From: Sediminispirochaeta bajacaliforniensis DSM 16054 | Lineage (GTDB): Bacteria; Spirochaetota; Spirochaetia; DSM-16054; Sediminispirochaetaceae | Assembly (NCBI RefSeq): GCF_000378205.1 | Contig: NZ_KB899412.1 | Coordinates: forward strand, 124,001-188,000 | Direction of reading: 5' to 3' | DNA: 64,000 bases | Shown: positions 1 through 64,000 of the stretch, in pieces | Position numbering within the stretch: position 1 is the stretch's first letter | Layout of the letters: each line of letters opens with the position of its first letter | Translations under genes and position numbers: made by a program | Notes under the pieces: generated by a model | What the model saw: only the letters and a program-made list of their open reading frames with translations | Told to the model about the DNA's origin: nothing | The model's database searches: none

Positions 1-1509
1 AAGGTTGTTAACCTGCTCCTTGAGGGGATCGACAATCTTCGAACCAGCCTGAAGCAGATCCAGAGTGGCGATTTGAAGCCCGGCGTAGATACTGAGCATC
101 ATATCATTGCCGAAAAGGCAATGAACAGTAAAAACGCCGGAGACTATCAACCGCTGGGGGATCTTTTAGTCGAGATGGGGGTTGCCTCCCGAGAGTCGGT
201 AGATGAAGCGCTTGAACTTCAGCAGATGCGACTGGGTGAAATTCTTGTAAAGCAGGGAAAGGCAGAACCACAGGCGGTTGAGAAGGCGCTGGAAAGCCAG
301 GGAAAGCCTGCAGGAAAGAATGATCAGTTTGCCAACTACCGCCTCAAGCGGAAGGACATTCGGGTTGATACCGAACGTCTTGATACCCTCTTTGATTTGA
401 TGGGGGAGCTGATTACCGCCGAGGCCATGGTGCTTAATAGTCCCGATCTGGAGGAGTTTGATCATCCTAATTTTGATCGATCTGCAGCCTATCTTTCAAA
501 GATAAGCCGTGAGCTGCAGGAAATTACCATGACGATCAGGATGATCCCGATGGATGGTTTGTTCAATAAAATGCGGCGACTGGTTCGGGATCTTTCAAAG
601 AAGTTTAATAAAGAGATTTCTTTGGTAGTCAGCGGCGAAGAGACCGAGATGGACCGCAATGTAATGGAAGAGATCTCAGATCCTTTGGTTCATATTATTC
701 GAAATGCCATTGATCACGGGGTTGAGGACCCCGAGAGTCGGAAGAAGGCCGGAAAGGCCGAAGATGGGACCATCGAACTGCGGGCCCGCTATGAGGGAAA
801 CGAGATATGGGTCACCATTGCCGATGACGGCGGCGGGCTTAATAAAAAGCGGATTCTCGAGCGGGCAGTGGAACGAGGCCTTGTACAAGAGGATCAGGTG
901 CTTTCCGACAAGGAAGTGTTCCAGTTGATTTTCGAACCTGGGTTCTCCACTGCCGAACAGGTATCGGAGATATCCGGCCGGGGTGTCGGCATGGATGTTG
1001 TCAAGAAGAATCTGGAGAAACTTCGAGGCAAAATCGATATCGAGAGCCAGGAAGGGAAAGGTACTACCTTTACCCTAAAAATTCCTCTTACGCTGGCGAT
1101 TATCGATGCAATTAATTTTACCGTCGGGCGGCAGCTCTATGCCATCCCCATCACCGATGTCATTCAGTTTCATAAGGCGGTCGGTTCTGAATTGACCGAA
1201 ACGGAAGAGCGTCGTCAGATTATTACCTTACGCGGGCAGGTACTCCCTCTGATAAAAATGAAAGAGTTCTTTGCCGTAACAGAGGGCAAAGAGGAAGCTG
1301 AAGAGGGAATTGTTATTGTGGTCCGCTCCGGCAATCATACGGCGGCCCTGCTTGCGGATGAAATCGTGGGATATCGCCAAATGGTTATCAAAGCTCTCCC
1401 TTCCTATCTTGGAAATTTGCGGGCCGTTTCCGGATGTAGCATAATGAGTGATGGAAAGGTAAGTCTTATTGTTGATACCGGGGCATTACTCGGCACTACA
1501 CTTCAATAG
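1..1509 (+). CDS. cheA: Chemotaxis histidine kinase CheA (5' end outside window)
   Basis: The reading frame is open from base 1, so the N-terminus lies upstream; the first codons look like the last helix of the P1 phosphotransfer domain. Seen in order: a charged linker, two abutting 24-residue LG-xx-LV-xx-G repeats (bases 151-222 and 229-300), the P3 dimerisation helices (RVDTERLDTLFDLMGEL), the HATPase domain with N box NAIDHG, G1 box ADDGGG, F box FEPGFSTA and G2 box GRGVGMDVV, and a CheW-like P5 domain ending at the stop. Known role: receptor-coupled kinase that phosphorylates CheY and CheB. It heads the operon cheA-cheR-cheB-cheD-cheY-cheX-REC. Odd: no ordinary P2 CheY-binding domain is visible; the repeats occupy its place and resemble MshEN-type c-di-GMP binding motifs. 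Identity is secure; the function of the repeats is inference. Confidence 0.95.
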   Translation, partial: KVVNLLLEGIDNLRTSLKQIQSGDLKPGVDTEHHIIAEKAMNSKNAGDYQPLGDLLVEMGVASRESVDEALELQQMRLGEILVKQGKAEPQAVEKALESQGKPAGKNDQFANYRLKRKDIRVDTERLDTLFDLMGELITAEAMVLNSPDLEEFDHPNFDRSAAYLSKISRELQEITMTIRMIPMDGLFNKMRRLVRDLSKKFNKEISLVVSGEETEMDRNVMEEISDPLVHIIRNAIDHGVEDPESRKKAGKAEDGTIELRARYEGNEIWVTIADDGGGLNKKRILERAVERGLVQEDQVLSDKEVFQLIFEPGFSTAEQVSEISGRGVGMDVVKKNLEKLRGKIDIESQEGKGTTFTLKIPLTLAIIDAINFTVGRQLYAIPITDVIQFHKAVGSELTETEERRQIITLRGQVLPLIKMKEFFAVTEGKEEAEEGIVIVVRSGNHTAALLADEIVGYRQMVIKALPSYLGNLRAVSGCSIMSDGKVSLIVDTGALLGTTLQ

Positions 1510-1521
1510 CCGGAGCGGATT

Positions 1522-2361
1522 GTGGATGGGCTGATAGAGATAAGTGAAAAAGAGTTTCGGACTCTTGCGGATCTCATTTATCGTACGGTAGGAATACATC
1601 TCACCGATAAGAAAAAGATGCTGGTTCGGGGAAGGCTGAACAAGGTAATCAGAAGGCTCGGCTTCTCATCTTTTGAGGAGTATTTTCATGCTCTCGAGTC
1701 GGATACCAGCGGAAAGAATATCAGCGAACTTATTGACAGAATATCGACGAACCATACCTATTTTTTTCGTGAAAACGACCATTTTGATTTTTTTTGTGAA
1801 ACCGTTGTTCCCTGGCTAAACGAGATTATGGCAAAGAAGGGAAATCGGGATCTTCGGATATGGAGTGCAGGATGTGCTTCGGGGGAGGAGGCTTATACCC
1901 TTGCCATGTTGCTTGCCGAAACCTATGGTTCCGATTATTTTTCTGCGGGTGCTCCTATTCTTGCTACCGACGTTTCTTCTACCGCCTTGAACGCGGCACT
2001 TTTGGGATCGTACCCCTTTGAGCGGCTGAAAGATGTTCCAAAGCTTTTTTTGCAAAAATACTTCACAAAGCTGGGAGGGGATCGTTATCAGGTTAAGGAA
2101 GTTTTGAGAAGATTAGTTCTTTTTAAACGATTCAACTTCAATAACGAGCATTTCCCGTTTCGAAACGCTTTTCACGTTATTTTTTGCCGCAATGTGATGA
2201 TTTACTTTGACCCTCCCACAAAGGACAGGCTGATAACGAAATTTCAGCGTTTTTTGGAGCCGGATGGTTTTCTTTTTATCGGGCATTCGGAAACTTTGGG
2301 GCGAAGTCACCCTTCGTTTCGGTATATCCGGCCGGCTACGTACCGGAAAGGAGCGGTGTGA
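1522..2361 (+). CDS. cheR: Chemotaxis protein methyltransferase CheR
   Basis: SAM-dependent methyltransferase that methylates glutamates of chemoreceptors for adaptation. The N-terminal all-alpha CheR domain (about residues 5-65) is followed by the SAM-binding core: WSAGCASGEEAYT (motif I), ATDVSSTAL (acidic loop) and FCRNVMIYFD near the C-terminus. At 279 aa it has the usual length and no TPR extension. The GTG start at 1522 follows cheA by 12 bases with a weak GGAGCGGA ribosome site. The stop shares one base with the start of cheB (TGATG), so the two are translationally coupled. Confidence 0.96.
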   Translation: MDGLIEISEKEFRTLADLIYRTVGIHLTDKKKMLVRGRLNKVIRRLGFSSFEEYFHALESDTSGKNISELIDRISTNHTYFFRENDHFDFFCETVVPWLNEIMAKKGNRDLRIWSAGCASGEEAYTLAMLLAETYGSDYFSAGAPILATDVSSTALNAALLGSYPFERLKDVPKLFLQKYFTKLGGDRYQVKEVLRRLVLFKRFNFNNEHFPFRNAFHVIFCRNVMIYFDPPTKDRLITKFQRFLEPDGFLFIGHSETLGRSHPSFRYIRPATYRKGAV

Positions 2362-3419
2362 TGGTACAGCACAAGATTCGTGTCCTGATTGTCGATGATT
2401 CGGCTCTTGTCCGATCGATCTTGTCGAAGGGCCTTTCTCAGGATCCTTCCATCGAGGTGGTCGGTGTTGCTCCCGATGTGTATGTCGCTCGGGACAAAAT
2501 TGTGCTCTTAAAGCCTCATGTCGTTACCCTCGATGTGGAAATGCCGAGGATGGACGGTGTGGAGTTCCTCAAGCGCCTGATGCCGCAATATCCGATTCCG
2601 GTTGTTATGGTATCGGCCATGACCGCTCCCGGCGCCCGGGTGACCTTGGATGCTCTGGAAAACGGAGCTGTCGATTTTGTTTTAAAACCCTCTTCCAGTT
2701 TTGGAAATAATCTGGAGGATATGCTGGGTGAACTTATCGAAAAGATCAAGGCTGCCTCGGTTGTCGATGTAAGTCGATTTAAGGGCCGTTTCCATGCTAA
2801 ACGGCTCCGAAAACAGGTAAGCGGGGTTTTAAGTGGTTCGACAGATAAGGTTGTCGCTATCGGGGCCTCTACCGGCGGAACCGTAGCGCTTCGTCAGATT
2901 GTTGAGGCTTTTCCTTCCGATATGCCTGGAACGGTGATCGTTCAACATATGCCTCCGAAATTCACAAAGATGTTTGCCGATAAGCTTAACGAGATTACGG
3001 ATGTTGAGGTAAAGGAGGCTGAAAATGGCGATAGAGTACTTCGAGGCAGGGTTCTTGTCGCTCCCGGCGGCTATCATATGGAGATAGTCCGGTCCGGCGG
3101 CCGCTATATTGTTAGGATTAAGGAGGGCGACAAGGTAAACGGGCATTGCCCCTCTGTTGATGTTTTGTTTGATTCCGTTGCCGAACATGTAGGACCCAAT
3201 GCAGTGGGTGCGCTTCTGACCGGAATGGGAAGGGATGGGGCGGATGGTCTGCTGCGGATGAAGAATAACGGGGCTCGTACCATTGCACAAGATGAAAAAA
3301 GCAGCGTGGTGTTCGGTATGCCGAAAGAGGCGTGGGAAAACGGTGGAGCTGAAAAACTGGTTTCTCTTGAAGAGATTCCGAAGACCTTGGTCTCCATTTT
3401 GAAGGAGCTCGATAGATGA
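2361..3419 (+). CDS. cheB: Chemotaxis-specific protein-glutamate methylesterase CheB
   Basis: Two-domain adaptation enzyme: an N-terminal receiver regulates a C-terminal methylesterase/deamidase acting on chemoreceptors. The receiver runs from RVLIVDDS with phospho-acceptor Asp58 (TLDVEMPRMDG) to the KP at about 109-110. The esterase domain carries AIGASTGG (Ser170), VIVQHMP (His196) and GMGRDGADG (Asp292), which fit the Ser-His-Asp triad of the family. I chose the ATG at 2361 over the in-frame GTG at 2358 because AAGGAG at 2348-2353 is then 7 bases away. The stop overlaps the cheD start (ATGA). Confidence 0.96.
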   Translation: MVQHKIRVLIVDDSALVRSILSKGLSQDPSIEVVGVAPDVYVARDKIVLLKPHVVTLDVEMPRMDGVEFLKRLMPQYPIPVVMVSAMTAPGARVTLDALENGAVDFVLKPSSSFGNNLEDMLGELIEKIKAASVVDVSRFKGRFHAKRLRKQVSGVLSGSTDKVVAIGASTGGTVALRQIVEAFPSDMPGTVIVQHMPPKFTKMFADKLNEITDVEVKEAENGDRVLRGRVLVAPGGYHMEIVRSGGRYIVRIKEGDKVNGHCPSVDVLFDSVAEHVGPNAVGALLTGMGRDGADGLLRMKNNGARTIAQDEKSSVVFGMPKEAWENGGAEKLVSLEEIPKTLVSILKELDR

Positions 3420-3892
3420 GGTTGGATGTGGGCATCGGAGAATTTGGGGTTAGTGCTCGTCTCGAAGATGAGATTAAAACCTATGCCCTTGGTTCTTGTG
3501 TGGCTGTTATCGCCTATGATCAGGAACGACATGTTGCCGGTTTGATCCACATAGCTCTACCCGAAGCAAAGGTTAATCTCGATAAAGCCAAAAAGCGGCC
3601 GGGATATTTTGCAGATAGCGGCTTGCCGATTTTTCTTCAAGCCTTGGAAAGGCAGGGCGCAAACAGGCGAAAGCTCAGGATAAAATTGGCAGGTGGTGCC
3701 AGCATTATGGATGAAAATCGACAGTTTGATATCGGCCGGAGAAATATGATAGCCATTAAACGTTTTCTCTGGAAAGTTGGGCTCGGCGTGCTTCGCGAGG
3801 ATGTAGGCGGTACGATCAGCCGGACTGTTCGGATCGAAGTTAAGACGGGAGAGGTGACTATTTCTAATGCGAAGTCAGTATGGAGTTTATAG
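3416..3892 (+). CDS. cheD: Chemoreceptor glutamine deamidase CheD
   Basis: Deamidates receptor glutamines and, in CheC/CheD systems, partners with CheC-type phosphatases. The family signature is clear: TYALGSCVAV with Thr22 and catalytic Cys28, then GLIHIALPEA with His45, matching the Thr-Cys-His site known in Thermotoga CheD. Length of 158 aa is normal. The ATG overlaps the cheB stop by four bases. No CheC is seen in the window; the downstream CheX-like protein is the only CheC/X/FliY family member here. Confidence 0.95.
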   Translation: MRLDVGIGEFGVSARLEDEIKTYALGSCVAVIAYDQERHVAGLIHIALPEAKVNLDKAKKRPGYFADSGLPIFLQALERQGANRRKLRIKLAGGASIMDENRQFDIGRRNMIAIKRFLWKVGLGVLREDVGGTISRTVRIEVKTGEVTISNAKSVWSL

Positions 3893-3919
3893 TTTTCGTA
3901 CCGAGGGGAGTGTGAAAAG

Positions 3920-4291
3920 ATGCAGTTGAAAAGCATTCTTATTGTAGACGATTCCGCTACTTCTAGAATGATAACAAAGCGTTGTTTTATGATGGCGGGG
4001 TTTCAGGATATTATTTTTCACGAGGCAGAGGACGGACTGAACGCAATGACGTTTTTGAACGACCGGCTCGTTGATTTGATTGTCACCGATCTGCGTATGC
4101 CGAAAATGGATGGAAAGACCTTTGTTCGGAAGTTGAACATGGGAGAACGCACTGCTTCAATTCCCGTTATCGTGCTATCGAGTATGGGCAATGAGCAGAT
4201 GGAAAAAGAGTTGGGGGAAGATCAAGTCCTTGCCATCATACGAAAACCACTCTCACCTGCCAAGATTGCCGAAGTTTTGGAAGGGGAGTAG
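3920..4291 (+). CDS. cheY: CheY-like single-domain response regulator
   Basis: Single receiver domain of 123 aa: acidic pair Asp10-Asp11 (ILIVDDSATSR), phospho-acceptor Asp57 (VTDLRMPKMDG), conserved Ser/Thr in VLSSMG and Lys in IRKPLS. Known role: CheA-phosphorylated CheY binds the flagellar switch. The start has an upstream GAGGGGAG. It sits three bases before cheX, in the arrangement found in other spirochaetes where CheX dephosphorylates CheY. Whether this or the second receiver at 4764 is the motor-binding CheY cannot be decided from sequence alone. Confidence 0.88.
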   Translation: MQLKSILIVDDSATSRMITKRCFMMAGFQDIIFHEAEDGLNAMTFLNDRLVDLIVTDLRMPKMDGKTFVRKLNMGERTASIPVIVLSSMGNEQMEKELGEDQVLAIIRKPLSPAKIAEVLEGE

Positions 4292-4293
4292 GC

Positions 4294-4761
4294 ATGGAAA
4301 CACTCTGTACTTCAGATCGTATTGAGAAAGCCCTTATTAATGCTATTGCTCTGACGTTTGCCGATATGAGTTTTCTCGATGTTCAGCCGGCTTCCGATAG
4401 CGGTGAGCTTGAAGACGGCCAGCTTCTACACATTACCTTTGTCGCTCCGATATCCGGTGGAATGATATTAATGCTTCCTCTGGAGTTGAAACGGCAAATC
4501 GTTGAGAATGTTCATGCCGCTTCATGGGAAGATTTAACTACTGCCCAGATCGACGACTGCCTTCTTGAGCTGCTGAATGTTCTTGCCGGTAATTTTCTTC
4601 AGATTCTTTTCGGCGAAGAAACGAAGATAAATCTTTCATTTCCCGAAGTGCTTTTCGAACGGTCGGAAGTGAACCACTGTGAAAGGTATTCCGATTACTA
4701 TTTTAGCGCCGAGGGAACACTTCTTGTCGTTTCGGTATATGCTCATGAAACTGGAGAGTGA
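4294..4761 (+). CDS. cheX: CheX-type CheY-P phosphatase
   Basis: A 155-aa CheC/CheX/FliY family protein. The phosphatase helix reads D-CLL-E-LL-N (DCLLELLNVLAGN), fitting the family pattern D/S-x3-E-x2-N, and is followed about 22 residues later by a Pro in SFPEV. One such motif is present, as in CheX and unlike CheC, which has two. Expected role: dephosphorylation of CheY-P, as shown for CheX of Borrelia and Treponema. It lies between two receiver genes, either of which may be its substrate. The stop overlaps the next ribosome site region. Confidence 0.85.
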   Translation: METLCTSDRIEKALINAIALTFADMSFLDVQPASDSGELEDGQLLHITFVAPISGGMILMLPLELKRQIVENVHAASWEDLTTAQIDDCLLELLNVLAGNFLQILFGEETKINLSFPEVLFERSEVNHCERYSDYYFSAEGTLLVVSVYAHETGE

Positions 4762-4763
4762 TC

Positions 4764-5162
4764 ATGAAAATTTTGATTGTCGAAGATGATTTTGCAAGTA
4801 GAAAGTTGATGGAAAACCTGCTGAAAGAGTTCGGCGACTATGATTCGGTGGTTGATGGAGAGGAAGCCCTCCAAGCCTTCAGAATCAGCCTTGAGGATAA
4901 AACTCCCTATGATCTCATCTGCCTTGATATCATGCTTCCGAAACTGGACGGTCAGACCGTGTTGCGGGAGGTCCGAAGGATAGAAGAGGAACGCGGCATT
5001 TTGGGACTGGACGGTGCAAAGGTGATTATGACTACCGCTTTAGGTGATGCCGTGAATGTCATGACCGCCTTTCGGAGTCAGTGTGAAGGCTATATCCAAA
5101 AGCCGATTACGAAGGAGAAGTTGGTATCAATGATGCTCGATCTGGGGCTCCTTGCCCGCTGA
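4764..5162 (+). CDS. Response regulator, receiver domain only
   Basis: Receiver domain of 132 aa without output domain: acidic pair in ILIVEDDFASR, phospho-acceptor Asp55 in CLDIMLPKLDG, Thr pair in VIMTTALG and Lys in IQKPITKE. It closes the chemotaxis operon. The ATG at 4764 is preferred to the in-frame GTG at 4758 because GGAG at 4753-4756 is 7 bases upstream. It differs from the CheY at 3920 in having a longer loop after helix 2, so it may be a phosphate sink or a second CheY. Its last 56 bases overlap the 3' end of the convergent neuB-like gene. Confidence 0.85.
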   Translation: MKILIVEDDFASRKLMENLLKEFGDYDSVVDGEEALQAFRISLEDKTPYDLICLDIMLPKLDGQTVLREVRRIEEERGILGLDGAKVIMTTALGDAVNVMTAFRSQCEGYIQKPITKEKLVSMMLDLGLLAR

Positions 5163-6246
5163 AGTGGCGCCAGTTGATTCCTTCTCCGTTTCTTATCGGG
5201 CATACGGCTGTTCTTCCCAAAACAAGGTCCCAGAATTGTCCCGGAAGTCCGGGCCTCATATTGGTTTCGCTGCGAAGAAGCGCAATATTTTCCGTCGTAA
5301 AAGCTTCCTTCTCTTCAATAGTTTTAATCGCCATGATCGAACGGTTCGTCGTGGCATAATACCTCTTTTCCGACCTGCTCAGCACTTTTTTTCCGTTTCC
5401 CATTACCGCTTTGACCCTTTCGGTGCCGTATCGATCGGAAAGGGTTTGCAGTACCTCCTGTGGTTCCATGCTCTGTGATTTCCTGACCTGTAATACCATG
5501 GTTCGAAACTCCGCAGGATTAAGGGCTATCGGATCGTCGAGGCCCTTTCCCTTCTTATCCAGGGTGAAGTGTTTCTCTATGACCACTGCTCCGAGGGTTG
5601 TGGCGATGACGGGGATAAGGATGGGATCTGTGGAATGGTCGGAAACTCCCACGGGAACGCCGAAGAGGGAGGATAGGTGAGGAATGATCGCAAGATTATA
5701 CTCGGCGGGATCGGCCGGATAGCTTGTAACACAGTGCAAGAGCACCGTCTCTTCGGTCCCGCAGATGTCGAGGGCGGCTTCGATATCCGAAAGGGTTGAG
5801 ACCCCCGTGGAAAGTATCCTTGGGATACCGGCAAGTGCTCTCAGAAGCGGAACATGGTTGAGTTCCGGAGATGCAATCTTTACCGTCCGTACCCCGATCT
5901 CCCGTAGAATTGCGGCGCTTTGCACACCAAAGGGAGAACAGAGGAACTCAACCCCGTATTTGGTACAGCGTTCTGATAGCTCCCTATAGAACTCGGGGGG
6001 GCGCTCAAGTGCTTTGAACCGCTGAAAGATCGGTGTTGCCCCCCCGGGAAGGGTGATGGATCCGCTGTCGGGATGAAGAATCTCATCGGCAATAATGAGC
6101 TGAAACTTTGCACAGTCGGCTCCCGATTCTGCCGCCGCGGCGATAAGCTCGTCCGCTTTTACCATATCACCATGGTGGGCCGAACCAATCTCCGCAACGA
6201 TCCAGGGGGCGGCGTTCGTCTTTATTTTCCGTTTTCCGGCGACCAC
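5107..6246 (-). CDS. N-acetylneuraminate synthase family protein (NeuB/SpsE-like)
   Basis: Nonulosonate synthase: condenses phosphoenolpyruvate with an N-acetyl hexosamine to make a sialic-acid-type sugar. Seen: TIM-barrel NeuB domain from PWIVAEIGSAHHGD, through CAKFQ, CSPFG, KIASPEL, LLHCVTSYP and GVSDHS, then VIEKHFTLD, followed by a C-terminal SAF/antifreeze-like domain (TTNRSIMAI to LGR). Start is GTG at 6246, inside the last codons of pncB (25-base overlap), so it is coupled to pncB. No other sugar genes (NeuA, NeuC, aminotransferase) are in the window, so the product (neuraminic, legionaminic or pseudaminic acid) cannot be told. The C-terminus (about 17 residues after INWRHF) lies antisense to the response regulator gene. 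Confidence 0.87.
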   Translation of the reverse strand: MVAGKRKIKTNAAPWIVAEIGSAHHGDMVKADELIAAAAESGADCAKFQLIIADEILHPDSGSITLPGGATPIFQRFKALERPPEFYRELSERCTKYGVEFLCSPFGVQSAAILREIGVRTVKIASPELNHVPLLRALAGIPRILSTGVSTLSDIEAALDICGTEETVLLHCVTSYPADPAEYNLAIIPHLSSLFGVPVGVSDHSTDPILIPVIATTLGAVVIEKHFTLDKKGKGLDDPIALNPAEFRTMVLQVRKSQSMEPQEVLQTLSDRYGTERVKAVMGNGKKVLSRSEKRYYATTNRSIMAIKTIEEKEAFTTENIALLRSETNMRPGLPGQFWDLVLGRTAVCPIRNGEGINWRHFSGQGAPDRASLIPTSPS

Positions 6247-7667
6247 TCTTCACTCTCTTCTATCATATGTAGTTTGAGCTTTTTCAAGGCAGATGTCAGC
6301 GATACCTTATAGATATGGGGATTAATGATACGCTTATAGGTTCTATCGAATTGAGAAAGCCCATCTTTTACCCTTTGCTGTATTTCCGGCAGTGTTTCCT
6401 TGGGCGCAATAACCTTGCCCTTTTCGATCTGTTTTTTGAGTAGCGGCTTGATAGTATCGTAGGAATCCAGAATGAAATGGGCGTTTTCATACATTGGATG
6501 GTAGAACCGATAGGCTCTCCCCGGGGCAATCTGCTCTTCGTCAAGGGCTATAAGATCGGCAATCGCCATATTCTCCGCATCAAAAAATCGCCAGACCTGC
6601 TTAATACCAGGGTTCGTGGTTTTTTCGGCGTTATTTGATAGCTTTATTGTCGGTACCATCTTGCCGCCGACCTCTTTCGCACCAAGTTTATACACGCCGG
6701 CAAGGCTTGCTTCCGAGCCTCCTGTAACCAGATGGGTGCCGACACCCCATGAATCGATCGGCGCACCATCGGACATAAGCTGATGGATGATTTCCTCTGT
6801 CAGATCGTTTGAGACGGTGATGGTACAATCTTCAAGGCCCTCTTTGTCGAGTCGTTTTCGCACCTTCTGACTTAAATAGGAGAGGTCTCCGCTATCAAGC
6901 CTGACTCCGATTGATTTACCTTTTTTCTTCATCTCTTTTCCCACTATGACGGCGTTTTCGATGCCGCTTCCTAGAGCGTCATAGGTATCGATGAGGAGTA
7001 TTGCGTTGTCCGGATAGGTTTCTGCAAAGCTGCGGAAGGATTCAAGCTCATTGGGGAATGCCATCACCCAGGAGTGGGCCATGGTCCCTTTTACGGGGAT
7101 ATTGAAAAGCTTTCCTGCCAGGGTATTGCTTGTGGCCGCTGCTCCGCCGATGAACGCGGCCCTGCTCGCCGAAACGGCCCCGTCCCAGCCTTGGGCACGT
7201 CTGAGTCCGAACTCCAGGATAAGCCCTTCCCTGGATGCATTATAGATTCTTGCCGTTTTTGTTGCGATTAGGGTCTGGAAGTTGAGGATATTGAGAAGAA
7301 TGCTTTCAATAAGTTGTGCTTCTATGAGATTCGCTTCGACCCTTACTATTGGTTCTCCGGGAAAGATAACCGTCCCTTCATTCATCGCATAAAGATCCCC
7401 GCTGAAACGAAATGTTGATAAATAATCAAGAAAATCCTTCTTAAAGATCCCCAGGGAATCGAGATAATCGATCGCCTCTTGGTCGAAGGAGAAACGGCTG
7501 AGGGTCTCGATCAGATCTCCAAGACCTGCAAAAATAGAATAGCCGCCGGAAAAGGGATTGCGGCGAAAAAACATGTCGAAAGAGACCTGTGGATTGTTTC
7601 CAAGCAGATAATATCCCTGCATCATGGTTAACTCATACAGGTCGGTAAGAAGTGCTGAGTATTTCAT
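6222..7667 (-). CDS. pncB: Nicotinate phosphoribosyltransferase
   Basis: Makes nicotinate mononucleotide from nicotinate, PRPP and ATP in NAD salvage. The 481-aa protein has the family N-terminus LTDLYELTMMQGYY, FFRRNPF, the central EFGLRRAQG, the HSWVMAF segment around the expected autophosphorylated His, IDTYD and VRLDSGDL, and VGTHLVT in the phosphate-binding region. AAGGA lies 8 bases before the ATG. A TATAAT box sits about 35 bases upstream of the start on the - strand. Its 3' end overlaps the neuB-like start. Confidence 0.94.
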   Translation of the reverse strand: MKYSALLTDLYELTMMQGYYLLGNNPQVSFDMFFRRNPFSGGYSIFAGLGDLIETLSRFSFDQEAIDYLDSLGIFKKDFLDYLSTFRFSGDLYAMNEGTVIFPGEPIVRVEANLIEAQLIESILLNILNFQTLIATKTARIYNASREGLILEFGLRRAQGWDGAVSASRAAFIGGAAATSNTLAGKLFNIPVKGTMAHSWVMAFPNELESFRSFAETYPDNAILLIDTYDALGSGIENAVIVGKEMKKKGKSIGVRLDSGDLSYLSQKVRKRLDKEGLEDCTITVSNDLTEEIIHQLMSDGAPIDSWGVGTHLVTGGSEASLAGVYKLGAKEVGGKMVPTIKLSNNAEKTTNPGIKQVWRFFDAENMAIADLIALDEEQIAPGRAYRFYHPMYENAHFILDSYDTIKPLLKKQIEKGKVIAPKETLPEIQQRVKDGLSQFDRTYKRIINPHIYKVSLTSALKKLKLHMIEESEEWSPENGK

Positions 7668-7701
7668 CTTTTTAGTCCTTGAATTAGTAATGATGGCTTC
7701 T

Positions 7702-7707
7702 ATTATA
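7702..7707 (-). promoter_or_regulatory. -10 box of pncB promoter
   Basis: Reads TATAAT on the - strand, 35 bases before the pncB ATG. No clear -35 is visible; the region upstream is a long A/T-rich tract (T-run on the + strand at about 7718-7729), which could act as an UP-like element. Confidence 0.45.
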
Positions 7708-7804
7708 ACGCTCTTTTCTTTTTTTTTTCTACTCGACAGAGGCGCATAGGTTCAGTACTATTTACAAAAGATGTCCGCGAAACCTCAGACAAGGAGTGGA
7801 GAAT

Positions 7805-8017
7805 ATGATTTCTATCGTATGTGATGTCTGCAAAAAGGCTGTACCAAATGCCATGCCGGGGAAAAATTTTATCTATGTTACCGATAAGGCGATCTGCAAA
7901 AGCTGCGAAGCGGAGCTTGAAGAAAAAACAAGGGCCGCGCTTACAAAAGATCCCCAGTACTCCCTGGCGGGTTTCCAGTCTCACTATCTTGGAATCCTCA
8001 GAAAAATGTGCGGTTAA
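7805..8017 (+). CDS. Small zinc-ribbon-like protein
   Basis: A 70-aa protein with two Cys pairs, CDVC near the N-terminus and CKSC around residues 35-38, spaced as a small zinc ribbon. The rest is charged and helical (EELEEKTRAAL). I do not recognise a characterised family; its role is unknown. The ATG at 7805 is chosen over the in-frame GTG at 7796 because AAGGAG at 7791-7796 then has 8-base spacing. The gene is monocistronic, ending just before a strong terminator. Confidence 0.7.
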   Translation: MISIVCDVCKKAVPNAMPGKNFIYVTDKAICKSCEAELEEKTRAALTKDPQYSLAGFQSHYLGILRKMCG

Positions 8018-8033
8018 GCCTACCTGCTGACGC

Positions 8034-8073
8034 AAAAAGAGGCTGCTTCTTTTATGTGAAGCAGCCTCTTTTT
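8034..8073. terminator. Bidirectional Rho-independent terminator
   Basis: Perfect stem GGCTGCTTC (8041-8049) / GAAGCAGCC (8058-8066), extended by AGA/TCT, 8-base loop, with a T-run on both strands (AAAAAGA upstream, TCTTTTT downstream). It serves the small zinc-ribbon gene on + and serS on -. Confidence 0.9.
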
Positions 8074-8092
8074 ATCAAGAATTTTTGTTGAT

Positions 8093-9373
8093 TTATGTTT
8101 CGCGAGCCTTGATTTCCGAAAAACCGGTGTAAGGAACCAGTTTTTCCGGGATACGTATCGATCCGTCTTTCTGTTGAAAGTTCTCCAGGATGGCGATGAT
8201 TGCTCTACTTACGGCTATCGCCGTACCGTTGAGCATATGGAGGTAGCGATTACCGCTTTCGGTTTTCATTCTGACACCGAGACGCCGGCTCTGATAGTCG
8301 GTACAGTTGCTGGTGCTTGTCACCTCTCCCCATTCACCGTCATCTCCCCGGCCGGGCATCCACGCTTCGATATCGAACTTTCTATAGGCTGGGGCTCCGA
8401 GGTCGCCGGTACAGGTATCGACGATGCGGTAGGGGACTTCCAAACCCTGAAAAATTTCTTCTTCTATGGCAAGCAGCGAATGATGCATTGCTTCGCTCTC
8501 TTCCGGGGTGCAGTAGACAAACATTTCAACCTTTGTGAACTGGTGCACCCGATAGAGTCCCTTCGAAAACTGTCCCGCGGCCCCGGCCTCTCTTCTGAAA
8601 CAGTGCGAGAGACCTGCCAGTTTAATGGGAAGCCTCTGCCCGTCAATCAGCTCCCCGGCATGATAGCCCCCCAGGGTAATCTCTGCGGTACCGACGAGAC
8701 AGGTGCCGGTACCCTCCAGGGTGTAGATGTTGCTCTCTTCACCCCGGGGGTTGAAACCTATCCCCTCGACGATCTCTTCCCGTGCCAGATCCGGGGTGAT
8801 CGTCGGGGTGAAGCCATGCCCGGTAAGGATATCCAGGGCATAGCGGACAAGGGCAAGTTCGAGAAAAACCCCTTCGTTCCGCAGGTAGTAGAATTTCTGG
8901 CCTGTCACCCGACTGGCCGTTTCAAAGTCGACGATATCAAGGGCGGAGCCCAGTTCCACATGGTCCTTTGACGGAAAATCAAAGTGAGGAACCGTTCCCC
9001 AGCGTTTGATCTCCAGGTTGTCTTTGTCCTCTTTACCGACGGGAGCATCGGGGTGGGCCATATTCGGAATAGCCGAGGTGTAACGCTGCAAGGCTGTTTC
9101 GGTCTCTTCGAGGGCTTTTTCAAGCTCGGCGATGGAGCCTTTGAGTCCCTTACCGTCTTCAATGAGCTTTGTCCGCTCCTCCTGGGATAGTTTTCCCTTC
9201 ATCGCCCGGGCGTTCTCGTTCCTGGCCCTTCGTTTTTCCTCGACGGAACGCAGCAATTCATTGCGTTTGTCGTAGAGCCTGACGGCTTCGGCGGCATCAA
9301 CCTTCATATGCCGGTTGATGATGTTTTGCTGAACCTCTGCAAGATGTTCTTTTACGAATTTCATTTCAAGCAT
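8093..9373 (-). CDS. serS: Seryl-tRNA synthetase
   Basis: Class II synthetase charging tRNA-Ser. N-terminal long coiled-coil arm (about residues 5-100, with repeated Arg/Lys/Glu heptads), then the catalytic domain with motif 2 FRREAGAAG and motif 3 region GEVTSTSNCTDYQSRR. The start is the ATG at 9373 (MLEMKFVKEH), giving 426 aa, the normal SerS length; the frame is open further upstream but inside proC. One base separates the proC stop from this ATG, so they are coupled. Confidence 0.95.
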   Translation of the reverse strand: MLEMKFVKEHLAEVQQNIINRHMKVDAAEAVRLYDKRNELLRSVEEKRRARNENARAMKGKLSQEERTKLIEDGKGLKGSIAELEKALEETETALQRYTSAIPNMAHPDAPVGKEDKDNLEIKRWGTVPHFDFPSKDHVELGSALDIVDFETASRVTGQKFYYLRNEGVFLELALVRYALDILTGHGFTPTITPDLAREEIVEGIGFNPRGEESNIYTLEGTGTCLVGTAEITLGGYHAGELIDGQRLPIKLAGLSHCFRREAGAAGQFSKGLYRVHQFTKVEMFVYCTPEESEAMHHSLLAIEEEIFQGLEVPYRIVDTCTGDLGAPAYRKFDIEAWMPGRGDDGEWGEVTSTSNCTDYQSRRLGVRMKTESGNRYLHMLNGTAIAVSRAIIAILENFQQKDGSIRIPEKLVPYTGFSEIKARET

Positions 9374-9374
9374 A

Positions 9375-10187
9375 TCATGCCTTTCCTTTTTCCATGGTCT
9401 CTGCTTTTTCCGTAGCACAACGTACCGCATCCATGATAAGAGAGGTAAAAGCCCCTTTCTCCAAGGCTGCAATACCCTTTATGGTGGTTCCTCCTGCGCT
9501 TGTTACCCGGGTTATCAGTTCGGCAGGGTTCGCCCCGGTCTCTTTTACCAGTTCTGCCGCCCCAAGGAGTGTTTCTACGGCAATGGTAAGGGCCTTGGGG
9601 TAGGGAATGCCATTTTCTGTCCCTCCCAGCGCCAGGGCATGAATAAAGGAAAACACATAGGCGATACCCGAACCGGAGAGCCCGGTAAATGCCGAGATAA
9701 GCGATTCGTCAAGCAATACGGCATCTCCCAAAGATCCGGCAACGGTTTGAGCCTCTTCGAGAAAATCGGGATCGGTTCCCTCGAGAGCGGCAACGGCGAC
9801 GATACTTTTGCCTATTTTTGCCGCGATATTAGGCATGAAGCGGATCACCGAGCTTCCCGGAAAAAGATGTTCTATCGTCTGAATCGATCGACCCGCCGCA
9901 ATCGAGATGAGCCGGAGTCCTTCGCAATCCTTGCCGATTTCCCGTGCAAGGCCTTCAAGGTGCTGTGGCTTTACGGCAAGGACCATGGTTCCCGATTCTT
10001 GTTTGACTGTCTGAATTACATCCTTCGGACTTTGGGCAAAGGTTCCGCCTATCTCTTCTGCCAGCGCCTGACCGGTCTTGCGGTTGATATCAAAGAGAAC
10101 AATTCCGGTTGAGGGATGAGCGGCATGAACACCTGTTGCAATGGCCGTCCCCATCACCCCTGTACCGATAATTCCTATGGTATGCAT
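9375..10187 (-). CDS. proC: Pyrroline-5-carboxylate reductase
   Basis: NAD(P)H-dependent last step of proline synthesis. Rossmann motif IGIIGTGVMGTA at the N-terminus, VLAVKPQ after strand 4, RFMPNIAAKIGKS, and the C-terminal dimerisation signature (GLSGSGIAYVF, then SAGGTTIKGI). Length 270 aa is typical. A good AAGGAGAG lies 4-5 bases before the ATG. Co-transcribed with serS. Confidence 0.94.
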   Translation of the reverse strand: MHTIGIIGTGVMGTAIATGVHAAHPSTGIVLFDINRKTGQALAEEIGGTFAQSPKDVIQTVKQESGTMVLAVKPQHLEGLAREIGKDCEGLRLISIAAGRSIQTIEHLFPGSSVIRFMPNIAAKIGKSIVAVAALEGTDPDFLEEAQTVAGSLGDAVLLDESLISAFTGLSGSGIAYVFSFIHALALGGTENGIPYPKALTIAVETLLGAAELVKETGANPAELITRVTSAGGTTIKGIAALEKGAFTSLIMDAVRCATEKAETMEKGKA

Positions 10188-10242
10188 CTTTCTCTCCTTT
10201 TAGCTAAAGAGAGTACCATGCCGATTTATCAGTGAAAAGAGG

Positions 10243-10725
10243 TTAATCCAATCCTCCTTTTTCCATGAGGCCGGGGAAGTCGTGTTGCCGATAGGCTTCA
10301 TAGGCCATGATGGCGACGGCGTTTGAGAGGTTCAGTGACCGGGCCTCGGCGACCATAGGGATCCTGACGGTTGTGTCCCGATGCATCTTTAGCATTTCTT
10401 CGGGAAGCCCTGCCGTTTCTTTGCCGAAGAGAAGAAAGAGGCGATCGGGATAGCTGATGTGATCGTAGCGCAAGGGGGCCTTTTTCGAAACAAGGTAAAG
10501 GTTTTCGTTTCCATAGTCGTTGAGAAAGGCTTGAAGGCTGTCGTGATGATGCACCTTTAAAAGATGCCAGTAATCGAGTCCCGCTCTTTTGAGATAGCGG
10601 TCCGATGTGGAAAATCCAAGGGGATGAACGAGGTGAAGATCGGCCCCGAGAGCACCACAGGTGCGGGCGATGTTTCCTGTATTTTGTGGAATCTCCGGTT
10701 CCACCAGGACAATATGCAAATCCAT
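10243..10725 (-). CDS. trmL: tRNA (cytidine/uridine-34 2'-O)-methyltransferase
   Basis: SPOUT-class enzyme methylating the wobble nucleotide of tRNA-Leu species. Seen: HIVLVEPEIPQNTGNIART at the N-terminus, LFGKETAGLPEE (knot motif 2) and RIPMVAEARSLNLSNAVAI (motif 3). I start it at the ATG at 10725 rather than the ATG at 10734: this gives 160 aa (E. coli TrmL is 157) and lies exactly 7 bases after a TACAAT box that overlaps the upstream ATG. There is no ribosome site for either, which fits a leaderless transcript. Confidence 0.92.
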   Translation of the reverse strand: MDLHIVLVEPEIPQNTGNIARTCGALGADLHLVHPLGFSTSDRYLKRAGLDYWHLLKVHHHDSLQAFLNDYGNENLYLVSKKAPLRYDHISYPDRLFLLFGKETAGLPEEMLKMHRDTTVRIPMVAEARSLNLSNAVAIMAYEAYRQHDFPGLMEKGGLD

Positions 10726-10732
10726 GTCGCTC

Positions 10733-10761
10733 ATTGTAACGAGCGGGGCTTCTTTCGTCCA
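10733..10761 (-). promoter_or_regulatory. Promoter of trmL (leaderless type)
   Basis: On the - strand: TGGACG (10761-10756), 17-base spacer, TACAAT (10738-10733), then 7 bases to the ATG at 10725. The predicted transcription start coincides with the start codon. Confidence 0.55.
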
Positions 10762-10770
10762 GGAAATCGA

Positions 10771-10799
10771 TTGCCCTCTTCTTTTTCGGTTGGTACTAT
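10771..10799 (+). promoter_or_regulatory. Promoter of the 10805 gene (leaderless type)
   Basis: TTGCCC (10771-10776), 17-base spacer, TACTAT (10794-10799). The ATG at 10805 begins 5 bases later, leaving no room for a ribosome site. An overlapping TATAAG at 10797-10802 would put the start inside the gene. Confidence 0.45.
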
Positions 10800-10804
10800 A
10801 AGCT

Positions 10805-11263
10805 ATGGAAGATATAAAGCGGTTTCGTGTAAAGAAGCAGGAAAAGGATGATGATGTCTATTTTTCCATTGCCTGGTCTCATCTCACCAAAGCCGAACGC
10901 TATACAATTTTAGGTTCGGCTCCTTCCATGGCAGGGGTCTATGAACTCTATTACCGGGAGCCGGGAGGGGCCCTGAAACAGCTTTTTTTCCAGATGGCAT
11001 GGTATGGCGGTATTCGGGAACATCTGCGACGGGACATCGACCCCACACTCCTGGATGATGCCCCCATTCAAAAGGCAATTGTCGAGGTCAATTCCTGCTT
11101 TTTTCGTTATTCGCTTATGGAAGATATCCACGACATGGAGGATCTCTGTTTTTTCTTTTCCCGAAAAGCTCCTCCCGACAAAAAAGAACTGCCGAGTCAC
11201 TCCGGTCGTTATCGCAAAATTTATGTTCGGGAAATAGATTCTGACCGTCTGGTTACCTTCTAG
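10805..11263 (+). CDS. Conserved-looking hypothetical protein
   Basis: A 152-aa soluble protein with no signal peptide or membrane segment. I do not recognise it with confidence. A central stretch (about residues 41-75: GVYELYY, then AWYGGIREHLRRDID) is faintly like the GVY-xxx-WYIG-xxx-LxxR arrangement of GIY-YIG nuclease folds, and a tyrosine-rich tail ends the protein, but the second catalytic half (Arg and Glu positions) cannot be matched securely. It stands alone, divergent from trmL and convergent with the NlpC/P60 gene. Confidence 0.7.
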   Translation: MEDIKRFRVKKQEKDDDVYFSIAWSHLTKAERYTILGSAPSMAGVYELYYREPGGALKQLFFQMAWYGGIREHLRRDIDPTLLDDAPIQKAIVEVNSCFFRYSLMEDIHDMEDLCFFFSRKAPPDKKELPSHSGRYRKIYVREIDSDRLVTF

Positions 11264-11284
11264 ATCGCTATCGGTTTTTCTATG

Positions 11285-11803
11285 TTAATAGTGTCTCACA
11301 AGTCGCAGCCGTGCCACGCTGAAAAGGTCGCTTCTGTTTTTTTCCACGTTGCGTTTTTCCACGGAATTCGTGTAGCCGCTTGCTTCGAGGAGCAGAAACT
11401 CTTGTTCACTTACCGCAATAATAAGCGCGACATGGGTGATTTCCCCCGTTTCCGACTGAAAGAAGGCGAGATCTCCAGGCATCGGATCTGAAATGGGGCT
11501 GGAGTACTGGTGGGCAAGTTCCTGTGCATTTGCATCCCCGAAGGGAATGTCAAATTCCGATGCCTCCACGGCCTTGCTGTAAAGATAGACGATAAGGCCG
11601 GAACAGTCGAAGGCGGCAGGGCCCTTTGCTCCGAAACGATAGGGAGTACCGATCAGCAGGATCCCCTGTTCCACCGCCGCCTTTCGTATCCCGGCAGGGG
11701 CATCCGAGCTTATGTCGATTGGGACCAGCGTGTCGATGATGATCATGATTACGGCAAAGATGAGAAGCCCGACTACCACCATGATGTGTCGTGAACGGTC
11801 CAT
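11285..11803 (-). CDS. Membrane-anchored NlpC/P60 family peptidase
   Basis: Putative cell-wall gamma-D-glutamyl-diamino acid endopeptidase acting in the periplasm. An N-terminal uncleaved membrane anchor (IMVVVGLLIFAVIMIIIDTL, about residues 8-27) is followed by the NlpC/P60 domain: GTPYRFGAKGPAAFDCSGL carries the catalytic Cys, GDLAFFQ precedes ITHVALII with the His. The third polar residue is not obvious. The ATG at 11803 is used (172 aa); the open frame further upstream runs into the divergent gene. It has its own leaderless-type promoter. Confidence 0.85.
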   Translation of the reverse strand: MDRSRHIMVVVGLLIFAVIMIIIDTLVPIDISSDAPAGIRKAAVEQGILLIGTPYRFGAKGPAAFDCSGLIVYLYSKAVEASEFDIPFGDANAQELAHQYSSPISDPMPGDLAFFQSETGEITHVALIIAVSEQEFLLLEASGYTNSVEKRNVEKNRSDLFSVARLRLVRHY

Positions 11804-11809
11804 AAATTC

Positions 11810-11839
11810 TGTATACCACAATTCTCCACCATGATACAA
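11810..11839 (-). promoter_or_regulatory. Promoter of the NlpC/P60 gene (leaderless type)
   Basis: On the - strand: TTGTAT (11839-11834), 18-base spacer, TATACA (11815-11810), then 6 bases to the ATG at 11803. No ribosome site is visible. Confidence 0.5.
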
Positions 11840-11840
11840 T
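11832..11840 (+). promoter_or_regulatory. Extended -10 promoter of the beta-propeller gene
   Basis: TGATACAAT is an extended -10 element (TG-n-TACAAT) ending 7 bases before the ATG at 11848. Its TACAAT overlaps, on the opposite strand, the TTGTAT -35 of the NlpC/P60 gene. Confidence 0.45.
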
Positions 11841-11847
11841 GGCGCCG

Positions 11848-13122
11848 ATGAAGCGTTACTGCCTTGTTGTTCTGCTGCTTGAGCTTTCCTTTTTTTCCTT
11901 ATCGGGTCAAGATTGGGACCTTGCCTTGAAACTGGCTCCAAAAGATGCTCTTCTTCTCGCCGACAATGTACCTGTCTATCCTATTACGATCGAGACGCCT
12001 GAGGCGGTAAGGCTGTATCGCTTCACAGCACGCTTCCCCGAGGTGTTGAAACTCTCCGCACCGGGATATCGTGATCGCCTGCTCCGCCATCCCTCGCTTT
12101 CCGGCCCTCTTAGCAGATTGCGTCCCCGAATGGATCTCCAGGTCAAATTGGAACCTCGTTCTTCTTCGCTTGGCTTTATAGGCTTTATTCAGACGGGGAG
12201 TCAGCCGAAAAGTGTGCTTTTTGTGGAGGGGGGAAGGAGAATTGCCACGGCCCTTTTGGATGGTTCGGGAATAGAGGTTTTCGACAGCTCCAGCTTCGAA
12301 GCCGTTGCCTCCTCGTCTCCGGCCCTAAACGATGCCGATCGACTCGGTTTTGTAGAGATGGTGGAGCTACCCGAACGGCGTGAACTTTGGGTCTCACAGA
12401 TGACGACCGGAAAGATTCACATCTTTGAAACCGGGGCCTATCGTTTCAAGCAATCGATTTCCGCCGGAGGCCGTTGGCCGAAGGTCCTGATTACCGATCC
12501 TTCGCATAGTAAGGTCTATGTCTCTCACTGGACCGGCCGAAGCGTTGCCGAAATAGATGTTGCCACCCGTAGGGTCCTCCGCACCTTTTCTGTGGATGGC
12601 ATTCCCCGCGGCATGGCGATTTCCCCTGACGGAGAAAAGCTCTATATTGCAAATTTCAGCGATGGCAATATTGAGGTCGTCGATCTTTGCACCGGGGAGG
12701 GGCACAGTATAGAAACAGGACCGGGCGCCATGCGCCATCTTGTTATCGATACCGCCGGGCGGCGCCTCTATTTTTCCGATATGTATTACGGCAGTGTCGG
12801 AAGCATCGATACAAGGACGGAGCGGCTCCTTTGGCGGCGGAGAATCGGGTCGAATGTAAACACCATTGCCTTAGATTCGCAGGAACGCTGTTTGTACGCC
12901 TCTGTCAGGGGGAAAAACGGGCCACGAGGCTATCTTTATGCTGGAGATGAGTTCGGATCTCTTGTCCGTCTTGATGCACGATCGGGCAGGGTTCTCGACA
13001 TGGTGTGGGGAGGAAATCAGCCCACGGGACTGGACCTTTCACCCGACGGATCCCTGCTTGCCTTTAGTGATTTTCTCGATCATCGTCTTGAACTTTACCA
13101 GGTCGAAGAAAACGCGCCTTAA
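11848..13122 (+). CDS. Secreted YncE/YVTN-type beta-propeller protein
   Basis: A 424-aa exported protein: signal peptide from MKRYCLVVLLLELSFFSLSG, then repeated YVTN-like blades (KVYVSHWTGRSVAEIDVAT, IPRGMAISPDGEKLYIANFS, GNIEVVDLCTG, RLYFSDMYYGSVGSID, TGLDLSPDGSLLAFSDF). Such propellers bind ligands or proteins in the periplasm; no substrate can be named. Start: the ATG at 11848 lies 7 bases after an extended -10 box; an in-frame ATG at 11839 overlaps that box. The last 59 bases overlap the 3' end of dinB on the other strand. Confidence 0.82.
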   Translation: MKRYCLVVLLLELSFFSLSGQDWDLALKLAPKDALLLADNVPVYPITIETPEAVRLYRFTARFPEVLKLSAPGYRDRLLRHPSLSGPLSRLRPRMDLQVKLEPRSSSLGFIGFIQTGSQPKSVLFVEGGRRIATALLDGSGIEVFDSSSFEAVASSSPALNDADRLGFVEMVELPERRELWVSQMTTGKIHIFETGAYRFKQSISAGGRWPKVLITDPSHSKVYVSHWTGRSVAEIDVATRRVLRTFSVDGIPRGMAISPDGEKLYIANFSDGNIEVVDLCTGEGHSIETGPGAMRHLVIDTAGRRLYFSDMYYGSVGSIDTRTERLLWRRRIGSNVNTIALDSQERCLYASVRGKNGPRGYLYAGDEFGSLVRLDARSGRVLDMVWGGNQPTGLDLSPDGSLLAFSDFLDHRLELYQVEENAP

Positions 13123-14266
13123 TAATCTTGTTTCCCTTCTTGCGGATATTCAATACCGCCTCTTCCACCTGTTTTTTTCGTTCCCAGGGATCTTCAAAGA
13201 GGTCGGATTGACTTGCACCATGCTCGCTTAGACCGGAAACGCCGATACCTATCAATCGGATATCCGATGTTCCGTCCCATCGCCACTGTAAAAGTTGCTG
13301 TGACAATTCAAAGAGCTCTTCGGCGGAGGAGAGTGATCGTTTAAGGGTCTTTTGTGCGGTTGTTGTTTTAAAATCGGAAAAACGCACCTTGATAAAGGCT
13401 GTGTATGCCTTTCCCTTCTCGGAGAGAAGGCGAAAGAAAACCTGATGGGAAAGATCCAGCAACACCGTGTGGATAAGCTCGTGGTCGTGGGTGTCGTGCG
13501 GGAAGGTCGTTTCGTTGCTGATCGATCGACTTTTCGGTTCGTCGGTAAAGATTCCCGGATCAATTCCACGACACGCACGATAGAGAAAGGCTCCTGTTCC
13601 ATCCCCCAAAAGCCTTTTCAGATTCTGTTCCGAAAGGCTTCTAAGCTCTTTGACGGAACGGATATTCAGATCGTTAAGCCTTTCCAGGGTTTTTTTCCCC
13701 AATCCCCACAAGGCTCTCAGTGTGAGGGTATCGATAAATGCTTCTTCATCACCGGGGAGAATCCGTACCAGGCCGTCGGGTTTCCCAGCTTCCGAGGCAA
13801 GTTTCGCAAGGAAGCGGTTCTGGGCAATACCAATCGATATCGTGAGATCCGTAGTTTCCCGTACCAGCTCCTTGATGCTGCGCGCCACTGCCTCGGGCGG
13901 CCCAAAAAGCCGTTCGGTGCCTGTAAGATTGAGAAAAGCCTCATCAACAGAGATTTGTTGAATCTCCGGTGTGAATCGGGAAAACAGGGCCATGATGGTA
14001 CGGCTTACCTCCTGATAACGTTTCATCCGTACCGGTAAATAATGGGCCTTGGGACAACGGCGGTAGGCTTCCGAGATAGGCATTGCGGAGTGGACACCGA
14101 AACGGCGGGCTTCGTACGAGCAGGCGGAAACGACCCCTCGTCCACCCGGAGCGGCTCCAATGATTACTGGCTTTCCCTTTAGCTCCGGCTTATCCGCCTG
14201 TTCCACCGAGGCGTAGAAAGCATCCATATCAACATGAAAAAAGATCGGTTCACACCGCCTGCTCAT
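13064..14266 (-). CDS. dinB: DNA polymerase IV
   Basis: Y-family translesion polymerase. Catalytic motif FFHVDMDAFYASVEQ at the N-terminus, SYEARRFGV, the second acidic pair in ISVDEAFLN, SIGIAQNRFLAKLASE and KPDG, then HhH and little-finger domains. QSDLFED, about 45 residues from the C-terminus, fits the QxxLF beta-clamp-binding motif and is followed by a basic tail (KGNKIIKARFLRPGK). It is the second gene of a pair: its GTG/ATG start region overlaps the stop of the gene transcribed before it by four bases at 14263-14266. Normal length (400 aa). Confidence 0.95.
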   Translation of the reverse strand: MSRRCEPIFFHVDMDAFYASVEQADKPELKGKPVIIGAAPGGRGVVSACSYEARRFGVHSAMPISEAYRRCPKAHYLPVRMKRYQEVSRTIMALFSRFTPEIQQISVDEAFLNLTGTERLFGPPEAVARSIKELVRETTDLTISIGIAQNRFLAKLASEAGKPDGLVRILPGDEEAFIDTLTLRALWGLGKKTLERLNDLNIRSVKELRSLSEQNLKRLLGDGTGAFLYRACRGIDPGIFTDEPKSRSISNETTFPHDTHDHELIHTVLLDLSHQVFFRLLSEKGKAYTAFIKVRFSDFKTTTAQKTLKRSLSSAEELFELSQQLLQWRWDGTSDIRLIGIGVSGLSEHGASQSDLFEDPWERKKQVEEAVLNIRKKGNKIIKARFLRPGKVQDDDRENH

Positions 14267-16452
14267 TTGAGTGGCACCGACTGTCGAAGTATCGTCGAAG
14301 CGTGAACATCGAAGCCATTTCTATCAAAATCGGGAAGCGGGAGTCTTGCTTCCGGATAATAGAGTTCCAACTCCAGTGTTCCCGCAAAATTCCTGGGAAG
14401 GGTAACATCAAGAGTAAAAGGGAGAGAAGGAAAATTTTCTATAAGGAAACGAACCGATTTTCTGTCGGCCGCCATTGACCACTGCCTGGACGCGTCGAGA
14501 ACCGTAAATGGCTCTTCGCTTCGAATAACGGCTGTCAATGTAGCCGCCGGCCCCTCTCCCTTCATATCGATTGAATAGCTTTTTCTCGATAAGAAAGGCT
14601 CCGATTCGATCTCGACGGTAAGGGGAAAGGTTTCGACCGATTGTGTAATAACGTCTTCGGTCCCTTCGATGGTATGGCCGTCGATCTGAAAAGCGGGTAT
14701 TGGAATAGGGCTGGTAAAGATGAGATCGGCTTGTTTCTCGTTCGGCAAGAGTTCCTGTTCGATATTCAAGGGCAGCTTACTATTCTTGGGAAGAGGCGAG
14801 GCCTTAAGAATGTATATTCCGGAGATAACGGCGGAACTCATTGCAACAAGTTCCAGGCCGATTGTTATCGCTTTCGTGATTTTGGGTGAAGGATGATGAA
14901 AAAGGTAACGTATCCTGATAGTCATCAACAGATAGGGTAAAAGATGGACCGCCATAATGAGATTTCCCAAAAACGGTGAGAGAAGAAGAAACTGTACGGC
15001 CCTGTAGGCTGGAAGCGTAAAGATACCGTAGAGCCCCAGGACCATGGGAAATAACGACAGCAGCAGAAAGCAGAGTTTGAGCATTCTGTGACGGACGATG
15101 GTAAAGAAAAAAACGCAGACAAAGGTCGAGATGATAAAAGAGGTAAGGCCTATATCGAAGAATGAGATGATTATAATATCGGCCAGAAGAAAGAAAAGGG
15201 CCGATGCCGAATAAAAGCTTCCTCTTCGACTAAAGGGCAAGCGTCCGAAAAGACGGTGATTGAGAAAGAACAAAAGACTTGCAATTGAAATTTTAAACCA
15301 GAGAAAGGCCGATGGATGGACCCTCCAGAGCTGATCATTGTCGCGAACTATTCCTGCGACTCCAAGAAGAAGCGTTGAGAAAAGCAAAAACACAAACAGG
15401 GCGGTGACCAAGAGAGGAATGGACCACACATGTCGCAAAAGGGTCTTTAGATACTTTTTGAAGCGGCCTACCGCTATGAAGGGATAGGTAAGAATGCCGG
15501 CAAAAACAACAAGGAGAAAGAGCAGGTAGTTTCGTTCCGAAATAATGAGGCTTTTATGACGATTTCCGAGTATGAGGTAGTGATTATCCTGGTATGAAGG
15601 AATCGGCTCCTTCCCTGTAAGCGAGCGGAGAAAGAGGGCCACGTTCCCTTCTTCCCAATGCCCTGTTCCCTTTCCCCGAATTTCGATGGCGGGGTAACCC
15701 GCCTGAAGATATGGATCGATGGGGGAGGGCCCGTCCTGTAAGTCGAGGCGGTTGAGTCTCGTCTGTGCATCGGCAAAATACCAGGGGGAAGCCGAATCAT
15801 TCAGGGCTTTCCTGATCTTGGCATACAGCCATGAGGGGGAAGGCTTCCCCGATCCTGCCGGTATAACGGCCAGCGTTGCCGGAGGCGTGGGAAAGGAGAG
15901 GTAGACGAACATGACCGGCTCTTTGGGATAGAAGGTTTCGAGAAAGGTCAGAGAACCCGCAGGAAGGAATCCCTTCCCGTCGGGGCCAGGTTCTGTCTCT
16001 TCGGTCGATCGCAGGAAAAGCCGGTCGGAAAGGGGATCAGGAGGAGGAAACTCTCCTCCGAGAAAAAGTACCTCGACACTTTTTGCCCCGGGCTTCGATG
16101 CCGCCTCTTTCACTATCTCCAGTCCCGCCTCTATACCTGCGGAATAATCTTGTTCCTGCGTTGCTCGATAGGGATGATTGAGGGGGACAAGAAAAATAAC
16201 GGTTCCCAGTCGCGGCTCACTTCCTTGGATATGTACCGAAATCGAAACGCTTTGGGAAACAACAGGCCCCTCTTCCTGCGTAAGCAACTTGGGATCCGTC
16301 CCGTAGCTACGGAGTATCTCCAGCAGGGAGGCGACGGCTCTTTTTTCTCCTTCGCTATTTTCATAGCGCGGAAAGATTGACATGTGATAAGATTGCACCG
16401 GGAAAGAGATGAGAAAAAAAAGAAAGGGCAAAAGAAGCTGCTTGCTTTTCAT
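14263..16452 (-). CDS. Degenerate M28-like domain plus polytopic membrane protein (GAA1-like architecture)
   Basis: A 729-aa protein. After a signal/anchor segment (LLLPFLFFLISFPVQS), a soluble domain of about 270 residues has the order of an M28 aminopeptidase fold: TVIFLVPLNHPYR where the first His ligand is expected, DYSAGIEAGLEIVKEA (compare D-N-x-SG-xxx-LE), VEVLFLGGE, and a late DPYLQAGYPAIEI. The usual ligand set is not complete, so I infer a non-catalytic or altered site. About nine hydrophobic segments follow (residues about 305-550), then a C-terminal beta-rich domain of about 170 residues. This layout is that of GPAA1/GAA1 and ERMP1 in eukaryotes. Substrate unknown. Upstream of dinB in one unit, with a strong leaderless-type promoter. 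Confidence 0.75.
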   Translation of the reverse strand: MKSKQLLLPFLFFLISFPVQSYHMSIFPRYENSEGEKRAVASLLEILRSYGTDPKLLTQEEGPVVSQSVSISVHIQGSEPRLGTVIFLVPLNHPYRATQEQDYSAGIEAGLEIVKEAASKPGAKSVEVLFLGGEFPPPDPLSDRLFLRSTEETEPGPDGKGFLPAGSLTFLETFYPKEPVMFVYLSFPTPPATLAVIPAGSGKPSPSWLYAKIRKALNDSASPWYFADAQTRLNRLDLQDGPSPIDPYLQAGYPAIEIRGKGTGHWEEGNVALFLRSLTGKEPIPSYQDNHYLILGNRHKSLIISERNYLLFLLVVFAGILTYPFIAVGRFKKYLKTLLRHVWSIPLLVTALFVFLLFSTLLLGVAGIVRDNDQLWRVHPSAFLWFKISIASLLFFLNHRLFGRLPFSRRGSFYSASALFFLLADIIIISFFDIGLTSFIISTFVCVFFFTIVRHRMLKLCFLLLSLFPMVLGLYGIFTLPAYRAVQFLLLSPFLGNLIMAVHLLPYLLMTIRIRYLFHHPSPKITKAITIGLELVAMSSAVISGIYILKASPLPKNSKLPLNIEQELLPNEKQADLIFTSPIPIPAFQIDGHTIEGTEDVITQSVETFPLTVEIESEPFLSRKSYSIDMKGEGPAATLTAVIRSEEPFTVLDASRQWSMAADRKSVRFLIENFPSLPFTLDVTLPRNFAGTLELELYYPEARLPLPDFDRNGFDVHASTILRQSVPLK

Positions 16453-16460
16453 TTTTTCTA

Positions 16461-16489
16461 ACCATACGGGGTTGATGCCTTGAGGTCAA
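16461..16489 (-). promoter_or_regulatory. Promoter of the M28-like gene (leaderless type)
   Basis: On the - strand: TTGACC (16489-16484), 17-base spacer, TATGGT (16466-16461), then 8 bases to the ATG at 16452 with only A/T bases and no ribosome site. Confidence 0.65.
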
Positions 16490-16500
16490 GCGGATAGGAT
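16472..16500 (+). promoter_or_regulatory. Promoter of the nitroreductase gene (leaderless type)
   Basis: TTGATG (16472-16477), 17-base spacer, TAGGAT (16495-16500), then 7 bases to the ATG at 16508. Its -35 lies in the spacer of the divergent promoter and the reverse is also true. Confidence 0.6.
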
Positions 16501-16507
16501 GGAAGAT

Positions 16508-17017
16508 ATGCAGGTGTTGCGGGAAATCGCAGAAAGACGGACAACAAGGGGTTTTATTGATGAGGTACTGGATCAGGAGACCATAGATAGAATCCTTGAA
16601 GCCGGCAGACGGGCTCCATCAGCAAAAAACCGGCAACCGTGGCGTTTTATTGTCATACGTTCCCAAGCCGTTCGGGAAAAGCTCTACGATGCCGCCTACC
16701 AGCAGGATCATGTCGGCGAGGCTCCGGTTATTATTGCACTTTGTTCCACCAATGTAGACTACAGAATGCCCAACGGCCACGATTCCTATCCCATGGATAT
16801 CGCCATTGCCGCGTCGTTTATGATGGTTCAGGCCGAGGCCGAGAATGTGGGAAGCCACGCTTTAGGGACCTACAATGAGACCATTGTTAAGGAAATCCTT
16901 TCGGTCCCTTATTCCATGCGGGTGCCCCTTCTTTTGCTTCTGGGAAAGAGCCGCCACCGCCCCCCCCTCGGAGAGCGGAAGCCCCTGTCTCAGATTGTTG
17001 CTTACGACCACTGGTAG
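16508..17017 (+). CDS. Nitroreductase family flavoprotein
   Basis: FMN-dependent NAD(P)H oxidoreductase fold of about 169 aa. Seen: RRTTRGF at the N-terminus (FMN phosphate contact), AGRRAPSAKNRQPWRF, APVIIALCS, MDIAIAASFMMVQAEAENVGSHALGTY, and a C-terminal GKSRHRPPLGERKPLSQIV. Substrate cannot be told from sequence. The start at 16508 is preferred to the ATG at 16499 because the latter lies inside the -10 box; 16508 is where transcription should begin. The 3' end overlaps the end of ddl by 16 bases. Confidence 0.88.
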   Translation: MQVLREIAERRTTRGFIDEVLDQETIDRILEAGRRAPSAKNRQPWRFIVIRSQAVREKLYDAAYQQDHVGEAPVIIALCSTNVDYRMPNGHDSYPMDIAIAASFMMVQAEAENVGSHALGTYNETIVKEILSVPYSMRVPLLLLLGKSRHRPPLGERKPLSQIVAYDHW

Positions 17018-18093
17018 GATTTTGCCGCTCGTATCTTGTGACGATCGGCAGCGAGATGCAGTAGCCTTGTTAACAGCTCCCCATAGGCCACACCCCCGTT
17101 TTCACACATCTTGGGGAACATGCTGATTTTCGTAAAACCCGGTATGGTATTGATCTCGTTGAGAAGCACTTTTCCCGTTGTCTCTTCATAAAAGCAGTCT
17201 ACCCGTGCAAAGCCCTCAGCCTCCGCGACCCGATAGGCCCGTGCACTGATCTGTCTCACCATTTTTTGCTGCTCCTCGTTGAGGGAGGATGGGATGAGTA
17301 AATTTGCCCCATCCGGATCACGATACTTGGCATCATAGTCGTAAAAATCGTGAGACGGGATGATCTCTCCCGGAGCAAATGTAGTAAGTTCCTGATTGCC
17401 GATAACCGAACACTCAATCTCTTTAGCCTTTACCGCGGGTTCTATCAAAAGCTTGTCGTCGAAGGAGAAGGCCTTTTCTATTGCCTCATACAGCGCCTCT
17501 TCCGTTTCGCAGCGGGAAACCCCGACCGAAGAACCTGCTCTTGAGGGTTTTACAAAAAGCGGAAAGGAGAATCGATCGAGGGCCCTGCGAACGGACGCTG
17601 CCGCACCTTTTGAGCGCTTCCAGCTGGCCTCCCTCAATTCTTCAAAAGGCACCACCGGTAAGCCTGCCTGAATCCATATGCGTTTGACGGCGGCTTTATC
17701 CATACAAAGGCTGCTTCCAAGCACGCCCGCTCCCGCATAAGGAAGATCGCAGAGTTCCAGAAGCCCCTGTACGGTTCCGTCTTCTCCGAATGTTCCGTGC
17801 AGGACCGGAAATACAAGCTCGATATCCAGCGGTTTATCCATTGTACGAAGGCCTCCAGCGGGAACAGCATATACCCTGTTCTTTTCTTTTCGCTCTACCG
17901 CGAAACCGCCCTCTTTATCGTCATACAGGGGCTGCGGTTGGAAAAACCACGCCCCATCCTTGTCTACGGCAATGAGAAGGACATCGAATCGTTCTGTATC
18001 TATATGCTTGAAAACCGATGCCGCCGATACCAGGGAAACCTCGTGTTCTCCCGATTTTCCACCGAACAGCAGCGCAACTTTGATCTTTTCCAT
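17002..18093 (-). CDS. ddl: D-alanine--D-alanine ligase
   Basis: ATP-grasp ligase that makes the D-Ala-D-Ala end of the peptidoglycan stem. Seen: LLFGGKSGEHEVSL at the N-terminus, PVLHGTFGEDGTVQG, the KPSRAGSSVGV loop, ECSVIGN, and the metal-binding RVDCFYEE and LNEINTIPGFT. Length 363 aa. AAAGGA lies 11 bases before the ATG. Cell-wall partner genes murE and murD are nearby but not in the same operon. Confidence 0.95.
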   Translation of the reverse strand: MEKIKVALLFGGKSGEHEVSLVSAASVFKHIDTERFDVLLIAVDKDGAWFFQPQPLYDDKEGGFAVERKEKNRVYAVPAGGLRTMDKPLDIELVFPVLHGTFGEDGTVQGLLELCDLPYAGAGVLGSSLCMDKAAVKRIWIQAGLPVVPFEELREASWKRSKGAAASVRRALDRFSFPLFVKPSRAGSSVGVSRCETEEALYEAIEKAFSFDDKLLIEPAVKAKEIECSVIGNQELTTFAPGEIIPSHDFYDYDAKYRDPDGANLLIPSSLNEEQQKMVRQISARAYRVAEAEGFARVDCFYEETTGKVLLNEINTIPGFTKISMFPKMCENGGVAYGELLTRLLHLAADRHKIRAAKSYQWS

Positions 18094-18135
18094 GGCATTG
18101 ACATTCCTTTTCTTTGTGTATGACTATTAGGTAGG

Positions 18136-19245
18136 ATGAATCGTCAAAAAAAGCAAGGGGGCTGTGTGGCTGAACCAACCGATCGTTACTTAGTTCGTGT
18201 AAAAAAAAGAAGGGCCAAACTGAAAACAGCTTTCGATCCTGCTGGTTTGGCAATCTTAGCCTATTTCCTTCTCTTTTGTCTTGCCTATATCTTAAGTCCG
18301 ACCATTACCGGTGCTCTTACCCTCGGATGGTACCTTTCCCTGATTATCGAAGTACCGGCCCGAATACTTTACAAGATCAAGATTTTTCCCTACCGTCTCG
18401 CCATCACTCTTTCTTCCCTTATTATCTTTTCGATTCTCATTTTCGGTATAAGCGGGATTATTCCCATCATCCTTGATGAAGGACGTAAGCTCTTTCCTGT
18501 TCTTCGCGATTCCTTTAGCTCCTTCTCCGTTCCGGATTTTTTTCGGCAGAATCCCTTTGGCCAGGAGCTTATGGACGGCATCAGGCAGGCCGTTTCCAGC
18601 TTAATGCAGAAAACCGCCGAGTTGGGGGTGAGCATCGTCAATGGTATCTTTCAGCGCCTGCCGGGGATCTCAACTTCGCTTATTATTTTTGTCATTACCG
18701 CGGCCTACTTTACCTCCCTCTTACCGGTTTTTAAGAAGAACCTTTGGCGTTTTCTACCCGCCTCGGGCAGAGAGCGTGCACGCTCCTTCCTCTCTGAGGT
18801 CTACGGTGATATCCGTCATTTTATCGCGGGACAGATGATTGTCGCCCTTTTTGTCGGTATAGCCGTCTGGCTGGGAATGCTTTTTGTAGGAATCCCCTAT
18901 GCGATGTTTATTGGATTCCTTTCCGCTCTTACCAATTTTATTCCATATATGGGGATCATTGTGGCCGCCGTCCCTTCTCTCATTCTTGGTCTCAGCCACG
19001 GCGGATTGATCGGGCTTTTAAAGGTGACGCTGGTCCTCGTTGCGGTCAATCAGTTCGAAGGATGGGTTTTGAGCCCGAAGATACAGGGAAGCAGGATGAA
19101 GCTCAACTGGTTTGCCATCATCCTTGCGATTTTGCTTAGCGGAACGCTACTCGGAGTCGTCGGTATTCTCATTGCGATCCCTTTGGTCGTCTTCTTTAAA
19201 CGTTTCTGGGTGTGGTATGTCCAAGAGGCCTTGCAGAGAATGTGA
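18136..19245 (+). CDS. AI-2E family transporter (PerM-like permease)
   Basis: Polytopic inner membrane protein of the AI-2E/PerM family: paired N-terminal helices, a long periplasmic-side region (about residues 125-185), then helices with the conserved SALTNFIPYMGIIVAAVPSL and NQFEGWVLSPKIQG segments. Members have been linked to AI-2 export or Na+/H+ antiport; the substrate here is unknown. Start uncertain: the ATG at 18136 has no spaced ribosome site, while an in-frame GTG at 18166 has GGGG 5 bases upstream. The gene converges on murE with a 4-base gap. Confidence 0.85.
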   Translation: MNRQKKQGGCVAEPTDRYLVRVKKRRAKLKTAFDPAGLAILAYFLLFCLAYILSPTITGALTLGWYLSLIIEVPARILYKIKIFPYRLAITLSSLIIFSILIFGISGIIPIILDEGRKLFPVLRDSFSSFSVPDFFRQNPFGQELMDGIRQAVSSLMQKTAELGVSIVNGIFQRLPGISTSLIIFVITAAYFTSLLPVFKKNLWRFLPASGRERARSFLSEVYGDIRHFIAGQMIVALFVGIAVWLGMLFVGIPYAMFIGFLSALTNFIPYMGIIVAAVPSLILGLSHGGLIGLLKVTLVLVAVNQFEGWVLSPKIQGSRMKLNWFAIILAILLSGTLLGVVGILIAIPLVVFFKRFWVWYVQEALQRM

Positions 19246-19249
19246 CCGC

Positions 19250-20764
19250 CTATTCCCCTTTCCCGGTAAGCTCTCGCAGGAGTTCTCTCGCCCTTTCCTC
19301 CTCGTCCCAGGGGACCGGGCCGTCTGCATAGATGATGGATCCTTCATGTCCTTTTCCCAGAAGAAGGATGCAGTCATCCTGCTTCATCATGGAAAAGGCG
19401 TAGCGCATTGCCTCTTTTCTATTCTCGATCAAAAAGAGGTTTTTCCCTTTCGTTTTGTTGCGGCACCCCGAAGCGACTTCCTGCAGAAGGGCCATCGGAT
19501 TTTCTCCCCTCGGATCTTCGTCGGCCAGGACGATGACATCGCAATACTCGTCGGCTATGGAGCCGAGAATGGGCCGTTTTTCCAGATCTCGTTCTCCGGC
19601 CGAAGAGAATAGGGCAAAGAGCCGGCCCCTGACAAGGGGGCGAATGGCCGGAAATAATCGCCTAAAGGCTCCCGGAGTATGGGCATAATCGACGATAACC
19701 TGAAACGTTTGTCCCTCGTCCACCGGAACCATTCGTCCTTTCACCGCTTTGAGTCCCGGAAAAAGCGGCTCCAATGCCTTAGGCTCAATCTCTTCCAGCT
19801 CGCAGAGGGCCGCGCTTGCCGCAAGGATGTTGTCTACATTAAACCGTCCCGCCAGGTTGAGCTCGACTCGTGCCTCGCCTGCCGGGGCCTCTAAGGTAAA
19901 GGCAATGGATGCCGGGGTTTCTTCGATACCACGGGCCCTGTAATCGGCCTTCATTGCTCCCGCTGCGCTATAGAAGGAGATCGACCTGCAGCCGGATGCA
20001 GCTCCGGCAAAAAGATTGTGGTTCGTATCGTCGATATTGATAACGGCTATACCCTGGTTTTTTCCCGTCATGCGGAAAAGGTTGGCCTTGTCGTCCATAT
20101 ACTGTTCCATGGTGCCGTGAAATTCCAGATGTTCATGGCTGATGTTCGTGATCACCGCCGCATCGTAACGGATGTCTCCCAAACGATTGTTTTTGGGAGA
20201 GAGACCGTGGCTGGTGGATTCAATGACCGCGTGGCTGCAGCCTGCCTTCACCATGGACCTGAGGGCCTTGTGGATCTCGGTGGCCTCGGGAGTCGACTGC
20301 CGAAAATGGTTCTTTACCGATTCTCCCCCCGTATTGAACTGGACCGTGGAGAGGAAACCGCATTTCAGCCCCATACCGGTCAGGAGTTGATGAAGAAAGG
20401 AAACGGTCGAACTCTTTCCGTCGGTACCGGTAACCCCGATCACCTTCAGAGCCTCCGAAGGATAATCGTAGAAGGCCGCCGCTATCGGACTCATGGAGGT
20501 CCTGCTGTTCGTTACCTGCAGATATGCGATCTCCGGGTGATAGAGGGGAAGGGGAACCTGATGGACTACCGCTCTTGCCCCCGCGGCAATTGCTTGTTCG
20601 ACAAAGGCATGGCCATCCGCATGAAGGCCGGGAAGGGCAAAATAAAGGTCTCCCTCGCATGTATTCCTGCTGTCGTAACTTAGCCCACTGATGAGGGCGT
20701 CGGTTTTACCGTTTCGTGCTTCTATGTTGATATCACCTGTGATTGCTGATAGGCTCTTTTTCAT
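19250..20764 (-). CDS. murE: UDP-N-acetylmuramyl-tripeptide synthetase MurE
   Basis: Adds the third stem-peptide residue to UDP-MurNAc-L-Ala-D-Glu. Mur-ligase layout: N-terminal substrate domain, P-loop GVTGTDGKSST, central STSHGLSP and ISHEHLEFHGTMEQY, and C-terminal VIVDYAHTPGAF. The residue-3 specificity motif reads DEDPRGENP; meso-diaminopimelate enzymes have DNPR here, so the substrate is probably not DAP, and L-ornithine is expected from spirochaete cell-wall chemistry. The ATG is preceded by a promoter that puts the transcript start on the A of ATG. 504 aa. Confidence 0.94.
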   Translation of the reverse strand: MKKSLSAITGDINIEARNGKTDALISGLSYDSRNTCEGDLYFALPGLHADGHAFVEQAIAAGARAVVHQVPLPLYHPEIAYLQVTNSRTSMSPIAAAFYDYPSEALKVIGVTGTDGKSSTVSFLHQLLTGMGLKCGFLSTVQFNTGGESVKNHFRQSTPEATEIHKALRSMVKAGCSHAVIESTSHGLSPKNNRLGDIRYDAAVITNISHEHLEFHGTMEQYMDDKANLFRMTGKNQGIAVINIDDTNHNLFAGAASGCRSISFYSAAGAMKADYRARGIEETPASIAFTLEAPAGEARVELNLAGRFNVDNILAASAALCELEEIEPKALEPLFPGLKAVKGRMVPVDEGQTFQVIVDYAHTPGAFRRLFPAIRPLVRGRLFALFSSAGERDLEKRPILGSIADEYCDVIVLADEDPRGENPMALLQEVASGCRNKTKGKNLFLIENRKEAMRYAFSMMKQDDCILLLGKGHEGSIIYADGPVPWDEEERARELLRELTGKGE

Positions 20765-20770
20765 ATTGGC

Positions 20771-20799
20771 ATCCTATCAGCTGCTTGTGCTTTGAGCAA
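20771..20799 (-). promoter_or_regulatory. Promoter of murE (leaderless type)
   Basis: On the - strand: TTGCTC (20799-20794), 17-base spacer, TAGGAT (20776-20771), then 6 bases to the ATG at 20764. The same TAGGAT -10 is used by the nitroreductase gene. Confidence 0.6.
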
Positions 20800-20815
20800 T
20801 AATGGGGGAGTGAGT

Positions 20816-22471
20816 GTGCACGAGGCTTATGTGACAGATCAGCTTATTGCCTACATCGGAAATAAACGGCGCCTTCTTCCTTTTTTTAATGATGTATTTG
20901 CAGAGCTTGAGAAGCTTACCCCGATTAGAAACTTTCTCGACCCCTTTGCCGGTAGCGGAGCGGTGAGCCGGCTTGCAAAAAGCAGGGGCTACCGTGTCCT
21001 CGCCGGTGATCTTGAGGAGTATTCAAGGCTTCTTGTTTCCGCTTCAGTGGCTCCTTCCCCTAAGGTGGCCGAGGAGCTGCTTGCTCCCTTCGGCGGCTTT
21101 TCATTGTATGCGACGCTTCAGCGGATTGGAGAACAGGAAAGCCCGAGCTTGCAGTCCTACATCAGTCGCTATTATGCTCCCGCGTCCACAGAACATGCCG
21201 ATTATCGCCGCGAGCGGCTTTTCTATACCAGAGAGAATGCCCTTTTCATCGATAGGGTTCGTGAGCATATCGAAACCCTGATCCCTGGCAATCCTACCGA
21301 GCCGAACCTGCGTCTGGCCAAGGATCTGATGATTGCCCCGCTCTTGTACGAGGCTGCTACCAAGGTCAACACATCGGGGGTGTTTAAGGCGTGTCATAAG
21401 GGTTTCGGAGGCCATGGCCGGGATGCCTTGAAGCGGATCACCTCGCCGTTGCGTCTCTCCGTCCCTCCGCTTATCGCCGGGCCTTCCGGCTCGGCTGCCT
21501 TTCGCTGCGATGCAGCAAGGCTCTTATCCGAATATCCCTTTGATCTCTGCTACATCGACCCTCCCTACAATCAACATCAGTACGGTAGCAACTATCATCT
21601 GCTCAATACCATCGCCCTCTGGGATAAACCCCCGATCGGAAACGATTTGGATGCAGCAGGGCATCTTATTCATAAGGCGGGAATCCGTTCCGACTGGAAG
21701 GCCACCCGCTCGGCCTTTTGTTCGAAATCCACGGTGGCAGGGGCTTTTCGGGAACTTATGGAACTATCACATGGCCGTCTGATGGCTTTTAGTTACAGCA
21801 GTGATGGAATTTTTCCCCTTGAAGAACTCTTCGATCTCTTGAGCCAATATGGATCGGTATCGGTCTACAGCAGCGACTACACCGTTTACAGGGGAGGGAG
21901 GCAAAGCCCGACAAAGTCGAATCGAAATATCGAGCTTCTCTTTGTCGTCGACAGGGGATCGGGCGGATCTCGGAACCCTGCCGGTCATAATCTTTTACAC
22001 CGGCTCCTCCTTCTCCGGGAAGTCGAATCTCTATTGTCCGAGGCCTTTGTTCCTCAGCGGCTTATCTCCTGTTTTCGTACTTCAGCGGATCAGGTGGAAC
22101 TGTGTTCCGGATTCTCGATAAAAAGCGACCGCCTTTACCGTTTCTCCCTTTTTCCTGGTGAAACACTGGACCGTCTTCGTGAAGAGAAGCTGGAGCAGGT
22201 GATAAAAGGGCTGAAAGATGCTCGATGCAGAGACAGGATGGAAGAGGCCGAAGTCCTTCGACGGCTGATCATTGAGCAGCCGAAACGGGGAGATGAACGT
22301 CGACTTATTTCCTGCTTGAGAAAAATGGCCCATAAAAAGTATCGGGCCCTCTGGGAAACGGAAGTGGCAAAGACAAAAGAGCTTATCGTCGAAGATCCGA
22401 TTCGTTTTTCCTCCCTGAAAGCGGAGCTTTCGGCTCTCGAGGCTCTTGCCCATCGCCGGTTCTCCGGCTGA
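20816..22471 (+). CDS. Orphan N6-adenine DNA methyltransferase (D12 class-like)
   Basis: SAM-dependent DNA adenine methylase, 551 aa. N-terminal YIGNKRRLLPFF (D12-type entry loop), motif I DPFAGSGAVSRLA, and catalytic motif IV DPPYNQHQYGSNYH; KSNRNIELLFVV closes the core. About 130 further residues form a charged helical C-terminal extension (from about DRLREEKLEQV) not expected in Dam-type enzymes. GTG at 20816 is chosen because GGGGAG at 20805-20810 is 5 bases away; the frame also opens at a TTG at 20792. No restriction gene is adjacent, so it looks solitary; its target site cannot be read from sequence. Confidence 0.85.
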   Translation: MHEAYVTDQLIAYIGNKRRLLPFFNDVFAELEKLTPIRNFLDPFAGSGAVSRLAKSRGYRVLAGDLEEYSRLLVSASVAPSPKVAEELLAPFGGFSLYATLQRIGEQESPSLQSYISRYYAPASTEHADYRRERLFYTRENALFIDRVREHIETLIPGNPTEPNLRLAKDLMIAPLLYEAATKVNTSGVFKACHKGFGGHGRDALKRITSPLRLSVPPLIAGPSGSAAFRCDAARLLSEYPFDLCYIDPPYNQHQYGSNYHLLNTIALWDKPPIGNDLDAAGHLIHKAGIRSDWKATRSAFCSKSTVAGAFRELMELSHGRLMAFSYSSDGIFPLEELFDLLSQYGSVSVYSSDYTVYRGGRQSPTKSNRNIELLFVVDRGSGGSRNPAGHNLLHRLLLLREVESLLSEAFVPQRLISCFRTSADQVELCSGFSIKSDRLYRFSLFPGETLDRLREEKLEQVIKGLKDARCRDRMEEAEVLRRLIIEQPKRGDERRLISCLRKMAHKKYRALWETEVAKTKELIVEDPIRFSSLKAELSALEALAHRRFSG

Positions 22472-22502
22472 TCACCAGGATTCGGTACACTATGGGGAGC
22501 AC

Positions 22503-22530
22503 AAAAAAACCGGCGGCAAAAGCCGCCGGT
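22503..22530 (-). terminator. Rho-independent terminator of hflKC
   Basis: Stem ACCGGCGGC/GCCGCCGGT with a 4-base AAAA/TTTT loop, followed on the - strand by seven T (bases 22509-22503). It lies 24 bases after the hflC stop. On the + strand there is no T-run, so it serves mainly the - strand. Confidence 0.9.
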
Positions 22531-22553
22531 TCTACTCTATTCCGAAAGCGACT

Positions 22554-23552
22554 CTATCGCCCGTCCTCGTTGTAGAGATAATTGAAGTATTCCATATCTG
22601 TGCTGAGTGTCTTGTTGAATTTCGGAAGGGTCTTTCGATAGCTTTCGATGCTTCTCCAGAAATTAAAAAAATTAGGATCGGTCTCATAAGCATCTGCATA
22701 GATCGTCGTTGCCGTTGCGTCTGCGGTACCCTTAATGGTCTCCGCCTCTTCGTAGGCCTTGGAAAGGATCTGCTTTTTCTCGTTTTCAAGACGTCCAAGC
22801 AGAATCGCTTTCTGCCCTTCACCGTAGGAGCGGTAGGCTTCGGCAATCTGGTTTCGTTCCTTTTTCATTCTTTCATAGACGCTGTTGGTCAACTCATCGG
22901 AATATCGTATCTGACGAAGTACCACATCTATCAACTCTATTCCGAATTGAGGCATAAGTTCCGCCGTCGCACTGAACATATCCCGACTGAGCTGCTCTCT
23001 GCCCCTGCTTACTTCCTCATAATTTTGATTCGTAAAGGTAAGCTTTTTCAACTCTTCAAGGTTAACTTCATCCTGGCTGACCGCACTATCTCCCTGGCCA
23101 ATAGTGGGAACGCGGTCGATATCGTTGATGATATTGCTGTTTCGCACAGCTTCCCGTAGGTTGTTCTGACTGATAACGGTACGTACCGAAGAGTCGATGA
23201 TGCCGTCAAGCCTGGAGTATCCTCCCTCAAGGGTGGAAAGTGATTCGTAGAATTTTTTGGGATCATTGATACGCCATCGAGCGGTGGTGTCGACCCAAAT
23301 AAACTGATTCTCTTTTGTGGGAATCCGCTGTGCATCTCCATCCCAACCAAGTATTCGTTTCGGATACTTAACCACGTTATCGATCAGAGGGATCTTAAAT
23401 TTCAGGCCCGCATTCTGTTCCACATCCACAATGGCTCCGAATCGAGTGACTACAGCCTGTTCCCCTTCGTTGATCACATAAAAGGGGCCGATGAGCACGA
23501 AAATGATAAAGGCGATAAATACGACGACCAAAACTGTTACAAGCTTTTTCAC
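22554..23552 (-). CDS. hflC: FtsH modulator subunit HflC
   Basis: SPFH/band-7 membrane protein that, with HflK, forms a large periplasmic cage regulating the FtsH protease. N-terminal membrane anchor LVTVLVVVFIAFIIFVLIG, then VINEGEQAVVTRFGAI, the SPFH domain, and a coiled-coil region (GEGQKAILLGRLENEKKQI) leading to DATATTIYADAYETDPNFF. 332 aa. Its ATG overlaps the hflK stop by 4 bases. No ftsH is in the window. Confidence 0.94.
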   Translation of the reverse strand: MKKLVTVLVVVFIAFIIFVLIGPFYVINEGEQAVVTRFGAIVDVEQNAGLKFKIPLIDNVVKYPKRILGWDGDAQRIPTKENQFIWVDTTARWRINDPKKFYESLSTLEGGYSRLDGIIDSSVRTVISQNNLREAVRNSNIINDIDRVPTIGQGDSAVSQDEVNLEELKKLTFTNQNYEEVSRGREQLSRDMFSATAELMPQFGIELIDVVLRQIRYSDELTNSVYERMKKERNQIAEAYRSYGEGQKAILLGRLENEKKQILSKAYEEAETIKGTADATATTIYADAYETDPNFFNFWRSIESYRKTLPKFNKTLSTDMEYFNYLYNEDGR

Positions 23553-24532
23553 TGCTGACCTCCCGCCTGCTGGAGGCTCTTTAAAGGAATGAAGTTTTGG
23601 AGATGCTTATCAATCAGGTCGGTACCCTCGGCATCGGCAAAGGTGTCTTCCATCATTTCGATGTAAAGGCGCCGTTTGGTGATTTCAGGACTCTTTCTGT
23701 ATTCACGCTCCACCGAGAGAAATCGGGCAACATCACCGTTTGCCTGGTTCTCGCGTTCCGCCGCATAACCATGGGCTTCCTGGGTTATCCGTTGAGCCTG
23801 TCCCCGTGCCTTGGGAATTTCCTTGTTGTACTGCTCTTTCCCCTCGTTGATGAAGCGTTCCATGTCCTGAACCGCCGCATTCACATCCTCAAAGGCTTCC
23901 TGTACCTCTCCCTCAGGGGGTACGGTATTTTGCAGTTTGACCGTAGTCACCGTTATGCCGAGGCCGTACTGATCATACTTCTGCTGCATCAGCTCTTGGG
24001 CCTGGATTTCGATATTACTCCGTTCCGAACCGATGACATCAAGGATGGCTCGGTCTCCCACAAGCTGGTTGATTATCGATTGGCTGATATCCCGAATCGT
24101 CTGGTTTTGATCGTTTACGTTGAACAGCCACGCCTTGGGATCGGAAATGCGGTACTGGATGATCCATTCGACATCGATGATGTTAAGATCCCCGGTAAGC
24201 ATGATCGATTCTTCTGGAAAGTCTCCAGGGGCATAGATTGTATCGATTCCCGACCGCTGCGTTCGGAAACCGAACTCTTTTTTCTGGACAACCTGGGTCG
24301 GTACATTATAGTTATGTTCGATTCCGAAAGGCATTTTAAACTGGAGCCCCGGCCCTACAATCCTATTAAATTTACCGAGCCTTAAAACGACAGATTGTTC
24401 GCTTCCGTCGACTTTGAAAAAGCTCGACATAACGCTGCCTACAACGGCGATCACAATGATCGCAATAATCACCAGACGGGGACTGAGAGTGATTTGCGGC
24501 CCCTTGCCTGGCGTAACATCGCGTTCTGGCAT
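23549..24532 (-). CDS. hflK: FtsH modulator subunit HflK
   Basis: Partner of HflC. Short cytosolic N-terminus, one membrane segment (VIIAIIVIAVVGSVMSSFF, about residues 20-38), SPFH domain from VDGSEQSVVLRLGKF, and a C-terminal coiled coil ending KRRLYIEMMEDTFADAEGTDLIDKH-type sequence. The start is the ATG at 24532, with a near-perfect AAAGGAGGT four bases upstream, giving 327 aa; the frame continues upstream but without a start signal. The long glycine-rich N-terminus of E. coli HflK is absent. Confidence 0.93.
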   Translation of the reverse strand: MPERDVTPGKGPQITLSPRLVIIAIIVIAVVGSVMSSFFKVDGSEQSVVLRLGKFNRIVGPGLQFKMPFGIEHNYNVPTQVVQKKEFGFRTQRSGIDTIYAPGDFPEESIMLTGDLNIIDVEWIIQYRISDPKAWLFNVNDQNQTIRDISQSIINQLVGDRAILDVIGSERSNIEIQAQELMQQKYDQYGLGITVTTVKLQNTVPPEGEVQEAFEDVNAAVQDMERFINEGKEQYNKEIPKARGQAQRITQEAHGYAAERENQANGDVARFLSVEREYRKSPEITKRRLYIEMMEDTFADAEGTDLIDKHLQNFIPLKSLQQAGGQQ

Positions 24533-24565
24533 ACTACCTCCTTTGGTCAGAGTATTCCTTTTTAC

Positions 24566-24594
24566 AAGGTAGCTTCTCATAAGGTCATAGTCAA
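24566..24594 (-). promoter_or_regulatory. Promoter of hflKC
   Basis: On the - strand: TTGACT (24594-24589), 17-base spacer, TACCTT (24571-24566), about 34 bases before the hflK ATG, leaving a normal leader with a strong ribosome site. Confidence 0.5.
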
Positions 24595-24604
24595 GGAAAG
24601 CTCT

Positions 24605-24639
24605 GCAATATTGCGTTTGTCCTTCCTGGGCGATATTGC
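24605..24639. repeat. Palindrome and half-copy between hflK and metG
   Basis: GCAATATTGC (24605-24614) is a perfect 10-base palindrome; a related GCGATATTGC lies at 24630-24639, 25 bases downstream centre to centre. They sit between the divergent hflK and metG promoters and could be an operator pair. No binding protein can be named. Confidence 0.35.
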
Positions 24640-24665
24640 ATAGCATGCCTTCATCGCGCTATAGT
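24636..24665 (+). promoter_or_regulatory. Promoter of metG (near-leaderless)
   Basis: TTGCAT (24636-24641), 18-base spacer, TATAGT (24660-24665). The ATG at 24675 is 9 bases beyond the -10 box, with no ribosome site. A weaker pair TTGCGT/TATTGC (24611-24616/24634-24639) lies upstream. Confidence 0.45.
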
Positions 24666-24674
24666 TTTGCTACT

Positions 24675-26885
24675 ATGAAGAAGAAACGACTGATTACCTC
24701 GGCTCTCCCGTACGTAAACAATATTCCTCATCTTGGAAACCTCATTCAGGTTCTCTCTGCAGATGTTTTTTCACGATTTTGTCGCTTAAGGGGCTATGAA
24801 ACCCTTTATGTCTGCGGTACCGATGAATATGGGACCGCTACGGAAACAAGAGCACTTGAAGAGGGTGTTTCCCCGAAAGAGCTCTGTGACCGTTATTACA
24901 AAATCCATTCGGAGATCTATTCTTGGTTTAATATTGCCTTCGATCACTTTGGAAGGACATCGACCCAATGGCAGACCGATATTGTCCAGGATATTTTTAA
25001 AAAGGTCGATGCCGCCGGTTATATTACCGAACAGACCATCGAGCAGCTCTACTGTGAATCCTGCGACCGCTTTCTTGCCGATCGCTTTGTAAGGGGCACC
25101 TGTCCCCACTGCGGCTATGAAGATGCCCGCGGCGATCAGTGTGAGAACTGCGGCAAGCTGTTGGATCCCACGGACCTCATCGATCCACGCTGTGGCTTAT
25201 GCGGTCAGACACCGAAACTCAGGTCGACCCGCCACCTCTATCTCGATCTGCCGAAGATCAGGCCGAGGCTTGAGGAATGGATCGATAAAGCGTCGGTCGA
25301 GGGCTTCTGGGCTCGTAATGCGATTCAGATGACCCGCAGCTGGATACGGGACGGCCTCAAGGAGCGTTGTATCACCCGGGACCTGAAGTGGGGAATTCCC
25401 GTGCCGAAGCCCGGCTATGAGGGAAAGGTCTTTTATGTCTGGTTCGATGCCCCTATCGGATATATCTCCATTACCGCAAACCTCACCGACGAGTGGGAAA
25501 CGTGGTGGAAAAATCCCGATGAGGTTGACCTGTTCCAGTTTATAGGGAAGGATAACATCCCTTTTCATACCGTTATTTTCCCCTCATCACTCATTGCCAG
25601 CGGGGACAACTGGACCCTTCTGCACCATATGAGCAGTACCGAATATCTCAATTATGAGAGCGGGAAATTTTCCAAGAGTAAGGGGATCGGCGTATTCGGA
25701 ACCGATGCCCGGGATACCGGTATTCCTGCGGATGTATGGCGTTTCTACATCTTTTACAACCGTCCGGAGAAGTCAGACGCTCTCTTTACCTGGAGCGATT
25801 TTCAGGAAAAGGTGAACGGCGAATTGATTGGCAATCTGGGGAACCTGGTCAACAGGACCCTGACCTTTGTCAGTCGTTTTTACGATGGAAGGCTTCCTCA
25901 GGCTGCAATAGATGCGGATATGGCAGCGTGGATACGTGAACGTGAGAGCGAAATTACCGATCACTTTGAGAGGGCCGAGCTTCGTGATGCATTCCGGAAG
26001 ATCTTTGCCCTTTCTTCCTATGGAAATAAGGCATTCCAGGAGGGTGAGCCTTGGAAGCTTCGCAAGGAAAACCCTGATGCGGCGGCTTCCCTTCTCTCCA
26101 CTCTTGTTTACCTGGTACGGGATCTCGGGGTAATGGTGGAGCCTTTCATCCCCGGGACAAGCGGCCGCATGCTGACCTTTTTCGGTATTGATAAGGCCGA
26201 TTGGGAAATCCTCGGTGATTTTAAGGGTATTACCTCCATTGAGAAACCTGAGATTCTTTTCGAACGCTTGGAGGATGAGCGTATCGCATCTTTGCGTGAG
26301 CGTTTTTCCGGAAGTCAGAAAGAACGAGAAGCACGGGAGAAGGAGAAAGAGATGGAAGAAAAAACGGAGCAGGAGAAGCCTCTTGCTGAACGATTCGCCG
26401 AGGCTGTCGATATCCGGGTGGCGAAGATTACCGAGATTGAACGCCATCCCGAGGCCGACAAACTCTATATTGAAAAGATTGATTTGGGTTACGAACAGCG
26501 TACCATCGTAAGCGGTCTGGTCCCATATTATAAAGAAGAGGAGCTTCTCGGCCATAACATCCTTCTTGTCTACAATCTTAAGCCTGCGAAGCTGCGGGGA
26601 GTGAAGAGCGAAGGAATGCTTCTTGCCGCCGATGATGAAACTGCTCCCGAAGGAGAGCGCTCCATCGAGGTTCTTTTTGCCGACTGGGCTGAGCCTGGTA
26701 GTAGGGTTGCTCTTACCGACCTGGGCGCACCCGAAGGTGACGACCTGAAACGGATATCTGCCAATACCTTTTTCTCCATGCCCATTGGTGTGGAAGAGCA
26801 CATTGTCAAGGTCGACGGTAAGCATCTCGAAGTTGCCGGAAAGGCAATCAAAACGAACAAGGTTAAAAAGGGAAGCGTCGGCTGA
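24675..26885 (+). CDS. metG: Methionyl-tRNA synthetase with C-terminal tRNA-binding domain
   Basis: Class I synthetase charging tRNA-Met, 736 aa. HIGH-like HLGN at residues 19-22, a zinc knuckle with four Cys pairs (CESC, CPHC, CENC, CGLC), VWFDAPIGYIS, and the KMSKS-equivalent FSKSKG. A charged linker (KEREAREKEKEMEEK) joins a C-terminal EMAP/Trbp111-like OB domain (VDIRVAKITEIERHPEADKL, KPAKLRGVKSEGMLLA), which promotes dimerisation and tRNA binding. The ATG at 24675 is used because the catalytic domain starts right there; the frame is open a little further upstream. Confidence 0.96.
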   Translation: MKKKRLITSALPYVNNIPHLGNLIQVLSADVFSRFCRLRGYETLYVCGTDEYGTATETRALEEGVSPKELCDRYYKIHSEIYSWFNIAFDHFGRTSTQWQTDIVQDIFKKVDAAGYITEQTIEQLYCESCDRFLADRFVRGTCPHCGYEDARGDQCENCGKLLDPTDLIDPRCGLCGQTPKLRSTRHLYLDLPKIRPRLEEWIDKASVEGFWARNAIQMTRSWIRDGLKERCITRDLKWGIPVPKPGYEGKVFYVWFDAPIGYISITANLTDEWETWWKNPDEVDLFQFIGKDNIPFHTVIFPSSLIASGDNWTLLHHMSSTEYLNYESGKFSKSKGIGVFGTDARDTGIPADVWRFYIFYNRPEKSDALFTWSDFQEKVNGELIGNLGNLVNRTLTFVSRFYDGRLPQAAIDADMAAWIRERESEITDHFERAELRDAFRKIFALSSYGNKAFQEGEPWKLRKENPDAAASLLSTLVYLVRDLGVMVEPFIPGTSGRMLTFFGIDKADWEILGDFKGITSIEKPEILFERLEDERIASLRERFSGSQKEREAREKEKEMEEKTEQEKPLAERFAEAVDIRVAKITEIERHPEADKLYIEKIDLGYEQRTIVSGLVPYYKEEELLGHNILLVYNLKPAKLRGVKSEGMLLAADDETAPEGERSIEVLFADWAEPGSRVALTDLGAPEGDDLKRISANTFFSMPIGVEEHIVKVDGKHLEVAGKAIKTNKVKKGSVG

Positions 26886-26890
26886 TCTTT

Positions 26891-27925
26891 ATGTCCGTTA
26901 ACACAGATACTATAGAAGTTCGTCCGATCCCCCTCGAATCTTTTGAGGGGGATCGGCTTTTGCAGAGCCGTTTCTGGGCTCGTCTTAAAGGCCTTTATGG
27001 ATGGAAGGCTTTCACATTCCGGGTAACGGCTGTTTCATGGAAGACCCCGGTCTCAATCCTTGTACTCTACCGTCATTTTATGCCGGGAGCTGCAATTGCC
27101 TATGCTCCGCATCCTTCCCTTCCTTCTGGATCGGGGGCGTTGTTGGCCAATCTTTCCAGGGCCCTAAAGGAATATCTTCCTTACGACACGCTCCTGCTTC
27201 GCTGGGACCTCCCATGGCCCCTGGATACAGGCTCCGGATCGGCGGCAATAGAGGGGCTACGTCCCTCTCCTGTCGATATACAACCCCCGAATACGGTGCT
27301 TATCGATCTTAATCCGGACGAAGATCAGCTTTTATCCGAGATGAAGTCGAAAACCCGCTACAACGTTCGTCTTGCTTCCAGAAAGGGGGTTGAGGTTTCT
27401 TCCGAAGGGGTAGGCGGCCTTAGCACCTGGTACGATCTCTATCGGGAGACAGCCGAGCGGGACCGCATCGCCATCCATCCCGAGTCCTACTATCGAAGCC
27501 TCTTTCGCCTCGTAAAGGAGCATCCACAGGATGGTGTGGATCTTGAGCTTCTCATGGCACGGACCGAGGGGCGGGCCATCGCCGGCATCATTGTTTCTCG
27601 ATTCGCCGGAAAAGCAACCTATCTTTATGGGGCTTCCTCAAATAGTGACCGCAATCTCATGCCTGCATATGCCCTACAGTGGCGGGCAATGACCGATGCA
27701 AAGGCCTCCGGCTGTGTCAGCTACGACCTGTTCGGAATTCCTCCCGCAGACGATCCTTCCCATCCCATGCATGGCTTGTATCGATTTAAAACCGGTTTCG
27801 GGGGGATTATCCTTCATCGCTTCGGCTCTTGGGACTATGCCCTGCGTTCCATTCGTGCCGGGGTGTACCGAAGCCTCGAGCGCCTTCGACGCTGGTATTT
27901 TCTTGAATACAAAAAGCGAAAATAG
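26891..27925 (+). CDS. FemAB/FemX-like peptidoglycan aminoacyltransferase
   Basis: A tandem-GNAT aminoacyl-tRNA-dependent transferase that would add an amino acid to the peptidoglycan precursor side chain. Seen: QSRFWARLKGLYGWKAF at the N-terminus, LRWDLPWP, NTVLIDLNPDEDQLLSEMKSKTRYNVR, YGASSNSDRNLMPAYALQW and the typical C-terminal YDLFGIPP and GLYRFKTGFGG. 344 aa. It starts 5 bases after metG and has no clear ribosome site, suggesting coupling. If stem-peptide residue 3 is ornithine, this enzyme may make the cross-bridge; that is inference. Confidence 0.88.
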   Translation: MSVNTDTIEVRPIPLESFEGDRLLQSRFWARLKGLYGWKAFTFRVTAVSWKTPVSILVLYRHFMPGAAIAYAPHPSLPSGSGALLANLSRALKEYLPYDTLLLRWDLPWPLDTGSGSAAIEGLRPSPVDIQPPNTVLIDLNPDEDQLLSEMKSKTRYNVRLASRKGVEVSSEGVGGLSTWYDLYRETAERDRIAIHPESYYRSLFRLVKEHPQDGVDLELLMARTEGRAIAGIIVSRFAGKATYLYGASSNSDRNLMPAYALQWRAMTDAKASGCVSYDLFGIPPADDPSHPMHGLYRFKTGFGGIILHRFGSWDYALRSIRAGVYRSLERLRRWYFLEYKKRK

Positions 27926-27938
27926 GACGAGAGGCTGT

Positions 27939-29309
27939 CTAAAGTGAACCGACCAGAGCCTTGAATTGATCTCCCCTGTCAAATTCATTCAGAAACATCC
28001 CGAAGGAGGTTGCGCCCGGGGAAAAAAGTACTACATCGCCGGGAGCGGCCTCTTCCTCGGCGCATCGGACGGCCTCTTTGAGGGAGCCAAAAGGACCTGA
28101 GAAGGGTAGGTCCCTGCTTTTTAGAATATCGGCCATCTTATCCGAGGCGCTTCCTTCCAAAAGAATCATCTTCTTCGGGACGGCCGCATAGCTTTCGAGG
28201 GGAGAAAAATCGAGATTTTTATCGGTCCCTCCGGTGATAAGTATCAAGGGAGCGGAAAAGCTCTTCACCGCCACGGCCGTGGCTTCGGGGATGGTTGATG
28301 CGCTGTCGTTGTACCACCGAACCTGCCGCTTTTCCGTAAGTAGTTCAAGCCTGTGGGGTATACCCCTAAAACCTGCCAACCTTTCTTTTATATCGCTGCC
28401 TGTTATACCGAAAAGTTTCAGCACCAAGGCCGCGGATAGAAGATTTAGCCGGTTGTGTTCCCCGCAAATGGCTATGTGCGCAGGCAGAATTTTTTCTTTA
28501 CCCGACGTATCCCTGTACCAACCGCTTCCGTCCTCGGCAAGCCAGGCCGAGACTCCCCTGGCAGCGTTCTCGTCCCGAAAAAAAGGGATTGGCTTTGCAG
28601 GGGTTTCGGAAGCAAATTCTACAGACCACGGGTCGTCTCCGTTTATTACGGTATAGGCCTCCTTGGTCTGGTCCGCATAGATGATCTTTTTGTCGGCAAC
28701 GTAGGCCTCCATGCTGTCGTAGCTGTTTTGATGATCATGCATAATATTGGTGATGAGCGAAACCACGGGCTTTAAAAGTCCCTTTCCCCGCAGGTCTGCA
28801 AGTTGCCAACTCGAAAGTTCAAGTATAACAGGCGCGTCACTTTCTGTTCTGCATTCGTCGATAAAGGTGAGGGGGCTGACTGTGATGTTTCCGCCAAGCC
28901 GGGCCTCAGGATAACGAACCTGTATGGCATGGAACATTGCGGAGACCACCGTTGATTTTCCTTTACTGCCGGTTACAGCAATGATGGGCCGATTATTGTG
29001 ACGCAGGAAAATTGAAATATCGCTTTCCACCCTTGCCGCCGTTTTCAGGTAGGGACTCGAAGCAGGAACAGCCGGATTTTTGACAACGATATCGGCTTCC
29101 GAAAAATCGCTCATTTCGTGTCGTCCTAGGACAAAACGAACGGGGAAAGGGGTGAGTTTTCTGATGCTCGGGCCGAGAATCTTTTCGTCCCGGAGGTCTG
29201 TGACCGTTACCTCTGCTCCTTCCTCTATGAAAAATCGAGCCGAAGCAAGGCCTCCTCCGTGGAGCCCAAGCCCCATGATGGTGACCTTCATTCCCTCGTA
29301 TTCAGTCAT
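27939..29309 (-). CDS. murD: UDP-N-acetylmuramoylalanine--D-glutamate ligase
   Basis: Adds D-Glu to UDP-MurNAc-L-Ala. N-terminal Rossmann-like domain (TIMGLGLHGGGLASARFF), P-loop ITGSKGKST-type AVTGSKGKSTV, LELSSWQLADL, ITNIMHDHQNSYDSMEAY, CGEHNRLNLLSA, and C-terminal YNDSASTIPEA and ITGGTDKNLDF. The ATG at 29309 is chosen over an upstream TTG; it overlaps the stop of the gene transcribed before it by 8 bases. 456 aa. Confidence 0.95.
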   Translation of the reverse strand: MTEYEGMKVTIMGLGLHGGGLASARFFIEEGAEVTVTDLRDEKILGPSIRKLTPFPVRFVLGRHEMSDFSEADIVVKNPAVPASSPYLKTAARVESDISIFLRHNNRPIIAVTGSKGKSTVVSAMFHAIQVRYPEARLGGNITVSPLTFIDECRTESDAPVILELSSWQLADLRGKGLLKPVVSLITNIMHDHQNSYDSMEAYVADKKIIYADQTKEAYTVINGDDPWSVEFASETPAKPIPFFRDENAARGVSAWLAEDGSGWYRDTSGKEKILPAHIAICGEHNRLNLLSAALVLKLFGITGSDIKERLAGFRGIPHRLELLTEKRQVRWYNDSASTIPEATAVAVKSFSAPLILITGGTDKNLDFSPLESYAAVPKKMILLEGSASDKMADILKSRDLPFSGPFGSLKEAVRCAEEEAAPGDVVLFSPGATSFGMFLNEFDRGDQFKALVGSL

Positions 29310-30252
29310 TGAACTCAACCAGGAACTCCTTCATATCGTGTTCATTAAGATAGGGTTTTACTATAAGGGGTTCCCATATTTTGTTCCAGTACTCCGGAAT
29401 CTGCTCCTTGATCTGACTGAATTGCGGTAGGTTAACGGAAAAGGTTTTCCGTTTTAGGGTTTCCTGCATCGTCTCAATGTGTTGAGCCAAAACGGATCGT
29501 GCCTGAACGGCAATGTGAAGGTGGCGTTTCCTCCCTTCGGGCGAAAGGTTGAGCACGGAATGGCAGATCGATCGGTGTTTACAACTGAAAGGGTAGTAGG
29601 GGTAACTTTTTTTGCCGTTCGGAAGCATCAGTTTGGAAAAGAATTTCGTGAGGTCGTGATCCATCCATATTCCCTGAACGATGTAGCCTCTGCCGCTTTC
29701 GCCTATCCATGTTTGGCTGACCGATTGCTCTATGCTACAGCCAACCACTTTGCCTTCTTCTATTGCCAAGCCGGAAAGAGGAATCAGATCACACTCCAAA
29801 AAAAGCTTCCGTGACTGGAAGCAGTGACTTAGGTCGTTGTCTCCCTGTTCTATGATGGAGGCCTCACTGGGACGATAACGAAGATCGAGCCGAACGAGAT
29901 AAAGATAATATGCCTCGTTTATTTTGTAGATATGAAAAAACAGGGGACGAAAAATCTCCGTCGGATCGAAGACATAACTCAGATGTGTAAAAACCGAAGG
30001 ACAAAGCGGCAAAATTTGTTCTAAAAGGCCGATCACTGCACTCCTGTAGCTATCCGAAGGTCCCGGATTGTCGACATCGTGATGGATGGGGAATTGCGGT
30101 ACCTTGAAAGGGCCCTGAAGCTTGAGAAAGAATTCTTCATTCTGGTTGAAATGAAGCGTGTAGCCTACTTCCTCCGATGAGATACTTTTTAGCATGTTGT
30201 TTATCTGGGGATCGGCCCAGCCGAATGTGAATTCCCCCGGTGCCCCTTGCAT
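29302..30252 (-). CDS. Hypothetical protein upstream of murD
   Basis: A 316-aa soluble protein I do not recognise. It lacks a signal peptide and membrane segments. Features: several aromatic clusters (IHHDVDNPGPSD, RPLFFHIYKINEAYYLYLVRLDLRY), a Cys/His group in PFSCKHRSICHSVLN that could bind metal or be incidental, and a predicted helical C-terminus. The ATG at 30252 is chosen because it lies 7 bases after a TATGAT box paired with TTGCAA at 17 bases; the frame is open to a TTG at 30288 that sits in that -35 box. It is coupled to murD by an 8-base overlap. Confidence 0.7.
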   Translation of the reverse strand: MQGAPGEFTFGWADPQINNMLKSISSEEVGYTLHFNQNEEFFLKLQGPFKVPQFPIHHDVDNPGPSDSYRSAVIGLLEQILPLCPSVFTHLSYVFDPTEIFRPLFFHIYKINEAYYLYLVRLDLRYRPSEASIIEQGDNDLSHCFQSRKLFLECDLIPLSGLAIEEGKVVGCSIEQSVSQTWIGESGRGYIVQGIWMDHDLTKFFSKLMLPNGKKSYPYYPFSCKHRSICHSVLNLSPEGRKRHLHIAVQARSVLAQHIETMQETLKRKTFSVNLPQFSQIKEQIPEYWNKIWEPLIVKPYLNEHDMKEFLVEFND

Positions 30253-30259
30253 CAGTCCT

Positions 30260-30288
30260 ATCATACGATACGCTTTAAACCATTGCAA
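30260..30288 (-). promoter_or_regulatory. Promoter of the hypothetical-murD unit (leaderless type)
   Basis: On the - strand: TTGCAA (30288-30283), 17-base spacer, TATGAT (30265-30260), 7 bases to the ATG at 30252. AGGA within those 7 bases could also act as a weak ribosome site. Confidence 0.55.
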
Positions 30289-30312
30289 CGTGTTATGAAG
30301 CGAGGTCTCCCC

Positions 30313-30341
30313 TTGACGAGTTCGGAGTCAATGGTCATAAT
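30313..30341 (+). promoter_or_regulatory. Promoter of the small ribosomal protein gene
   Basis: TTGACG (30313-30318), 17-base spacer, CATAAT (30336-30341). It lies 34 bases before the start codon at 30375, leaving a normal leader with AAAGGAG at 30359-30365. Confidence 0.55.
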
Positions 30342-30374
30342 TGCCAAAGGACTACAGGAAAGGAGTGTGACGAG

Positions 30375-30464
30375 GTGCCCTGCGGAAGAAAACGTAAACG
30401 ACATAAAATCGCCACCCATAAGCGCAAAAAGAAATTGCGCAAGAATCGGCATAAGAAAAAATAG
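30375..30464 (+). CDS. Small AURKAIP1/COX24-domain ribosomal protein (bS22-like)
   Basis: A 29-residue, extremely basic peptide: begins MPCGRKRKRHKIATHKRKK and ends RKNRHKKK; 17 of 29 residues are Lys or Arg. This matches the pattern of the AURKAIP1/COX24 family, which in mycobacteria is ribosomal protein bS22 and in mitochondria mS38, located near the decoding site of the small subunit. GTG start at 30375 with AAAGGAG about 9 bases upstream and a promoter before it. It lies 9 bases before the FlgH-like gene. Family assignment rests on size, composition and the KRKK-HK-R pattern. Confidence 0.8.
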   Translation: MPCGRKRKRHKIATHKRKKKLRKNRHKKK

Positions 30465-30473
30465 GGACACGGC

Positions 30474-31217
30474 GTGACCGGGTACGGAAGCTTACGTTCA
30501 AGTTTTGGTCGGTTTATTCTCATACTTTTAGTTGGACCGATGGTGCTTGGCGCCGAGTCTCTCTGGAAGCCCGGTTTTCCCGGATACGCCGCTGCTGGCG
30601 GCGGTCACGGGATGGGGGACCTTATCTCGGTTCTTCTTGATGCCGATACCGTACTTTCTCTCAATTCGGTTCAAACTTCCGACGATACAACGCAGTTGAG
30701 CTTTTCCGGCGGAGACGCCGGAGAGCTTACTTCGTTTTTGCCGTCTGCCGATTCTTCATCGAATCGGTCGGTAGAGGCGAAGCATGATCTTTCTTTCTCA
30801 ACCTCCCTTGCAGCAAGGGTTATTGGGAAGGATGATAGTGGTGCGCTTCTGATCAGCGGTCGACGGCAGATACTCATTAATGGCACAAGGGAGGAAGTTT
30901 CCATTGAAGGAACGGTTGCTCCCGATGCTGTTGTAGAGGGGGGCGTCCGATTCGAGGATATAGCCGATGCCAAGCTTGTCTATCTCACGAATGCTTTTCC
31001 TGCCGGAGAGGTATTGGGTGAGAATGATCTTCGCTATGACACCGTTCCTCCTGTTGTCGCTTCTGATGGGGCTCAAGGGGCGGCGGATCAATCCGTCTCT
31101 GGTGAAAATTCCCGTCCTTCCCTTAGTCAGCAGCGGCAAAGAGAACTTCTCCGTGCATATATGAACCGTTTTCTGCAGCTTCTGTTTCCCGTCGATTCTC
31201 CCCCTTCTGTTCCCTGA
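30474..31217 (+). CDS. FlgH-like (flagellar L-ring protein family) exported protein
   Basis: A 247-aa exported protein with signal sequence FGRFILILLVGPMVLGAES. The middle matches the FlgH pattern: SLWKPGFPGY, GDLISVLLDADTVLSLNS, a Ser/Gly-rich stretch, SLAARVIGKDDSGALLISGRRQILINGTREEVSIEGTV-type strand series ending VRFEDIADAKLVYL. FlgH normally builds the outer-membrane L ring. It lacks a lipobox, which FlgH usually has, and it is far from other flagellar genes. Spirochaete flagella are periplasmic, so a classical L-ring role is doubtful. GTG start at 30474, 9 bases after the preceding stop. The C-terminal 35 residues (QQRQRELLRAYMNRFLQLL) are an extra helix. Confidence 0.68.
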   Translation: MTGYGSLRSSFGRFILILLVGPMVLGAESLWKPGFPGYAAAGGGHGMGDLISVLLDADTVLSLNSVQTSDDTTQLSFSGGDAGELTSFLPSADSSSNRSVEAKHDLSFSTSLAARVIGKDDSGALLISGRRQILINGTREEVSIEGTVAPDAVVEGGVRFEDIADAKLVYLTNAFPAGEVLGENDLRYDTVPPVVASDGAQGAADQSVSGENSRPSLSQQRQRELLRAYMNRFLQLLFPVDSPPSVP

Positions 31218-31251
31218 TTTTGTTTTGTTTTCTCAGGAGGTTTTTCGCCTT

Positions 31252-33213
31252 ATGCGGGCCGAACAAAACGGCTATCTTCATGCTATTCACTCGCCGGACG
31301 ATCTTAAACGGCTGCCTTCGGGGTCGCTTCCCTTTCTTGCAAAGGAAATCCGTGAGCGTATCATTCATGTTGTTCAGAAGAACGGCGGCCATCTTGCATC
31401 CAACCTTGGGGTGGTTGAGTTGACCATTGCCCTTCATAGGGTTTTTTCTACTCCGAAGGATAAGATTATCTGGGATGTAGGCCATCAATGTTATACTCAC
31501 AAGCTGCTTACCGGCCGTGAGGATCGTTTCGATACCATTCGGAAGAAGGATGGTTTAAGCGGTTTTCCAAAGCGGAGTGAAAGTATTCACGACGCCATGG
31601 ATACGGGCCACTCCTCGACCTCGATTTCGGCGGGTTTAGGAATCCTTACCGGCATGCGGCTTTCCGGTGATTCAGAAGGAAAGGTCGTTGCTGTTATCGG
31701 TGACGGTGCAATGACCGGCGGCATGGCATTTGAGGCACTGAACCACGCAGGAGACCTTGCAAAAGACCTTATCGTCGTCTTTAACGATAACAACTGGTCT
31801 ATCAGCCCTAATGTCGGGGGCCTTTCGGTTAATTCAAATCTAAGTAAACTATCCGCATCGGTTTCCAAATTAACGACGACAAGGTTTTATCAATCCCTTC
31901 GCAAATACATCGACCGCGGATTACGGGGGATCCCTTTTCTCGGCTACAAGCTTTACGAACTTTTTATACGGTTTAAGAAAGCCTTGAAAGCTGTTGTCTT
32001 TAAAGAGACGATTTTTTCCGAACTCGGCTTTGAATATGTTGGGCCCATAGATGGCCATTCGATCAGCAGGCTTACCGAGGTTTTTGAGGCTGTCCGCCAT
32101 CTGCATAAGCCGGTGATTGTGCATGTGATTACGCAGAAAGGACGGGGCCACTCTCTTGCCGAGGTAAATCCCACGGCCTATCATGGGGTTTCTCCCATGG
32201 TTGCGGTGGATGGAAAGATCGAGCGAAAGAGTGTTATGACCTTCACCGAGGTTTTTGCCGAATCCTTGATGCGTGAGGCTGAACAACGATCCGAAATTGT
32301 CGCAATCACTGCCGCCATGTGCGAAGGAACCGGGCTTTCTTCTTTTCGTGAAAGCTACCCCGATCGTTTTTTTGATGTCGGAATCAGTGAGCAGCATGCT
32401 GTTACCTTTGCAGCGGGACTTGCAGCATCGGGAATGCGACCTGTTGTGGCCATCTATTCCACCTTCATGCAAAGGGCGGTGGACCAGGTGATCCACGACG
32501 TAGCACTTCCCTCACTTCCTGTGCTGTTCTGCCTCGATAGATCGGGACTTGTCGGTGCCGACGGTGAGACTCATCAGGGGCTTTACGACCTTTCGCTTTT
32601 TCTCTCGGTTCCCGGGATGACACTCCTTGCCCCTGCAGGAAAGGAGGAACTCCCTCTCATGCTTGCATATGCCCTTACCCTTGACGGCCCCTGTATGATA
32701 CGGTACCCCAAAGACGCCTGTCTTCCTCTTGGAGAGGCTTGTTCCCGTCCTATTGAAAAGGGACGCGGAGTATTCCTGCGAGAGGAAGGCGGAGACGTGC
32801 TTATTCTATCCTACGGCGCGAGCTGTGCACAGTGCGTCGGAGCCGCCGATCTTCTGGAACGAGAGGGGGTTGGGGCCGATGTTTGTAACATACGTTTTGC
32901 CAAGCCCATTGATGAAGAGTGGCTGCTCGACAGTTGTGCCAGTTATCGTACACTCATTATTGTAGAAGAGGCATCATCAATCGGGGGTATTGGAGAGTAC
33001 CTGATTGCACTTATATCAAGATATCATGCAGATATTGATCTTTTTCACTTTGGTGTTCCCGATCGTTTTTTGCCGCATGCCTCTCGAAGAGAACTTTTGT
33101 CTTCCGTTGCCCTTGATGCCGAGGCAATAGCCGGAAGGGTCCGACTCTGTCTTGCCGAACGGGAGACATTCGGCAGCAAATCCGAAAGCTGGGGCTATCA
33201 AGGTAAGGAGTAG
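31252..33213 (+). CDS. dxs: 1-deoxy-D-xylulose-5-phosphate synthase
   Basis: Thiamine-diphosphate enzyme, first step of the MEP isoprenoid pathway. Seen: NGGHLASNLGVVELTIALH, VGHQCYTHKLLTGR, the ThDP motif GDGAMTGGMAFEALNHAG with DNNWSISPNVGG, then the transketolase pyrimidine domain (GISEQHAVTFAAGLA, FCLDRSGLVGADGETHQG) and the C-terminal domain. Start: ATG at 31252 with CAGGAGG about 11 bases upstream; a TTG at 31225 is also in frame. 653 aa. The later pathway gene dxr is at 44.5-45.7 kb. Confidence 0.95.
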   Translation: MRAEQNGYLHAIHSPDDLKRLPSGSLPFLAKEIRERIIHVVQKNGGHLASNLGVVELTIALHRVFSTPKDKIIWDVGHQCYTHKLLTGREDRFDTIRKKDGLSGFPKRSESIHDAMDTGHSSTSISAGLGILTGMRLSGDSEGKVVAVIGDGAMTGGMAFEALNHAGDLAKDLIVVFNDNNWSISPNVGGLSVNSNLSKLSASVSKLTTTRFYQSLRKYIDRGLRGIPFLGYKLYELFIRFKKALKAVVFKETIFSELGFEYVGPIDGHSISRLTEVFEAVRHLHKPVIVHVITQKGRGHSLAEVNPTAYHGVSPMVAVDGKIERKSVMTFTEVFAESLMREAEQRSEIVAITAAMCEGTGLSSFRESYPDRFFDVGISEQHAVTFAAGLAASGMRPVVAIYSTFMQRAVDQVIHDVALPSLPVLFCLDRSGLVGADGETHQGLYDLSLFLSVPGMTLLAPAGKEELPLMLAYALTLDGPCMIRYPKDACLPLGEACSRPIEKGRGVFLREEGGDVLILSYGASCAQCVGAADLLEREGVGADVCNIRFAKPIDEEWLLDSCASYRTLIIVEEASSIGGIGEYLIALISRYHADIDLFHFGVPDRFLPHASRRELLSSVALDAEAIAGRVRLCLAERETFGSKSESWGYQGKE

Positions 33214-33231
33214 ACAACGGTGAATTCTCAC

Positions 33232-33259
33232 TTGATTATCATTCCTCTCATAGTATATA
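33232..33259 (+). promoter_or_regulatory. Promoter of the ferredoxin gene
   Basis: TTGATT (33232-33237), 16-base spacer, TATATA (33254-33259), 30 bases before the ATG, with AAGGAGG between. Confidence 0.55.
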
Positions 33260-33289
33260 GTAGTCCAGAGACTCACAAGGAGGAACGTC

Positions 33290-33460
33290 ATGGCTTACAA
33301 AATTACCGATGACTGCACCAACTGTGGTGCTTGCGAAGCCGAATGTCCTGTTGAAGCTATTAGCGAAAAGGACGATCATCGTTGGATTGATCCCGATCAG
33401 TGTACGAGTTGCGGCACCTGTGCGGAAGTTTGCCCCGTTGAGGCTATTCTCGCCGACTAA
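33290..33460 (+). CDS. 2[4Fe-4S] ferredoxin
   Basis: A 56-aa clostridial-type ferredoxin, a soluble low-potential electron carrier. Two cluster motifs: CTNCGACEAECPVEAI and CTSCGTCAEVCPVEAI, each CxxCxxCxxxCP. The ATG follows AAGGAGG with 6-base spacing. It is monocistronic, with its own promoter and terminator, consistent with high expression in an anaerobe; the gene is too short to show in a simple long-ORF search. Confidence 0.95.
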   Translation: MAYKITDDCTNCGACEAECPVEAISEKDDHRWIDPDQCTSCGTCAEVCPVEAILAD

Positions 33461-33486
33461 TTGACGTAATTCGATAAGGGAAAAGG

Positions 33487-33514
33487 GGGGCCTCTGAAGA
33501 GAGACCCCTTTTTT
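33487..33514 (+). terminator. Rho-independent terminator of the ferredoxin gene
   Basis: GGGG-C-CTCT (33487-33495) pairs with AGAG-A-CCCC (33500-33508) with one mismatch, GAAG loop, then six T. Confidence 0.85.
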
Positions 33515-33532
33515 AGTTGTCGGAGTTGTGTT

Positions 33533-33907
33533 CTAATTGGAAAGCCTTCGATAAAAGCAGCTTTTTGCCCCGGTATGACAAGCCGGCCCCGTCTGTTCCA
33601 CTATGTAGAGGATGGTATCCCCATCGCAGTCGATGAGAATTTCCCTGACCTTCTGGATATGGCCACTGGTTTCTCCCTTTTTCCACAGCCTGTTCCTGCT
33701 TCTCGAATAGTAATGGGCATATCCCGTTTCCATCGATAAAGAGAGGGCCTCTTTGTTTACCCAGGCAAGCATCAGCACCATTCCTGTTTCCCATTCCTGT
33801 ACGACCGCCGGGACTAAGCCGCCTCCCTTTTCGAAATCGATCGCTTCTTTTGGGTCTGCTCCCGAAAGGGGAGGATGAAATTCCCCAGGGTTGTATTGTT
33901 TTTCCAT
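33533..33907 (-). CDS. hisI: Phosphoribosyl-AMP cyclohydrolase
   Basis: Opens the purine ring of phosphoribosyl-AMP in histidine synthesis. The 124-aa protein has [34 protein letters not shown] (split here: [10 protein letters not shown] and [18 protein letters not shown]), metal site DCDGDTILY and [12 protein letters not shown]. It is the cyclohydrolase alone, without the HisE pyrophosphohydrolase domain. The ATG at 33907 lies 8 bases after the upstream gene's stop; an in-frame ATG at 33940 would overlap that gene. No other his gene is in the window. Confidence 0.92.
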
Positions 33908-33915
33908 AATGATGT

Positions 33916-35472
33916 CTATGTCTCCTCTTGCGGTATCCATCTGCCGTTTTTCAGTGTAAGCCCATATTTTGATGAAAGGCCTCTGCATAGCCCGGCATTC
34001 AGCACCTTACCAAGCTCTCTCAATGAGCTTGATCCCTTTGAAATATCGGGAAAATTGGGATCATCTAACCCAATTCCGCTGGTAAGAAGGCTTTCGGTGA
34101 GAAGCTTTGCAGCAAGAAATCGTTCGCTTTTTTTTACTCCGAAAATCAGGGGATGATCGAGCATGCCAATCACCTCCCAGGTTACCTGCTCCGCCTGACT
34201 ATAGCAGCCCGCATCTTTTTTCTGATCAGAGAAGCGCAGCGGAAGCTCTTTGATAATGGTATCCAGACGTGAACAAAGCTTTTTTAGGTCGAAAAGGGCG
34301 CTGGCGCAGTTGAATAGTATTGGTTTTCCCGAAGCTTCCACCCTTTGGAGCTCTTCGGGGGATATCGCCGGCCCGATATCGGCACAGTTTAACCGATCCT
34401 GTTCATCACGAATGAGTATGCCGCCTTTAACATCTACGGCGGTCTTGAAGGAGAATTCGAAGGCAGCCTGGGCGTCGCTCAAAGCAAAGAAGCCGAGTTG
34501 CAGAGGATCGGGACTGGCACCAAGGTTATCGACATTTCCAAGCCATGCAAAGCGGTATCCCCTTGCCAGAAGGGAGTTGTACACCTCTTTTAATGCAATG
34601 AAATTTTGTCCATGTCCACCGGGCAGGGGGAGCAGTCTATCTTTTTCTCCGAAGGCCTGGGTGAAAAGCCCTTTGGGCCTGCCCTGATTACTGTGGGTAT
34701 AGGCGGCAATCAGCGGCTGTATCCCCGACAGTGCCTTGGTTCCGTCTATTCCTGTCTCCTTGATGAGCGATGTCAAAAACGGACTGTTCCGATATTCCGC
34801 ATAGGCGGCGAGAATCTGATCGTTGTTATATTTACTTGTCATCTGGAAAAGCGGCAGAGGAATTGCATGCTTATCCCCTGTGCGTTGTCTGTAGGCCCGG
34901 GCACCAAGCAGTAAGGCCCGCATCTTCAATTCCATGAAACTTGGGCCCAAACTACCATCCGGATGAATGAATGCGGGGGTTATCCCCTTTGCCTTGCCCG
35001 CGGCATTGGGGGTTATCTCTTCGAAAATAGTGCGATACCATTCAAACAGGGAGGGAGCAAAGTCCCGGTTCTTTTTTTCGTCGACATAACTTGTGGCCGA
35101 TCCCCCGTTAAGAACACCAAAGGCACTCTTGGCGTACAATACGATTCCAATCCGCTCGAGTTCTCTTCGGGAAAAGGTAAGCATTCCCTTCTTGTTTACG
35201 TTATCCGGAATATATTCTTTATAACGAGGCCCTATGAGAGATTCCAGCCGTTTTTCGGCTGTCTTTCGGGGAACGGAAAGGCTCACATGCTCTTTTTCAC
35301 TCATATCGATGATACGCTTTCCATCCGGTTCGGGAATGGCGCGGACCGTTGCAGGTGTGAAATGATCAAAATTGCCCCGATTGAACCCATCAAGTATTGA
35401 AAGGGTGAGGGATCGGTCTATGGAGTGGATACGAAACTGTTCTTCAATGCGGCTTGAGAATTGCTGTTCCAT
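33916..35472 (-). CDS. UTP--sugar-1-phosphate uridylyltransferase (UDPGP family)
   Basis: Nucleotide-sugar pyrophosphorylase of 518 aa. Seen: [15 protein letters not shown], the UTP-binding loop where UDPGP enzymes have LNGG-x-[31 protein letters not shown], the metal/UDP-sugar loop; and [14 protein letters not shown] with the catalytic Lys region. Substrate could be glucose-1-P or GlcNAc-1-P. A TATACT box ends 6 bases before the ATG, so this gene may be transcribed on its own as a leaderless mRNA. Confidence 0.85.
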
Positions 35473-35478
35473 GCAAAA

Positions 35479-35484
35479 AGTATA
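35479..35484 (-). promoter_or_regulatory. -10 box of the UDPGP-hisI unit
   Basis: TATACT on the - strand, 6 bases before the ATG at 35472 and abutting the stop of the preceding gene. The -35 region is weak (TTATGG at 18 bases). Confidence 0.4.
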
Positions 35485-35937
35485 CTATGCATCGTCACTT
35501 TCCATAAAGAGGTATTTAAACTCCTCGGAGCTGATTTGGTCCACATCGCCGTCGACTTCCGGAACGATATCCGTGGAAGCAAGAAGCACTGCAGCTTCAT
35601 TTTTCTTTTTTAATCCAAGTTCCTGGAAATAGTCGGAGTGTGGGGATAGACCTATTTGGGAACCTAAAGTGCCGTCGGCGATTGCATTCATAAGCTCAGA
35701 AAAGGCAATCTGGGTCTTGTAAAGGAATCGAATATAGCGATTTCGATCAAGGAGAAAGGTACTTGAAAGAAGTGCGGAAGATAATCCCGAAAGCCGTTCA
35801 TCCAGAAACCGTATCTCATCGAGTACCTTTTCGGAGAAATAGGCTGCATCAACCTCAAGTGCAAGGTTTCGCTTCAAAAGATGGATGGTATCCATCAAAA
35901 AGAAAATGTCTGCCTCATAGTGGATCCATTGTCCCAT
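35485..35937 (-). CDS. Hypothetical helical protein
   Basis: A 150-aa protein, mostly helical (DAAYFSEKVLDEIRFLDERLSGLSSALL), with an acidic C-terminus (EVDGDVDQISSEEFKYLFMESDDA). No signal peptide or known motif. GAGGAG sits one base before the ATG, which is unusually close. Role unknown; it precedes the UDPGP gene and diverges from rpsF. Confidence 0.65.
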   Translation of the reverse strand: MGQWIHYEADIFFLMDTIHLLKRNLALEVDAAYFSEKVLDEIRFLDERLSGLSSALLSSTFLLDRNRYIRFLYKTQIAFSELMNAIADGTLGSQIGLSPHSDYFQELGLKKKNEAAVLLASTDIVPEVDGDVDQISSEEFKYLFMESDDA

Positions 35938-35968
35938 ACTCCTCTTTTCGGCAGAATCAGGGCTTATC

Positions 35969-35997
35969 TTGACATCGGATAGCCATTATGATAATCT
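35969..35997 (+). promoter_or_regulatory. Promoter of the rpsF-ssb-rpsR operon
   Basis: TTGACA (35969-35974), 17-base spacer, extended TG-A-TAATCT with -10 TAATCT at 35992-35997. Predicted start near 36004, giving a leader of about 52 bases. Confidence 0.7.
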
Positions 35998-36011
35998 CCC
36001 ATGACCTCTTT

Positions 36012-36033
36012 ATCCGTCCGAGAAGAGACGGAT
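36012..36033 (+). promoter_or_regulatory. Leader hairpin of rpsF, possible S6:S18 autoregulatory site
   Basis: ATCCGTC (36012-36018) pairs with GACGGAT (36027-36033) around an 8-base loop CGAGAAGA, in the short rpsF leader before AAGGAGG. Many bacteria carry an S6:S18 leader motif at this position; I cannot confirm the conserved CCG bulge. Confidence 0.4.
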
Positions 36034-36056
36034 CAGTATGTCCATAAGGAGGATAC

Positions 36057-36338
36057 ATGAGAACATACGAGCTGACTACTATCTTTAGAATGTCGGACGA
36101 GGAGTTCTCCAAAGGCAAGGAATTTGTGTCCGCCGAGCTTGAAAAGGCTGGCGCCACGATAAAAAGCCAGGAGGACAAGGGCATTCGCGAATTTGCGTAC
36201 TCCATTAAGAAAGAAAAGCGGGGCAGATATCTCTATCTTGAAACCGAACTTGATCCCACAAAGGTTATTGATCTTGAGCGGGCTTTCTTGCTCTCCGATT
36301 CCGTACTGAAGTTTCTCTTTGTAAAAAAAGAATCTTAG
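36057..36338 (+). CDS. rpsF: 30S ribosomal protein S6
   Basis: Small-subunit protein that binds 16S rRNA with S18. The 93-aa sequence has MRTYELTTIFR at the start, the central GIREFAYSIKKEKRGRYLYLETEL and LERAFLLSDSVLKFL. AAGGAGG lies 5 bases before the ATG. First gene of rpsF-ssb-rpsR-DUF2232-rplI-dnaB. Confidence 0.96.
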   Translation: MRTYELTTIFRMSDEEFSKGKEFVSAELEKAGATIKSQEDKGIREFAYSIKKEKRGRYLYLETELDPTKVIDLERAFLLSDSVLKFLFVKKES

Positions 36339-36347
36339 GCGATTGTC

Positions 36348-36782
36348 ATGGCCAACGATATTAATTCAGTAATTCTTGTCGGGCGGCTTACCCGGGATGC
36401 CGAGATGCGTTACACCAATAGTGGTATGGCGATTTGTAAATTTTCCGTTGCTGTAAACCGAAGAAAGAGGTCCGGTGATCAGTGGACGGATGAGGTGAAT
36501 TTCTTCGACATCACCCTGTTTGGGAAAAGTGCCGAAGGGGTTCATCAATATCTCGTAAAAGGGAAACAGGTGGCCATACAGGGAGAGCTGCGTCAGAATC
36601 GCTGGGAGCAGGACGGACAGACGAGAAGTAAAGTGGAAATCGTTGCACAGAATTTGGAGCTTTTGGGCGGGGGAGGGTCTTCTCCTTCTGGAGGAGGAGC
36701 TGTTCGCCAGGGGGCAAAGCCCTTTGAACAGTACAATTCAGGTCCCGGGCCGGAAGATTTTGATGACGATATACCCTTTTAA
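36348..36782 (+). CDS. ssb: Single-stranded DNA-binding protein
   Basis: Binds ssDNA in replication and repair. OB fold from NSVILVGRLTRDAEMRYTNSG to LVKGKQVAIQGEL and VEIVAQNLELLGG, a Gly/Ser linker, and the acidic tip FDDDIPF that recruits partner proteins. 144 aa. Starts 9 bases after rpsF. Confidence 0.97.
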   Translation: MANDINSVILVGRLTRDAEMRYTNSGMAICKFSVAVNRRKRSGDQWTDEVNFFDITLFGKSAEGVHQYLVKGKQVAIQGELRQNRWEQDGQTRSKVEIVAQNLELLGGGGSSPSGGGAVRQGAKPFEQYNSGPGPEDFDDDIPF

Positions 36783-36808
36783 GTTGTTAGAAACGAGGAG
36801 AATAGTTC

Positions 36809-37120
36809 ATGGCTGACGAGAATAATAGAGATTACAGATCCAAGGATAGGGATGATAGCCGCGATTCCGGCAACAGGGGCGGTAGGTCTTCCTTTCGTGG
36901 TGGTAAACGTCCCTTTTTCAAGAAGAAAGTATGCAGATTCTGTACCGGTAATATGGTGGCGGATTATAAGGACCCCGATGCACTCGGTCGCTTTGTAACC
37001 GAACGGGGAAAAATTCTTCCAAGAAGAATTACCGGCACATGTGCCAAACATCAGCGACTTCTTGCGAAGGAGATAAAGCGGGCCCGTGTGCTTGCCTATC
37101 TTCCTTTTGTGAAAAAATAA
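36809..37120 (+). CDS. rpsR: 30S ribosomal protein S18
   Basis: Partner of S6. Core: [43 protein letters not shown] and [11 protein letters not shown]. The core is preceded by about 35 residues of Arg/Asp/Asn/Gly-rich sequence ([19 protein letters not shown]), longer than in E. coli S18 (75 aa), so the protein is 103 aa. The CxxC pair suggests a zinc-type S18. Confidence 0.95.
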
Positions 37121-37130
37121 TACGTCGGAT

Positions 37131-38108
37131 ATGGTACAGGAAAAGTATTCAGCGGTAAGAAGTGACATAGTAAAAGGAGCGATCACGCTTGTGGTCTCTT
37201 TTGTCCTGTTTCAGTTTCGTGCCGTTTTTTTCCTTTTTCTGATACCGCTGTTTTTATATGGTATGAGACGCAGTTGGGAAAAAACTGCACTTGTACTCTT
37301 GGTTTTGTGGACCGCGCTGTTCGTACAGACGATGGTTCTGACTGCGGGAATTGATGTGCCGGGAATCGACAGAAAACTGCTTGTGCTGGTTGATTTGTCC
37401 TACCCTTCATTCCTTCTCGCAGGTATTCTGGGCTTTTTCTTGTTGAAAGGAAGGGCCCTGAAGCGATTTTTGATTGTTTCGGTTGCGGCCGGTTGCGTAA
37501 GTGTTCCTGTCATTCTTGCCGTTGCGGCGAATCAGAGCTTTACCGGTTTGCTTCGGGAACAGATCATCGCAATAACGGAGTTGTTACGCCAGCCCCTGTC
37601 TGATAGCGGAAGCTTTGAATCTTCGCTTTTAATGGCGCAACTGGATCCTCAGACGATGGTGGAAACGACGAAGGATCTTTTCTTCAGGTTTTCCCTTGCC
37701 GCTTACTGCGGAAGTCTTGTCTTTGGTTATGCTGTTGCCAGGGGAATACGGGCCCGGTTCCTTGGAGAGTCGCCTGTTGATGTGGCTGCCTTTCGGGTGC
37801 CGGATCGATGCATCTGGGGACTTTTGGTGGTTTTGCCGATAGTGGCCCTGGATCTTTTTGTTGATATTGGCTTTTGGGCTTATCCTTTCTGGAATGCCGC
37901 TACGGTGCTGCTGCTGATCTATGCATTCCAGGGGTTTGGGATCATTCGGTACCGAATGCTTCGTTCTCCGCGTCTTAGGAGAGCAAGGTTTTTTCTGACC
38001 GTATTGTTCCTGATGCTGTTGTTTCTGCCCGGGGCGAACATTGTCGCGTTATTGGCGATCCCCCTGCTCGGAGTTTCCGAGTTGTGGGTTCGGTATCGAG
38101 AAGTTTAG
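37131..38108 (+). CDS. DUF2232/YybS-like polytopic membrane protein
   Basis: A 325-aa inner membrane protein with about eight hydrophobic segments (for example ITLVVSFVLFQFRAVFFLFL, SFLLAGILGFFLL, RFLIVSVAAGCVSVPVILAV, IWGLLVVLPIVALDLFV, FFLTVLFLMLLFLPGANI). Position between rpsR and rplI is where YybS (DUF2232) sits in many bacteria, and the C-terminal ATVLLLIYAFQGFGIIRY agrees with that family. Function unknown. No clear ribosome site. Confidence 0.75.
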   Translation: MVQEKYSAVRSDIVKGAITLVVSFVLFQFRAVFFLFLIPLFLYGMRRSWEKTALVLLVLWTALFVQTMVLTAGIDVPGIDRKLLVLVDLSYPSFLLAGILGFFLLKGRALKRFLIVSVAAGCVSVPVILAVAANQSFTGLLREQIIAITELLRQPLSDSGSFESSLLMAQLDPQTMVETTKDLFFRFSLAAYCGSLVFGYAVARGIRARFLGESPVDVAAFRVPDRCIWGLLVVLPIVALDLFVDIGFWAYPFWNAATVLLLIYAFQGFGIIRYRMLRSPRLRRARFFLTVLFLMLLFLPGANIVALLAIPLLGVSELWVRYREV

Positions 38109-38123
38109 TAAGGAGAATAAAAT

Positions 38124-38723
38124 ATGAGCGGAACAAAGGTTATTCTGAACCAGGATGTCTATAACCTCGGAGAAGAGGGGGATGTCTGTGAAGTTGCCAA
38201 GGGATACGCCCGGAATTACCTTATCCCCAAAAAGCTTGCCGTTCCCTATAGTAAAGAAACGGTAGCGATTTTTGAGAGTCGCAGAGAGGCGATTGAGAAG
38301 CGCAAGGAAGAGAAACGACGGAGTGCTCTCGGCCTGAAGGGGCAGCTTGAGGGAGCCAGCATTGTTCTTTCCATGACTGCCGGTGATTCCGGAAAGCTTT
38401 TTGGTTCGGTAACCAACACCATGGTGGTGGAAGAGCTGAAAAAGATGGGCATTGAGGTCGAAAAGAAAAAGGTTGAGGTTCCCAGCAGTGCAATCAAGAT
38501 GCTTGGTGACTATACCATTCGTGTGAAGCTCTATGAAAATGAGGTCGCCGAAGTAAAGTTGACTGTCAAAGATGTTCATGCCAAGAAAGAGGAGGCCGAG
38601 GCAAAAGAGGCGGCCGCCCGGAAAGCTGTTCAAGAAGTCTTTGAGGAAAGCGAAATTGACGATGAGGACAGCATAGAAGATGAAGTTGATGAGGAAGAGG
38701 AAGTGTCCGACGAGGAAGAATGA
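38124..38723 (+). CDS. rplI: 50S ribosomal protein L9 with acidic C-terminal tail
   Basis: Two-domain 23S-binding protein: N-domain VILNQDVYNLGEEGDVCEVAKGYARNYLIPKKLA (given in parts: VILNQDVYNLGEEGDVCEV, GYARNYLIPK), the long connecting helix, and C-domain GKLFGSVTN to KLTVKDV at about residue 149, where L9 normally ends. A further 50 residues follow: an Ala/Glu/Lys helix, then an Asp/Glu-rich end (EDEVDEEEEVSDEEE). 199 aa in all. The stop overlaps the dnaB start (ATGA). Confidence 0.95.
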   Translation: MSGTKVILNQDVYNLGEEGDVCEVAKGYARNYLIPKKLAVPYSKETVAIFESRREAIEKRKEEKRRSALGLKGQLEGASIVLSMTAGDSGKLFGSVTNTMVVEELKKMGIEVEKKKVEVPSSAIKMLGDYTIRVKLYENEVAEVKLTVKDVHAKKEEAEAKEAAARKAVQEVFEESEIDDEDSIEDEVDEEEEVSDEEE

Positions 38724-40054
38724 ACTCTCCATCGTTAAAAGATAAGGTACCGCCTCATAACAGTGAGGCGGAGGCTGCTACACTCGGGGCAATGCTTCTT
38801 GATCCCGAGGCAGTCGGTATTGTCCTCCGGCATTTACGGCCGGAGGATTTTTATTCTGGCTATAATCGTAACATCTACTCGGCAATCCTTTCGCTCTTTA
38901 ACAAGGGGCAAGAGGTTGATTTGATCACCCTTACCGATGAGCTTCGGGCCAAGGGAAAGCTTGAGGCAAGTGGAGGGGCTGCCTATGCCACAACCCTTAC
39001 CTCAGTAGTTCCGACCAGTGCAAATGTCGAATACTATGCGAAAATTGTCAAGGATTCTAGTATCCGTCGCTCGCTTTTAAAGATTGCCGCCGAGCTTACC
39101 TCTCAGAGTCACGATGAATCGATAGACAGTCGGGAACTGATTGAAGAGGCCGAACGAAAGATTTTCGACATTACCGATAACCAGCAAACAGGAAGTTATC
39201 GCGGGGCCAATGAGATCATTAACGAAACGATTGCAGCAATTGAGAAACTTTATCACACAAAAAACAGCTATACCGGTATTCCCAGCGGATTTCCGGATCT
39301 TGATAATATGACAAGTGGCTTTCAACGAGCCGAGTTTATTGTGATAGGGGCCCGTCCCTCGGTAGGAAAGACCGCCTTTGCCCTTTCCATGGCGGCGAAC
39401 ATGAGCATAAAGAAAAGCGTTCCCATCGGTTTTTTTACCCTTGAGATGTCGGCGCAGGCCCTTATGCAGCGTCTTGTTTCGAGTGAAGCAAGGATCAATT
39501 CCCGGAACCTGCGTACCGGTTTTCTCAAGCCTTCCGATTTCTATAACCTTACCGAGGCTGCCGGGCGAATCTATGAGGCTCCGCTTTTTATCGATGATAC
39601 ACCCAATATCAAGTTGCTTGATCTTCGGGCCCAGGCGCGAAGAATGCGAAGCAAGGAAGGGGTGGAAGCACTTTTTATCGATTACATTGGCCTGATCGAG
39701 CCGGAAAACAAGGGGAATGTTCCCCGCCATGAACAGGTGGCTGAGATTTCCCGTTCTCTCAAATCCCTGGCTCGGGAACTCGATATTCCCATTATCTCTC
39801 TTTCCCAGGTGGGGCGGCAGTCCGAGGGAAAGGCTCCGACCCTTGCCGATCTCCGCGAATCGGGTTCAATAGAGCAGGATGCCGATGTCGTTATGTTTCT
39901 GCACCGGGAACGGGAAAGCGGCAAGGATGGAGAGCAGCAAACCAGTGTTAAGACCGAGCTTATTGTGGCAAAACAGCGAAACGGACCTGTCGGTACTATC
40001 GAAATTGCTTTTATTCCCCATTATACTAAATTTGAATCCCTTGCAAGGGAATGA
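38720..40054 (+). CDS. dnaB: Replicative DNA helicase DnaB
   Basis: Hexameric replication-fork helicase. N-terminal domain (PPHNSEAEAATLGAMLLDPE), linker, and RecA-like C-domain with TGIPSGFPDLDN, Walker A IGARPSVGKTAFALSMA, Walker B LFIDYIGLIEP, ISLSQVGRQSEGK and SGSIEQDADVVMFL. 444 aa, no intein. Overlaps rplI by 4 bases. Confidence 0.97.
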   Translation: MNSPSLKDKVPPHNSEAEAATLGAMLLDPEAVGIVLRHLRPEDFYSGYNRNIYSAILSLFNKGQEVDLITLTDELRAKGKLEASGGAAYATTLTSVVPTSANVEYYAKIVKDSSIRRSLLKIAAELTSQSHDESIDSRELIEEAERKIFDITDNQQTGSYRGANEIINETIAAIEKLYHTKNSYTGIPSGFPDLDNMTSGFQRAEFIVIGARPSVGKTAFALSMAANMSIKKSVPIGFFTLEMSAQALMQRLVSSEARINSRNLRTGFLKPSDFYNLTEAAGRIYEAPLFIDDTPNIKLLDLRAQARRMRSKEGVEALFIDYIGLIEPENKGNVPRHEQVAEISRSLKSLARELDIPIISLSQVGRQSEGKAPTLADLRESGSIEQDADVVMFLHRERESGKDGEQQTSVKTELIVAKQRNGPVGTIEIAFIPHYTKFESLARE

Positions 40055-40084
40055 TTTGTATTATGTTAATCAGGAGGATTGCCG

Positions 40085-40381
40085 ATGAGTTTGAAAGAAC
40101 GATACAACTTTGAATATCTTGCGAATGAGGCCGAGCGGCTGGTCCTTGAGAAGCTGGAGTACCATTTGAGTAGCGAAGAGTTTTCTTCGGTGTGTAAATG
40201 TCAGGATTGCGTTTTGGATATGGCAGCTTACGCCTTAAATAATGTCAGGCCCCTTTACCGTGTTTCTCTTATGGGGACGCTTTATGCCCACAATGTCGAC
40301 GACACCGACTATTCCCGTGACGTCGAAAAGAGTGTTCTTGAGGCAATTCGAAAAATTTCGGCAAATCCGTCTCACGATTAA
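40085..40381 (+). CDS. ComFB-family protein
   Basis: A 98-aa protein with the ComFB pattern: N-terminal YNFEYLANEAERLVLEKLEYHL, then CKCQDCVLDMAAYALNNVRPLYRVSLMG, where the CxCxxC group and the DM-A-ALN-xxPxY segment are conserved in the family. ComFB was first named from competence operons of Bacillus, and recent work on cyanobacterial members reports cyclic-dinucleotide binding. AGGAGG is 7 bases before the ATG at 40085. Last gene before a strong terminator. Confidence 0.8.
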   Translation: MSLKERYNFEYLANEAERLVLEKLEYHLSSEEFSSVCKCQDCVLDMAAYALNNVRPLYRVSLMGTLYAHNVDDTDYSRDVEKSVLEAIRKISANPSHD

Positions 40382-40468
40382 CACGCACTTTTACATAGTA
40401 TTCATTGGGGAATCGGGTCGGGAGTAGTGGCCTTTTTACCACCAAAATTCCTAACACTACGTTGGGGT

Positions 40469-40519
40469 AAAAACCGCAACCAGCCATGTCAATCGATATT
40501 GTTCTGGTTGCGGTTTTTT
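40469..40519. terminator. Bidirectional Rho-independent terminator
   Basis: AAAAACCGCAACCAG (40469-40483) pairs with CTGGTTGCGGTTTTT (40504-40518); 20-base loop; A-run on one side and T-run on the other. It separates the dnaB-comFB unit from the convergent WD40-like gene. Confidence 0.85.
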
Positions 40520-40520
40520 G

Positions 40521-42527
40521 TTACTTTGTATGCAAAAGCTTCTTTGCTTCTGGTGATGAAAAGGTGGCACCATCCTCATAAACAGCAGCCCAATTACTGT
40601 CATCGAAAAGGTAAAATGTCAGAAGTGCCCTGCCGTCATTCTTTGACCACATCGAAATTGAGTAGTCTCGGTTCAGGGAGAAAAGTAAGTTTTTATGCAG
40701 GGCAAGCCTTCTGGGAATGTGCTCGATCCGTCCAAGAGGGGTAAAACCGTCCCACTTGAGCAGCAAGACCCCTGAGTAGCCGAGGGAGGTGTAAAGATCG
40801 GTACCGTTGGGATCGGCTACGAAGGAAGCATCAGGATCTTCTCCGGGGTAGGTAAGAAGGGTGAATTCCCTCTCGAAGGCGTGACCGTCATGACTTTTCA
40901 GCACCGTACGAAGTTGCCCCCGCCGTTCCTCATATCCTAATGTGTAGAGACTCTTTGTTATATCGTTGTACGTGGTTCGAAAGACAAGGATGTCTTTGTT
41001 TGCAACGGGAACAGTCTCTCCGGTTTCCATGTCGATCCTTAAAAGGGAAGAGGAAAGGGTTCCGGTATTGCTGCGGCCCGCAATGATATTGGTATCGGAT
41101 ACCTTTGCTGCCGAGCGTATTCCGAAGGAACTTTGTGAAAGATTTTTTCTTCCGGAAGGGGACAAAATGGAAACCCTCCCTGATGCCTCCACCAGCATGA
41201 TATTTCCTTCCAGATCGGCATTACCCGCCTCGACAACGGGGCTTTGTACCTCTCCGATCCTGGTAAAAGTCCCGAGAGAAGGATCAAGACGAAAAAGCGG
41301 GGCCGGCGCGCTTGCAGTTGGGAAGACCAGAAACGATCCATCTTTCAGGACAACGGCTCCGGCAGCTGCGTTGTAGGGTGCGTTCAAACGCTTTGTACGG
41401 AAAAAACTTGCCTGATTACCGTTTGTTGAAAAGAGATCCGATTCGATAAGGACCATTTCACCGCTTTTAAGGCTCAATAACATTCCCCGTTCCGAAAAAT
41501 CAAAATCGGCTATGGCAGCGATTCTCGGTCTTGCAAAGACAACGGTTTCTCCCGAATAGAGCTGGTGAAGCAGGATTTCTCCCTCATTGTCGCCGGAAAA
41601 AAGCATCTCATCCCGAAAAGAGATGATGTGGGGGATGTAGCGTCCCGTTTTGATCGGCAGATTGCGCTTTTCAAAGCGAAGTGAGCCACTATCCCGGATA
41701 ACACTGAAAATGCTAAGCTCCGTTTCCGCTGCCTGCTGAGAAAGCACCGCCATATTCGAACTATCAGGATCATAGGAGATCGACAGAAGACCCTTGATAT
41801 CCTGTTTTGCAACAATCGATCCGTTTACAAGGCTTACGGCATAGAGCGTATTCCCCTCTTTTCCGAAGAGAAAGAGTCCGTCATCGGTGAACTGTACCTG
41901 ATTGAGCCCACTCTTTGTTCTTATGGGATTGGCCTTTGCCTCTCCTGTCGAGAGATCAAAGTATCGCAGGGTTCCCGAGGGAGTGTAAGCAAGCAGTGTT
42001 TTTTCCGATGCCGTTATAAAGACGGCGGAAACAATGCCGAAGCCTTCCTTTATTTTGTGCTCTTCGAATCCTTTTTCGGCGTTGAGAAAGATGAGGCTTT
42101 GCCAGTCGGTTTTTGCATATATGAGAAGAGAACCGGAGGGAGAGAATGCTATAAAAAGAGGGATCTCCTCGATTTTCTTTGAAAATATCTGTTCTTTTGT
42201 TTCCCAATCCCACAACTCCAGTCTGAAGGTGTTGATTCCGTCGGTCGTCACTAATGCAACCCTCGGAAGCTTCGGATGGATGGCAAGTTTTGGGATCGCC
42301 AGATGACTTGCCTGGATGGAAGATACCAAAAAGCCTTCGCGAGTGTTCCATATCTTGACCGATCCGTCTTCCGACGTCGTGGCAAGAAGATCATCCATCC
42401 GTCGCTCCATCGAGCTTATACTGGCGGTATGGCTGCTGCGAACGGTTACTTCTGCAGGAAGCTGCAAGATCGATCCGAGGATGAGAACAAGAGTGAGGAA
42501 AAGAAAAGGCGATAATCTACGGATCAC
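40521..42527 (-). CDS. Exported WD40-like beta-propeller protein
   Basis: A 668-aa exported protein: signal peptide LSPFLFLTLVLILGSILQLPAEV, then a WD-type blade (HTASISSMERRMDDLLATTSEDGSVKIWN) and many degenerate blades to the C-terminus (SISMWSKNDGRALLTFYLF), likely two propellers. Binding partner unknown. It is the last gene of the rseP side of the long - strand run and overlaps the CpXC gene by 4 bases. Confidence 0.78.
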   Translation of the reverse strand: MIRRLSPFLFLTLVLILGSILQLPAEVTVRSSHTASISSMERRMDDLLATTSEDGSVKIWNTREGFLVSSIQASHLAIPKLAIHPKLPRVALVTTDGINTFRLELWDWETKEQIFSKKIEEIPLFIAFSPSGSLLIYAKTDWQSLIFLNAEKGFEEHKIKEGFGIVSAVFITASEKTLLAYTPSGTLRYFDLSTGEAKANPIRTKSGLNQVQFTDDGLFLFGKEGNTLYAVSLVNGSIVAKQDIKGLLSISYDPDSSNMAVLSQQAAETELSIFSVIRDSGSLRFEKRNLPIKTGRYIPHIISFRDEMLFSGDNEGEILLHQLYSGETVVFARPRIAAIADFDFSERGMLLSLKSGEMVLIESDLFSTNGNQASFFRTKRLNAPYNAAAGAVVLKDGSFLVFPTASAPAPLFRLDPSLGTFTRIGEVQSPVVEAGNADLEGNIMLVEASGRVSILSPSGRKNLSQSSFGIRSAAKVSDTNIIAGRSNTGTLSSSLLRIDMETGETVPVANKDILVFRTTYNDITKSLYTLGYEERRGQLRTVLKSHDGHAFEREFTLLTYPGEDPDASFVADPNGTDLYTSLGYSGVLLLKWDGFTPLGRIEHIPRRLALHKNLLFSLNRDYSISMWSKNDGRALLTFYLFDDSNWAAVYEDGATFSSPEAKKLLHTK

Positions 42528-43138
42528 GATGCCACCTCCATGCTGATTTTTGTTACTGACACATATGGCGGTTCTAGTATTTCACGAAAGGGATCCTCTT
42601 TCAACCTCTTGGGAATATCGGCCTCGACTTTTTGGTACAGGGCCCAGGGAATCTTGCTTATACCGATTTTATCACTTCTCAGGCCATGGATATGGAATTC
42701 GATCTTTTCCTTTTCCATTTGGGAGAAAAAGATACGTACGCCGTCATTTGCTTCCATCTTCTCCAAAAGGAGATACTTCAGAATTTCAACGGCCCGATCG
42801 TCAAGTTTCACCTTGTGCAAGGCAACTTTTTCCATGAGTTCTGCCATACCGATGGCGATACGGCCACCCGAGTACGATCGTTTTCCCAATAGATAGGCAT
42901 CACGTTCAAGCTCCGGAATGAACTGAATATCGGCGTAGCCGCAACATCCGGCGGAAAACCCGATGATTCTGACGGGAAACTCGGGTTTTAAGAGCGTTCC
43001 ACACTTGGGACATCGAATCGACAAAAAACTACCGTTTAAAATACTTTCTTCGATATCGCCGGTTTTAGAAATATCGTAGCTATCCGGAATATCAGCCTCA
43101 AACATATGTTCACAGTGACAGGTCAATGAGCGTTTCAT
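42524..43138 (-). CDS. CpXC-domain protein
   Basis: A 204-aa cytosolic protein with the CpXC zinc-ribbon-like N-terminus: LTCHCEHMFEADIPDSYDI, NGSFLSIRCPKCGTLLKPEFP. The C-terminal half (MEKVALHKVKLDDRAVEILKYLL and later) is alpha/beta with no known catalytic motif. Function of CpXC proteins is not established. GGAG lies 9 bases before the ATG, 6 bases after the rseP stop. Confidence 0.78.
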   Translation of the reverse strand: MKRSLTCHCEHMFEADIPDSYDISKTGDIEESILNGSFLSIRCPKCGTLLKPEFPVRIIGFSAGCCGYADIQFIPELERDAYLLGKRSYSGGRIAIGMAELMEKVALHKVKLDDRAVEILKYLLLEKMEANDGVRIFFSQMEKEKIEFHIHGLRSDKIGISKIPWALYQKVEADIPKRLKEDPFREILEPPYVSVTKISMEVAS

Positions 43139-43144
43139 CCTCTT

Positions 43145-44503
43145 TTACTCCTTCATCAAAAAGGTGATATCACCAAACGTTGCAAAAATCAGGATCATAA
43201 GGATAATCACGAAGCCAATCGACTGATACCTGTAGAAGGCGCGAGGAGAAACATGAATTCCCTTGAATAATTCAACGGCAGTGATGAGAATGAGGCCTCC
43301 ATCAAGGGCCGGAATCGGTAGCAGGTTTCCAAAACAGAGCGCGATACTGATAAAACTCAGGAAACGGAATAAGGTGGTGATTCCCGTGGCAAACCCCTCG
43401 CTGAAACCTCTGCCCGCGACCTCACCCACAAGATAGGTGATACGTACCGGGCCCGATACGGCATCTCTGACCCGTACTCCGGAAAAGAGACTTTTAAGTC
43501 CTTTGATTGTTAGAAAGAAGGTTGAGATAGCCTCTCCCGATCCCTTCTTTATGGCCCCTATGGGAGAGTAATTCGGAGAATGTACGGTGATTCCGGAGAA
43601 GGCGAGGCCGAGGTGGGCGTTTCCGTTTTCGTCGTAGGACGGGATGAGAACGGTTGTTGTTTCCTGCCCGTCACGAATAAAGGAGAGCGTGACTTTCCCG
43701 GGAGATCTCTCAAGAACATTGAGCAGGTCAAGGGTATGGCGGACCGGCTGCCCGTCGATGGCCGTAATGGCGTCGCCCTCTCTCAGACCTGCAAGATAGG
43801 CACTCGATTCCGGAGCAACTTCCGATACAACGGGATCGATCCAGGCCGAAACTCCGATCATGCCGATTCCGCTTGCCTTATCCAGCTCCGGGGTAATCGG
43901 CATACGCTTTTCAACACCTTCTCGTAAAACGGTGACGGAGATTTCTTCCCCGGCAAGGGGGGCAACCGCTTCCTGTAGTTCGGAGTAATTGGTAACAGGC
44001 CTTCCTCCTATTGCGACAATAAGGTCTCCGGTCCGAAGTCCTGCCTTTTCCGCTGGTGTTTCTCCCTTATGAAAGAGGGTGGGGTAGTCGGAAAGCATGA
44101 TGACCTTGTTATTGAATGTATGGATTGTAAAGCCCGCATACCAAAGGATTGAGAGAACGATCATAGCAAAAAGGAGATTGGCCAGGGGGCCAGCTGCATA
44201 GGTTATGATACGCCGTAGCGGAGATACGGAAAAGAGTGAACCCTTTTCCGAAGGTATCCGGTCAGCCTTCTCTTCAAGGGCTTTTTTGAAAGGTTCTTCT
44301 CCTTTCATCTTACAATAACCACCGATCGGGAAGATACCAATTCGGTATTCTGTTTTGCCTATTTTTTTTCCGACCAAGGGGCGTCCCCAGCCTATGGAAA
44401 AAGCCTCCACCTCGACTCCGACTGCCTTGGCCGCAAGGAAATGGCCTAACTCGTGGACAAACACTACGATGCCAAGGCCGAAGAGACCTAGTAGTATACC
44501 CAT
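43145..44503 (-). CDS. rseP: Site-2 protease RseP (M50 family)
   Basis: Intramembrane zinc metalloprotease. HELGH at residues 17-21 in the first membrane segment, GIFPIGGYCKM after it, two PDZ domains (GLRTGDLIVAIGGRPV and GLREGDAITAIDGQPV), and PALDGG in the later membrane segment supplying the Asp ligand. 452 aa. Known role in regulated cleavage of anti-sigma factors and clearing signal peptides. Its ATG shares one base with the dxr stop. Confidence 0.95.
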   Translation of the reverse strand: MGILLGLFGLGIVVFVHELGHFLAAKAVGVEVEAFSIGWGRPLVGKKIGKTEYRIGIFPIGGYCKMKGEEPFKKALEEKADRIPSEKGSLFSVSPLRRIITYAAGPLANLLFAMIVLSILWYAGFTIHTFNNKVIMLSDYPTLFHKGETPAEKAGLRTGDLIVAIGGRPVTNYSELQEAVAPLAGEEISVTVLREGVEKRMPITPELDKASGIGMIGVSAWIDPVVSEVAPESSAYLAGLREGDAITAIDGQPVRHTLDLLNVLERSPGKVTLSFIRDGQETTTVLIPSYDENGNAHLGLAFSGITVHSPNYSPIGAIKKGSGEAISTFFLTIKGLKSLFSGVRVRDAVSGPVRITYLVGEVAGRGFSEGFATGITTLFRFLSFISIALCFGNLLPIPALDGGLILITAVELFKGIHVSPRAFYRYQSIGFVIILMILIFATFGDITFLMKE

Positions 44504-45663
44504 TATCTTCCTCCGAAATTTTTCAGAATCTCTCCGGCAATAGTTCTCGCCCGCTGGTCCGTTTCGAGAACCTCCTCGAGAGATACCGGGCTACTGCTCC
44601 AATCCCTTTCGAGCAGCTGTCGTACCACTTCGCTGATTGTACAATAGCCTATCTGATGTTCTACAAAGGCCTGCACCGCAAGTTCATCGGCCGCGTTGTA
44701 TGCAATTGGATAAGCACCTCCTGCTTTTATCGCATCTATGGCGATGAAAAGAAGCGGATATCGCTTTTCCTGCGGCTCATGAAACGAAAAACTGGCCCCT
44801 GCCAACTCAAGCCTGCCGAATGGGCAAGAGATGAGCTGGGGATAGGAGAGTGCATTCTGAATTGGAATACGCATGTCAGGCCTACTGATTTGAGCGAACA
44901 GCGAACCATCTGTGGTCCGTATCAAGGAATGAACCATGCTTTGCGGATGGATGACCACCTTGATATGATCGGGGTCTACGTCGAAAAGGTAGTGAGCCTC
45001 TATAAACTCAAGGCCCTTGTTTGCCATGGTTGCCGAGTCTATGGTGATTTTCCCACCCATGTTCCATGTAGGGTGTTTGAGGGCCTCCTCGGGACGTATG
45101 GAGGAGAAACTTTCCAGGGGGCGATGGAGGAAAGGCCCTCCACTCGCGGTAATAACAAGTTCCTCGACAAACTCCGGCTCCTGGTGCTCAAGGAGGTGAA
45201 AGATGGCCGAATGCTCGGAATCGACGGGTAGGATTTTTCTCTGTAGCTTTCTTGCCTCGTGCCTGATCAAGGGGCCTGAGGTGACGATGGTTTCCTTATT
45301 TGCAAGGGCAAGATCCTTTCCCGACCGTATTGCACGCCAGGAGGGTTCGAGCCCCGCCGCCCCGGCAATTCCGTTTACCACGATATCTGCATCGACTTCT
45401 TCTATCATCTTGAACAAACCCTCGCGACCCCGATAGAAACGAAGGGATGGAAAGCTTTCGGAAAGGTCGACGTTTCGAACGGGGCCTGAAAGCGTGGCTG
45501 CCTTCGGGCCGAACTCACGAACCACAGTCTTGAGAGCTTCCTCGGAACTATGTGCGGAAGCAGCGACAAGGGTGTAAAGATCGGGATGTGATCGGAGAAT
45601 ATCGAGCGTCGCGGAGCCAATCGATCCACTGGCTCCGAGTAGCATAACCTTTTTTGTGTGCAT
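44503..45663 (-). CDS. dxr: 1-deoxy-D-xylulose 5-phosphate reductoisomerase
   Basis: Second MEP-pathway enzyme, NADPH dependent. LLGASGSIGSATLDILR nucleotide fold, LANKETIVTSG, PVDSEHSAIF metal site, ITASGGPF, HPTWNMGGKITIDSATMANKG (in parts: HPTWNMG, ITIDSATMANKG) and IHPQSMVHSLI. 386 aa. GAGGA 7 bases before the ATG. Between cdsA and rseP, the common bacterial order uppS-cdsA-dxr-rseP. Confidence 0.97.
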   Translation of the reverse strand: MHTKKVMLLGASGSIGSATLDILRSHPDLYTLVAASAHSSEEALKTVVREFGPKAATLSGPVRNVDLSESFPSLRFYRGREGLFKMIEEVDADIVVNGIAGAAGLEPSWRAIRSGKDLALANKETIVTSGPLIRHEARKLQRKILPVDSEHSAIFHLLEHQEPEFVEELVITASGGPFLHRPLESFSSIRPEEALKHPTWNMGGKITIDSATMANKGLEFIEAHYLFDVDPDHIKVVIHPQSMVHSLIRTTDGSLFAQISRPDMRIPIQNALSYPQLISCPFGRLELAGASFSFHEPQEKRYPLLFIAIDAIKAGGAYPIAYNAADELAVQAFVEHQIGYCTISEVVRQLLERDWSSSPVSLEEVLETDQRARTIAGEILKNFGGR

Positions 45664-45673
45664 GCGTTAATCC

Positions 45674-46513
45674 TCAGCGGCAGAATAGAAGGACAATATA
45701 ATAAAAAAACGGTGCACTGAAAAGGACGGAATCTGTAGAGTCGAGAACGCCTCCTCTGCCAAGCATGAAACGTCCCGAATCTTTTACGCCTGCCGCACGC
45801 TTGCATGCGGACTCGACAAGGTCGCCGAGATTTGCCGTGCACGCGATCAGGAAAAAAAAGGGCAGGGCAGTCGGAAGAGAAAAGGGTAGGGCTTCGGGCG
45901 CAAGGAAGAGGAATAGGGAACCTGCTGCCGCCGAACCGATGAAGCCGCCGATGAAACCCGCGACGGTTTTATTCGGACTGACGGCAAATGGGTGGCGTGA
46001 ACGTTTGCCGAAGCTTCTGCCCGCAAGATAGGCAAATGTGTCGTTACTAAAGATGAGGGTGAGAAAGAGAAGAATCTTCAATCTTGGATATTGCAGAGAG
46101 GAAATTTTGACAAGGAAGATCAAAAACATGCCGGGATAAGCCAATAGTGCGATCCTCGATACGGTCCCCGCAATCAATGATGGAAGGTCTTTTAGGCCTG
46201 CTAAGGCAACGGGGATAAGGAGAAAAAGCAGAAGGATAATGAGCGTGGGAATGACGAACTCGAAGGCCTGAAAAATCAGTTCGAAAAAAGCCGATGCCGT
46301 CAAAAGGGCTATGGTGAGTCCGGAGAGGATTACCTCTTGTTTTTTCAACTCGGGGCGAAAAAGTAAGGCTGCTTCCGACCCTGCAATGCCGGAAAAAATA
46401 ACGACGAGAAGATTCCAAAGCGGAAGCGGCTGATTCGGAAAGAGTAGAATCGAGGCCAGAAGCGCCGGAATCCCAATGAAAAAGAGGATGACCCGTTGTA
46501 CGAAATTATTCAC
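45674..46513 (-). CDS. cdsA: Phosphatidate cytidylyltransferase
   Basis: Membrane enzyme making CDP-diacylglycerol. About eight membrane segments; the C-terminal signature is present as SPNKTVAGFIGG and GDLVESACKRAAGVKDSGRF followed by LGRGGVLDSTDS. In the usual signature the last part is PGHGG-x-DR-x-D; here the His is Arg and the Arg is Ser. 279 aa. Overlaps uppS by 4 bases. Confidence 0.93.
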   Translation of the reverse strand: MNNFVQRVILFFIGIPALLASILLFPNQPLPLWNLLVVIFSGIAGSEAALLFRPELKKQEVILSGLTIALLTASAFFELIFQAFEFVIPTLIILLLFLLIPVALAGLKDLPSLIAGTVSRIALLAYPGMFLIFLVKISSLQYPRLKILLFLTLIFSNDTFAYLAGRSFGKRSRHPFAVSPNKTVAGFIGGFIGSAAAGSLFLFLAPEALPFSLPTALPFFFLIACTANLGDLVESACKRAAGVKDSGRFMLGRGGVLDSTDSVLFSAPFFYYIVLLFCR

Positions 46514-47226
46514 CCGACACCACCGTATTTTCGTTTTCTGCCGCGATAGAATTCGATGGCCTTCGACAACTCCTCTCCGTCAAAATCGGGCCATAGTACC
46601 TCACTGAAATAGTATTCCGAATAGGCACTTTCCCATAACAAAAAATTACTCATCCGCTGTTCTCCCGCCGTTCTGATAATAAGATCGGGAGAAGGGGCCT
46701 CCGGCAGATCAAGATAGACGGAAAACTCTTCAAAGGTGGGAGCGGCCGAGATGGTTTCTCCCTTTTCGAGTTTAGCCGTAACCCAACGTTGAAAGCTTCG
46801 GAGAATTTCGTCTCTGCCTCCATAATTGATGGCGAGAGCGAGATGGAGGCGATCATAGTGGCTGGTTGCCTCACTTGCTTCTACGATTTCGCGACGAATT
46901 TCTTCCGGAAGTCGTTCAGGATCTCCCAGATGATGCAAACGGATCTTGTTTTTATGGTAAAAGGGGGCCTCTGACTTCATGTACCGCCGAATAAGTTCCA
47001 TGAGAAAACGAACCTCGCGCTCCGGACGTTTCCAGTTCTCGGTGGAAAAAACATAAAGGGTGAGCCATTCGATTCCCATTTCAATGGCACTTGTTATGAC
47101 CTTTTTGGCGGTATCTGTTCCGCTCTTATGACCGAAGGAGCGGGGTTTACCCCGGCGTTCCGCCCATCGGCCGTTCCCATCCATAATGATCCCAATATGT
47201 TTGGGAATCGGACGCAACTGATCCAC
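46510..47226 (-). CDS. uppS: Isoprenyl transferase (undecaprenyl diphosphate synthase)
   Basis: Cis-prenyltransferase supplying the lipid carrier for peptidoglycan. Conserved IIMDGNGRWAERRGKPR at the N-terminus, YVFSTENWKRP, LALNYGGR-like LALAINYGGRDEI, and C-terminal PDLIIRTAGEQRMSNFLLW and YFSEVLWPDF. In the usual form the late motif is RTSGE; here it is RTAGE. 238 aa. One-base overlap with frr. Confidence 0.96.
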   Translation of the reverse strand: MDQLRPIPKHIGIIMDGNGRWAERRGKPRSFGHKSGTDTAKKVITSAIEMGIEWLTLYVFSTENWKRPEREVRFLMELIRRYMKSEAPFYHKNKIRLHHLGDPERLPEEIRREIVEASEATSHYDRLHLALAINYGGRDEILRSFQRWVTAKLEKGETISAAPTFEEFSVYLDLPEAPSPDLIIRTAGEQRMSNFLLWESAYSEYYFSEVLWPDFDGEELSKAIEFYRGRKRKYGGVG

Positions 47227-47780
47227 TATACCTCCATGATCTCCTGCTCTTTTGTTTCAAGCAGTTTTCCCGCCTCTTCAACATATTTGTCGGTAAGCTT
47301 CTGGATTTCGTCGGCACCACGCTTTTCTTCGTCTTCGCTGATATCGCCGCTTTTCTGGATTTTTTTTAGCTCTTCATTTGCATCCCTGCGGATATTTCTG
47401 ATGGCAACCTTACACTGTTCGGCCTGATTCTTGGCAACCTTAACCAGTTCCTTGCGCCGTTCCTCTGTTAACGGTGGAATGTTGATTCTGATTACTTTTC
47501 CATCGTTATTTGGGTTTACCGAAAGTTCCGATTTCTGGATTGCCCGCTCAATCTCTCCGAGAAGTCCCTTGTCCCAAGGTTGAATAACAACCAACCTGGC
47601 TTCGGGTACCGATATTGTTGCGGCTTGTGAGAGGGGAGTGCTTTGGCCGTAATAATCAACCTTGATCTTATCGAAGAGGGCAGCAGAAGCACGGCCCGTT
47701 CTCAGACCGTTAAAATCATCGCCAAGGGCCGAAATACTCTTTTTCATTCGTGATTCAGCGTCTTTCAATACTTTATCCAT
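47226..47780 (-). CDS. frr: Ribosome recycling factor
   Basis: Releases ribosomes after termination with EF-G. The 184-aa protein has the triple-helix pattern: RMKKSISALGDDFNGLRTGRA, VDYYGQSTPLSQAATISVPEAR, PWDKGLLGEIERAI, NDGKVIRINIPPLTEERRKEL. ATG at 47780 with AGGAGG 8 bases before it. The frame is open upstream but crosses a terminator-like hairpin. Confidence 0.96.
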   Translation of the reverse strand: MDKVLKDAESRMKKSISALGDDFNGLRTGRASAALFDKIKVDYYGQSTPLSQAATISVPEARLVVIQPWDKGLLGEIERAIQKSELSVNPNNDGKVIRINIPPLTEERRKELVKVAKNQAEQCKVAIRNIRRDANEELKKIQKSGDISEDEEKRGADEIQKLTDKYVEEAGKLLETKEQEIMEV

Positions 47781-47800
47781 GGCATATCCTCCTGGAGCAT

Positions 47801-47838
47801 GAAAAGGACCACTGTCTTTTTGAGGCAATGGTCCTTCT
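47801..47838 (-). terminator. Hairpin terminator between tsf and frr
   Basis: On the - strand GAAGGACCATTG (47837-47826) pairs with CAGTGGTCCTTTTC (47814-47801), one G-T pair, 11-base loop, ending in a short TTTTC. It lies just after the tsf stop, so it probably reduces rather than ends read-through into frr. Confidence 0.6.
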
Positions 47839-47844
47839 TTCGGA

Positions 47845-48687
47845 TTAGTTTTCGTCGCCGACCCGGTAGTAACGAAAATCGACAATCTCAAGCTTGCCGC
47901 CAACCTCTTTGGAAAGTTGGGCAAGAACCTTACTTACGCTCTGTTTTTCGTCTTTTACAAATCCCTGGTCAAGCAGACATATCTCGGAATAGTGCTTGTT
48001 GAGCTTTCCCTGGACGATACCGGCAAGCACCTTTTCGGGCTTTCCAAGATGTTCCGCCTGCTTACGGAAAATCTCTTCCTGCTCCTTCCTATACTTTTCG
48101 TCGACCTTCGACCGATCGAGGTAGAGGGGATTGAATGCTGCAATGTGCAATGCCGCATCAAAGGCAAAGGTCTTTACGGAATCCTCACCGAGGAGTTCCG
48201 GCTTTTCAGCCTTTAGTTTGACGAGTACACCGATACCGCCCTCTCCGTGAATATAGTCGGTCACCATCTCGTTATCGGCAATCTCAAGGCTTGTGAAACG
48301 CTTGATGCTCATATTTTCTTTGATGGTACTGATGGTGTCCTTTACCCGTTCTTCAAGGTCGGCATTGATTTCGGTATAGCCTTTGTTGATAACAAGGCCA
48401 AGAAGTTCCTCACCAAGCTTGATGAAATCTTTATTTCTGGCGACAAAGTCTGTTTCACAGGCAAGTTCGAGAAGCCCGGCCCGCTTATCCTCAACCTTGG
48501 AAAATACCCGACCTTCATTGGTCGCCCGGCCACTTCGCTTTGCCGCGGCGGCAAGGCCAAGCTCTTTGAGATGCTTTTCTGCTTTGGCAAAGTCGCCGCC
48601 GCTTTCGGTAAGTGCCTTTTTGCAGTCCATCATGCCGGCACCAGTTTTGTCTCTCAGTTTCTTAACATCGGCTGCTTTGATTTCCAC
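47845..48687 (-). CDS. tsf: Elongation factor Ts
   Basis: Nucleotide exchange factor for EF-Tu. N-terminal UBA-like domain with KLRDKTGAGMMDCKKALTES, core domain with ETDFVARNKDF, and C-terminal KVLAGIVQGKLNKHYSEICLLDQGFVKD (in parts). 280 aa. Follows rpsB by 11 bases, the standard rpsB-tsf pair. Confidence 0.96.
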   Translation of the reverse strand: MEIKAADVKKLRDKTGAGMMDCKKALTESGGDFAKAEKHLKELGLAAAAKRSGRATNEGRVFSKVEDKRAGLLELACETDFVARNKDFIKLGEELLGLVINKGYTEINADLEERVKDTISTIKENMSIKRFTSLEIADNEMVTDYIHGEGGIGVLVKLKAEKPELLGEDSVKTFAFDAALHIAAFNPLYLDRSKVDEKYRKEQEEIFRKQAEHLGKPEKVLAGIVQGKLNKHYSEICLLDQGFVKDEKQSVSKVLAQLSKEVGGKLEIVDFRYYRVGDEN

Positions 48688-48698
48688 GCTGCTACTCC

Positions 48699-49601
48699 TT
48701 ACTCATCTTCATCTTCAATATCATACTCGGAAGAGTAGGCGACCTCTTCATCGTCCTCTTTTGCTTCTGCCGATTCTTCGACCTCGACGCTTCCTAGGCC
48801 CGCTTCGCTGTCATATTCGGCAGCTACATCGTCTTCTTCCGTTTCTTCCGCTTCTTTGCCCTTTTCAGCTGCCCCATCCTCTTCTTCGTCCTGGAGAGAA
48901 TCAATGATCTCAATACCGATTTCGTTGTCGGCATCGATAACAGCATCGGAGATCACTTTTGTGAAAAGGGTGATGGCCCTGATGGCATCATCGTTTCCGG
49001 GAATCGGAAAATCGACTACATCGGGATTACAGTTTGTATCTACTACGGCTATGATGGGGATGCCCATTCTGCGGGCCTCCGCAACGGCGATAGATTCTTT
49101 TCTCGTGTCGATGATAAAGATGGCACCGGGAAGATCCTTCATTTCCTTGATACCGCCGAGGTTCTTTTCAAGGCGGGAACGTTCCTTATTTAGCTTTGCG
49201 ATTTCTTTTTTCGTGAGGCTTTCAAAGGTGCCGTCGACCTCCATCTTTTCAATTTTCTTGAGACGGTGGATCGATTTTTTTATGGTGGTGAAATTGGTGA
49301 GCATACCACCGAGCCAACGATTGTTGACATAGAACATGCCGCAACGCTTGGCCTCGTTTTCGATTGCCTGCTGGGCCTGTTTTTTCGTGCCTACAAAAAG
49401 GATGGAACGGCCTTCTTTAACCTGTTCCCTAACCATGTCGTAGGCTTCTTTAATTTTGACAATGGTCTTCTGAAGATCGATGATGTGAATCCCGTTTCGT
49501 TCGGCAAAGATGTACTTCTTCATTCGGGGATCCCAGCGCTTGGTCTGGTGGCCGAAATGCACACCTGATTCAAGCAGACTCTTCATGCTTACTACAGACA
49601 A
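48699..49601 (-). CDS. rpsB: 30S ribosomal protein S2 with acidic C-terminal tail
   Basis: Core S2: [24 protein letters not shown] (in parts), [34 protein letters not shown], and [23 protein letters not shown]. The core ends about residue 235 and a 65-residue tail follows, with more than a third Asp/Glu and a few Tyr/Ser ([12 protein letters not shown] end). Start is TTG at 49601: AGGAGG lies 6 bases before it, while the ATG at 49586 would be too far. 300 aa. Confidence 0.95.
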
Positions 49602-49618
49602 TGTGTTCCTCCTGCATT

Positions 49619-49672
49619 GCCGCTGAGTTTGCGGCGCCTTCTCTTATGTCTCATTCCTTATGAAATAAGGAA
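49619..49672 (-). promoter_or_regulatory. Two hairpins in the rpsB leader
   Basis: TTCCTTA/TAAGGAA (49654-49660 with 49666-49672) and GCCGC/GCGGC (49619-49623 with 49631-49635), the latter just upstream of the ribosome site. No T-run follows either. They may be part of an S2 leader; not a terminator. Confidence 0.3.
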
Positions 49673-49678
49673 CGGAAA

Positions 49679-50284
49679 TTACGGATTGGGAAATACATCC
49701 GGTACCGTATCACGAAGCATGCCATAAACAAGGCGTAAAGGCAAGCCCATCACATTATAGAAACAGCCTCGGATCTCTTCAATGAGCAGGGCTCCCTGCT
49801 CCTGGATGCGATAGGCCCCGGCGACGTCCCGCCACTCTCCGGTCTCTATGTACCAATGGACCTCTGCTTTTGTGAGCTTGGCAAAGCGGACCTCGGTTAC
49901 AGCGCTTTTAATGATAGGCGGCTCTCCCTCAAGGCCGAGAGCAAGGGCCGTGATGACCCTGTGCCATCTTCCCGAAAGCCGGAACAGCATCTTTTCCGCT
50001 TCTTCTTCGTTCGACGGCTTACCAAGAATCCGGCCATCTATATCAACACAGGTATCGGCGCAAAGTATCGGGCGTTTCGTTGTCGGATATGTGCTGCGGA
50101 AGGCTTCCAACTTTGCGAGCGCCAGTCGAACGACCTGCTCCGACGGCGGGGATTGATCAAGCGGTTCCGGGGTATTCAAGGCCTTTACCTCAAAAGGAAT
50201 GCCCAAACGAGAGAGAAGCTCTTTTCTTCTGGGAGAGGCTGAGGCGAGAATAAGAGAGGAATTGGAGGGGAAAATTGGAGGCAT
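49679..50284 (-). CDS. maf: Maf family nucleotide pyrophosphatase
   Basis: House-cleaning NTP pyrophosphatase of the Maf/HAM1 fold. LILASASPRRKELLSRLG at the N-terminus, ILCADTCVDIDGRILGKP with the catalytic Asp, LSGRWHRVITALAL, YIETGEWRDVAGAYRIQEQGALL and VMGLPL. 201 aa. AAGGAG 8 bases before the ATG. In operon with DUF4321 and ABC-F genes. Confidence 0.93.
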   Translation of the reverse strand: MPPIFPSNSSLILASASPRRKELLSRLGIPFEVKALNTPEPLDQSPPSEQVVRLALAKLEAFRSTYPTTKRPILCADTCVDIDGRILGKPSNEEEAEKMLFRLSGRWHRVITALALGLEGEPPIIKSAVTEVRFAKLTKAEVHWYIETGEWRDVAGAYRIQEQGALLIEEIRGCFYNVMGLPLRLVYGMLRDTVPDVFPNP

Positions 50285-50296
50285 CTATGGTTCTCC

Positions 50297-50533
50297 TTAT
50301 ATTCTACTAAAGAAAAGCCACCCCATGGCCAAGCCTAGGAAAGTTCCCGGGTTGATACTAAGCCACATCTGAAGGGCTCCCACGTCGAAACCGATAGGGC
50401 CTGCTGTGAAATCAAGGGCAACTCCCATGATTTCGAGAAAGCGCATGGATAGTTCCCAGAAAAGGGTTCCGGCCAGAGCCCCGAAAAGCAGGAGTTTTAC
50501 AAAAACAGGACCATTCTTTTTGTTGAATTTCAT
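50297..50533 (-). CDS. DUF4321-like small membrane protein
   Basis: A 78-aa protein with two membrane segments (VKLLLFGALAGTLFWELSMR and PGTFLGLAMGWLFFSRI). The pattern of an N-terminal GA-L-G-xxE helix and a later DVGALQMWLSINPGT-xxG matches the DUF4321 family, whose genes are often next to maf, as here. Function unknown. Confidence 0.72.
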   Translation of the reverse strand: MKFNKKNGPVFVKLLLFGALAGTLFWELSMRFLEIMGVALDFTAGPIGFDVGALQMWLSINPGTFLGLAMGWLFFSRI

Positions 50534-50539
50534 CTTTGT

Positions 50540-52498
50540 TCAGGACTCATATACACTTAGCGTTTCGGCCGTCTCTTCCCATCTTTGTGAGAGGACCTGC
50601 AATTCCCGGTCGTTTTTTTCTATAAGAGCCTGAACATCCCGTACACTGATCGGGTCGCTATACACTTCGGGGCGTTCCAGTCGCACCTTCAGCTCTCCAG
50701 CCTTGGACTCAAGCCTTTCAATTTCGGACAAAAGACGTTCTTCTTCCCTTCTCAGTTCCTTTACCATATTTTTTATGCGTTTTTCCTCTTCCCAGCTCAG
50801 CTTTCCTTCTCTGGGAATCTCTTCTTCTTGTTTTGAAAAGGGAGGAGAGACAATATTTTGTGCGGCAGCTTCCCCATCGGCAGTTTCCTGCTCTTTACGC
50901 CAGAGATAGTATTCATAGTCTCCCGGGAAATTTCTTGCACACTCTCCCGCTGTAAGTTCGATGACCCTTGTTGCAAGGCGTTCGATAAATCCCCGGTCGT
51001 GAGAGACGAAGATGACCGTTCCCTCATATTGCCTAAGGGCATCAAGAAGAACATCTTTGGAATGAAGGTCGAGATGGTTGGTAGGTTCGTCGAGAATGAG
51101 CAGATTATGGGGTTGCAGTAGGAGTTTCATGAGAGAGAGCCTGCTCTTTTCTCCACCGCTAAGAACCTCGATTCGTTTGTAGATATCGTCACCCCGGAAC
51201 AGGAAGGCCCCCAATAGATTTCGTAGCTGCGGAATGATGGGGATAGGCGCGCTGGCCTCCATCTCTTCTATTACCGTGGCCGTCGATCCTGCAAATTCCT
51301 CGCGATCCTGGGCAAAATAACCAATACTTACGTCGGTCCCGTATTCGACCGAGCCCTCGTAATGGTGGTCGATCCCTGCAAGGATACGCAAAAGGGTACT
51401 CTTTCCTGCTCCGTTAGGACCTGCGATGACCACCTTTTCTCCCCGTAAAAGCAGTAGATCGAGTTGCTTAACGACAAGATGCTCTCCGTACCCCTTATTG
51501 AGCCCTCCGATCCGTAACATTTCCTTACCCGAGTGGGGAGGAGGGGGAAAGGAGAAATGTATCTTTTTAAGGGTTTCCGGGATCGTTATGCGGTTAATTT
51601 TCTCAAGCTGCTTGACGCGGCTCTGGACCAACTTTGCCTTGCTTGCGTTGTAGCGAAACCTGGCGATGAACTCTTCCAGCTTTGCAATCTCTTCCTGCTG
51701 CTTTTCCCAGGCAGCCATCAACGATACCAACTCTTCCTTTCTGACCGCTTCGTATTCGCTGTAGTTGCCTCGGTAACGCTTTAAATTTCCGTCGAACACC
51801 TCCACAACTTCCTTGACCGTGGCGTCAAGAAAGTAGCGGTCGTGACTGACCAAAAGAACTCCACCTGGGTAATCTTTCAGGAATTGCTCCAGCCAACCCC
51901 GTGCTTCAAGGTCCAGATAGTTTGTCGGCTCGTCAAGAAGTACTATATGGGGACGCCCAAGCAGTACTTTCGCGAGGGCTATGCGCATCTGCCATCCGCC
52001 GGAAAAGGTTTCGCAAGGCGCATCAAACTGATCCCGTGAAAATCCGAGACCGATCAGGACCCGCTCGATGGCTTCGAAACGACGGTCGTAATCTTCTCTG
52101 ATAAGTTCTTCGACAATTGCGTGGTGCTCTTCCAAAATCGTTTTCAGGCCGGGATCGCTCTCATCCGATGAGGCAAGAAGTTCTTCCAGCTCTTCTTTTC
52201 GATGGATTTGAACAAGATGACGTTCAAAGGCCGTCTCCGCTTCGTCGATAAGGTTTCTTCCTTTATAGAGAAGCCCCGATTGCGGCAGATAGCCGATTCG
52301 CATGCCCCTTGAAGCAATAACTCGACCGCCGTCCGGGGTGATGTCGCCGCAAATGATCTTCATAAGCGTTGACTTTCCGCTTCCGTTCGCTCCCGTAAGA
52401 GCGGTACGGCTGTATCCGTCGAGGGTGAGAGTCACATCCCGAAGGATATCCCTATCGCCAAAGGCAAGGGATATCTCCGAGAGTTGAAGAGAAATCAT
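50540..52498 (-). CDS. ABC-F family ATPase
   Basis: Cytosolic twin-ATPase of the ABC-F group, which acts on ribosomes. First domain: GANGSGKST, FSGGWQMRIALAKVLLG, LLDEPTNYLDL; the linker between domains (P-site tRNA-interaction motif region) is coiled; second domain: GPNGAGKSTLLRIL, LSGGEKSRLSLMKLL, LDEPTNHLDL. A C-terminal coiled coil follows (KRIKNMVKELRREEERLLSEI). 652 aa, close to YheS/Uup. AGGAG 4 bases before the ATG, one base after the upstream stop. Confidence 0.9.
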   Translation of the reverse strand: MISLQLSEISLAFGDRDILRDVTLTLDGYSRTALTGANGSGKSTLMKIICGDITPDGGRVIASRGMRIGYLPQSGLLYKGRNLIDEAETAFERHLVQIHRKEELEELLASSDESDPGLKTILEEHHAIVEELIREDYDRRFEAIERVLIGLGFSRDQFDAPCETFSGGWQMRIALAKVLLGRPHIVLLDEPTNYLDLEARGWLEQFLKDYPGGVLLVSHDRYFLDATVKEVVEVFDGNLKRYRGNYSEYEAVRKEELVSLMAAWEKQQEEIAKLEEFIARFRYNASKAKLVQSRVKQLEKINRITIPETLKKIHFSFPPPPHSGKEMLRIGGLNKGYGEHLVVKQLDLLLLRGEKVVIAGPNGAGKSTLLRILAGIDHHYEGSVEYGTDVSIGYFAQDREEFAGSTATVIEEMEASAPIPIIPQLRNLLGAFLFRGDDIYKRIEVLSGGEKSRLSLMKLLLQPHNLLILDEPTNHLDLHSKDVLLDALRQYEGTVIFVSHDRGFIERLATRVIELTAGECARNFPGDYEYYLWRKEQETADGEAAAQNIVSPPFSKQEEEIPREGKLSWEEEKRIKNMVKELRREEERLLSEIERLESKAGELKVRLERPEVYSDPISVRDVQALIEKNDRELQVLSQRWEETAETLSVYES

Positions 52499-52499
52499 A

Positions 52500-53810
52500 T
52501 TACTCCTGTTCCTTGAAAAAAGCCATCACCAGCGGAGAGAAGGAGACTTTTTGGACGATGTTCTTCTCCACACTTCGCTGGTCGATGGTGGTAAGTCTGA
52601 GCCCCGATTCGTTGAGGGTGTAGAAAAAGAGCAGATTTTGTCCCTGATCAAAGGTGAGATTGATAACGCCGTCATACTTCGATGCCACCTGAGACCCAAG
52701 GAAATAGTCGAAGGAAAAGGTCCCCTTGTCACCGCTGTCTGCCGGTATCACTTCTGGACTCAGGCGCTGCTTTCCCGTCCACTCAAAGGTCGCGTCTTCG
52801 TGAAACTTGAGGGTTCCATAGGCTGAGCTGCGATATTGAATCGGATACTCTGCTTCGGTGAAACGGAGGACCTCATCGGCTCTGCGTTGTCGTTCGTTTT
52901 CTATGGCCGTGGTGATATCGTCTTCCGGAATAAAGACAAAACGTTCACTGCTGTTGTTACCGTCAACCGGGAATGTAGCGGCAAAGCTATTCTCTCCAAA
53001 GAAGTTGGCCGATAGGCCGCTTCCTATGAAGACGTAGCTGCCCCCTTCGGTATATTCGATAGATTCATAGGAGAATGTTCTGTTTCCGCTCGGAAGCCTC
53101 ATTTCGATACTCTTTTGGGCAAGATCCGGGAAAAAACCGAAGCGGGGAGAAAATCTTTCGAGAACAATTTTGTTGCTTCTCATCATTTCCCTGAAATATT
53201 CGGGACGATAGGCTCTCGAAAGGGCTTCTTTTACAAAGGCAAGTTCCGGCGACACTTTTTGGCTCGGTCCCGTTCTTCCGTCGTATGCCTCAAGATAATG
53301 GTCGAAGCAGTATCCCATGGTGCCGTCGTCGGTAAGTACCTTGTACCAGTGGCCCTCGTACTGGCCCACGCTATCCTGTTGATTCTCCTGATCGATGATT
53401 TTCATCTCCTGGCCCAACCGAAGTACATAAGCCCTCTCCGACTCGATATCCGGCTCCTGTCTGATCGCAAGCCTGTCCCGCTGACTGACGGCAAAGAGAT
53501 GAATGAATGGTTCGTAACGACCTTCTTCGGCAAGGGCTTCATCTTTTTTCTCAAAAAAGCCGATTCGCCATTCGTCGGTGCTCCATCCTTCCTTGTGTCC
53601 ATCGACTTCGAGCGTATAACTTTTTTCGATGCCTGATTGTCTCAGGATGGGGAGCATGCTTCCGTTCGGAACCAGACTTTCGTCGGGACTCCAATATACA
53701 ACGCCATAGCCAATATAATTACTTCCGCACCCGCTCAAGAAAAGCAGTGCAAACAGGAACGAAAGGGTCGTACCAATGACGACCCGTTTTCTTAACGTAC
53801 AGTTTCTCAT
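52500..53810 (-). CDS. SH3-domain lipoprotein
   Basis: A 436-aa predicted lipoprotein: signal with lipobox LFLSGC, mature Cys at about residue 28. A bacterial SH3 domain spans about residues 110-170 (DRLAIRQEPDIESERAYVLRLGQEMKIID, GHWYKVLTDDGTMGYC, in parts). The rest (about residues 200-430) includes FAATFPVDGNNSSERFVFIPEDD and a beta-rich C-terminus of unknown function. Its strong leaderless-type promoter lies in the end of the gene transcribed before it. Confidence 0.8.
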   Translation of the reverse strand: MRNCTLRKRVVIGTTLSFLFALLFLSGCGSNYIGYGVVYWSPDESLVPNGSMLPILRQSGIEKSYTLEVDGHKEGWSTDEWRIGFFEKKDEALAEEGRYEPFIHLFAVSQRDRLAIRQEPDIESERAYVLRLGQEMKIIDQENQQDSVGQYEGHWYKVLTDDGTMGYCFDHYLEAYDGRTGPSQKVSPELAFVKEALSRAYRPEYFREMMRSNKIVLERFSPRFGFFPDLAQKSIEMRLPSGNRTFSYESIEYTEGGSYVFIGSGLSANFFGENSFAATFPVDGNNSSERFVFIPEDDITTAIENERQRRADEVLRFTEAEYPIQYRSSAYGTLKFHEDATFEWTGKQRLSPEVIPADSGDKGTFSFDYFLGSQVASKYDGVINLTFDQGQNLLFFYTLNESGLRLTTIDQRSVEKNIVQKVSFSPLVMAFFKEQE

Positions 53811-53817
53811 GCAGGTG

Positions 53818-53846
53818 ATAGTAAACGGAGAGTGGGCTTACGTCAA
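53818..53846 (-). promoter_or_regulatory. Promoter of the SH3 lipoprotein gene (leaderless type)
   Basis: On the - strand: TTGACG (53846-53841), 17-base spacer, TACTAT (53823-53818), 7 bases to the ATG at 53810. The -35 overlaps the stop codon of the upstream gene. Best example of the pattern. Confidence 0.65.
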
Positions 53847-54712
53847 TGTTCGTTGCAAATAACGGCAATTCTTCCCTTTTCGATCAAGCCGATGTTATGG
53901 TCGTTTGAAAGTATTTGCCCCGAAGCCTCGGAGGTAACGACCATATCCGTCGTATATCTGCCGTACAACTCTCTTGCAGTGATTCTCAGCGGGGTTTGAC
54001 CAACTCTGCTTTGAGCTTCTTTCATTTGTTCGGGTGAAAGGTAGCGCACCATTCCCTGAGTCGAAAGAATATCGGGATCAACCATCGAGCGATCGATAAC
54101 AGGGTTCATTTCTTCGTCGAAGATCCTTGGAAAGAGCCCTCTGCGGAGGCTCGATGCAGTAAAAAGCCCGTGGACCGGTAGCCTGTCTTCAACATAGATG
54201 AGAATTCCGGTATATTGAGCGCCCGGATCGAGGCTTATTTTTCGATTCGGGGGATAGGCGACAGTGTGGTTGATAAAAAGCCTTACAATCTCGGGATATA
54301 CGTGAAGCTCGAAACTGCATCTCCATGAGGAGAGATCGGTGGTATAGTGACTTTCCTGCCGTTCGGCTGTTTGTGCCAGCGCGGTCAATTCACTTCTCAA
54401 ATCAGGATTTTCTTCTATTGCATCCCCTATTGTTGTGCTGCTGTCGATGGTTATCGAAAGCAGTGTATCAAGAAAAATAGAGGGGAAAGCCCTATCTATT
54501 TTCCGTTCCATCTGTTTTCTTGTTGAAGGAAGAAGGGGATCCTGTTCACCTATCGGCAGCTCGATTTTCCATTGAAGAATCCCAAGGCCCCAGTCGTTTG
54601 TGAAGGTCCAGCTGCCGGGAAAGGAAGCCGAGCTTGTTACGGGGGCCGCAAAAATCGAGACGGGAAGTATGCACAAGAGGGATAGGAATGCTTTGATCAA
54701 CAGTTCTCTCAC
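53843..54712 (-). CDS. Secreted hypothetical protein
   Basis: A 289-aa exported protein: signal peptide LLIKAFLSLLCILPVSIFAAP. The mature part has no motif I recognise; it holds an aromatic-rich N-terminal region (GSWTFTNDWGLGILQWKIEL), KISLDPGAQYTGILIYVEDRL and a C-terminal DMVVTSEASGQILSNDHNIG. Start is the GTG at 54712: AAGGAG lies 9 bases upstream, and the signal peptide begins there; an upstream TTG (54745) overlaps the transglycosylase gene. Confidence 0.7.
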   Translation of the reverse strand: MRELLIKAFLSLLCILPVSIFAAPVTSSASFPGSWTFTNDWGLGILQWKIELPIGEQDPLLPSTRKQMERKIDRAFPSIFLDTLLSITIDSSTTIGDAIEENPDLRSELTALAQTAERQESHYTTDLSSWRCSFELHVYPEIVRLFINHTVAYPPNRKISLDPGAQYTGILIYVEDRLPVHGLFTASSLRRGLFPRIFDEEMNPVIDRSMVDPDILSTQGMVRYLSPEQMKEAQSRVGQTPLRITARELYGRYTTDMVVTSEASGQILSNDHNIGLIEKGRIAVICNEH

Positions 54713-54725
54713 CTGTTGCAACTCC

Positions 54726-56102
54726 TTAATTGATCTCGGGGACAAGAAGTCTGTGTCCGGGATAGATTGTATCGGTCATCGCTATACCATTCTTCTGCGC
54801 GATAGCCTCCGGTGTGGTCCCGTATCGTTTTGCGATTGCCCAGAGCGTTTCCCCCTGATCCACGGTATGGACACCGGTAAAGTCGGCCAGTTCCTCTTCG
54901 GATACCATTGACCGGCTGCTTTTGTACGGCCCTGTTTCCCGTATTACCGGGACAATAAGGCGGGAACCGATGCGAAGGCGTTCGGGTACAATCCCCGGAT
55001 TGCTTGCTATGATGGCGGAAATTGGAATACCGAAATGGGCGGAGATGGCATAGAGTGTGTCTCCATCCCCGATGCTAAGCACCGTATAGTGCATCAGTTC
55101 CGCAGCATCCCTTCGGGTCAGCGCCTTTTTTACTATATCGGCCTGATCAGCCGGAACCTTCAGCGCATAATCTCCTCGTGAGGGGGGTGTCACCCCATAA
55201 AGGAGTTCGGCATTGCCCCTTTCAAGCAGATCCAGCTCTATCCCCGTACTTTCGGCAAGCAGTGGGAGGGAAATCTGGCCGCTGATAGGTACTTTACTCC
55301 ATTCTATCGGTTCATCCCATGAAATTCGAAAACCGTAACGACCCGGATGCGAGGCGATCGCCGCCACGGCAAGAAATTTCGGTACATAGCGGATTGTTTG
55401 GCGCGGAAGCAGGCCCCTGCGGGATAGTTCCCAAAAATCCGAGGTTCCCGCCGCAGCAATGGTTCGCTGTACCTTTCCTAAACCGCAGTTGTAGGCGGCG
55501 AGGGCCAGGAGCCAGTCATTACCGAGTATCCGATAGTTATAGCTAAGCTTATCCAATGCCGCATCGGTACTTTTCCAGAAATCCCGCCGGTCGTCACGCC
55601 ACTCGTCTACAACGATAGGGTAGGGCTCGATGCTGTTGAGCATGAATTGCCACAGGCCGACGGCCCCGGAACTACTAACGGCCCTTTCCCGGAAGGCCGA
55701 TTCGACAACCGGCAGATAGAGCAACTCGGGAGGTAGGCCCTTTTCCTCTATTCGCTTTGCGATGTGAGCACGGAAGGGAAGGGCACGATTCAACACCCGA
55801 TTGAGAAAATCTCGTCCCTCATCCTTTGTGTAATAGACGATATACTCTCCTACTAGTTTTCTCTTACCGATATCCAGGGTGAAACATTCCTGTGAACGGT
55901 GCCCTTGACGCGGCGGGGGGATGTGGAACCTCGCTTCATCGATGTTCTGATTGGCATTGATTTTACCGTTACGCGGAGGAAGAAAGGGAGCTTCCTCTGC
56001 AGCCGTAAAAGCAAAAGAAGAAAGGAAAAAAAGAGGAAGAAGAAAGAGGAAAAGAGGAATTGGTTCCCTTCTCCGGTAATCGCCGTTTTTATCCCGTTCC
56101 AT
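54726..56102 (-). CDS. MltD-like lytic transglycosylase with two LysM domains
   Basis: Cleaves peptidoglycan glycan strands in the periplasm. Signal peptide (PLFLFLLPLFFLSSFAFTAAEE), then the SLT domain: catalytic Glu in LPVVESAF, AVGLWQFM, ALAAYNCGLGKVQR, RYVPKFLAVAAIA. Two LysM repeats end the protein (YTVLSIGDGDTLYAISAHFGI and HTVDQGETLWAIAKRYG). Start chosen as the ATG at 56102, the third of three consecutive ATG codons, because CGGA is then 6 bases upstream. Its 5' end overlaps the previous gene by 14 bases. Confidence 0.9.
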   Translation of the reverse strand: MERDKNGDYRRREPIPLFLFLLPLFFLSSFAFTAAEEAPFLPPRNGKINANQNIDEARFHIPPPRQGHRSQECFTLDIGKRKLVGEYIVYYTKDEGRDFLNRVLNRALPFRAHIAKRIEEKGLPPELLYLPVVESAFRERAVSSSGAVGLWQFMLNSIEPYPIVVDEWRDDRRDFWKSTDAALDKLSYNYRILGNDWLLALAAYNCGLGKVQRTIAAAGTSDFWELSRRGLLPRQTIRYVPKFLAVAAIASHPGRYGFRISWDEPIEWSKVPISGQISLPLLAESTGIELDLLERGNAELLYGVTPPSRGDYALKVPADQADIVKKALTRRDAAELMHYTVLSIGDGDTLYAISAHFGIPISAIIASNPGIVPERLRIGSRLIVPVIRETGPYKSSRSMVSEEELADFTGVHTVDQGETLWAIAKRYGTTPEAIAQKNGIAMTDTIYPGHRLLVPEIN

Positions 56103-57201
56103 CATCATTCCGCACAGCCGATCCCGTAAAGGGTTTATCGCCGAAATAAATTCCGGCCCATTCCCATCTGCCATGAATTTCGGGATCGGCCGGAAAATGG
56201 ATCTTACGAAAGTAAAGATACCAGGTTCGGATTCGATAAGACCATCCGCTGGTCCAGAGATAGGCCTCCTGACTGTTTGAATCGGCGTCAAGCTTTGTTT
56301 CGTAGTGTATTCTTTGCGTCATAAAACCGCCGAGTCCCGCCAGAAACTCCGTATCGGCAGGAACCTTTTCCTGTTCCCAGCTGACGGCGAAAAAATCTAC
56401 CTTTGCCCTGTATTTTGCAAGAAGCCTCGGATTACGGACCCTGATGGCGTAGGTCACCTTTTCAACCAAATCGTCCAGGGTTTCTGCGGTCCAATCCTTA
56501 TTTTTGTATTCGTAAAATTCGACGATGGGCCGAACCTTTGCAATTGCATTGGGAACACCGGGAACCTGACTCTCCGGGTATTGAAGAAACTGGCGGTAGG
56601 CCTGCATGGAGAGGTCCCATTCTCCCAGCTCTTCATATGCCTTTGCCAAATAATAATAGATGGGGCCCTTATCGATTTCTTTTTCAAATCTGCTGAGCAG
56701 CTCCTTATAATAGGAGACCATGGCATCGGCTGAGCCGCCGGTTTCGATCAGGTTCGTGAGGCAAAGGTAGTGGACCGATTTTCCGCGTACCAGAAGATCG
56801 GAATAGTTTCTGAGGATTCGTTCATAATAGTGGGCGGCAAAGGGTGTGGCCCCGTTTTGTTTATACTGTTGTGCTACAATAAGAAGATAGTAAGCATTGA
56901 AGGGATCTTTGGGATGTTTTTCGACGTAGGTCGTTAAAAAAAGGTTGAGCAATTCCCGGTGAGGGGTACTGTTCATCACCTTAACAATCTCCTGGATGAG
57001 AATGAATCTGTTTTCCGGCGATTCTTCATCTTCCAGTGCCGTGAACAACTGTTTAAGTTCATCTTTCTGATCCTCGGAACCTGTCAGATAATGGTACCAT
57101 GCAGGTTTGTGGAAGAGCGACGAAACAATATCGCCGTAAACCGTGGCGGTAGGAATGCCGATGATGAGGACAGAAATTAGGAAAACTAGCGCCCTTTTCA
57201 T
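56089..57201 (-). CDS. Exported TPR-repeat protein
   Basis: A 370-aa exported protein: signal peptide ALVFLISVLIIGIPTATVYG, then helical repeats of TPR type (PFNAYYLLIVAQQYKQNGATPFAAHYYERIL, GPIYYYLAKAYEELGEWDLSMQAYRQFL in parts). The C-terminal third is not TPR (WEQEKVPADTEFLAGLGG, IYFGDKPFTGSAVRN). It starts the long - strand run. The ATG at 57201 has no ribosome site and follows a TTGCAA/TACCAT promoter at 9 bases. Confidence 0.78.
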   Translation of the reverse strand: MKRALVFLISVLIIGIPTATVYGDIVSSLFHKPAWYHYLTGSEDQKDELKQLFTALEDEESPENRFILIQEIVKVMNSTPHRELLNLFLTTYVEKHPKDPFNAYYLLIVAQQYKQNGATPFAAHYYERILRNYSDLLVRGKSVHYLCLTNLIETGGSADAMVSYYKELLSRFEKEIDKGPIYYYLAKAYEELGEWDLSMQAYRQFLQYPESQVPGVPNAIAKVRPIVEFYEYKNKDWTAETLDDLVEKVTYAIRVRNPRLLAKYRAKVDFFAVSWEQEKVPADTEFLAGLGGFMTQRIHYETKLDADSNSQEAYLWTSGWSYRIRTWYLYFRKIHFPADPEIHGRWEWAGIYFGDKPFTGSAVRNDDGTG

Positions 57202-57210
57202 TTCGCGACA

Positions 57211-57240
57211 ATGGTACCATGTTCCAGTCGGGGTTTGCAA
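57211..57240 (-). promoter_or_regulatory. Promoter of the TPR gene (near-leaderless)
   Basis: On the - strand: TTGCAA (57240-57235), 18-base spacer, TACCAT (57216-57211), 9 bases to the ATG at 57201. Confidence 0.45.
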
Positions 57241-57262
57241 GCCGCAGGGCTTCTGGTAGACT
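57235..57262 (+). promoter_or_regulatory. Promoter of icd
   Basis: The palindromic TTGCAA (57235-57240) also serves on the + strand, 16-base spacer, TAGACT (57257-57262). The ATG follows 26 bases later with GGAGG in the leader. Confidence 0.4.
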
Positions 57263-57288
57263 TGTCGATACATTTCTTGGAGGCGTGA

Positions 57289-58503
57289 ATGGAAGAAAAG
57301 ATTACTATGTCCGATGGAACATTGCGGGTTCCCGATTTCCCTATTATTCCCTTTATCGAAGGGGATGGAATCGGCCCGGATATATGGAAGGCTTCGGTCC
57401 GTGTGTTCGATGCTGCGGTTGAAAAAAGCTATGGATCAAAACGTTCGGTCGCATGGAAAGAGGTTCTTGCGGGAGAAAAGGCTTTTAACAATAACGGCCA
57501 GTGGCTTCCTCCTGAAACGGAAGCTGCATTGCGGGAATATCTTGTAGGCATTAAGGGCCCTCTCACCACCCCTGTCGGGGGCGGTTTTCGCAGTCTTAAC
57601 GTAGCGATTCGTCAGCGGCTTGATCTTTATGTCTGTCTCCGTCCTGTGAAACATTTTCCGGGAATCCCTTCTCCCGTAAAGCGTCCCGAATTGATCGATA
57701 TGGTGGTGTTTCGCGAGAATACCGAAGATGTATATGCCGGTCTGGAGTTGAAGGCGGGTGAAGAAAAAACGAGCGAACTGATCTCGTTTTTGAAAGAGCA
57801 TTACGGTTGGAATATTCGCAGTGATTCCGGAATCGGTATCAAGCCGATCAGTAAAACAGGTTCCAGGCGACTCATTCGTGCCGCTATCACCTATGCCCTG
57901 GAGCAGGGCCTGCCGACGGTTACTCTTGTACACAAGGGTAACATCATGAAGTTTACCGAGGGAGCCTTTCGAGAGTGGGGCTATGAGCTGGCTCGGGAAG
58001 AGTTTGCGGATCGTATTGTCACCTGGGACGATATCCCCGACGGCAAGGTTCCTGCGGGAAAGGTATTGGTCAAGGATGTTATTGCAGATGCTTTTCTCCA
58101 GCAAATCCTGACGCGACCGGCCGAATACGACGTTATCGCCACAATGAACCTCAACGGTGATTATATGTCGGATGCCCTTGCCGCTCAGGTCGGAGGTATC
58201 GGGATTGCGCCGGGAGCAAACATCAATTACGAAACCGGTAATGCCGTTTTCGAGGCAACACACGGAACGGCACCCAAGTATGCCGGCATGGATAAGGTAA
58301 ATCCCTGTTCGCTCATGCTTTCCGGTAAGCTGATGTTTGAGTATATGGGTTGGAAAGAAGTTGCCGAACTCATCGATAAGGGAATAACAGGGGCCATCAT
58401 GGCCAAAACAGTCACATACGATTTTGCACGATTGATGGAAGGGGCCGTCGAAGTGTCGACCTCTCTTTTCGCCGATAATGTTATTAAGCATATGAACGAC
58501 TAA
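57289..58503 (+). CDS. icd: NADP-dependent isocitrate dehydrogenase
   Basis: Oxidative decarboxylation of isocitrate to 2-oxoglutarate. [27 protein letters not shown] with the Ser that AceK phosphorylates in E. coli, [41 protein letters not shown] metal Asp, [11 protein letters not shown] and [21 protein letters not shown] and the Lys/Tyr near it favour NADP. 404 aa. GGAGG 5 bases before the ATG. It stands alone among TCA genes here. Confidence 0.95.
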
Positions 58504-58519
58504 GTTCGGGAATACAGGG

Positions 58520-60286
58520 GTGCGCGTACGGCTTTTGGGAAAAAGCGGTTTTTACTTTTGGGCGGTTCTATCTTTACCGCTGCTCTTTGTCGTCTCCTGC
58601 CAGAGTTCTTCTCCGTCGGTCAGAAGCAGTACTTCTGTTTCTCCCGATGGCAGGGAAGAGCTTCTTGAGCAACTGCGACAGCAGGTTCGAATCGCTTCTC
58701 CCGATTCTTTACGCGCGGTCCTCTCTCGTATCAGAACAGAAGGACTCGACCGAAGCAGCGCAGGCGTTGAGCTGTTTTATGTCGCCGATCGTCTGTATCG
58801 CGCCGCTTATCCCATGGAGGAGCAGCAAGCATCTCTTCCCGCCGAACCGGAAAACAGCGATTTCCCACGGCTTTTTTCCGAGGCCCTCTCAGGGGCTTAC
58901 CCTGTAGTCGGTGAAGCGCATGCCTCTTTCATTTCTCTCATGGTCTCGACGCTTTCCCTGTTGAAGGCCCCGGTATCCTATCAGGATAGTTCCATGCCCG
59001 AGGGAGGAGAGCGTGCCGCCGCAACCGCAGAACAGCTTATCAAGTTGAATAGTGAGACGGTTTTACCTCGCTATCTGTTGGGGCGTTTTGAAGAGGCTAA
59101 TAAGGAGTTCGACAAGGCGGAGTCGTATTATCAAGCTACCCTGGAAAAGGATGCCGGTTGCTATCCGGCATCCGAGGCGCTCGGCCGAATTGCTTTTTCC
59201 CGGGGAGAGTATGAGATAAGTGCGGGATATCGAAAGGAGCTTTTGCAACGCTTTCCCGGGCAGCTGATCCTTGAATTGCAAACCCTTGAATCCTATCTTG
59301 CCGCGGGCATGGTAGAAGATGCCGATATCCTGCTTGCGGATATGATTCGTCGCTATCCCGATAATGCCGTGGTGGTTTGTAAACGTCCCCTTTTGCTGGA
59401 ACTCTACGGCAGATACGAACAATCCAGCCGCCTTGCCGATGCCCTGGAACGGAGCTACGGAGAAACCCAGGATCTTCTCCTTGCCAGGGCCCGCCTGCTT
59501 CTTCAGAGAAACAGAAACGAGGATGCCGTTAAGCTCCTGGCGGAGGGGAAAGATCGCTATGGAACAGACCCCTTTTTCAATGCCATGTATGAGCTGACCC
59601 TTTTAGAAAGCGGAAGTACCGACACCGCCCGTCAGCTGCTTGATGAAAATCGTGGAGGGCAAACCTCTATTGCGGCCCTTGTCGCTCTTCTTAAACAGGC
59701 GATGGAGCAGGGACAGTGGCAAGCCTCCGAGGGGTATCTTACCGCATTGTTTCGTGCCGACGGACGAAAGGCCGCATATCTACGTTTCGGCGTACAGATC
59801 GCAAGTGCATTGGGAAAGGGTACGGTCGCAATCAGTTATGCTAGGGAACTTTCCGCAAAGGGGGGCGCCCCTGTCGGCGACCGCCTGTTATTGGCCCAAT
59901 CGTTGCTTTCTTTCGGGACGGCTGGAGACCAGAGAGAGGCGTCTGGCCTTATTGAAACCCTTTTGGCAAGAGAGGGTACTCTTAATTCCGGAGATCGCAG
60001 TCGCTTGCTTTATCTAAAGAGCGTGGTGACAGACGATCCATCCCAAAAGCTCGATCTTCTACGTTCCGCTCTTCTCGAGGACCTCCAGAATTTTGACGCC
60101 TTGCTTGCCATTGCACGCCTTTATCGGGAAAGGGGAGAGCTGAAAAAGGCTTATCGTTATTTCAGTCAGGCTGCAGCGCTTCGTCCCGAAGATCTGACGG
60201 TTGCCGGGGAACTGGAAGAGGTCGAGACCAAGCTCGGGGAAGCTGACGGTCCGGTGGGTTACGGTATGCTACGTTTCGGAGAATAA
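58520..60286 (+). CDS. TPR-repeat lipoprotein
   Basis: A 588-aa predicted lipoprotein: LSLPLLFVVSC with Cys about residue 27, then helical TPR-type repeats throughout (YQATLEKDAGCYPASEALGRIAFSRGEYEIS, YPDNAVVVCKRPLLLELYGRYEQSS, FDALLAIARLYRERGELKKAYRYFSQAAALRPED in parts). Likely a periplasm-facing scaffold. GTG start at 58520 with only a weak AGGG before it. One base before the next gene. Confidence 0.78.
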   Translation: MRVRLLGKSGFYFWAVLSLPLLFVVSCQSSSPSVRSSTSVSPDGREELLEQLRQQVRIASPDSLRAVLSRIRTEGLDRSSAGVELFYVADRLYRAAYPMEEQQASLPAEPENSDFPRLFSEALSGAYPVVGEAHASFISLMVSTLSLLKAPVSYQDSSMPEGGERAAATAEQLIKLNSETVLPRYLLGRFEEANKEFDKAESYYQATLEKDAGCYPASEALGRIAFSRGEYEISAGYRKELLQRFPGQLILELQTLESYLAAGMVEDADILLADMIRRYPDNAVVVCKRPLLLELYGRYEQSSRLADALERSYGETQDLLLARARLLLQRNRNEDAVKLLAEGKDRYGTDPFFNAMYELTLLESGSTDTARQLLDENRGGQTSIAALVALLKQAMEQGQWQASEGYLTALFRADGRKAAYLRFGVQIASALGKGTVAISYARELSAKGGAPVGDRLLLAQSLLSFGTAGDQREASGLIETLLAREGTLNSGDRSRLLYLKSVVTDDPSQKLDLLRSALLEDLQNFDALLAIARLYRERGELKKAYRYFSQAAALRPEDLTVAGELEEVETKLGEADGPVGYGMLRFGE

Positions 60287-60287
60287 C

Positions 60288-60809
60288 ATGAATCTACTGT
60301 GCAAAAAAACTTTGTGTAGGGCCCTTGTGCCTCTTATATTGTGCCTGGCTGGTGCCTTATTTGCAGAAGTCCCAATTTCCGGGAGGATCGACGATAGTTC
60401 GGCGTTCGGGAAAGGGCTGTTACAAGCAATGGAACCGGCTCTTACCCTTTTAGGTCGATTTCCTGTAGAGGCCTTTGAATCGGCCGGTATGCCCGATCTG
60501 CTTCAACCCTTTCGCGGGGTATCTGAGAATCAGGATGATGTGATCTGCTCCTATACAAATGGTGTTTCGCTTTTCTTTTTCGAAAATCGCGTGTGGCAGG
60601 TCCGCATTCAGCCGCCTTTTTCCCTTCCCTCGGCTATTGCCTTCGGCATGAAGAAAGAGGCGCTCTGTAACCTGCTGGGGGTTCCCTTTGCCGAGGACGA
60701 GGATTCGACGATCTATATGCTTCCCGACCAGGGTTATCCTGTTCGTATCCGTTTTTTCTTCGATGGGAAGGGTTTAAACGACATCTACATCTACCGAGCC
60801 GACTATTGA
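60288..60809 (+). CDS. Small secreted hypothetical protein
   Basis: A 173-aa exported protein with signal peptide LVPLILCLAGALFAEV. The mature part contains GRIDDSSAFGKGLLQAMEPAL and a C-terminal beta-hairpin region (VPFAEDEDSTIYMLPDQGYPV, RIRFFFDGKGLNDIYIY). No family recognised. Located between the TPR lipoprotein and aroDE; likely in the same unit as the lipoprotein, one base after its stop. Confidence 0.7.
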   Translation: MNLLCKKTLCRALVPLILCLAGALFAEVPISGRIDDSSAFGKGLLQAMEPALTLLGRFPVEAFESAGMPDLLQPFRGVSENQDDVICSYTNGVSLFFFENRVWQVRIQPPFSLPSAIAFGMKKEALCNLLGVPFAEDEDSTIYMLPDQGYPVRIRFFFDGKGLNDIYIYRADY

Positions 60810-60831
60810 GACTATTGAAGGGAGAAAAAGA

Positions 60832-62310
60832 GTGCGGGCGCTTGTTATAACCGAGAGAAACGTCAAGGCAGCGGAAGCGTTGCTTGTAACATATCAATCC
60901 ATGGTGGAGTGTGCCGAAATCCGTTTCGATCACCTTTTGCCGGAGGAACGGGAAAAAGCCTTGATTCTTCCTTCGTGCAGTGATTTGCCCCTTATTGCCA
61001 CTGCCCGATTACCGAAAGACGGAGGCGTTTGGAAGGAAGGAGAAGAAGAGCGTATTGATCTCCTTCGCAAGGCAGCCGAAAGTGGTTTTGCATTTATCGA
61101 CCTGGAGGTGGACCAGCCGCGGTCCCTTTTGCGAAATTTCGTTGAGCTTCTTTCCGGGTGTGGGGGACGCCTTATCGCCTCCTTCCATGATTTTACTTCC
61201 TTTACCGATGAACGCACTCTTTTCTCCAGGGTGGAGGAGGCGGAAGGCTTGGGTGCCATTCCGAAAGCGGCAGTAATGATCGACGGCAGCGTCTCTTTGC
61301 TTGCCTTTACGCGTGCTGCCTTGAAGCTGAAAGTGCAGCCTGCAGATCGTATTCTCGTGGCAATGGGGAACTTCGGTGTCCCCGTTAGAATAGCGTATCG
61401 TCATTTTGGCTCGATGCTTACCTTTTGTGCTCCCGCAGAGAAAATCGCCGCTCCCGGACAGCTTTCGGCCGAGGCGCTTACTTTCCCCTATGCGCTTTCT
61501 CGTATCAGTGAGAAAAGCCGCCTCTTTGGAATCATAGGCAATCCGGTACTTCATACGCGATCCCCTGAAATCCATAACAGCGCCTTTCGTTCCATCGGTT
61601 TCGACGGACTCTATATTCCCTTTCCAACCGACGATACGGCCGCTTTCATGGAAATTGCCCGGCTGCTGGAGATTGGCGGATTCAGTGTAACGGTCCCCTT
61701 CAAGGAGGAGATTGTCGGACGACTTCATGAGGTTGATGAAAGTGTTCGTGCAATCGGCTCCTGCAATACCGTGTTTCGGTGCGGTCATGAATTTCATGGA
61801 ACCAATACCGATTATGATGGTTTCTTGGCTCCCTTAAAGGCCCGGATGGGAGAGAGGGGTGGCTGTGTCTTGATGATTGGTGCGGGTGGTGCTGCGCGGA
61901 GCGTCGCGGTTGCTCTTCGTTCACTTTTCGATTCCGTTGTTGTTGCCAATCGCACTCACTCCCGGGCACAGCGTCTGAGTGAGGAGCTTTTAGGTGCAAA
62001 GGGCCATGTTTGTTCGCCGGAGGAAGCCAACCTTCTCGGGCCCTATCGGGCGGTCGTTCAGACGACGTCGGTGGGAATGAGCCCGCATATCGATGACGAT
62101 CCACTTCCATCCTACTGTTTTACCGGAGATGAGTTGGTCTACGATATCATCTATACACCGGAAAAAACACACTTTTTACAGCGTGCGGAAACCGCCGGTT
62201 GCGATATCATCGGCGGCAAGGAGATGCTGCTTGGGCAGGCCGAAAGGCAGTTTGAGCTATTTACCGGTTTGCGGTATCCGAAAGATCCGGAGCATAGAGA
62301 GAACTTTTAA
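60832..62310 (+). CDS. aroDE: Bifunctional 3-dehydroquinate dehydratase/shikimate dehydrogenase
   Basis: Fusion of two adjacent shikimate-pathway steps. N-terminal type I dehydroquinase (residues about 1-215): ECAEIRFDHL, IASFHDF with the catalytic His, and IPKAAVMIDG with the Schiff-base Lys. C-terminal shikimate dehydrogenase (about 225-492): IGNPVLHTRSPEIHNSAF, NVTVPFKE-like FSVTVPFKEEI with catalytic Lys, GTNTDYDGF, MIGAGGAARSVAVAL, VVANRT. GTG start with AAGGGAG 7 bases upstream. The last 50 bases overlap the end of the convergent gene. Confidence 0.94.
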   Translation: MRALVITERNVKAAEALLVTYQSMVECAEIRFDHLLPEEREKALILPSCSDLPLIATARLPKDGGVWKEGEEERIDLLRKAAESGFAFIDLEVDQPRSLLRNFVELLSGCGGRLIASFHDFTSFTDERTLFSRVEEAEGLGAIPKAAVMIDGSVSLLAFTRAALKLKVQPADRILVAMGNFGVPVRIAYRHFGSMLTFCAPAEKIAAPGQLSAEALTFPYALSRISEKSRLFGIIGNPVLHTRSPEIHNSAFRSIGFDGLYIPFPTDDTAAFMEIARLLEIGGFSVTVPFKEEIVGRLHEVDESVRAIGSCNTVFRCGHEFHGTNTDYDGFLAPLKARMGERGGCVLMIGAGGAARSVAVALRSLFDSVVVANRTHSRAQRLSEELLGAKGHVCSPEEANLLGPYRAVVQTTSVGMSPHIDDDPLPSYCFTGDELVYDIIYTPEKTHFLQRAETAGCDIIGGKEMLLGQAERQFELFTGLRYPKDPEHRENF

Positions 62311-64000
62311 GCTTGCGTACCAGGGAGATTCTGCGAACGGTAACGGTCACCATCTCTTCTTCGGGGAGAGATCGCCCCAGTAAAAGAAGATCGGTACCTG
62401 TCTTTCGTAGATCTTCCGGCTTCATGAGAACCCTTCGTGGGGATCCCCCTCTGGTCCGTTCGACAAGTTCCAGGAGGGCATTCGATTCCGACAGGGCCCG
62501 TTCGATCAAACGTACCTTACCGGTGTAATCGAGGCCCTTTGCCTCGTTTTTTTCCTTCTCTCCGATACCGGGAATCAGTTGTTCGGGGAACAGTATCAGC
62601 TTTTTATTAATCCTCGCGGAAAGTTCTTCCAGCTCCTCCCCTGAAAAGCTATTTTTTTTCAACTCCCGCTCAAGCTTTTGCACCAGTCGTGTACCCTGGC
62701 CGGAGACATTGCGGGGCCTGCCGTTTTCGTGAAAATAGTTTTGTTGCCTAGGGATCTCTGTCGTTGCTTTCGGTCTGGGAAAACTAAAAGGGGTCTCTTC
62801 CTCTTCATGATCCCGGGAGAGTTCCATGATTGGAGGAAGGGGAGTGATTCCTGCCTGCTCAAGAGCTTTTCTCCACTCCTGCTCCTGGGCTGGGTCAAGA
62901 AGGTAAATTCCCGGTGCATAACGGCGATGCAGAAACCCCGCCACTTCGGGATTGTGTTCCACCAGATGCCTACGCTCTTCGTCTACCACAAGGATGACCC
63001 CTCTTGTCAAGGTGACATTATGAAATTCATTTTCCCAGTTTTTCAGTATGGTCATGATATTGCCGGGTAACATGGGGCAATGCTCCGCCAATAGGGTTGC
63101 CAAGGAGATACCGGGAAGACGGGAACACCCCCGCTGAAAAGAGGCACGATTCAATTCGTAGTTTGTATACAGGTCAAATCGTTTGAGCTCGAGGAATGCC
63201 GTTATTCTTATCATGAGATCGAGAGGCAGACCCGGGTGCATGGTTATACTAAAGTCGGGCTGGACAATGAGCAGGAGTCCTTCTTCACGGGGTAGCTCCT
63301 CTTGCGACGAGGCCGCCCGTCTCCAGCGGGAGTTTTCAGGAAGAAGCAGACCTGTTTCCGTGAGAAGGCCGGGCAATCTAAGGGGTTCCTCTTCAGAATA
63401 GCCGTTTTTCAAGGCAACACTCAGGAAAAGGGCCCGAAGTGCTCCCGAGTCGTAGCTTCTTTCCGGATCAAGAACCGATACGTATTGAACGGCGCGTTCA
63501 CCCATTGCTTTGCATTCATGTATGGAGGCATGAAACTCTCCGTCGGCCGCCAAGGCAACCGCACCCTGAAGCAGGATCGCACGCTCCTGTCTTTCCAGCT
63601 CGGCAAAGGCATTAATCTTATCTTCCGCAGGAAAGAGAATAAACTGAGAATCGCTTTTCAGACAGCCGAGGATAACCGACGCCCTCAAAAAAAGGAGAAA
63701 ACGTTCTCGTGAGATTCCTGGAAACCGGACCGTGATATCTTCGAGAATTTTTTTCCGCAAGGTTCCGTCTTGTTTAAGTATCTGGCCTCGGTGTTCCACT
63801 ACAAAGGCAATAAGAGCACTCAAAAGCCGGTCGGAAGGCCATGGGGCGGGTACGGGTCTCGGCAGAGCAGGGGCCGAGGGAAATATAAGCTCTGTGTCGA
63901 TGATTTGCTTTTCGATGATCTCGAGGAAAAGGGGGCTGATTCGAATTTGCTCTTCTCTGTCTCGATAGATGAGCAGCCTCTCTTCAAGATTCAAAAGCAG
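62261..64000 (-). CDS. Protein with XPB/Ssl2-like helicase-associated domain (5' end outside window)
   Basis: The frame is open to the window edge (a TTG at 63994 is only a possible internal start), so at least 578 codons are shown. The central part (LLIVQPDFSITMHPGLPLDLM, RFDLYTNYELNRASFQRGC, LLAEHCPMLPGNIMTILKNWENEFHNVTLTRG in parts) resembles the XPB/Ssl2-like N-terminal domain (Helicase_C_3) found next to XPB-type helicases. A basic C-terminus follows (KLERELKKNSFSGEELEELS, VTVTVRRISLVRKLKSSLY). No helicase motifs are seen in the visible part. A partner helicase gene may lie beyond the edge; that is inference. Confidence 0.75.
   Translation of the reverse strand: MLLNLEERLLIYRDREEQIRISPLFLEIIEKQIIDTELIFPSAPALPRPVPAPWPSDRLLSALIAFVVEHRGQILKQDGTLRKKILEDITVRFPGISRERFLLFLRASVILGCLKSDSQFILFPAEDKINAFAELERQERAILLQGAVALAADGEFHASIHECKAMGERAVQYVSVLDPERSYDSGALRALFLSVALKNGYSEEEPLRLPGLLTETGLLLPENSRWRRAASSQEELPREEGLLLIVQPDFSITMHPGLPLDLMIRITAFLELKRFDLYTNYELNRASFQRGCSRLPGISLATLLAEHCPMLPGNIMTILKNWENEFHNVTLTRGVILVVDEERRHLVEHNPEVAGFLHRRYAPGIYLLDPAQEQEWRKALEQAGITPLPPIMELSRDHEEEETPFSFPRPKATTEIPRQQNYFHENGRPRNVSGQGTRLVQKLERELKKNSFSGEELEELSARINKKLILFPEQLIPGIGEKEKNEAKGLDYTGKVRLIERALSESNALLELVERTRGGSPRRVLMKPEDLRKTGTDLLLLGRSLPEEEMVTVTVRRISLVRKLKSSLYAPDLSDTANR

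Follow-up and report, generated by a model that had tools for sequence, protein, structure and literature searches.

The chemotaxis kinase CheA of Sediminispirochaeta bajacaliforniensis DSM 16054, whose gene opens the 64,000-nucleotide stretch of DNA analysed here (the window), contains a real, conserved MshEN_N-type module that falls within the NCBIfam family NF053729 as that family is defined, and that lacks three features of a full MshEN domain, namely a match to Pfam PF05157, a 5-residue spacer and the C-subdomain. We consider it fairly probable that this short-spacer module binds c-di-GMP and so tunes chemosensory output. The basis for this reading comprises the repeat pair itself, its membership of a curated profile, the predicted fold, the conserved contacts, the position next to P3, the deep conservation, and the GGDEF and PilZ counts of the genome.

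The cheA gene and its neighbourhood

Pfam domains and the upstream genome sequence showed that positions 1–1509 of the window (forward strand, as for all window features below) are the 3' part of cheA and encode the C-terminal 502 of 857 residues; the start lies 1,065 bp before the first position of the window and the whole gene occupies L001:7936-10509. The complete protein has the order Hpt-Hpt-repeat pair-P3-P4-P5 in Pfam and NF053729 searches, with the CheA core present in Pfam (Hpt twice, H-kinase_dim, HATPase_c and CheW) and with the repeat pair at residues 406–455, P3 at 474–534, P4 at 581–719 and P5 at 726–852. The motif HTIKG is found in both Hpt domains; the end of the second Hpt (P1) domain lies at 1–90 of the window, where Pfam gives two Hpt stretches in the full protein and the edge was taken from the sequence. 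Pfam places the P3 dimerisation domain (H-kinase_dim) at 355–537, the P4 kinase domain (HATPase_c) at 676–1092 and the P5 CheW-like domain at 1111–1491.

The gene is the first of a cheA-cheR-cheB-cheD-cheY-cheX-receiver cluster, continuing with cheR (1522–2361; Pfam CheR, 4.4e-57), cheB (2358–3419; CheB_methylest, 2.4e-65, plus Response_reg), cheD (3416–3892; CheD, 2.4e-27), a CheY-like receiver (3920–4291; domain search), a CheX-like phosphatase (4294–4761; CheX, 9.8e-9) and a receiver-domain protein (4758–5162; domain search). A second, spirochaete-type cheA cluster adjoins this one in L001, and a CheW-CheR-like fusion (L001:2102-3439) is encoded within that neighbouring cheA/cheX/cheY cluster. 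Approximately 2.1 kb upstream of cheA, L001:4431-5834 encodes a protein with receiver and HD-GYP-type domains (Pfam HD_5, 2e-22), possibly an inactive c-di-GMP phosphodiesterase homologue since HEIGK and DGSGQP replace HDIGK and DGxGYP in its sequence.

Sequence and profile identity of the repeat pair

The preliminary description had placed two 24-residue repeats at 151–222 and 229–300, separated by 2 residues, and these coordinates proved exact. Repeat I (PLGDLLVEMGVASRESVDEALELQ, 151–222) has P1 (Arg in MshE), L2, G3, V17, L21 and Q24 at the contact positions, repeat II (RLGEILVKQGKAEPQAVEKALESQ, 229–300) has R1, L2, G3, V17, L21 and Q24, and the spacer between them (QM, 223–228) compares with 5 residues in canonical MshEN. 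The repeats are identical at 11/24 positions, against a maximum of 9 in 1000 shuffles of the linker.

NF053729 ('c-di-GMP_motif, MshE-related'; 53 positions, curated cut-off 38 bits) matched residues 406–455 of CheA at 41.4 bits over profile positions 1–53, and the score for CheA was 46.6 bits in the genome scan. Pfam MshEN (PF05157, cut-off 23.1 bits) gave no match in CheA, in its linker or in the whole genome, nor in any of the 85 homologous CheA linkers, because the C-subdomain is missing and the spacer is short. The profile match expected for the linker was therefore found with NF053729, over its full length and above the cut-off, but not with PF05157, and on balance we count this search as positive. 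Searched with phmmer against PDB sequences, the linker found Thermus thermophilus PilF (4e-11), while a profile of the 85 CheA linkers found PilF (1.8e-24), several PilB proteins and Vibrio cholerae MshE (5HTL; 8.3e-8). An origin of the pair from DUF4388/PATAN (PF14332) was rejected, the scores being 13–16.9 bits against a cut-off of 25.

Genome-wide, NF053729 had two clear matches, both of them CheAs, and one borderline match, at 37.4 bits just below the cut-off, to a free-standing 63-aa protein (L047:1492-1683; C17:111952 in the same genome) that is nearly all tandem MshEN-type repeat pair with a spacer of roughly 5 residues. A weak half-repeat (FLVDQGIITRSDVTEALEH, 15.4 bits) was also seen near the C-terminus of a glycoside-hydrolase-family-3-like protein (L048:1-1710; C12:42983 in the same genome).

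Predicted fold

An AlphaFold2 model of the linker and P3 region, built on an 85-row alignment, confidently predicts a four-helix MshEN_N-type fold for the pair (helices 7–14, 19–27, 33–39 and 45–54), with block pLDDT values of 86–91 over most of it. The top PDB matches in Foldseek were 8PFA (PilF-GSPIIB) and 5HTL (MshE), both of which are c-di-GMP complexes; the superpositions had a probability of 1.00 and an rmsd of 1.2–1.3 Å over approximately 54 columns with 34–41% identity, so that the modelled fold is like MshEN, as had been anticipated. The other half of the model matched CheA P3P4. The E-values for the pair-plus-P3 query were weak (0.07), a probable effect of combining two small domains in one query, and it is the probability, rmsd and identity that carry weight. 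The MshEN_C subdomain is absent from CheA, where only a low-confidence linker (301–354; model residues 60–74, pLDDT <50) precedes P3, which counts against rigid coupling of the pair to P3.

A generic helical repeat, or a chance likeness unrelated to MshEN, might be read from the silence of PF05157 and from the faint DUF4388/PATAN resemblance (16.9 bits), but we give this explanation almost no credence, since it is contradicted already by the profile, fold and repeat tests: NF053729 scores above its cut-off, the PDB sequence match stands at 4e-11, the fold superposes at 1.2 Å, and 0/1000 shuffles reach the identity of the repeats.

Ligand-contact residues and the nature of the ligand

In the MshE complex, R1 stacks on the ligand, L2 makes contact, the backbone NH groups of G3 and residue 4 reach the guanine, L17 and L21 stack, and Q24 contacts the ribose/phosphate (PMC5013675). 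Across these positions in the two repeats (R1, L2, G3, L17, L21 and Q24, twice), CheA is identical at 9/12, conservative at 2 (V17 in both repeats) and different at 1 (P1 of repeat I); both repeats have L2, G3, L21 and Q24, and only repeat II has R1. Among the 85 CheA linkers, for which conservation is inflated because they were selected with the motif profile, G3 is found in both repeats of all 85, Q24 in repeat II of all 85 and in repeat I of 70/85, and L21 in 73/85 and 81/85. Position 1 is R/K in approximately 70%, with Pro there in 17/85 for repeat I and 14/85 for repeat II. The MshEN-type identity first proposed from the sequence is thus upheld by the NF053729 score, by the fold match to 5HTL and 8PFA and by the conserved ligand-contact residues.

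An Arg at position 1 is not essential for binding, as PilF GSPII-B, with Lys/Leu at this position, binds c-di-GMP at 6 nM and GSPII-C still binds although one of its repeats starts with Pro (P335) (PMC11731258), whereas PilF GSPII-A constructs that had lost the repeat II Arg no longer bound (PMC12002112). For c-di-GMP binding the N-subdomain can suffice, since an engineered PilF9-65 has an affinity similar to MshEN (PMC12002112). No short-spacer MshEN with a solved structure or measured affinity was found in the literature searched. From the sequence and the model together, we regard binding of c-di-GMP by the CheA pair as likely, because Arg-less and Pro-1 binders are documented, and temper this because the GSPII-A substitution was not tolerated; counted against binding are Pro-1 in repeat I, V17 twice, the 2-residue spacer, the lack of MshEN_C and the lack of a PF05157 match.

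These departures bear on a different explanation, which we judge rather unlikely, in which the pair keeps the MshEN_N fold without nucleotide binding and serves, between P1 and P3, as a rigid spacer or as a docking module (for CheY/CheB, CheX, P4 or array partners). Non-binders with this fold are known (XpsE, PMC5013675; PilF GSPII-A, PMC12002112), and Pro-1 of repeat I and the shortened spacer deviate from the binding consensus; yet Pro-1 also occurs in a PilF domain that binds c-di-GMP, and G3 and Q24, the residues best known for ligand contact, are among the most conserved linker positions across several phyla.

That the physiological ligand is another cyclic dinucleotide, e.g. 3',3'-cGAMP, seems improbable. 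Geobacteraceae are known to have GGDEF enzymes that make cGAMP, and CheAs of this family (L122, L127, L131 and L140) have the same linker. Also in favour, the V. cholerae MshEN domain binds cGAMP weakly (Kd 3.3e-4 M; PMC5013675). Against this reading, the pair showed no cGAMP-specific feature, and the invariance of G3 in both halves leads one to expect guanine-selecting backbone contacts in each.

Proposed mechanism and comparison with known systems

With c-di-GMP as the ligand, the two repeats would fold into a compact MshEN_N-type module of four helices that corresponds, with a shorter spacer, to the c-di-GMP-binding half of MshE and PilF, and that sits in CheA between the phosphotransfer domains and the dimerisation helices. 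One guanine of a single c-di-GMP would be bound by each repeat, by way of backbone NH groups (G3 and residue 4), a Leu/Val cluster and the terminal Gln; the module would close or stiffen on binding, which would alter the reach of the tethered Hpt to P4 or the transfer of phosphate to CheY/CheB, and chemosensory output would then depend on the cellular c-di-GMP level. A change in CheA kinase or phosphotransfer activity, of either sign, is a weaker proposition than binding itself.

The pair resembles V. cholerae MshE and T. thermophilus PilF GSPII-B/C in its tandem 24-residue repeats, four-helix bundle and G3/L2/L21/Q24, and differs from them in a spacer of 2 residues (1–2 in most CheAs) rather than 5, in Pro-1 of repeat I, in the absence of MshEN_C, and in its host protein, a CheA kinase in place of a secretion/pilus ATPase. 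In Escherichia coli, the glycosyltransferase NfrB is activated by c-di-GMP through MshEN, and so also has an MshEN that regulates another kind of enzyme, although both the enzyme and the position differ from CheA; the NfrB NCBIfam models match the CheA linker weakly, far below their cut-offs.

The pairing of MshEN with CheA has itself been known since 2016, when a single sentence by Wang et al. named CheA and CheX among MshEN fusions, a sentence that does not describe the position, spacer, distribution or function of the CheA fusions (PMC5013675). Berry, Andrianova and Zhulin (2023) surveyed 13,673 CheAs, including spirochaete, multi-Hpt and P2-less architectures, without mention of MshEN or c-di-GMP; the domains were found mainly by Pfam models (PMC10782961), and the silence of that survey on the pair is plausibly explained by the failure of Pfam models to detect it (0/85). 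The apparently new elements are the short-spacer form made up of the N-subdomain only, how widely it occurs, and the lack of any mention of it in the 13,673-CheA survey. In a search of open-access papers, no MshEN-bearing CheA turned up whose ligand binding or kinase activity had been assayed.

The known effects of c-di-GMP on swimming are exerted at the motor, by YcgR-type PilZ proteins, or via receptors, as with the PilZ chemoreceptor Cbp1. If the proposed binding is real, the kinase would be a further point, beside the motor or receptors, at which c-di-GMP acts on chemotaxis, the sessile-motile switch could set the kinase serving all receptors together, and many CheAs annotated with an unstructured linker or no P2 would have a folded domain for ligand binding. 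Binding and kinase assays are direct, the module being small, probably soluble and found in many bacteria.

Relation to the P2 domain

The usual P2 CheY-binding domain, earlier reported as not seen, is truly absent from this CheA, as there is no Pfam match and only approximately 20 residues of room between the second Hpt and the pair. The accompanying claim that the pair stands in place of P2 was too strong, because the second CheA of the same genome (L032) and roughly half the CheA entries with the motif have both (57/112, duplicates included, with a P2-like domain beside the pair), and P2 is in any case absent from about half of all CheAs (PMC10782961). In L032, a ferredoxin-like P2-like domain is followed by the same pair (AlphaFold2 pTM 0.82); 1U0S (CheA P2) was among its many ferredoxin-like Foldseek matches (probability 1.00) and had the highest TM by target (0.58) among the matches listed, while phmmer of the segment against the PDB gave nothing useful, so that the label 'P2-like' refers to fold and position only. 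The pair is a separate, extra module adjoining P3 and not a general substitute for P2. A docking role without nucleotide binding is conceivable because this CheA has no P2, but CheAs with a P2-like docking domain have the pair as well.

c-di-GMP signalling context

With 15 GGDEF matches, synthesis of c-di-GMP is present in the genome, which also has 8 PilZ matches. Genomes bearing the motif had a median of 15 GGDEF matches (minimum 5, n=51) against a median of 3.5 in motif-free genomes (n=24), and the difference was also seen among genomes of 2–3 Mb (13 vs 5) and inside a single family (p=9e-4); lineage and the absence of the entire gene both confound the association. Three CheAs without the pair are found in genomes with 5–19 GGDEFs. 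Though confounded, this co-occurrence favours a link to c-di-GMP.

Distribution and history in CheA proteins

The pair immediately precedes P3 in 85 CheAs drawn from several phyla, with a spacer of 1 residue in 54/85 and 2 in 22/85 (5 in canonical MshEN), and NF053729 matches all 85 linkers. A single-contig genome of the same genus (G001), probably that of a cultured species, encodes a CheA with 97% identity to this one, in which the pair is nearly unchanged. The survey of spirochaete CheA linkers suggested at the outset gave a match to the linker + P3 alignment in 226/392 sampled Spirochaetota genomes at 1e-12. Roughly 105 of these genomes, counted by hand from the table, had a match at ≤6e-28, and the matches listed at that level all cover both pair and P3, with one exception at a contig end. 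The same arrangement was found in contigs labelled Desulfobacterota/Geobacteraceae/Desulfovibrio, Nitrospirota, SAR324 and Myxococcota, and also under the labels Planctomycetota (Scalindua/Brocadiaceae), Deferribacteraceae and Actinoplanes.

In a P3-P5 tree of 37 CheAs (midpoint root; deep forks only moderately supported), the clade of this CheA spans SAR324, a Myxococcota-labelled bin and spirochaetes, nearly all with the pair. The pair-free CheAs (L012/L014/L015, and L013) are nested inside the clade, and on these sequences the pair looks ancestral in it, with at least two losses. Its dispensability in these two lineages fits a module that does not bind nucleotide. The wider claim that CheA itself has a direct c-di-GMP input through an ancient, Pfam-missed short-spacer MshEN_N module, common in Spirochaetota, Desulfobacterota, Nitrospirota and other phyla, appears to us evenly poised.

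Four Scalindua/Brocadiaceae CheAs (L095, L097, L101 and L108) have three or more MshEN-type repeats in succession (e.g. ...ALSEQKPIGKIL...), which suggests two putative modules in series.

Follow-up and report, generated by a model that had tools for sequence, protein, structure and literature searches.

The window analysed here is a stretch of 64,000 nucleotides from Sediminispirochaeta bajacaliforniensis DSM 16054 (contig NZ_KB899412.1, positions 124,001 to 188,000). The gene under study and its surroundings comprise the following features, in window coordinates:

29302..30288, minus strand: divergent gene with a 328-residue product, no Pfam match, with a MurD-like gene beyond it (context only)
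30313..30318, plus strand: -35 element TTGACG; 32 of 39 loci have a promoter scoring 10/12 or better
30336..30341, plus strand: -10 element CATAAT after a spacer of 17; CATAAT in 20 of the 32 promoter-bearing loci, unchanged in the congeneric genome G296
30360..30365, plus strand: Shine-Dalgarno sequence AAGGAG, 9 nt before the GTG; 37 of the 39 homologous loci have a similar motif
30375..30464, plus strand: bS22 coding sequence, GTG start, TAG stop, 29 amino acids
30474..31217, plus strand: FlgH family (flagellar L-ring protein) gene downstream of bS22, PF02107, E = 2.6e-16 (context only)
31225..33213, plus strand: dxs, 1-deoxyxylulose-5-phosphate synthase, PF13292, E = 6.4e-113 (context only; frequently close to bS22 in spirochaetes)

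The frame opens with the GTG at 30375, which is the first possible ATG, GTG or TTG start within it, continues through 28 more sense codons and ends with a TAG at 30464. Its product is MPCGRKRKRHKIATHKRKKKLRKNRHKKK. Lysine, arginine and histidine make up 69% of the residues, and no other of the window's 630 ORFs with 20-60 codons is as basic, the runner-up reaching 45%. A single copy is present in the genome. An earlier note on this DNA had described a basic gene of 29 codons here, with KRKRHK and RKNRHKKK patterns; its coordinates, frame, length and product all proved correct, and both patterns were found in the peptide.

None of the flanking genes is ribosomal. A dxs match starts no more than 1.1 kb downstream in 14 of 39 homologous loci and in 19 of the 54 named loci with spirochaete titles (among the matches listed), while 18 of the 39 have an upstream MurD match on the opposite strand. 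The order bS22, FlgH-family gene, dxs recurs in three loci (L036, L037 and L107), and the 328-residue protein is kept as divergent neighbour in loci L006, L033-L037, L044 and L107.

Conservation and expression signals

Searches with the single sequence (E ≤ 0.01) matched 251 of 296 genomes of the phylum, 208 of the 231 genomes of good quality and 20 of 21 close relatives, which bears out the earlier claim of a real gene. One of these matches, G248:C11:867605-867691, begins at the coordinate of bb0822 that PMC10618245 gives for Borrelia burgdorferi. A profile search (E ≤ 0.1) raised the count to 253 of 296. The gene is therefore not universal in the phylum, since 43 of the 296 genomes gave no match even to the profile. 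These include G026, an assembly of one contig with 99% completeness, and some lineages thus seem to be without bS22; the gene has apparently been lost or has strongly diverged in them. In G005, G010, G014, G018, G026, G030, G045 and others, bS21 is present and no bS22 match was obtained. A pattern scan of named genomes (at least 117 stretches) found the type also in Bacteroidota, Ignavibacteria, Fibrobacterota, Omnitrophota, Gemmatimonadota and others.

Two sets of loci were compared: the best-scoring matches (L001-L039, window and congener included) and those drawn, among the matches listed, by a pattern fixing most of MPCGRKRK and THKRK (L040-L156). Invariant columns in the latter are partly built in, because the pattern itself fixes those residues, and the two sets seem to share several genomes. 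For the codon test we selected 15 loci with an identical core of 27 residues. Over their 105 pairs, the differences at first, second and third codon positions numbered 344, 0 and 1271. The core in the window is identical to that of the congeneric genome G296 and differs from those of the other 13 loci at 13-21 of 81 bases, all silently; random sets of mutations stayed silent in 0 of 5000 trials in each of these 13 comparisons.

The expression signals are conserved as well. Within 120 nt upstream, a promoter scoring at least 10/12 was found in 32 of the 39 best-scoring loci versus 2.7% of shuffled sequences. Most of these promoters carry CATAAT as the -10 element, with C replacing the consensus T, and in most the last base of the -35 element is C, G or T. 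Among the matches listed, the promoter test was passed by 23 of 54 named loci with spirochaete titles and by 9 of 61 others, titles having been sorted by hand. The promoter (TTGACG-17-CATAAT) and ribosome site proposed in the earlier note were both located.

GTG is the start codon in 33 of the 39 loci and, among the matches listed, in 52 of the 54 spirochaete-titled named loci, while the other 61 named loci have ATG (58) or TTG (3); two of the 156 loci (L071 and L134) failed the peptide filter and were left out of these start-codon counts. In a control with bL34 from 19 relatives, the start at the conserved core, or directly ahead of it, is ATG in 18 and GTG in one. A GUG start had already been noted for Borrelia bS22 (PMC10618245). 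As far as a limited literature search goes, what is new is the use of GTG throughout the lineage, the conservation of the promoter and the distribution across the phylum, gaps included.

Similarity to ribosomal proteins of solved structure

Scans of the peptide against Pfam and NCBIfam gave no match. It aligns over its full length with three distinct chains from solved ribosomes (8FMW, 7JIL and 9I5V; E = 8e-9 to 1.9e-8), and the best profile match to solved bS22 chains reached E = 4.4e-14 with a profile that includes the 7JIL and 9I5V sequences. Because the peptide consists of 69% K/R/H, these matches were compared with 2000 composition-preserving shuffles; none reached the observed scores (z = 14.7-15.1 against the three chains). 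Chain V of 8FMW is the bS22 of B. burgdorferi according to PMC10618245, whereas the depositors named 7JIL and its relatives S22 or L38 and 9I5V "AURKAIP1/COX24 domain-containing protein". A full-length match to a chain solved in the ribosomal pocket, together with a conserved single-copy gene in the lineage, assigns the window protein to the Borrelia/Bacteroidota type of bS22.

The closest counterpart is that of Borrelia (Borreliella) burgdorferi, also a spirochaete (bb0822). Both proteins share the MPCGRKRK start, the THKRKKK core and the RKNRHKK end, and both genes use GUG; however, the Borrelia protein has LKKIS where the window protein has RHKIA. The Flavobacterium johnsoniae-type bS22 (7JIL chain 5) and 9I5V chain 10 also align over the full length (E about 1e-8) but begin with MPSGKK or MPNGKK, and most non-spirochaete loci (among the matches listed) start with ATG, unlike the GTG seen here.

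The earlier note had placed the product in the AURKAIP1/COX24 family, which the profile searches did not confirm. Pfam COX24_C (PF08213) gave no match in the S. bajacaliforniensis genome, whereas it did in the control, Corynebacterium glutamicum, and none to the peptide itself; it matched 3 of 38 relatives with a best E value of 0.26, and the score stayed below the family cut-off. The overall interpretation in the note accordingly is borne out for a real bS22 gene with its own promoter but not supported for membership in the AURKAIP1/COX24 sequence family. This label is one of structural likeness only: it rests on place and shape, not on detectable sequence likeness.

Alternative readings and the proposed role of bS22

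We conclude, with a probability of about 0.96, that positions 30375-30464 encode a genuine bS22, a small-subunit ribosomal protein, belonging to the Borrelia/Bacteroidota sequence type and preceded by a promoter of its own. That the frame is instead a chance basic ORF, and that the real genes are the overlapping ORFs at 30247-30477 (plus strand), 30261-30470 (minus) and 30335-30523 (minus), or none at all, would account for the presence of such ORFs of 49-76 codons and for an antisense frame that runs open through this region in 36 of the 39 loci. However, this opening is to be expected from the AAR and CGN codons, Pfam recognised none of these three overlapping ORFs, and stops interrupt the +1 frame in 24 and the +2 frame in 37 of the 39 loci. 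The second codon positions, invariant in the 15 loci chosen for their identical core, and the conservation of the sense frame across the phylum run directly against chance, which we regard as having a negligible share of the probability. Hardly more credible is that the basic peptide mainly does something else, for example as an antimicrobial peptide or as a nucleoid or toxin-antitoxin element. The free bS22 peptide of Cutibacterium acnes does inhibit bacterial growth and cell-free translation, as PMC10085706 reports, but very similar chains are located in solved ribosomes, and a gene that is single-copy, widespread and slow to change in its protein suits a ribosomal part.

A different matter, compatible with the bS22 identity, is whether the window protein forms one homologous family with AURKAIP1/COX24/mS38 and actinobacterial bS22. 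According to PMC10618245 these proteins share a pocket, and mS38 bends where the bS22 of Borrelia, Flavobacterium and Mycobacterium does; database names also carry the AURKAIP1/COX24 label. The bS22 of Mycobacterium smegmatis and C. acnes is also alike in size and basic character. Its sequence likeness to the window protein, in contrast, is no greater than composition gives: hhalign returned a probability of 1.3%, BLASTP produced no alignment and z was 0.8 (440 and 411 of the 2000 shuffles scored as well), all three comparisons having low power for a low-complexity protein of 29 residues. Together with the failure of COX24_C, an equally weak test at this length, this leaves a single family plausible, at somewhat less than even odds. 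A more far-reaching and rather improbable proposal is that bS22 comprises two families that arrived separately at the 16S pocket (spirochaete/Bacteroidota/Omnitrophota versus actinobacterial/mitochondrial), and that in spirochaetes a conserved non-AUG start, read by initiation factor IF3, limits how much bS22 is made, just as one does for bS21, its neighbour in the 30S subunit.

The bS22 gene is sound but not new, since ribosomes of the Lyme disease spirochaete were found in 2023 to contain the protein, which has been known in the phylum from that time. The 70S structure of B. burgdorferi (PMC10618245) contains an unannotated, GUG-started bS22 with 61% K/R, identified by cryo-EM density, sequence fit and conservation; mass spectrometry in that report detected all ribosomal proteins except bS22, and the gene is among the essential candidates of a transposon library cited there. 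The protein sits in a pocket of 16S h2, h27, h44 and h45 and contacts 23S H68. Similarly, C. acnes bS22 occupies a cavity of h27, h44 and h45 and forms a new inter-subunit bridge (PMC10085706), and mycobacterial bS22 lies near the decoding centre and has been compared with eL41 and mS38 (PMC6133939, PMC6582356). The latter two fill the corresponding small-subunit pocket (PMC10618245, PMC6582356), although mS38 is longer and eL41 unbent relative to bS22 (PMC10618245). The earlier expectation of a decoding-site protein in spirochaete ribosomes was therefore right, though already demonstrated for Borrelia, and the remark that such genes often go unannotated likewise holds.

By analogy with the Borrelia protein, we infer the same pocket position and role in S. 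bajacaliforniensis. The sigma-70-type promoter and strong ribosome site would drive translation from the GUG, and the very basic peptide would form a bent helix below the decoding site, in the pocket of h2, h27, h44 and h45, touching helix H68 of the 23S RNA in the 70S ribosome. Because of this position and contact, bS22 may hold the base of h44 and add an inter-subunit contact, probably working like the C-terminal helix of mS38. The present analysis extends a finding in one genus, Borrelia, to most of the phylum and gives gene-finding programs the start codon and promoter required for annotating bS22.

Start codon of rpsU (bS21)

The rpsU loci of relatives (L180-L199, with the genome's own copy as L193 at G000:C25, about 27650) appear to show a further departure from AUG. 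Six of 20 relatives (L184, L185, L186, L188, L191 and L199), which belong to six different families, have no ATG, GTG or TTG in frame from the preceding stop up to the conserved rpsU core. All six have ATC where L182 has ATG, preceded in most of them by an extended Shine-Dalgarno sequence (such as AAGGGGGTGAT). Extended Shine-Dalgarno sequences and autoregulation are known for rpsU of Bacteroidia (PMC9976891); a limited literature search found no report of an AUC or AUA start of this gene. The rpsU start codons may merit more attention than bS22. In most other rpsU loci, including that of S. bajacaliforniensis, the nearest in-frame start is a GTG inside the Shine-Dalgarno sequence, followed by ATA or ATC, and judging from these sequences the start codon of bS21 in the relatives and in this genome is apparently AUC or AUA.
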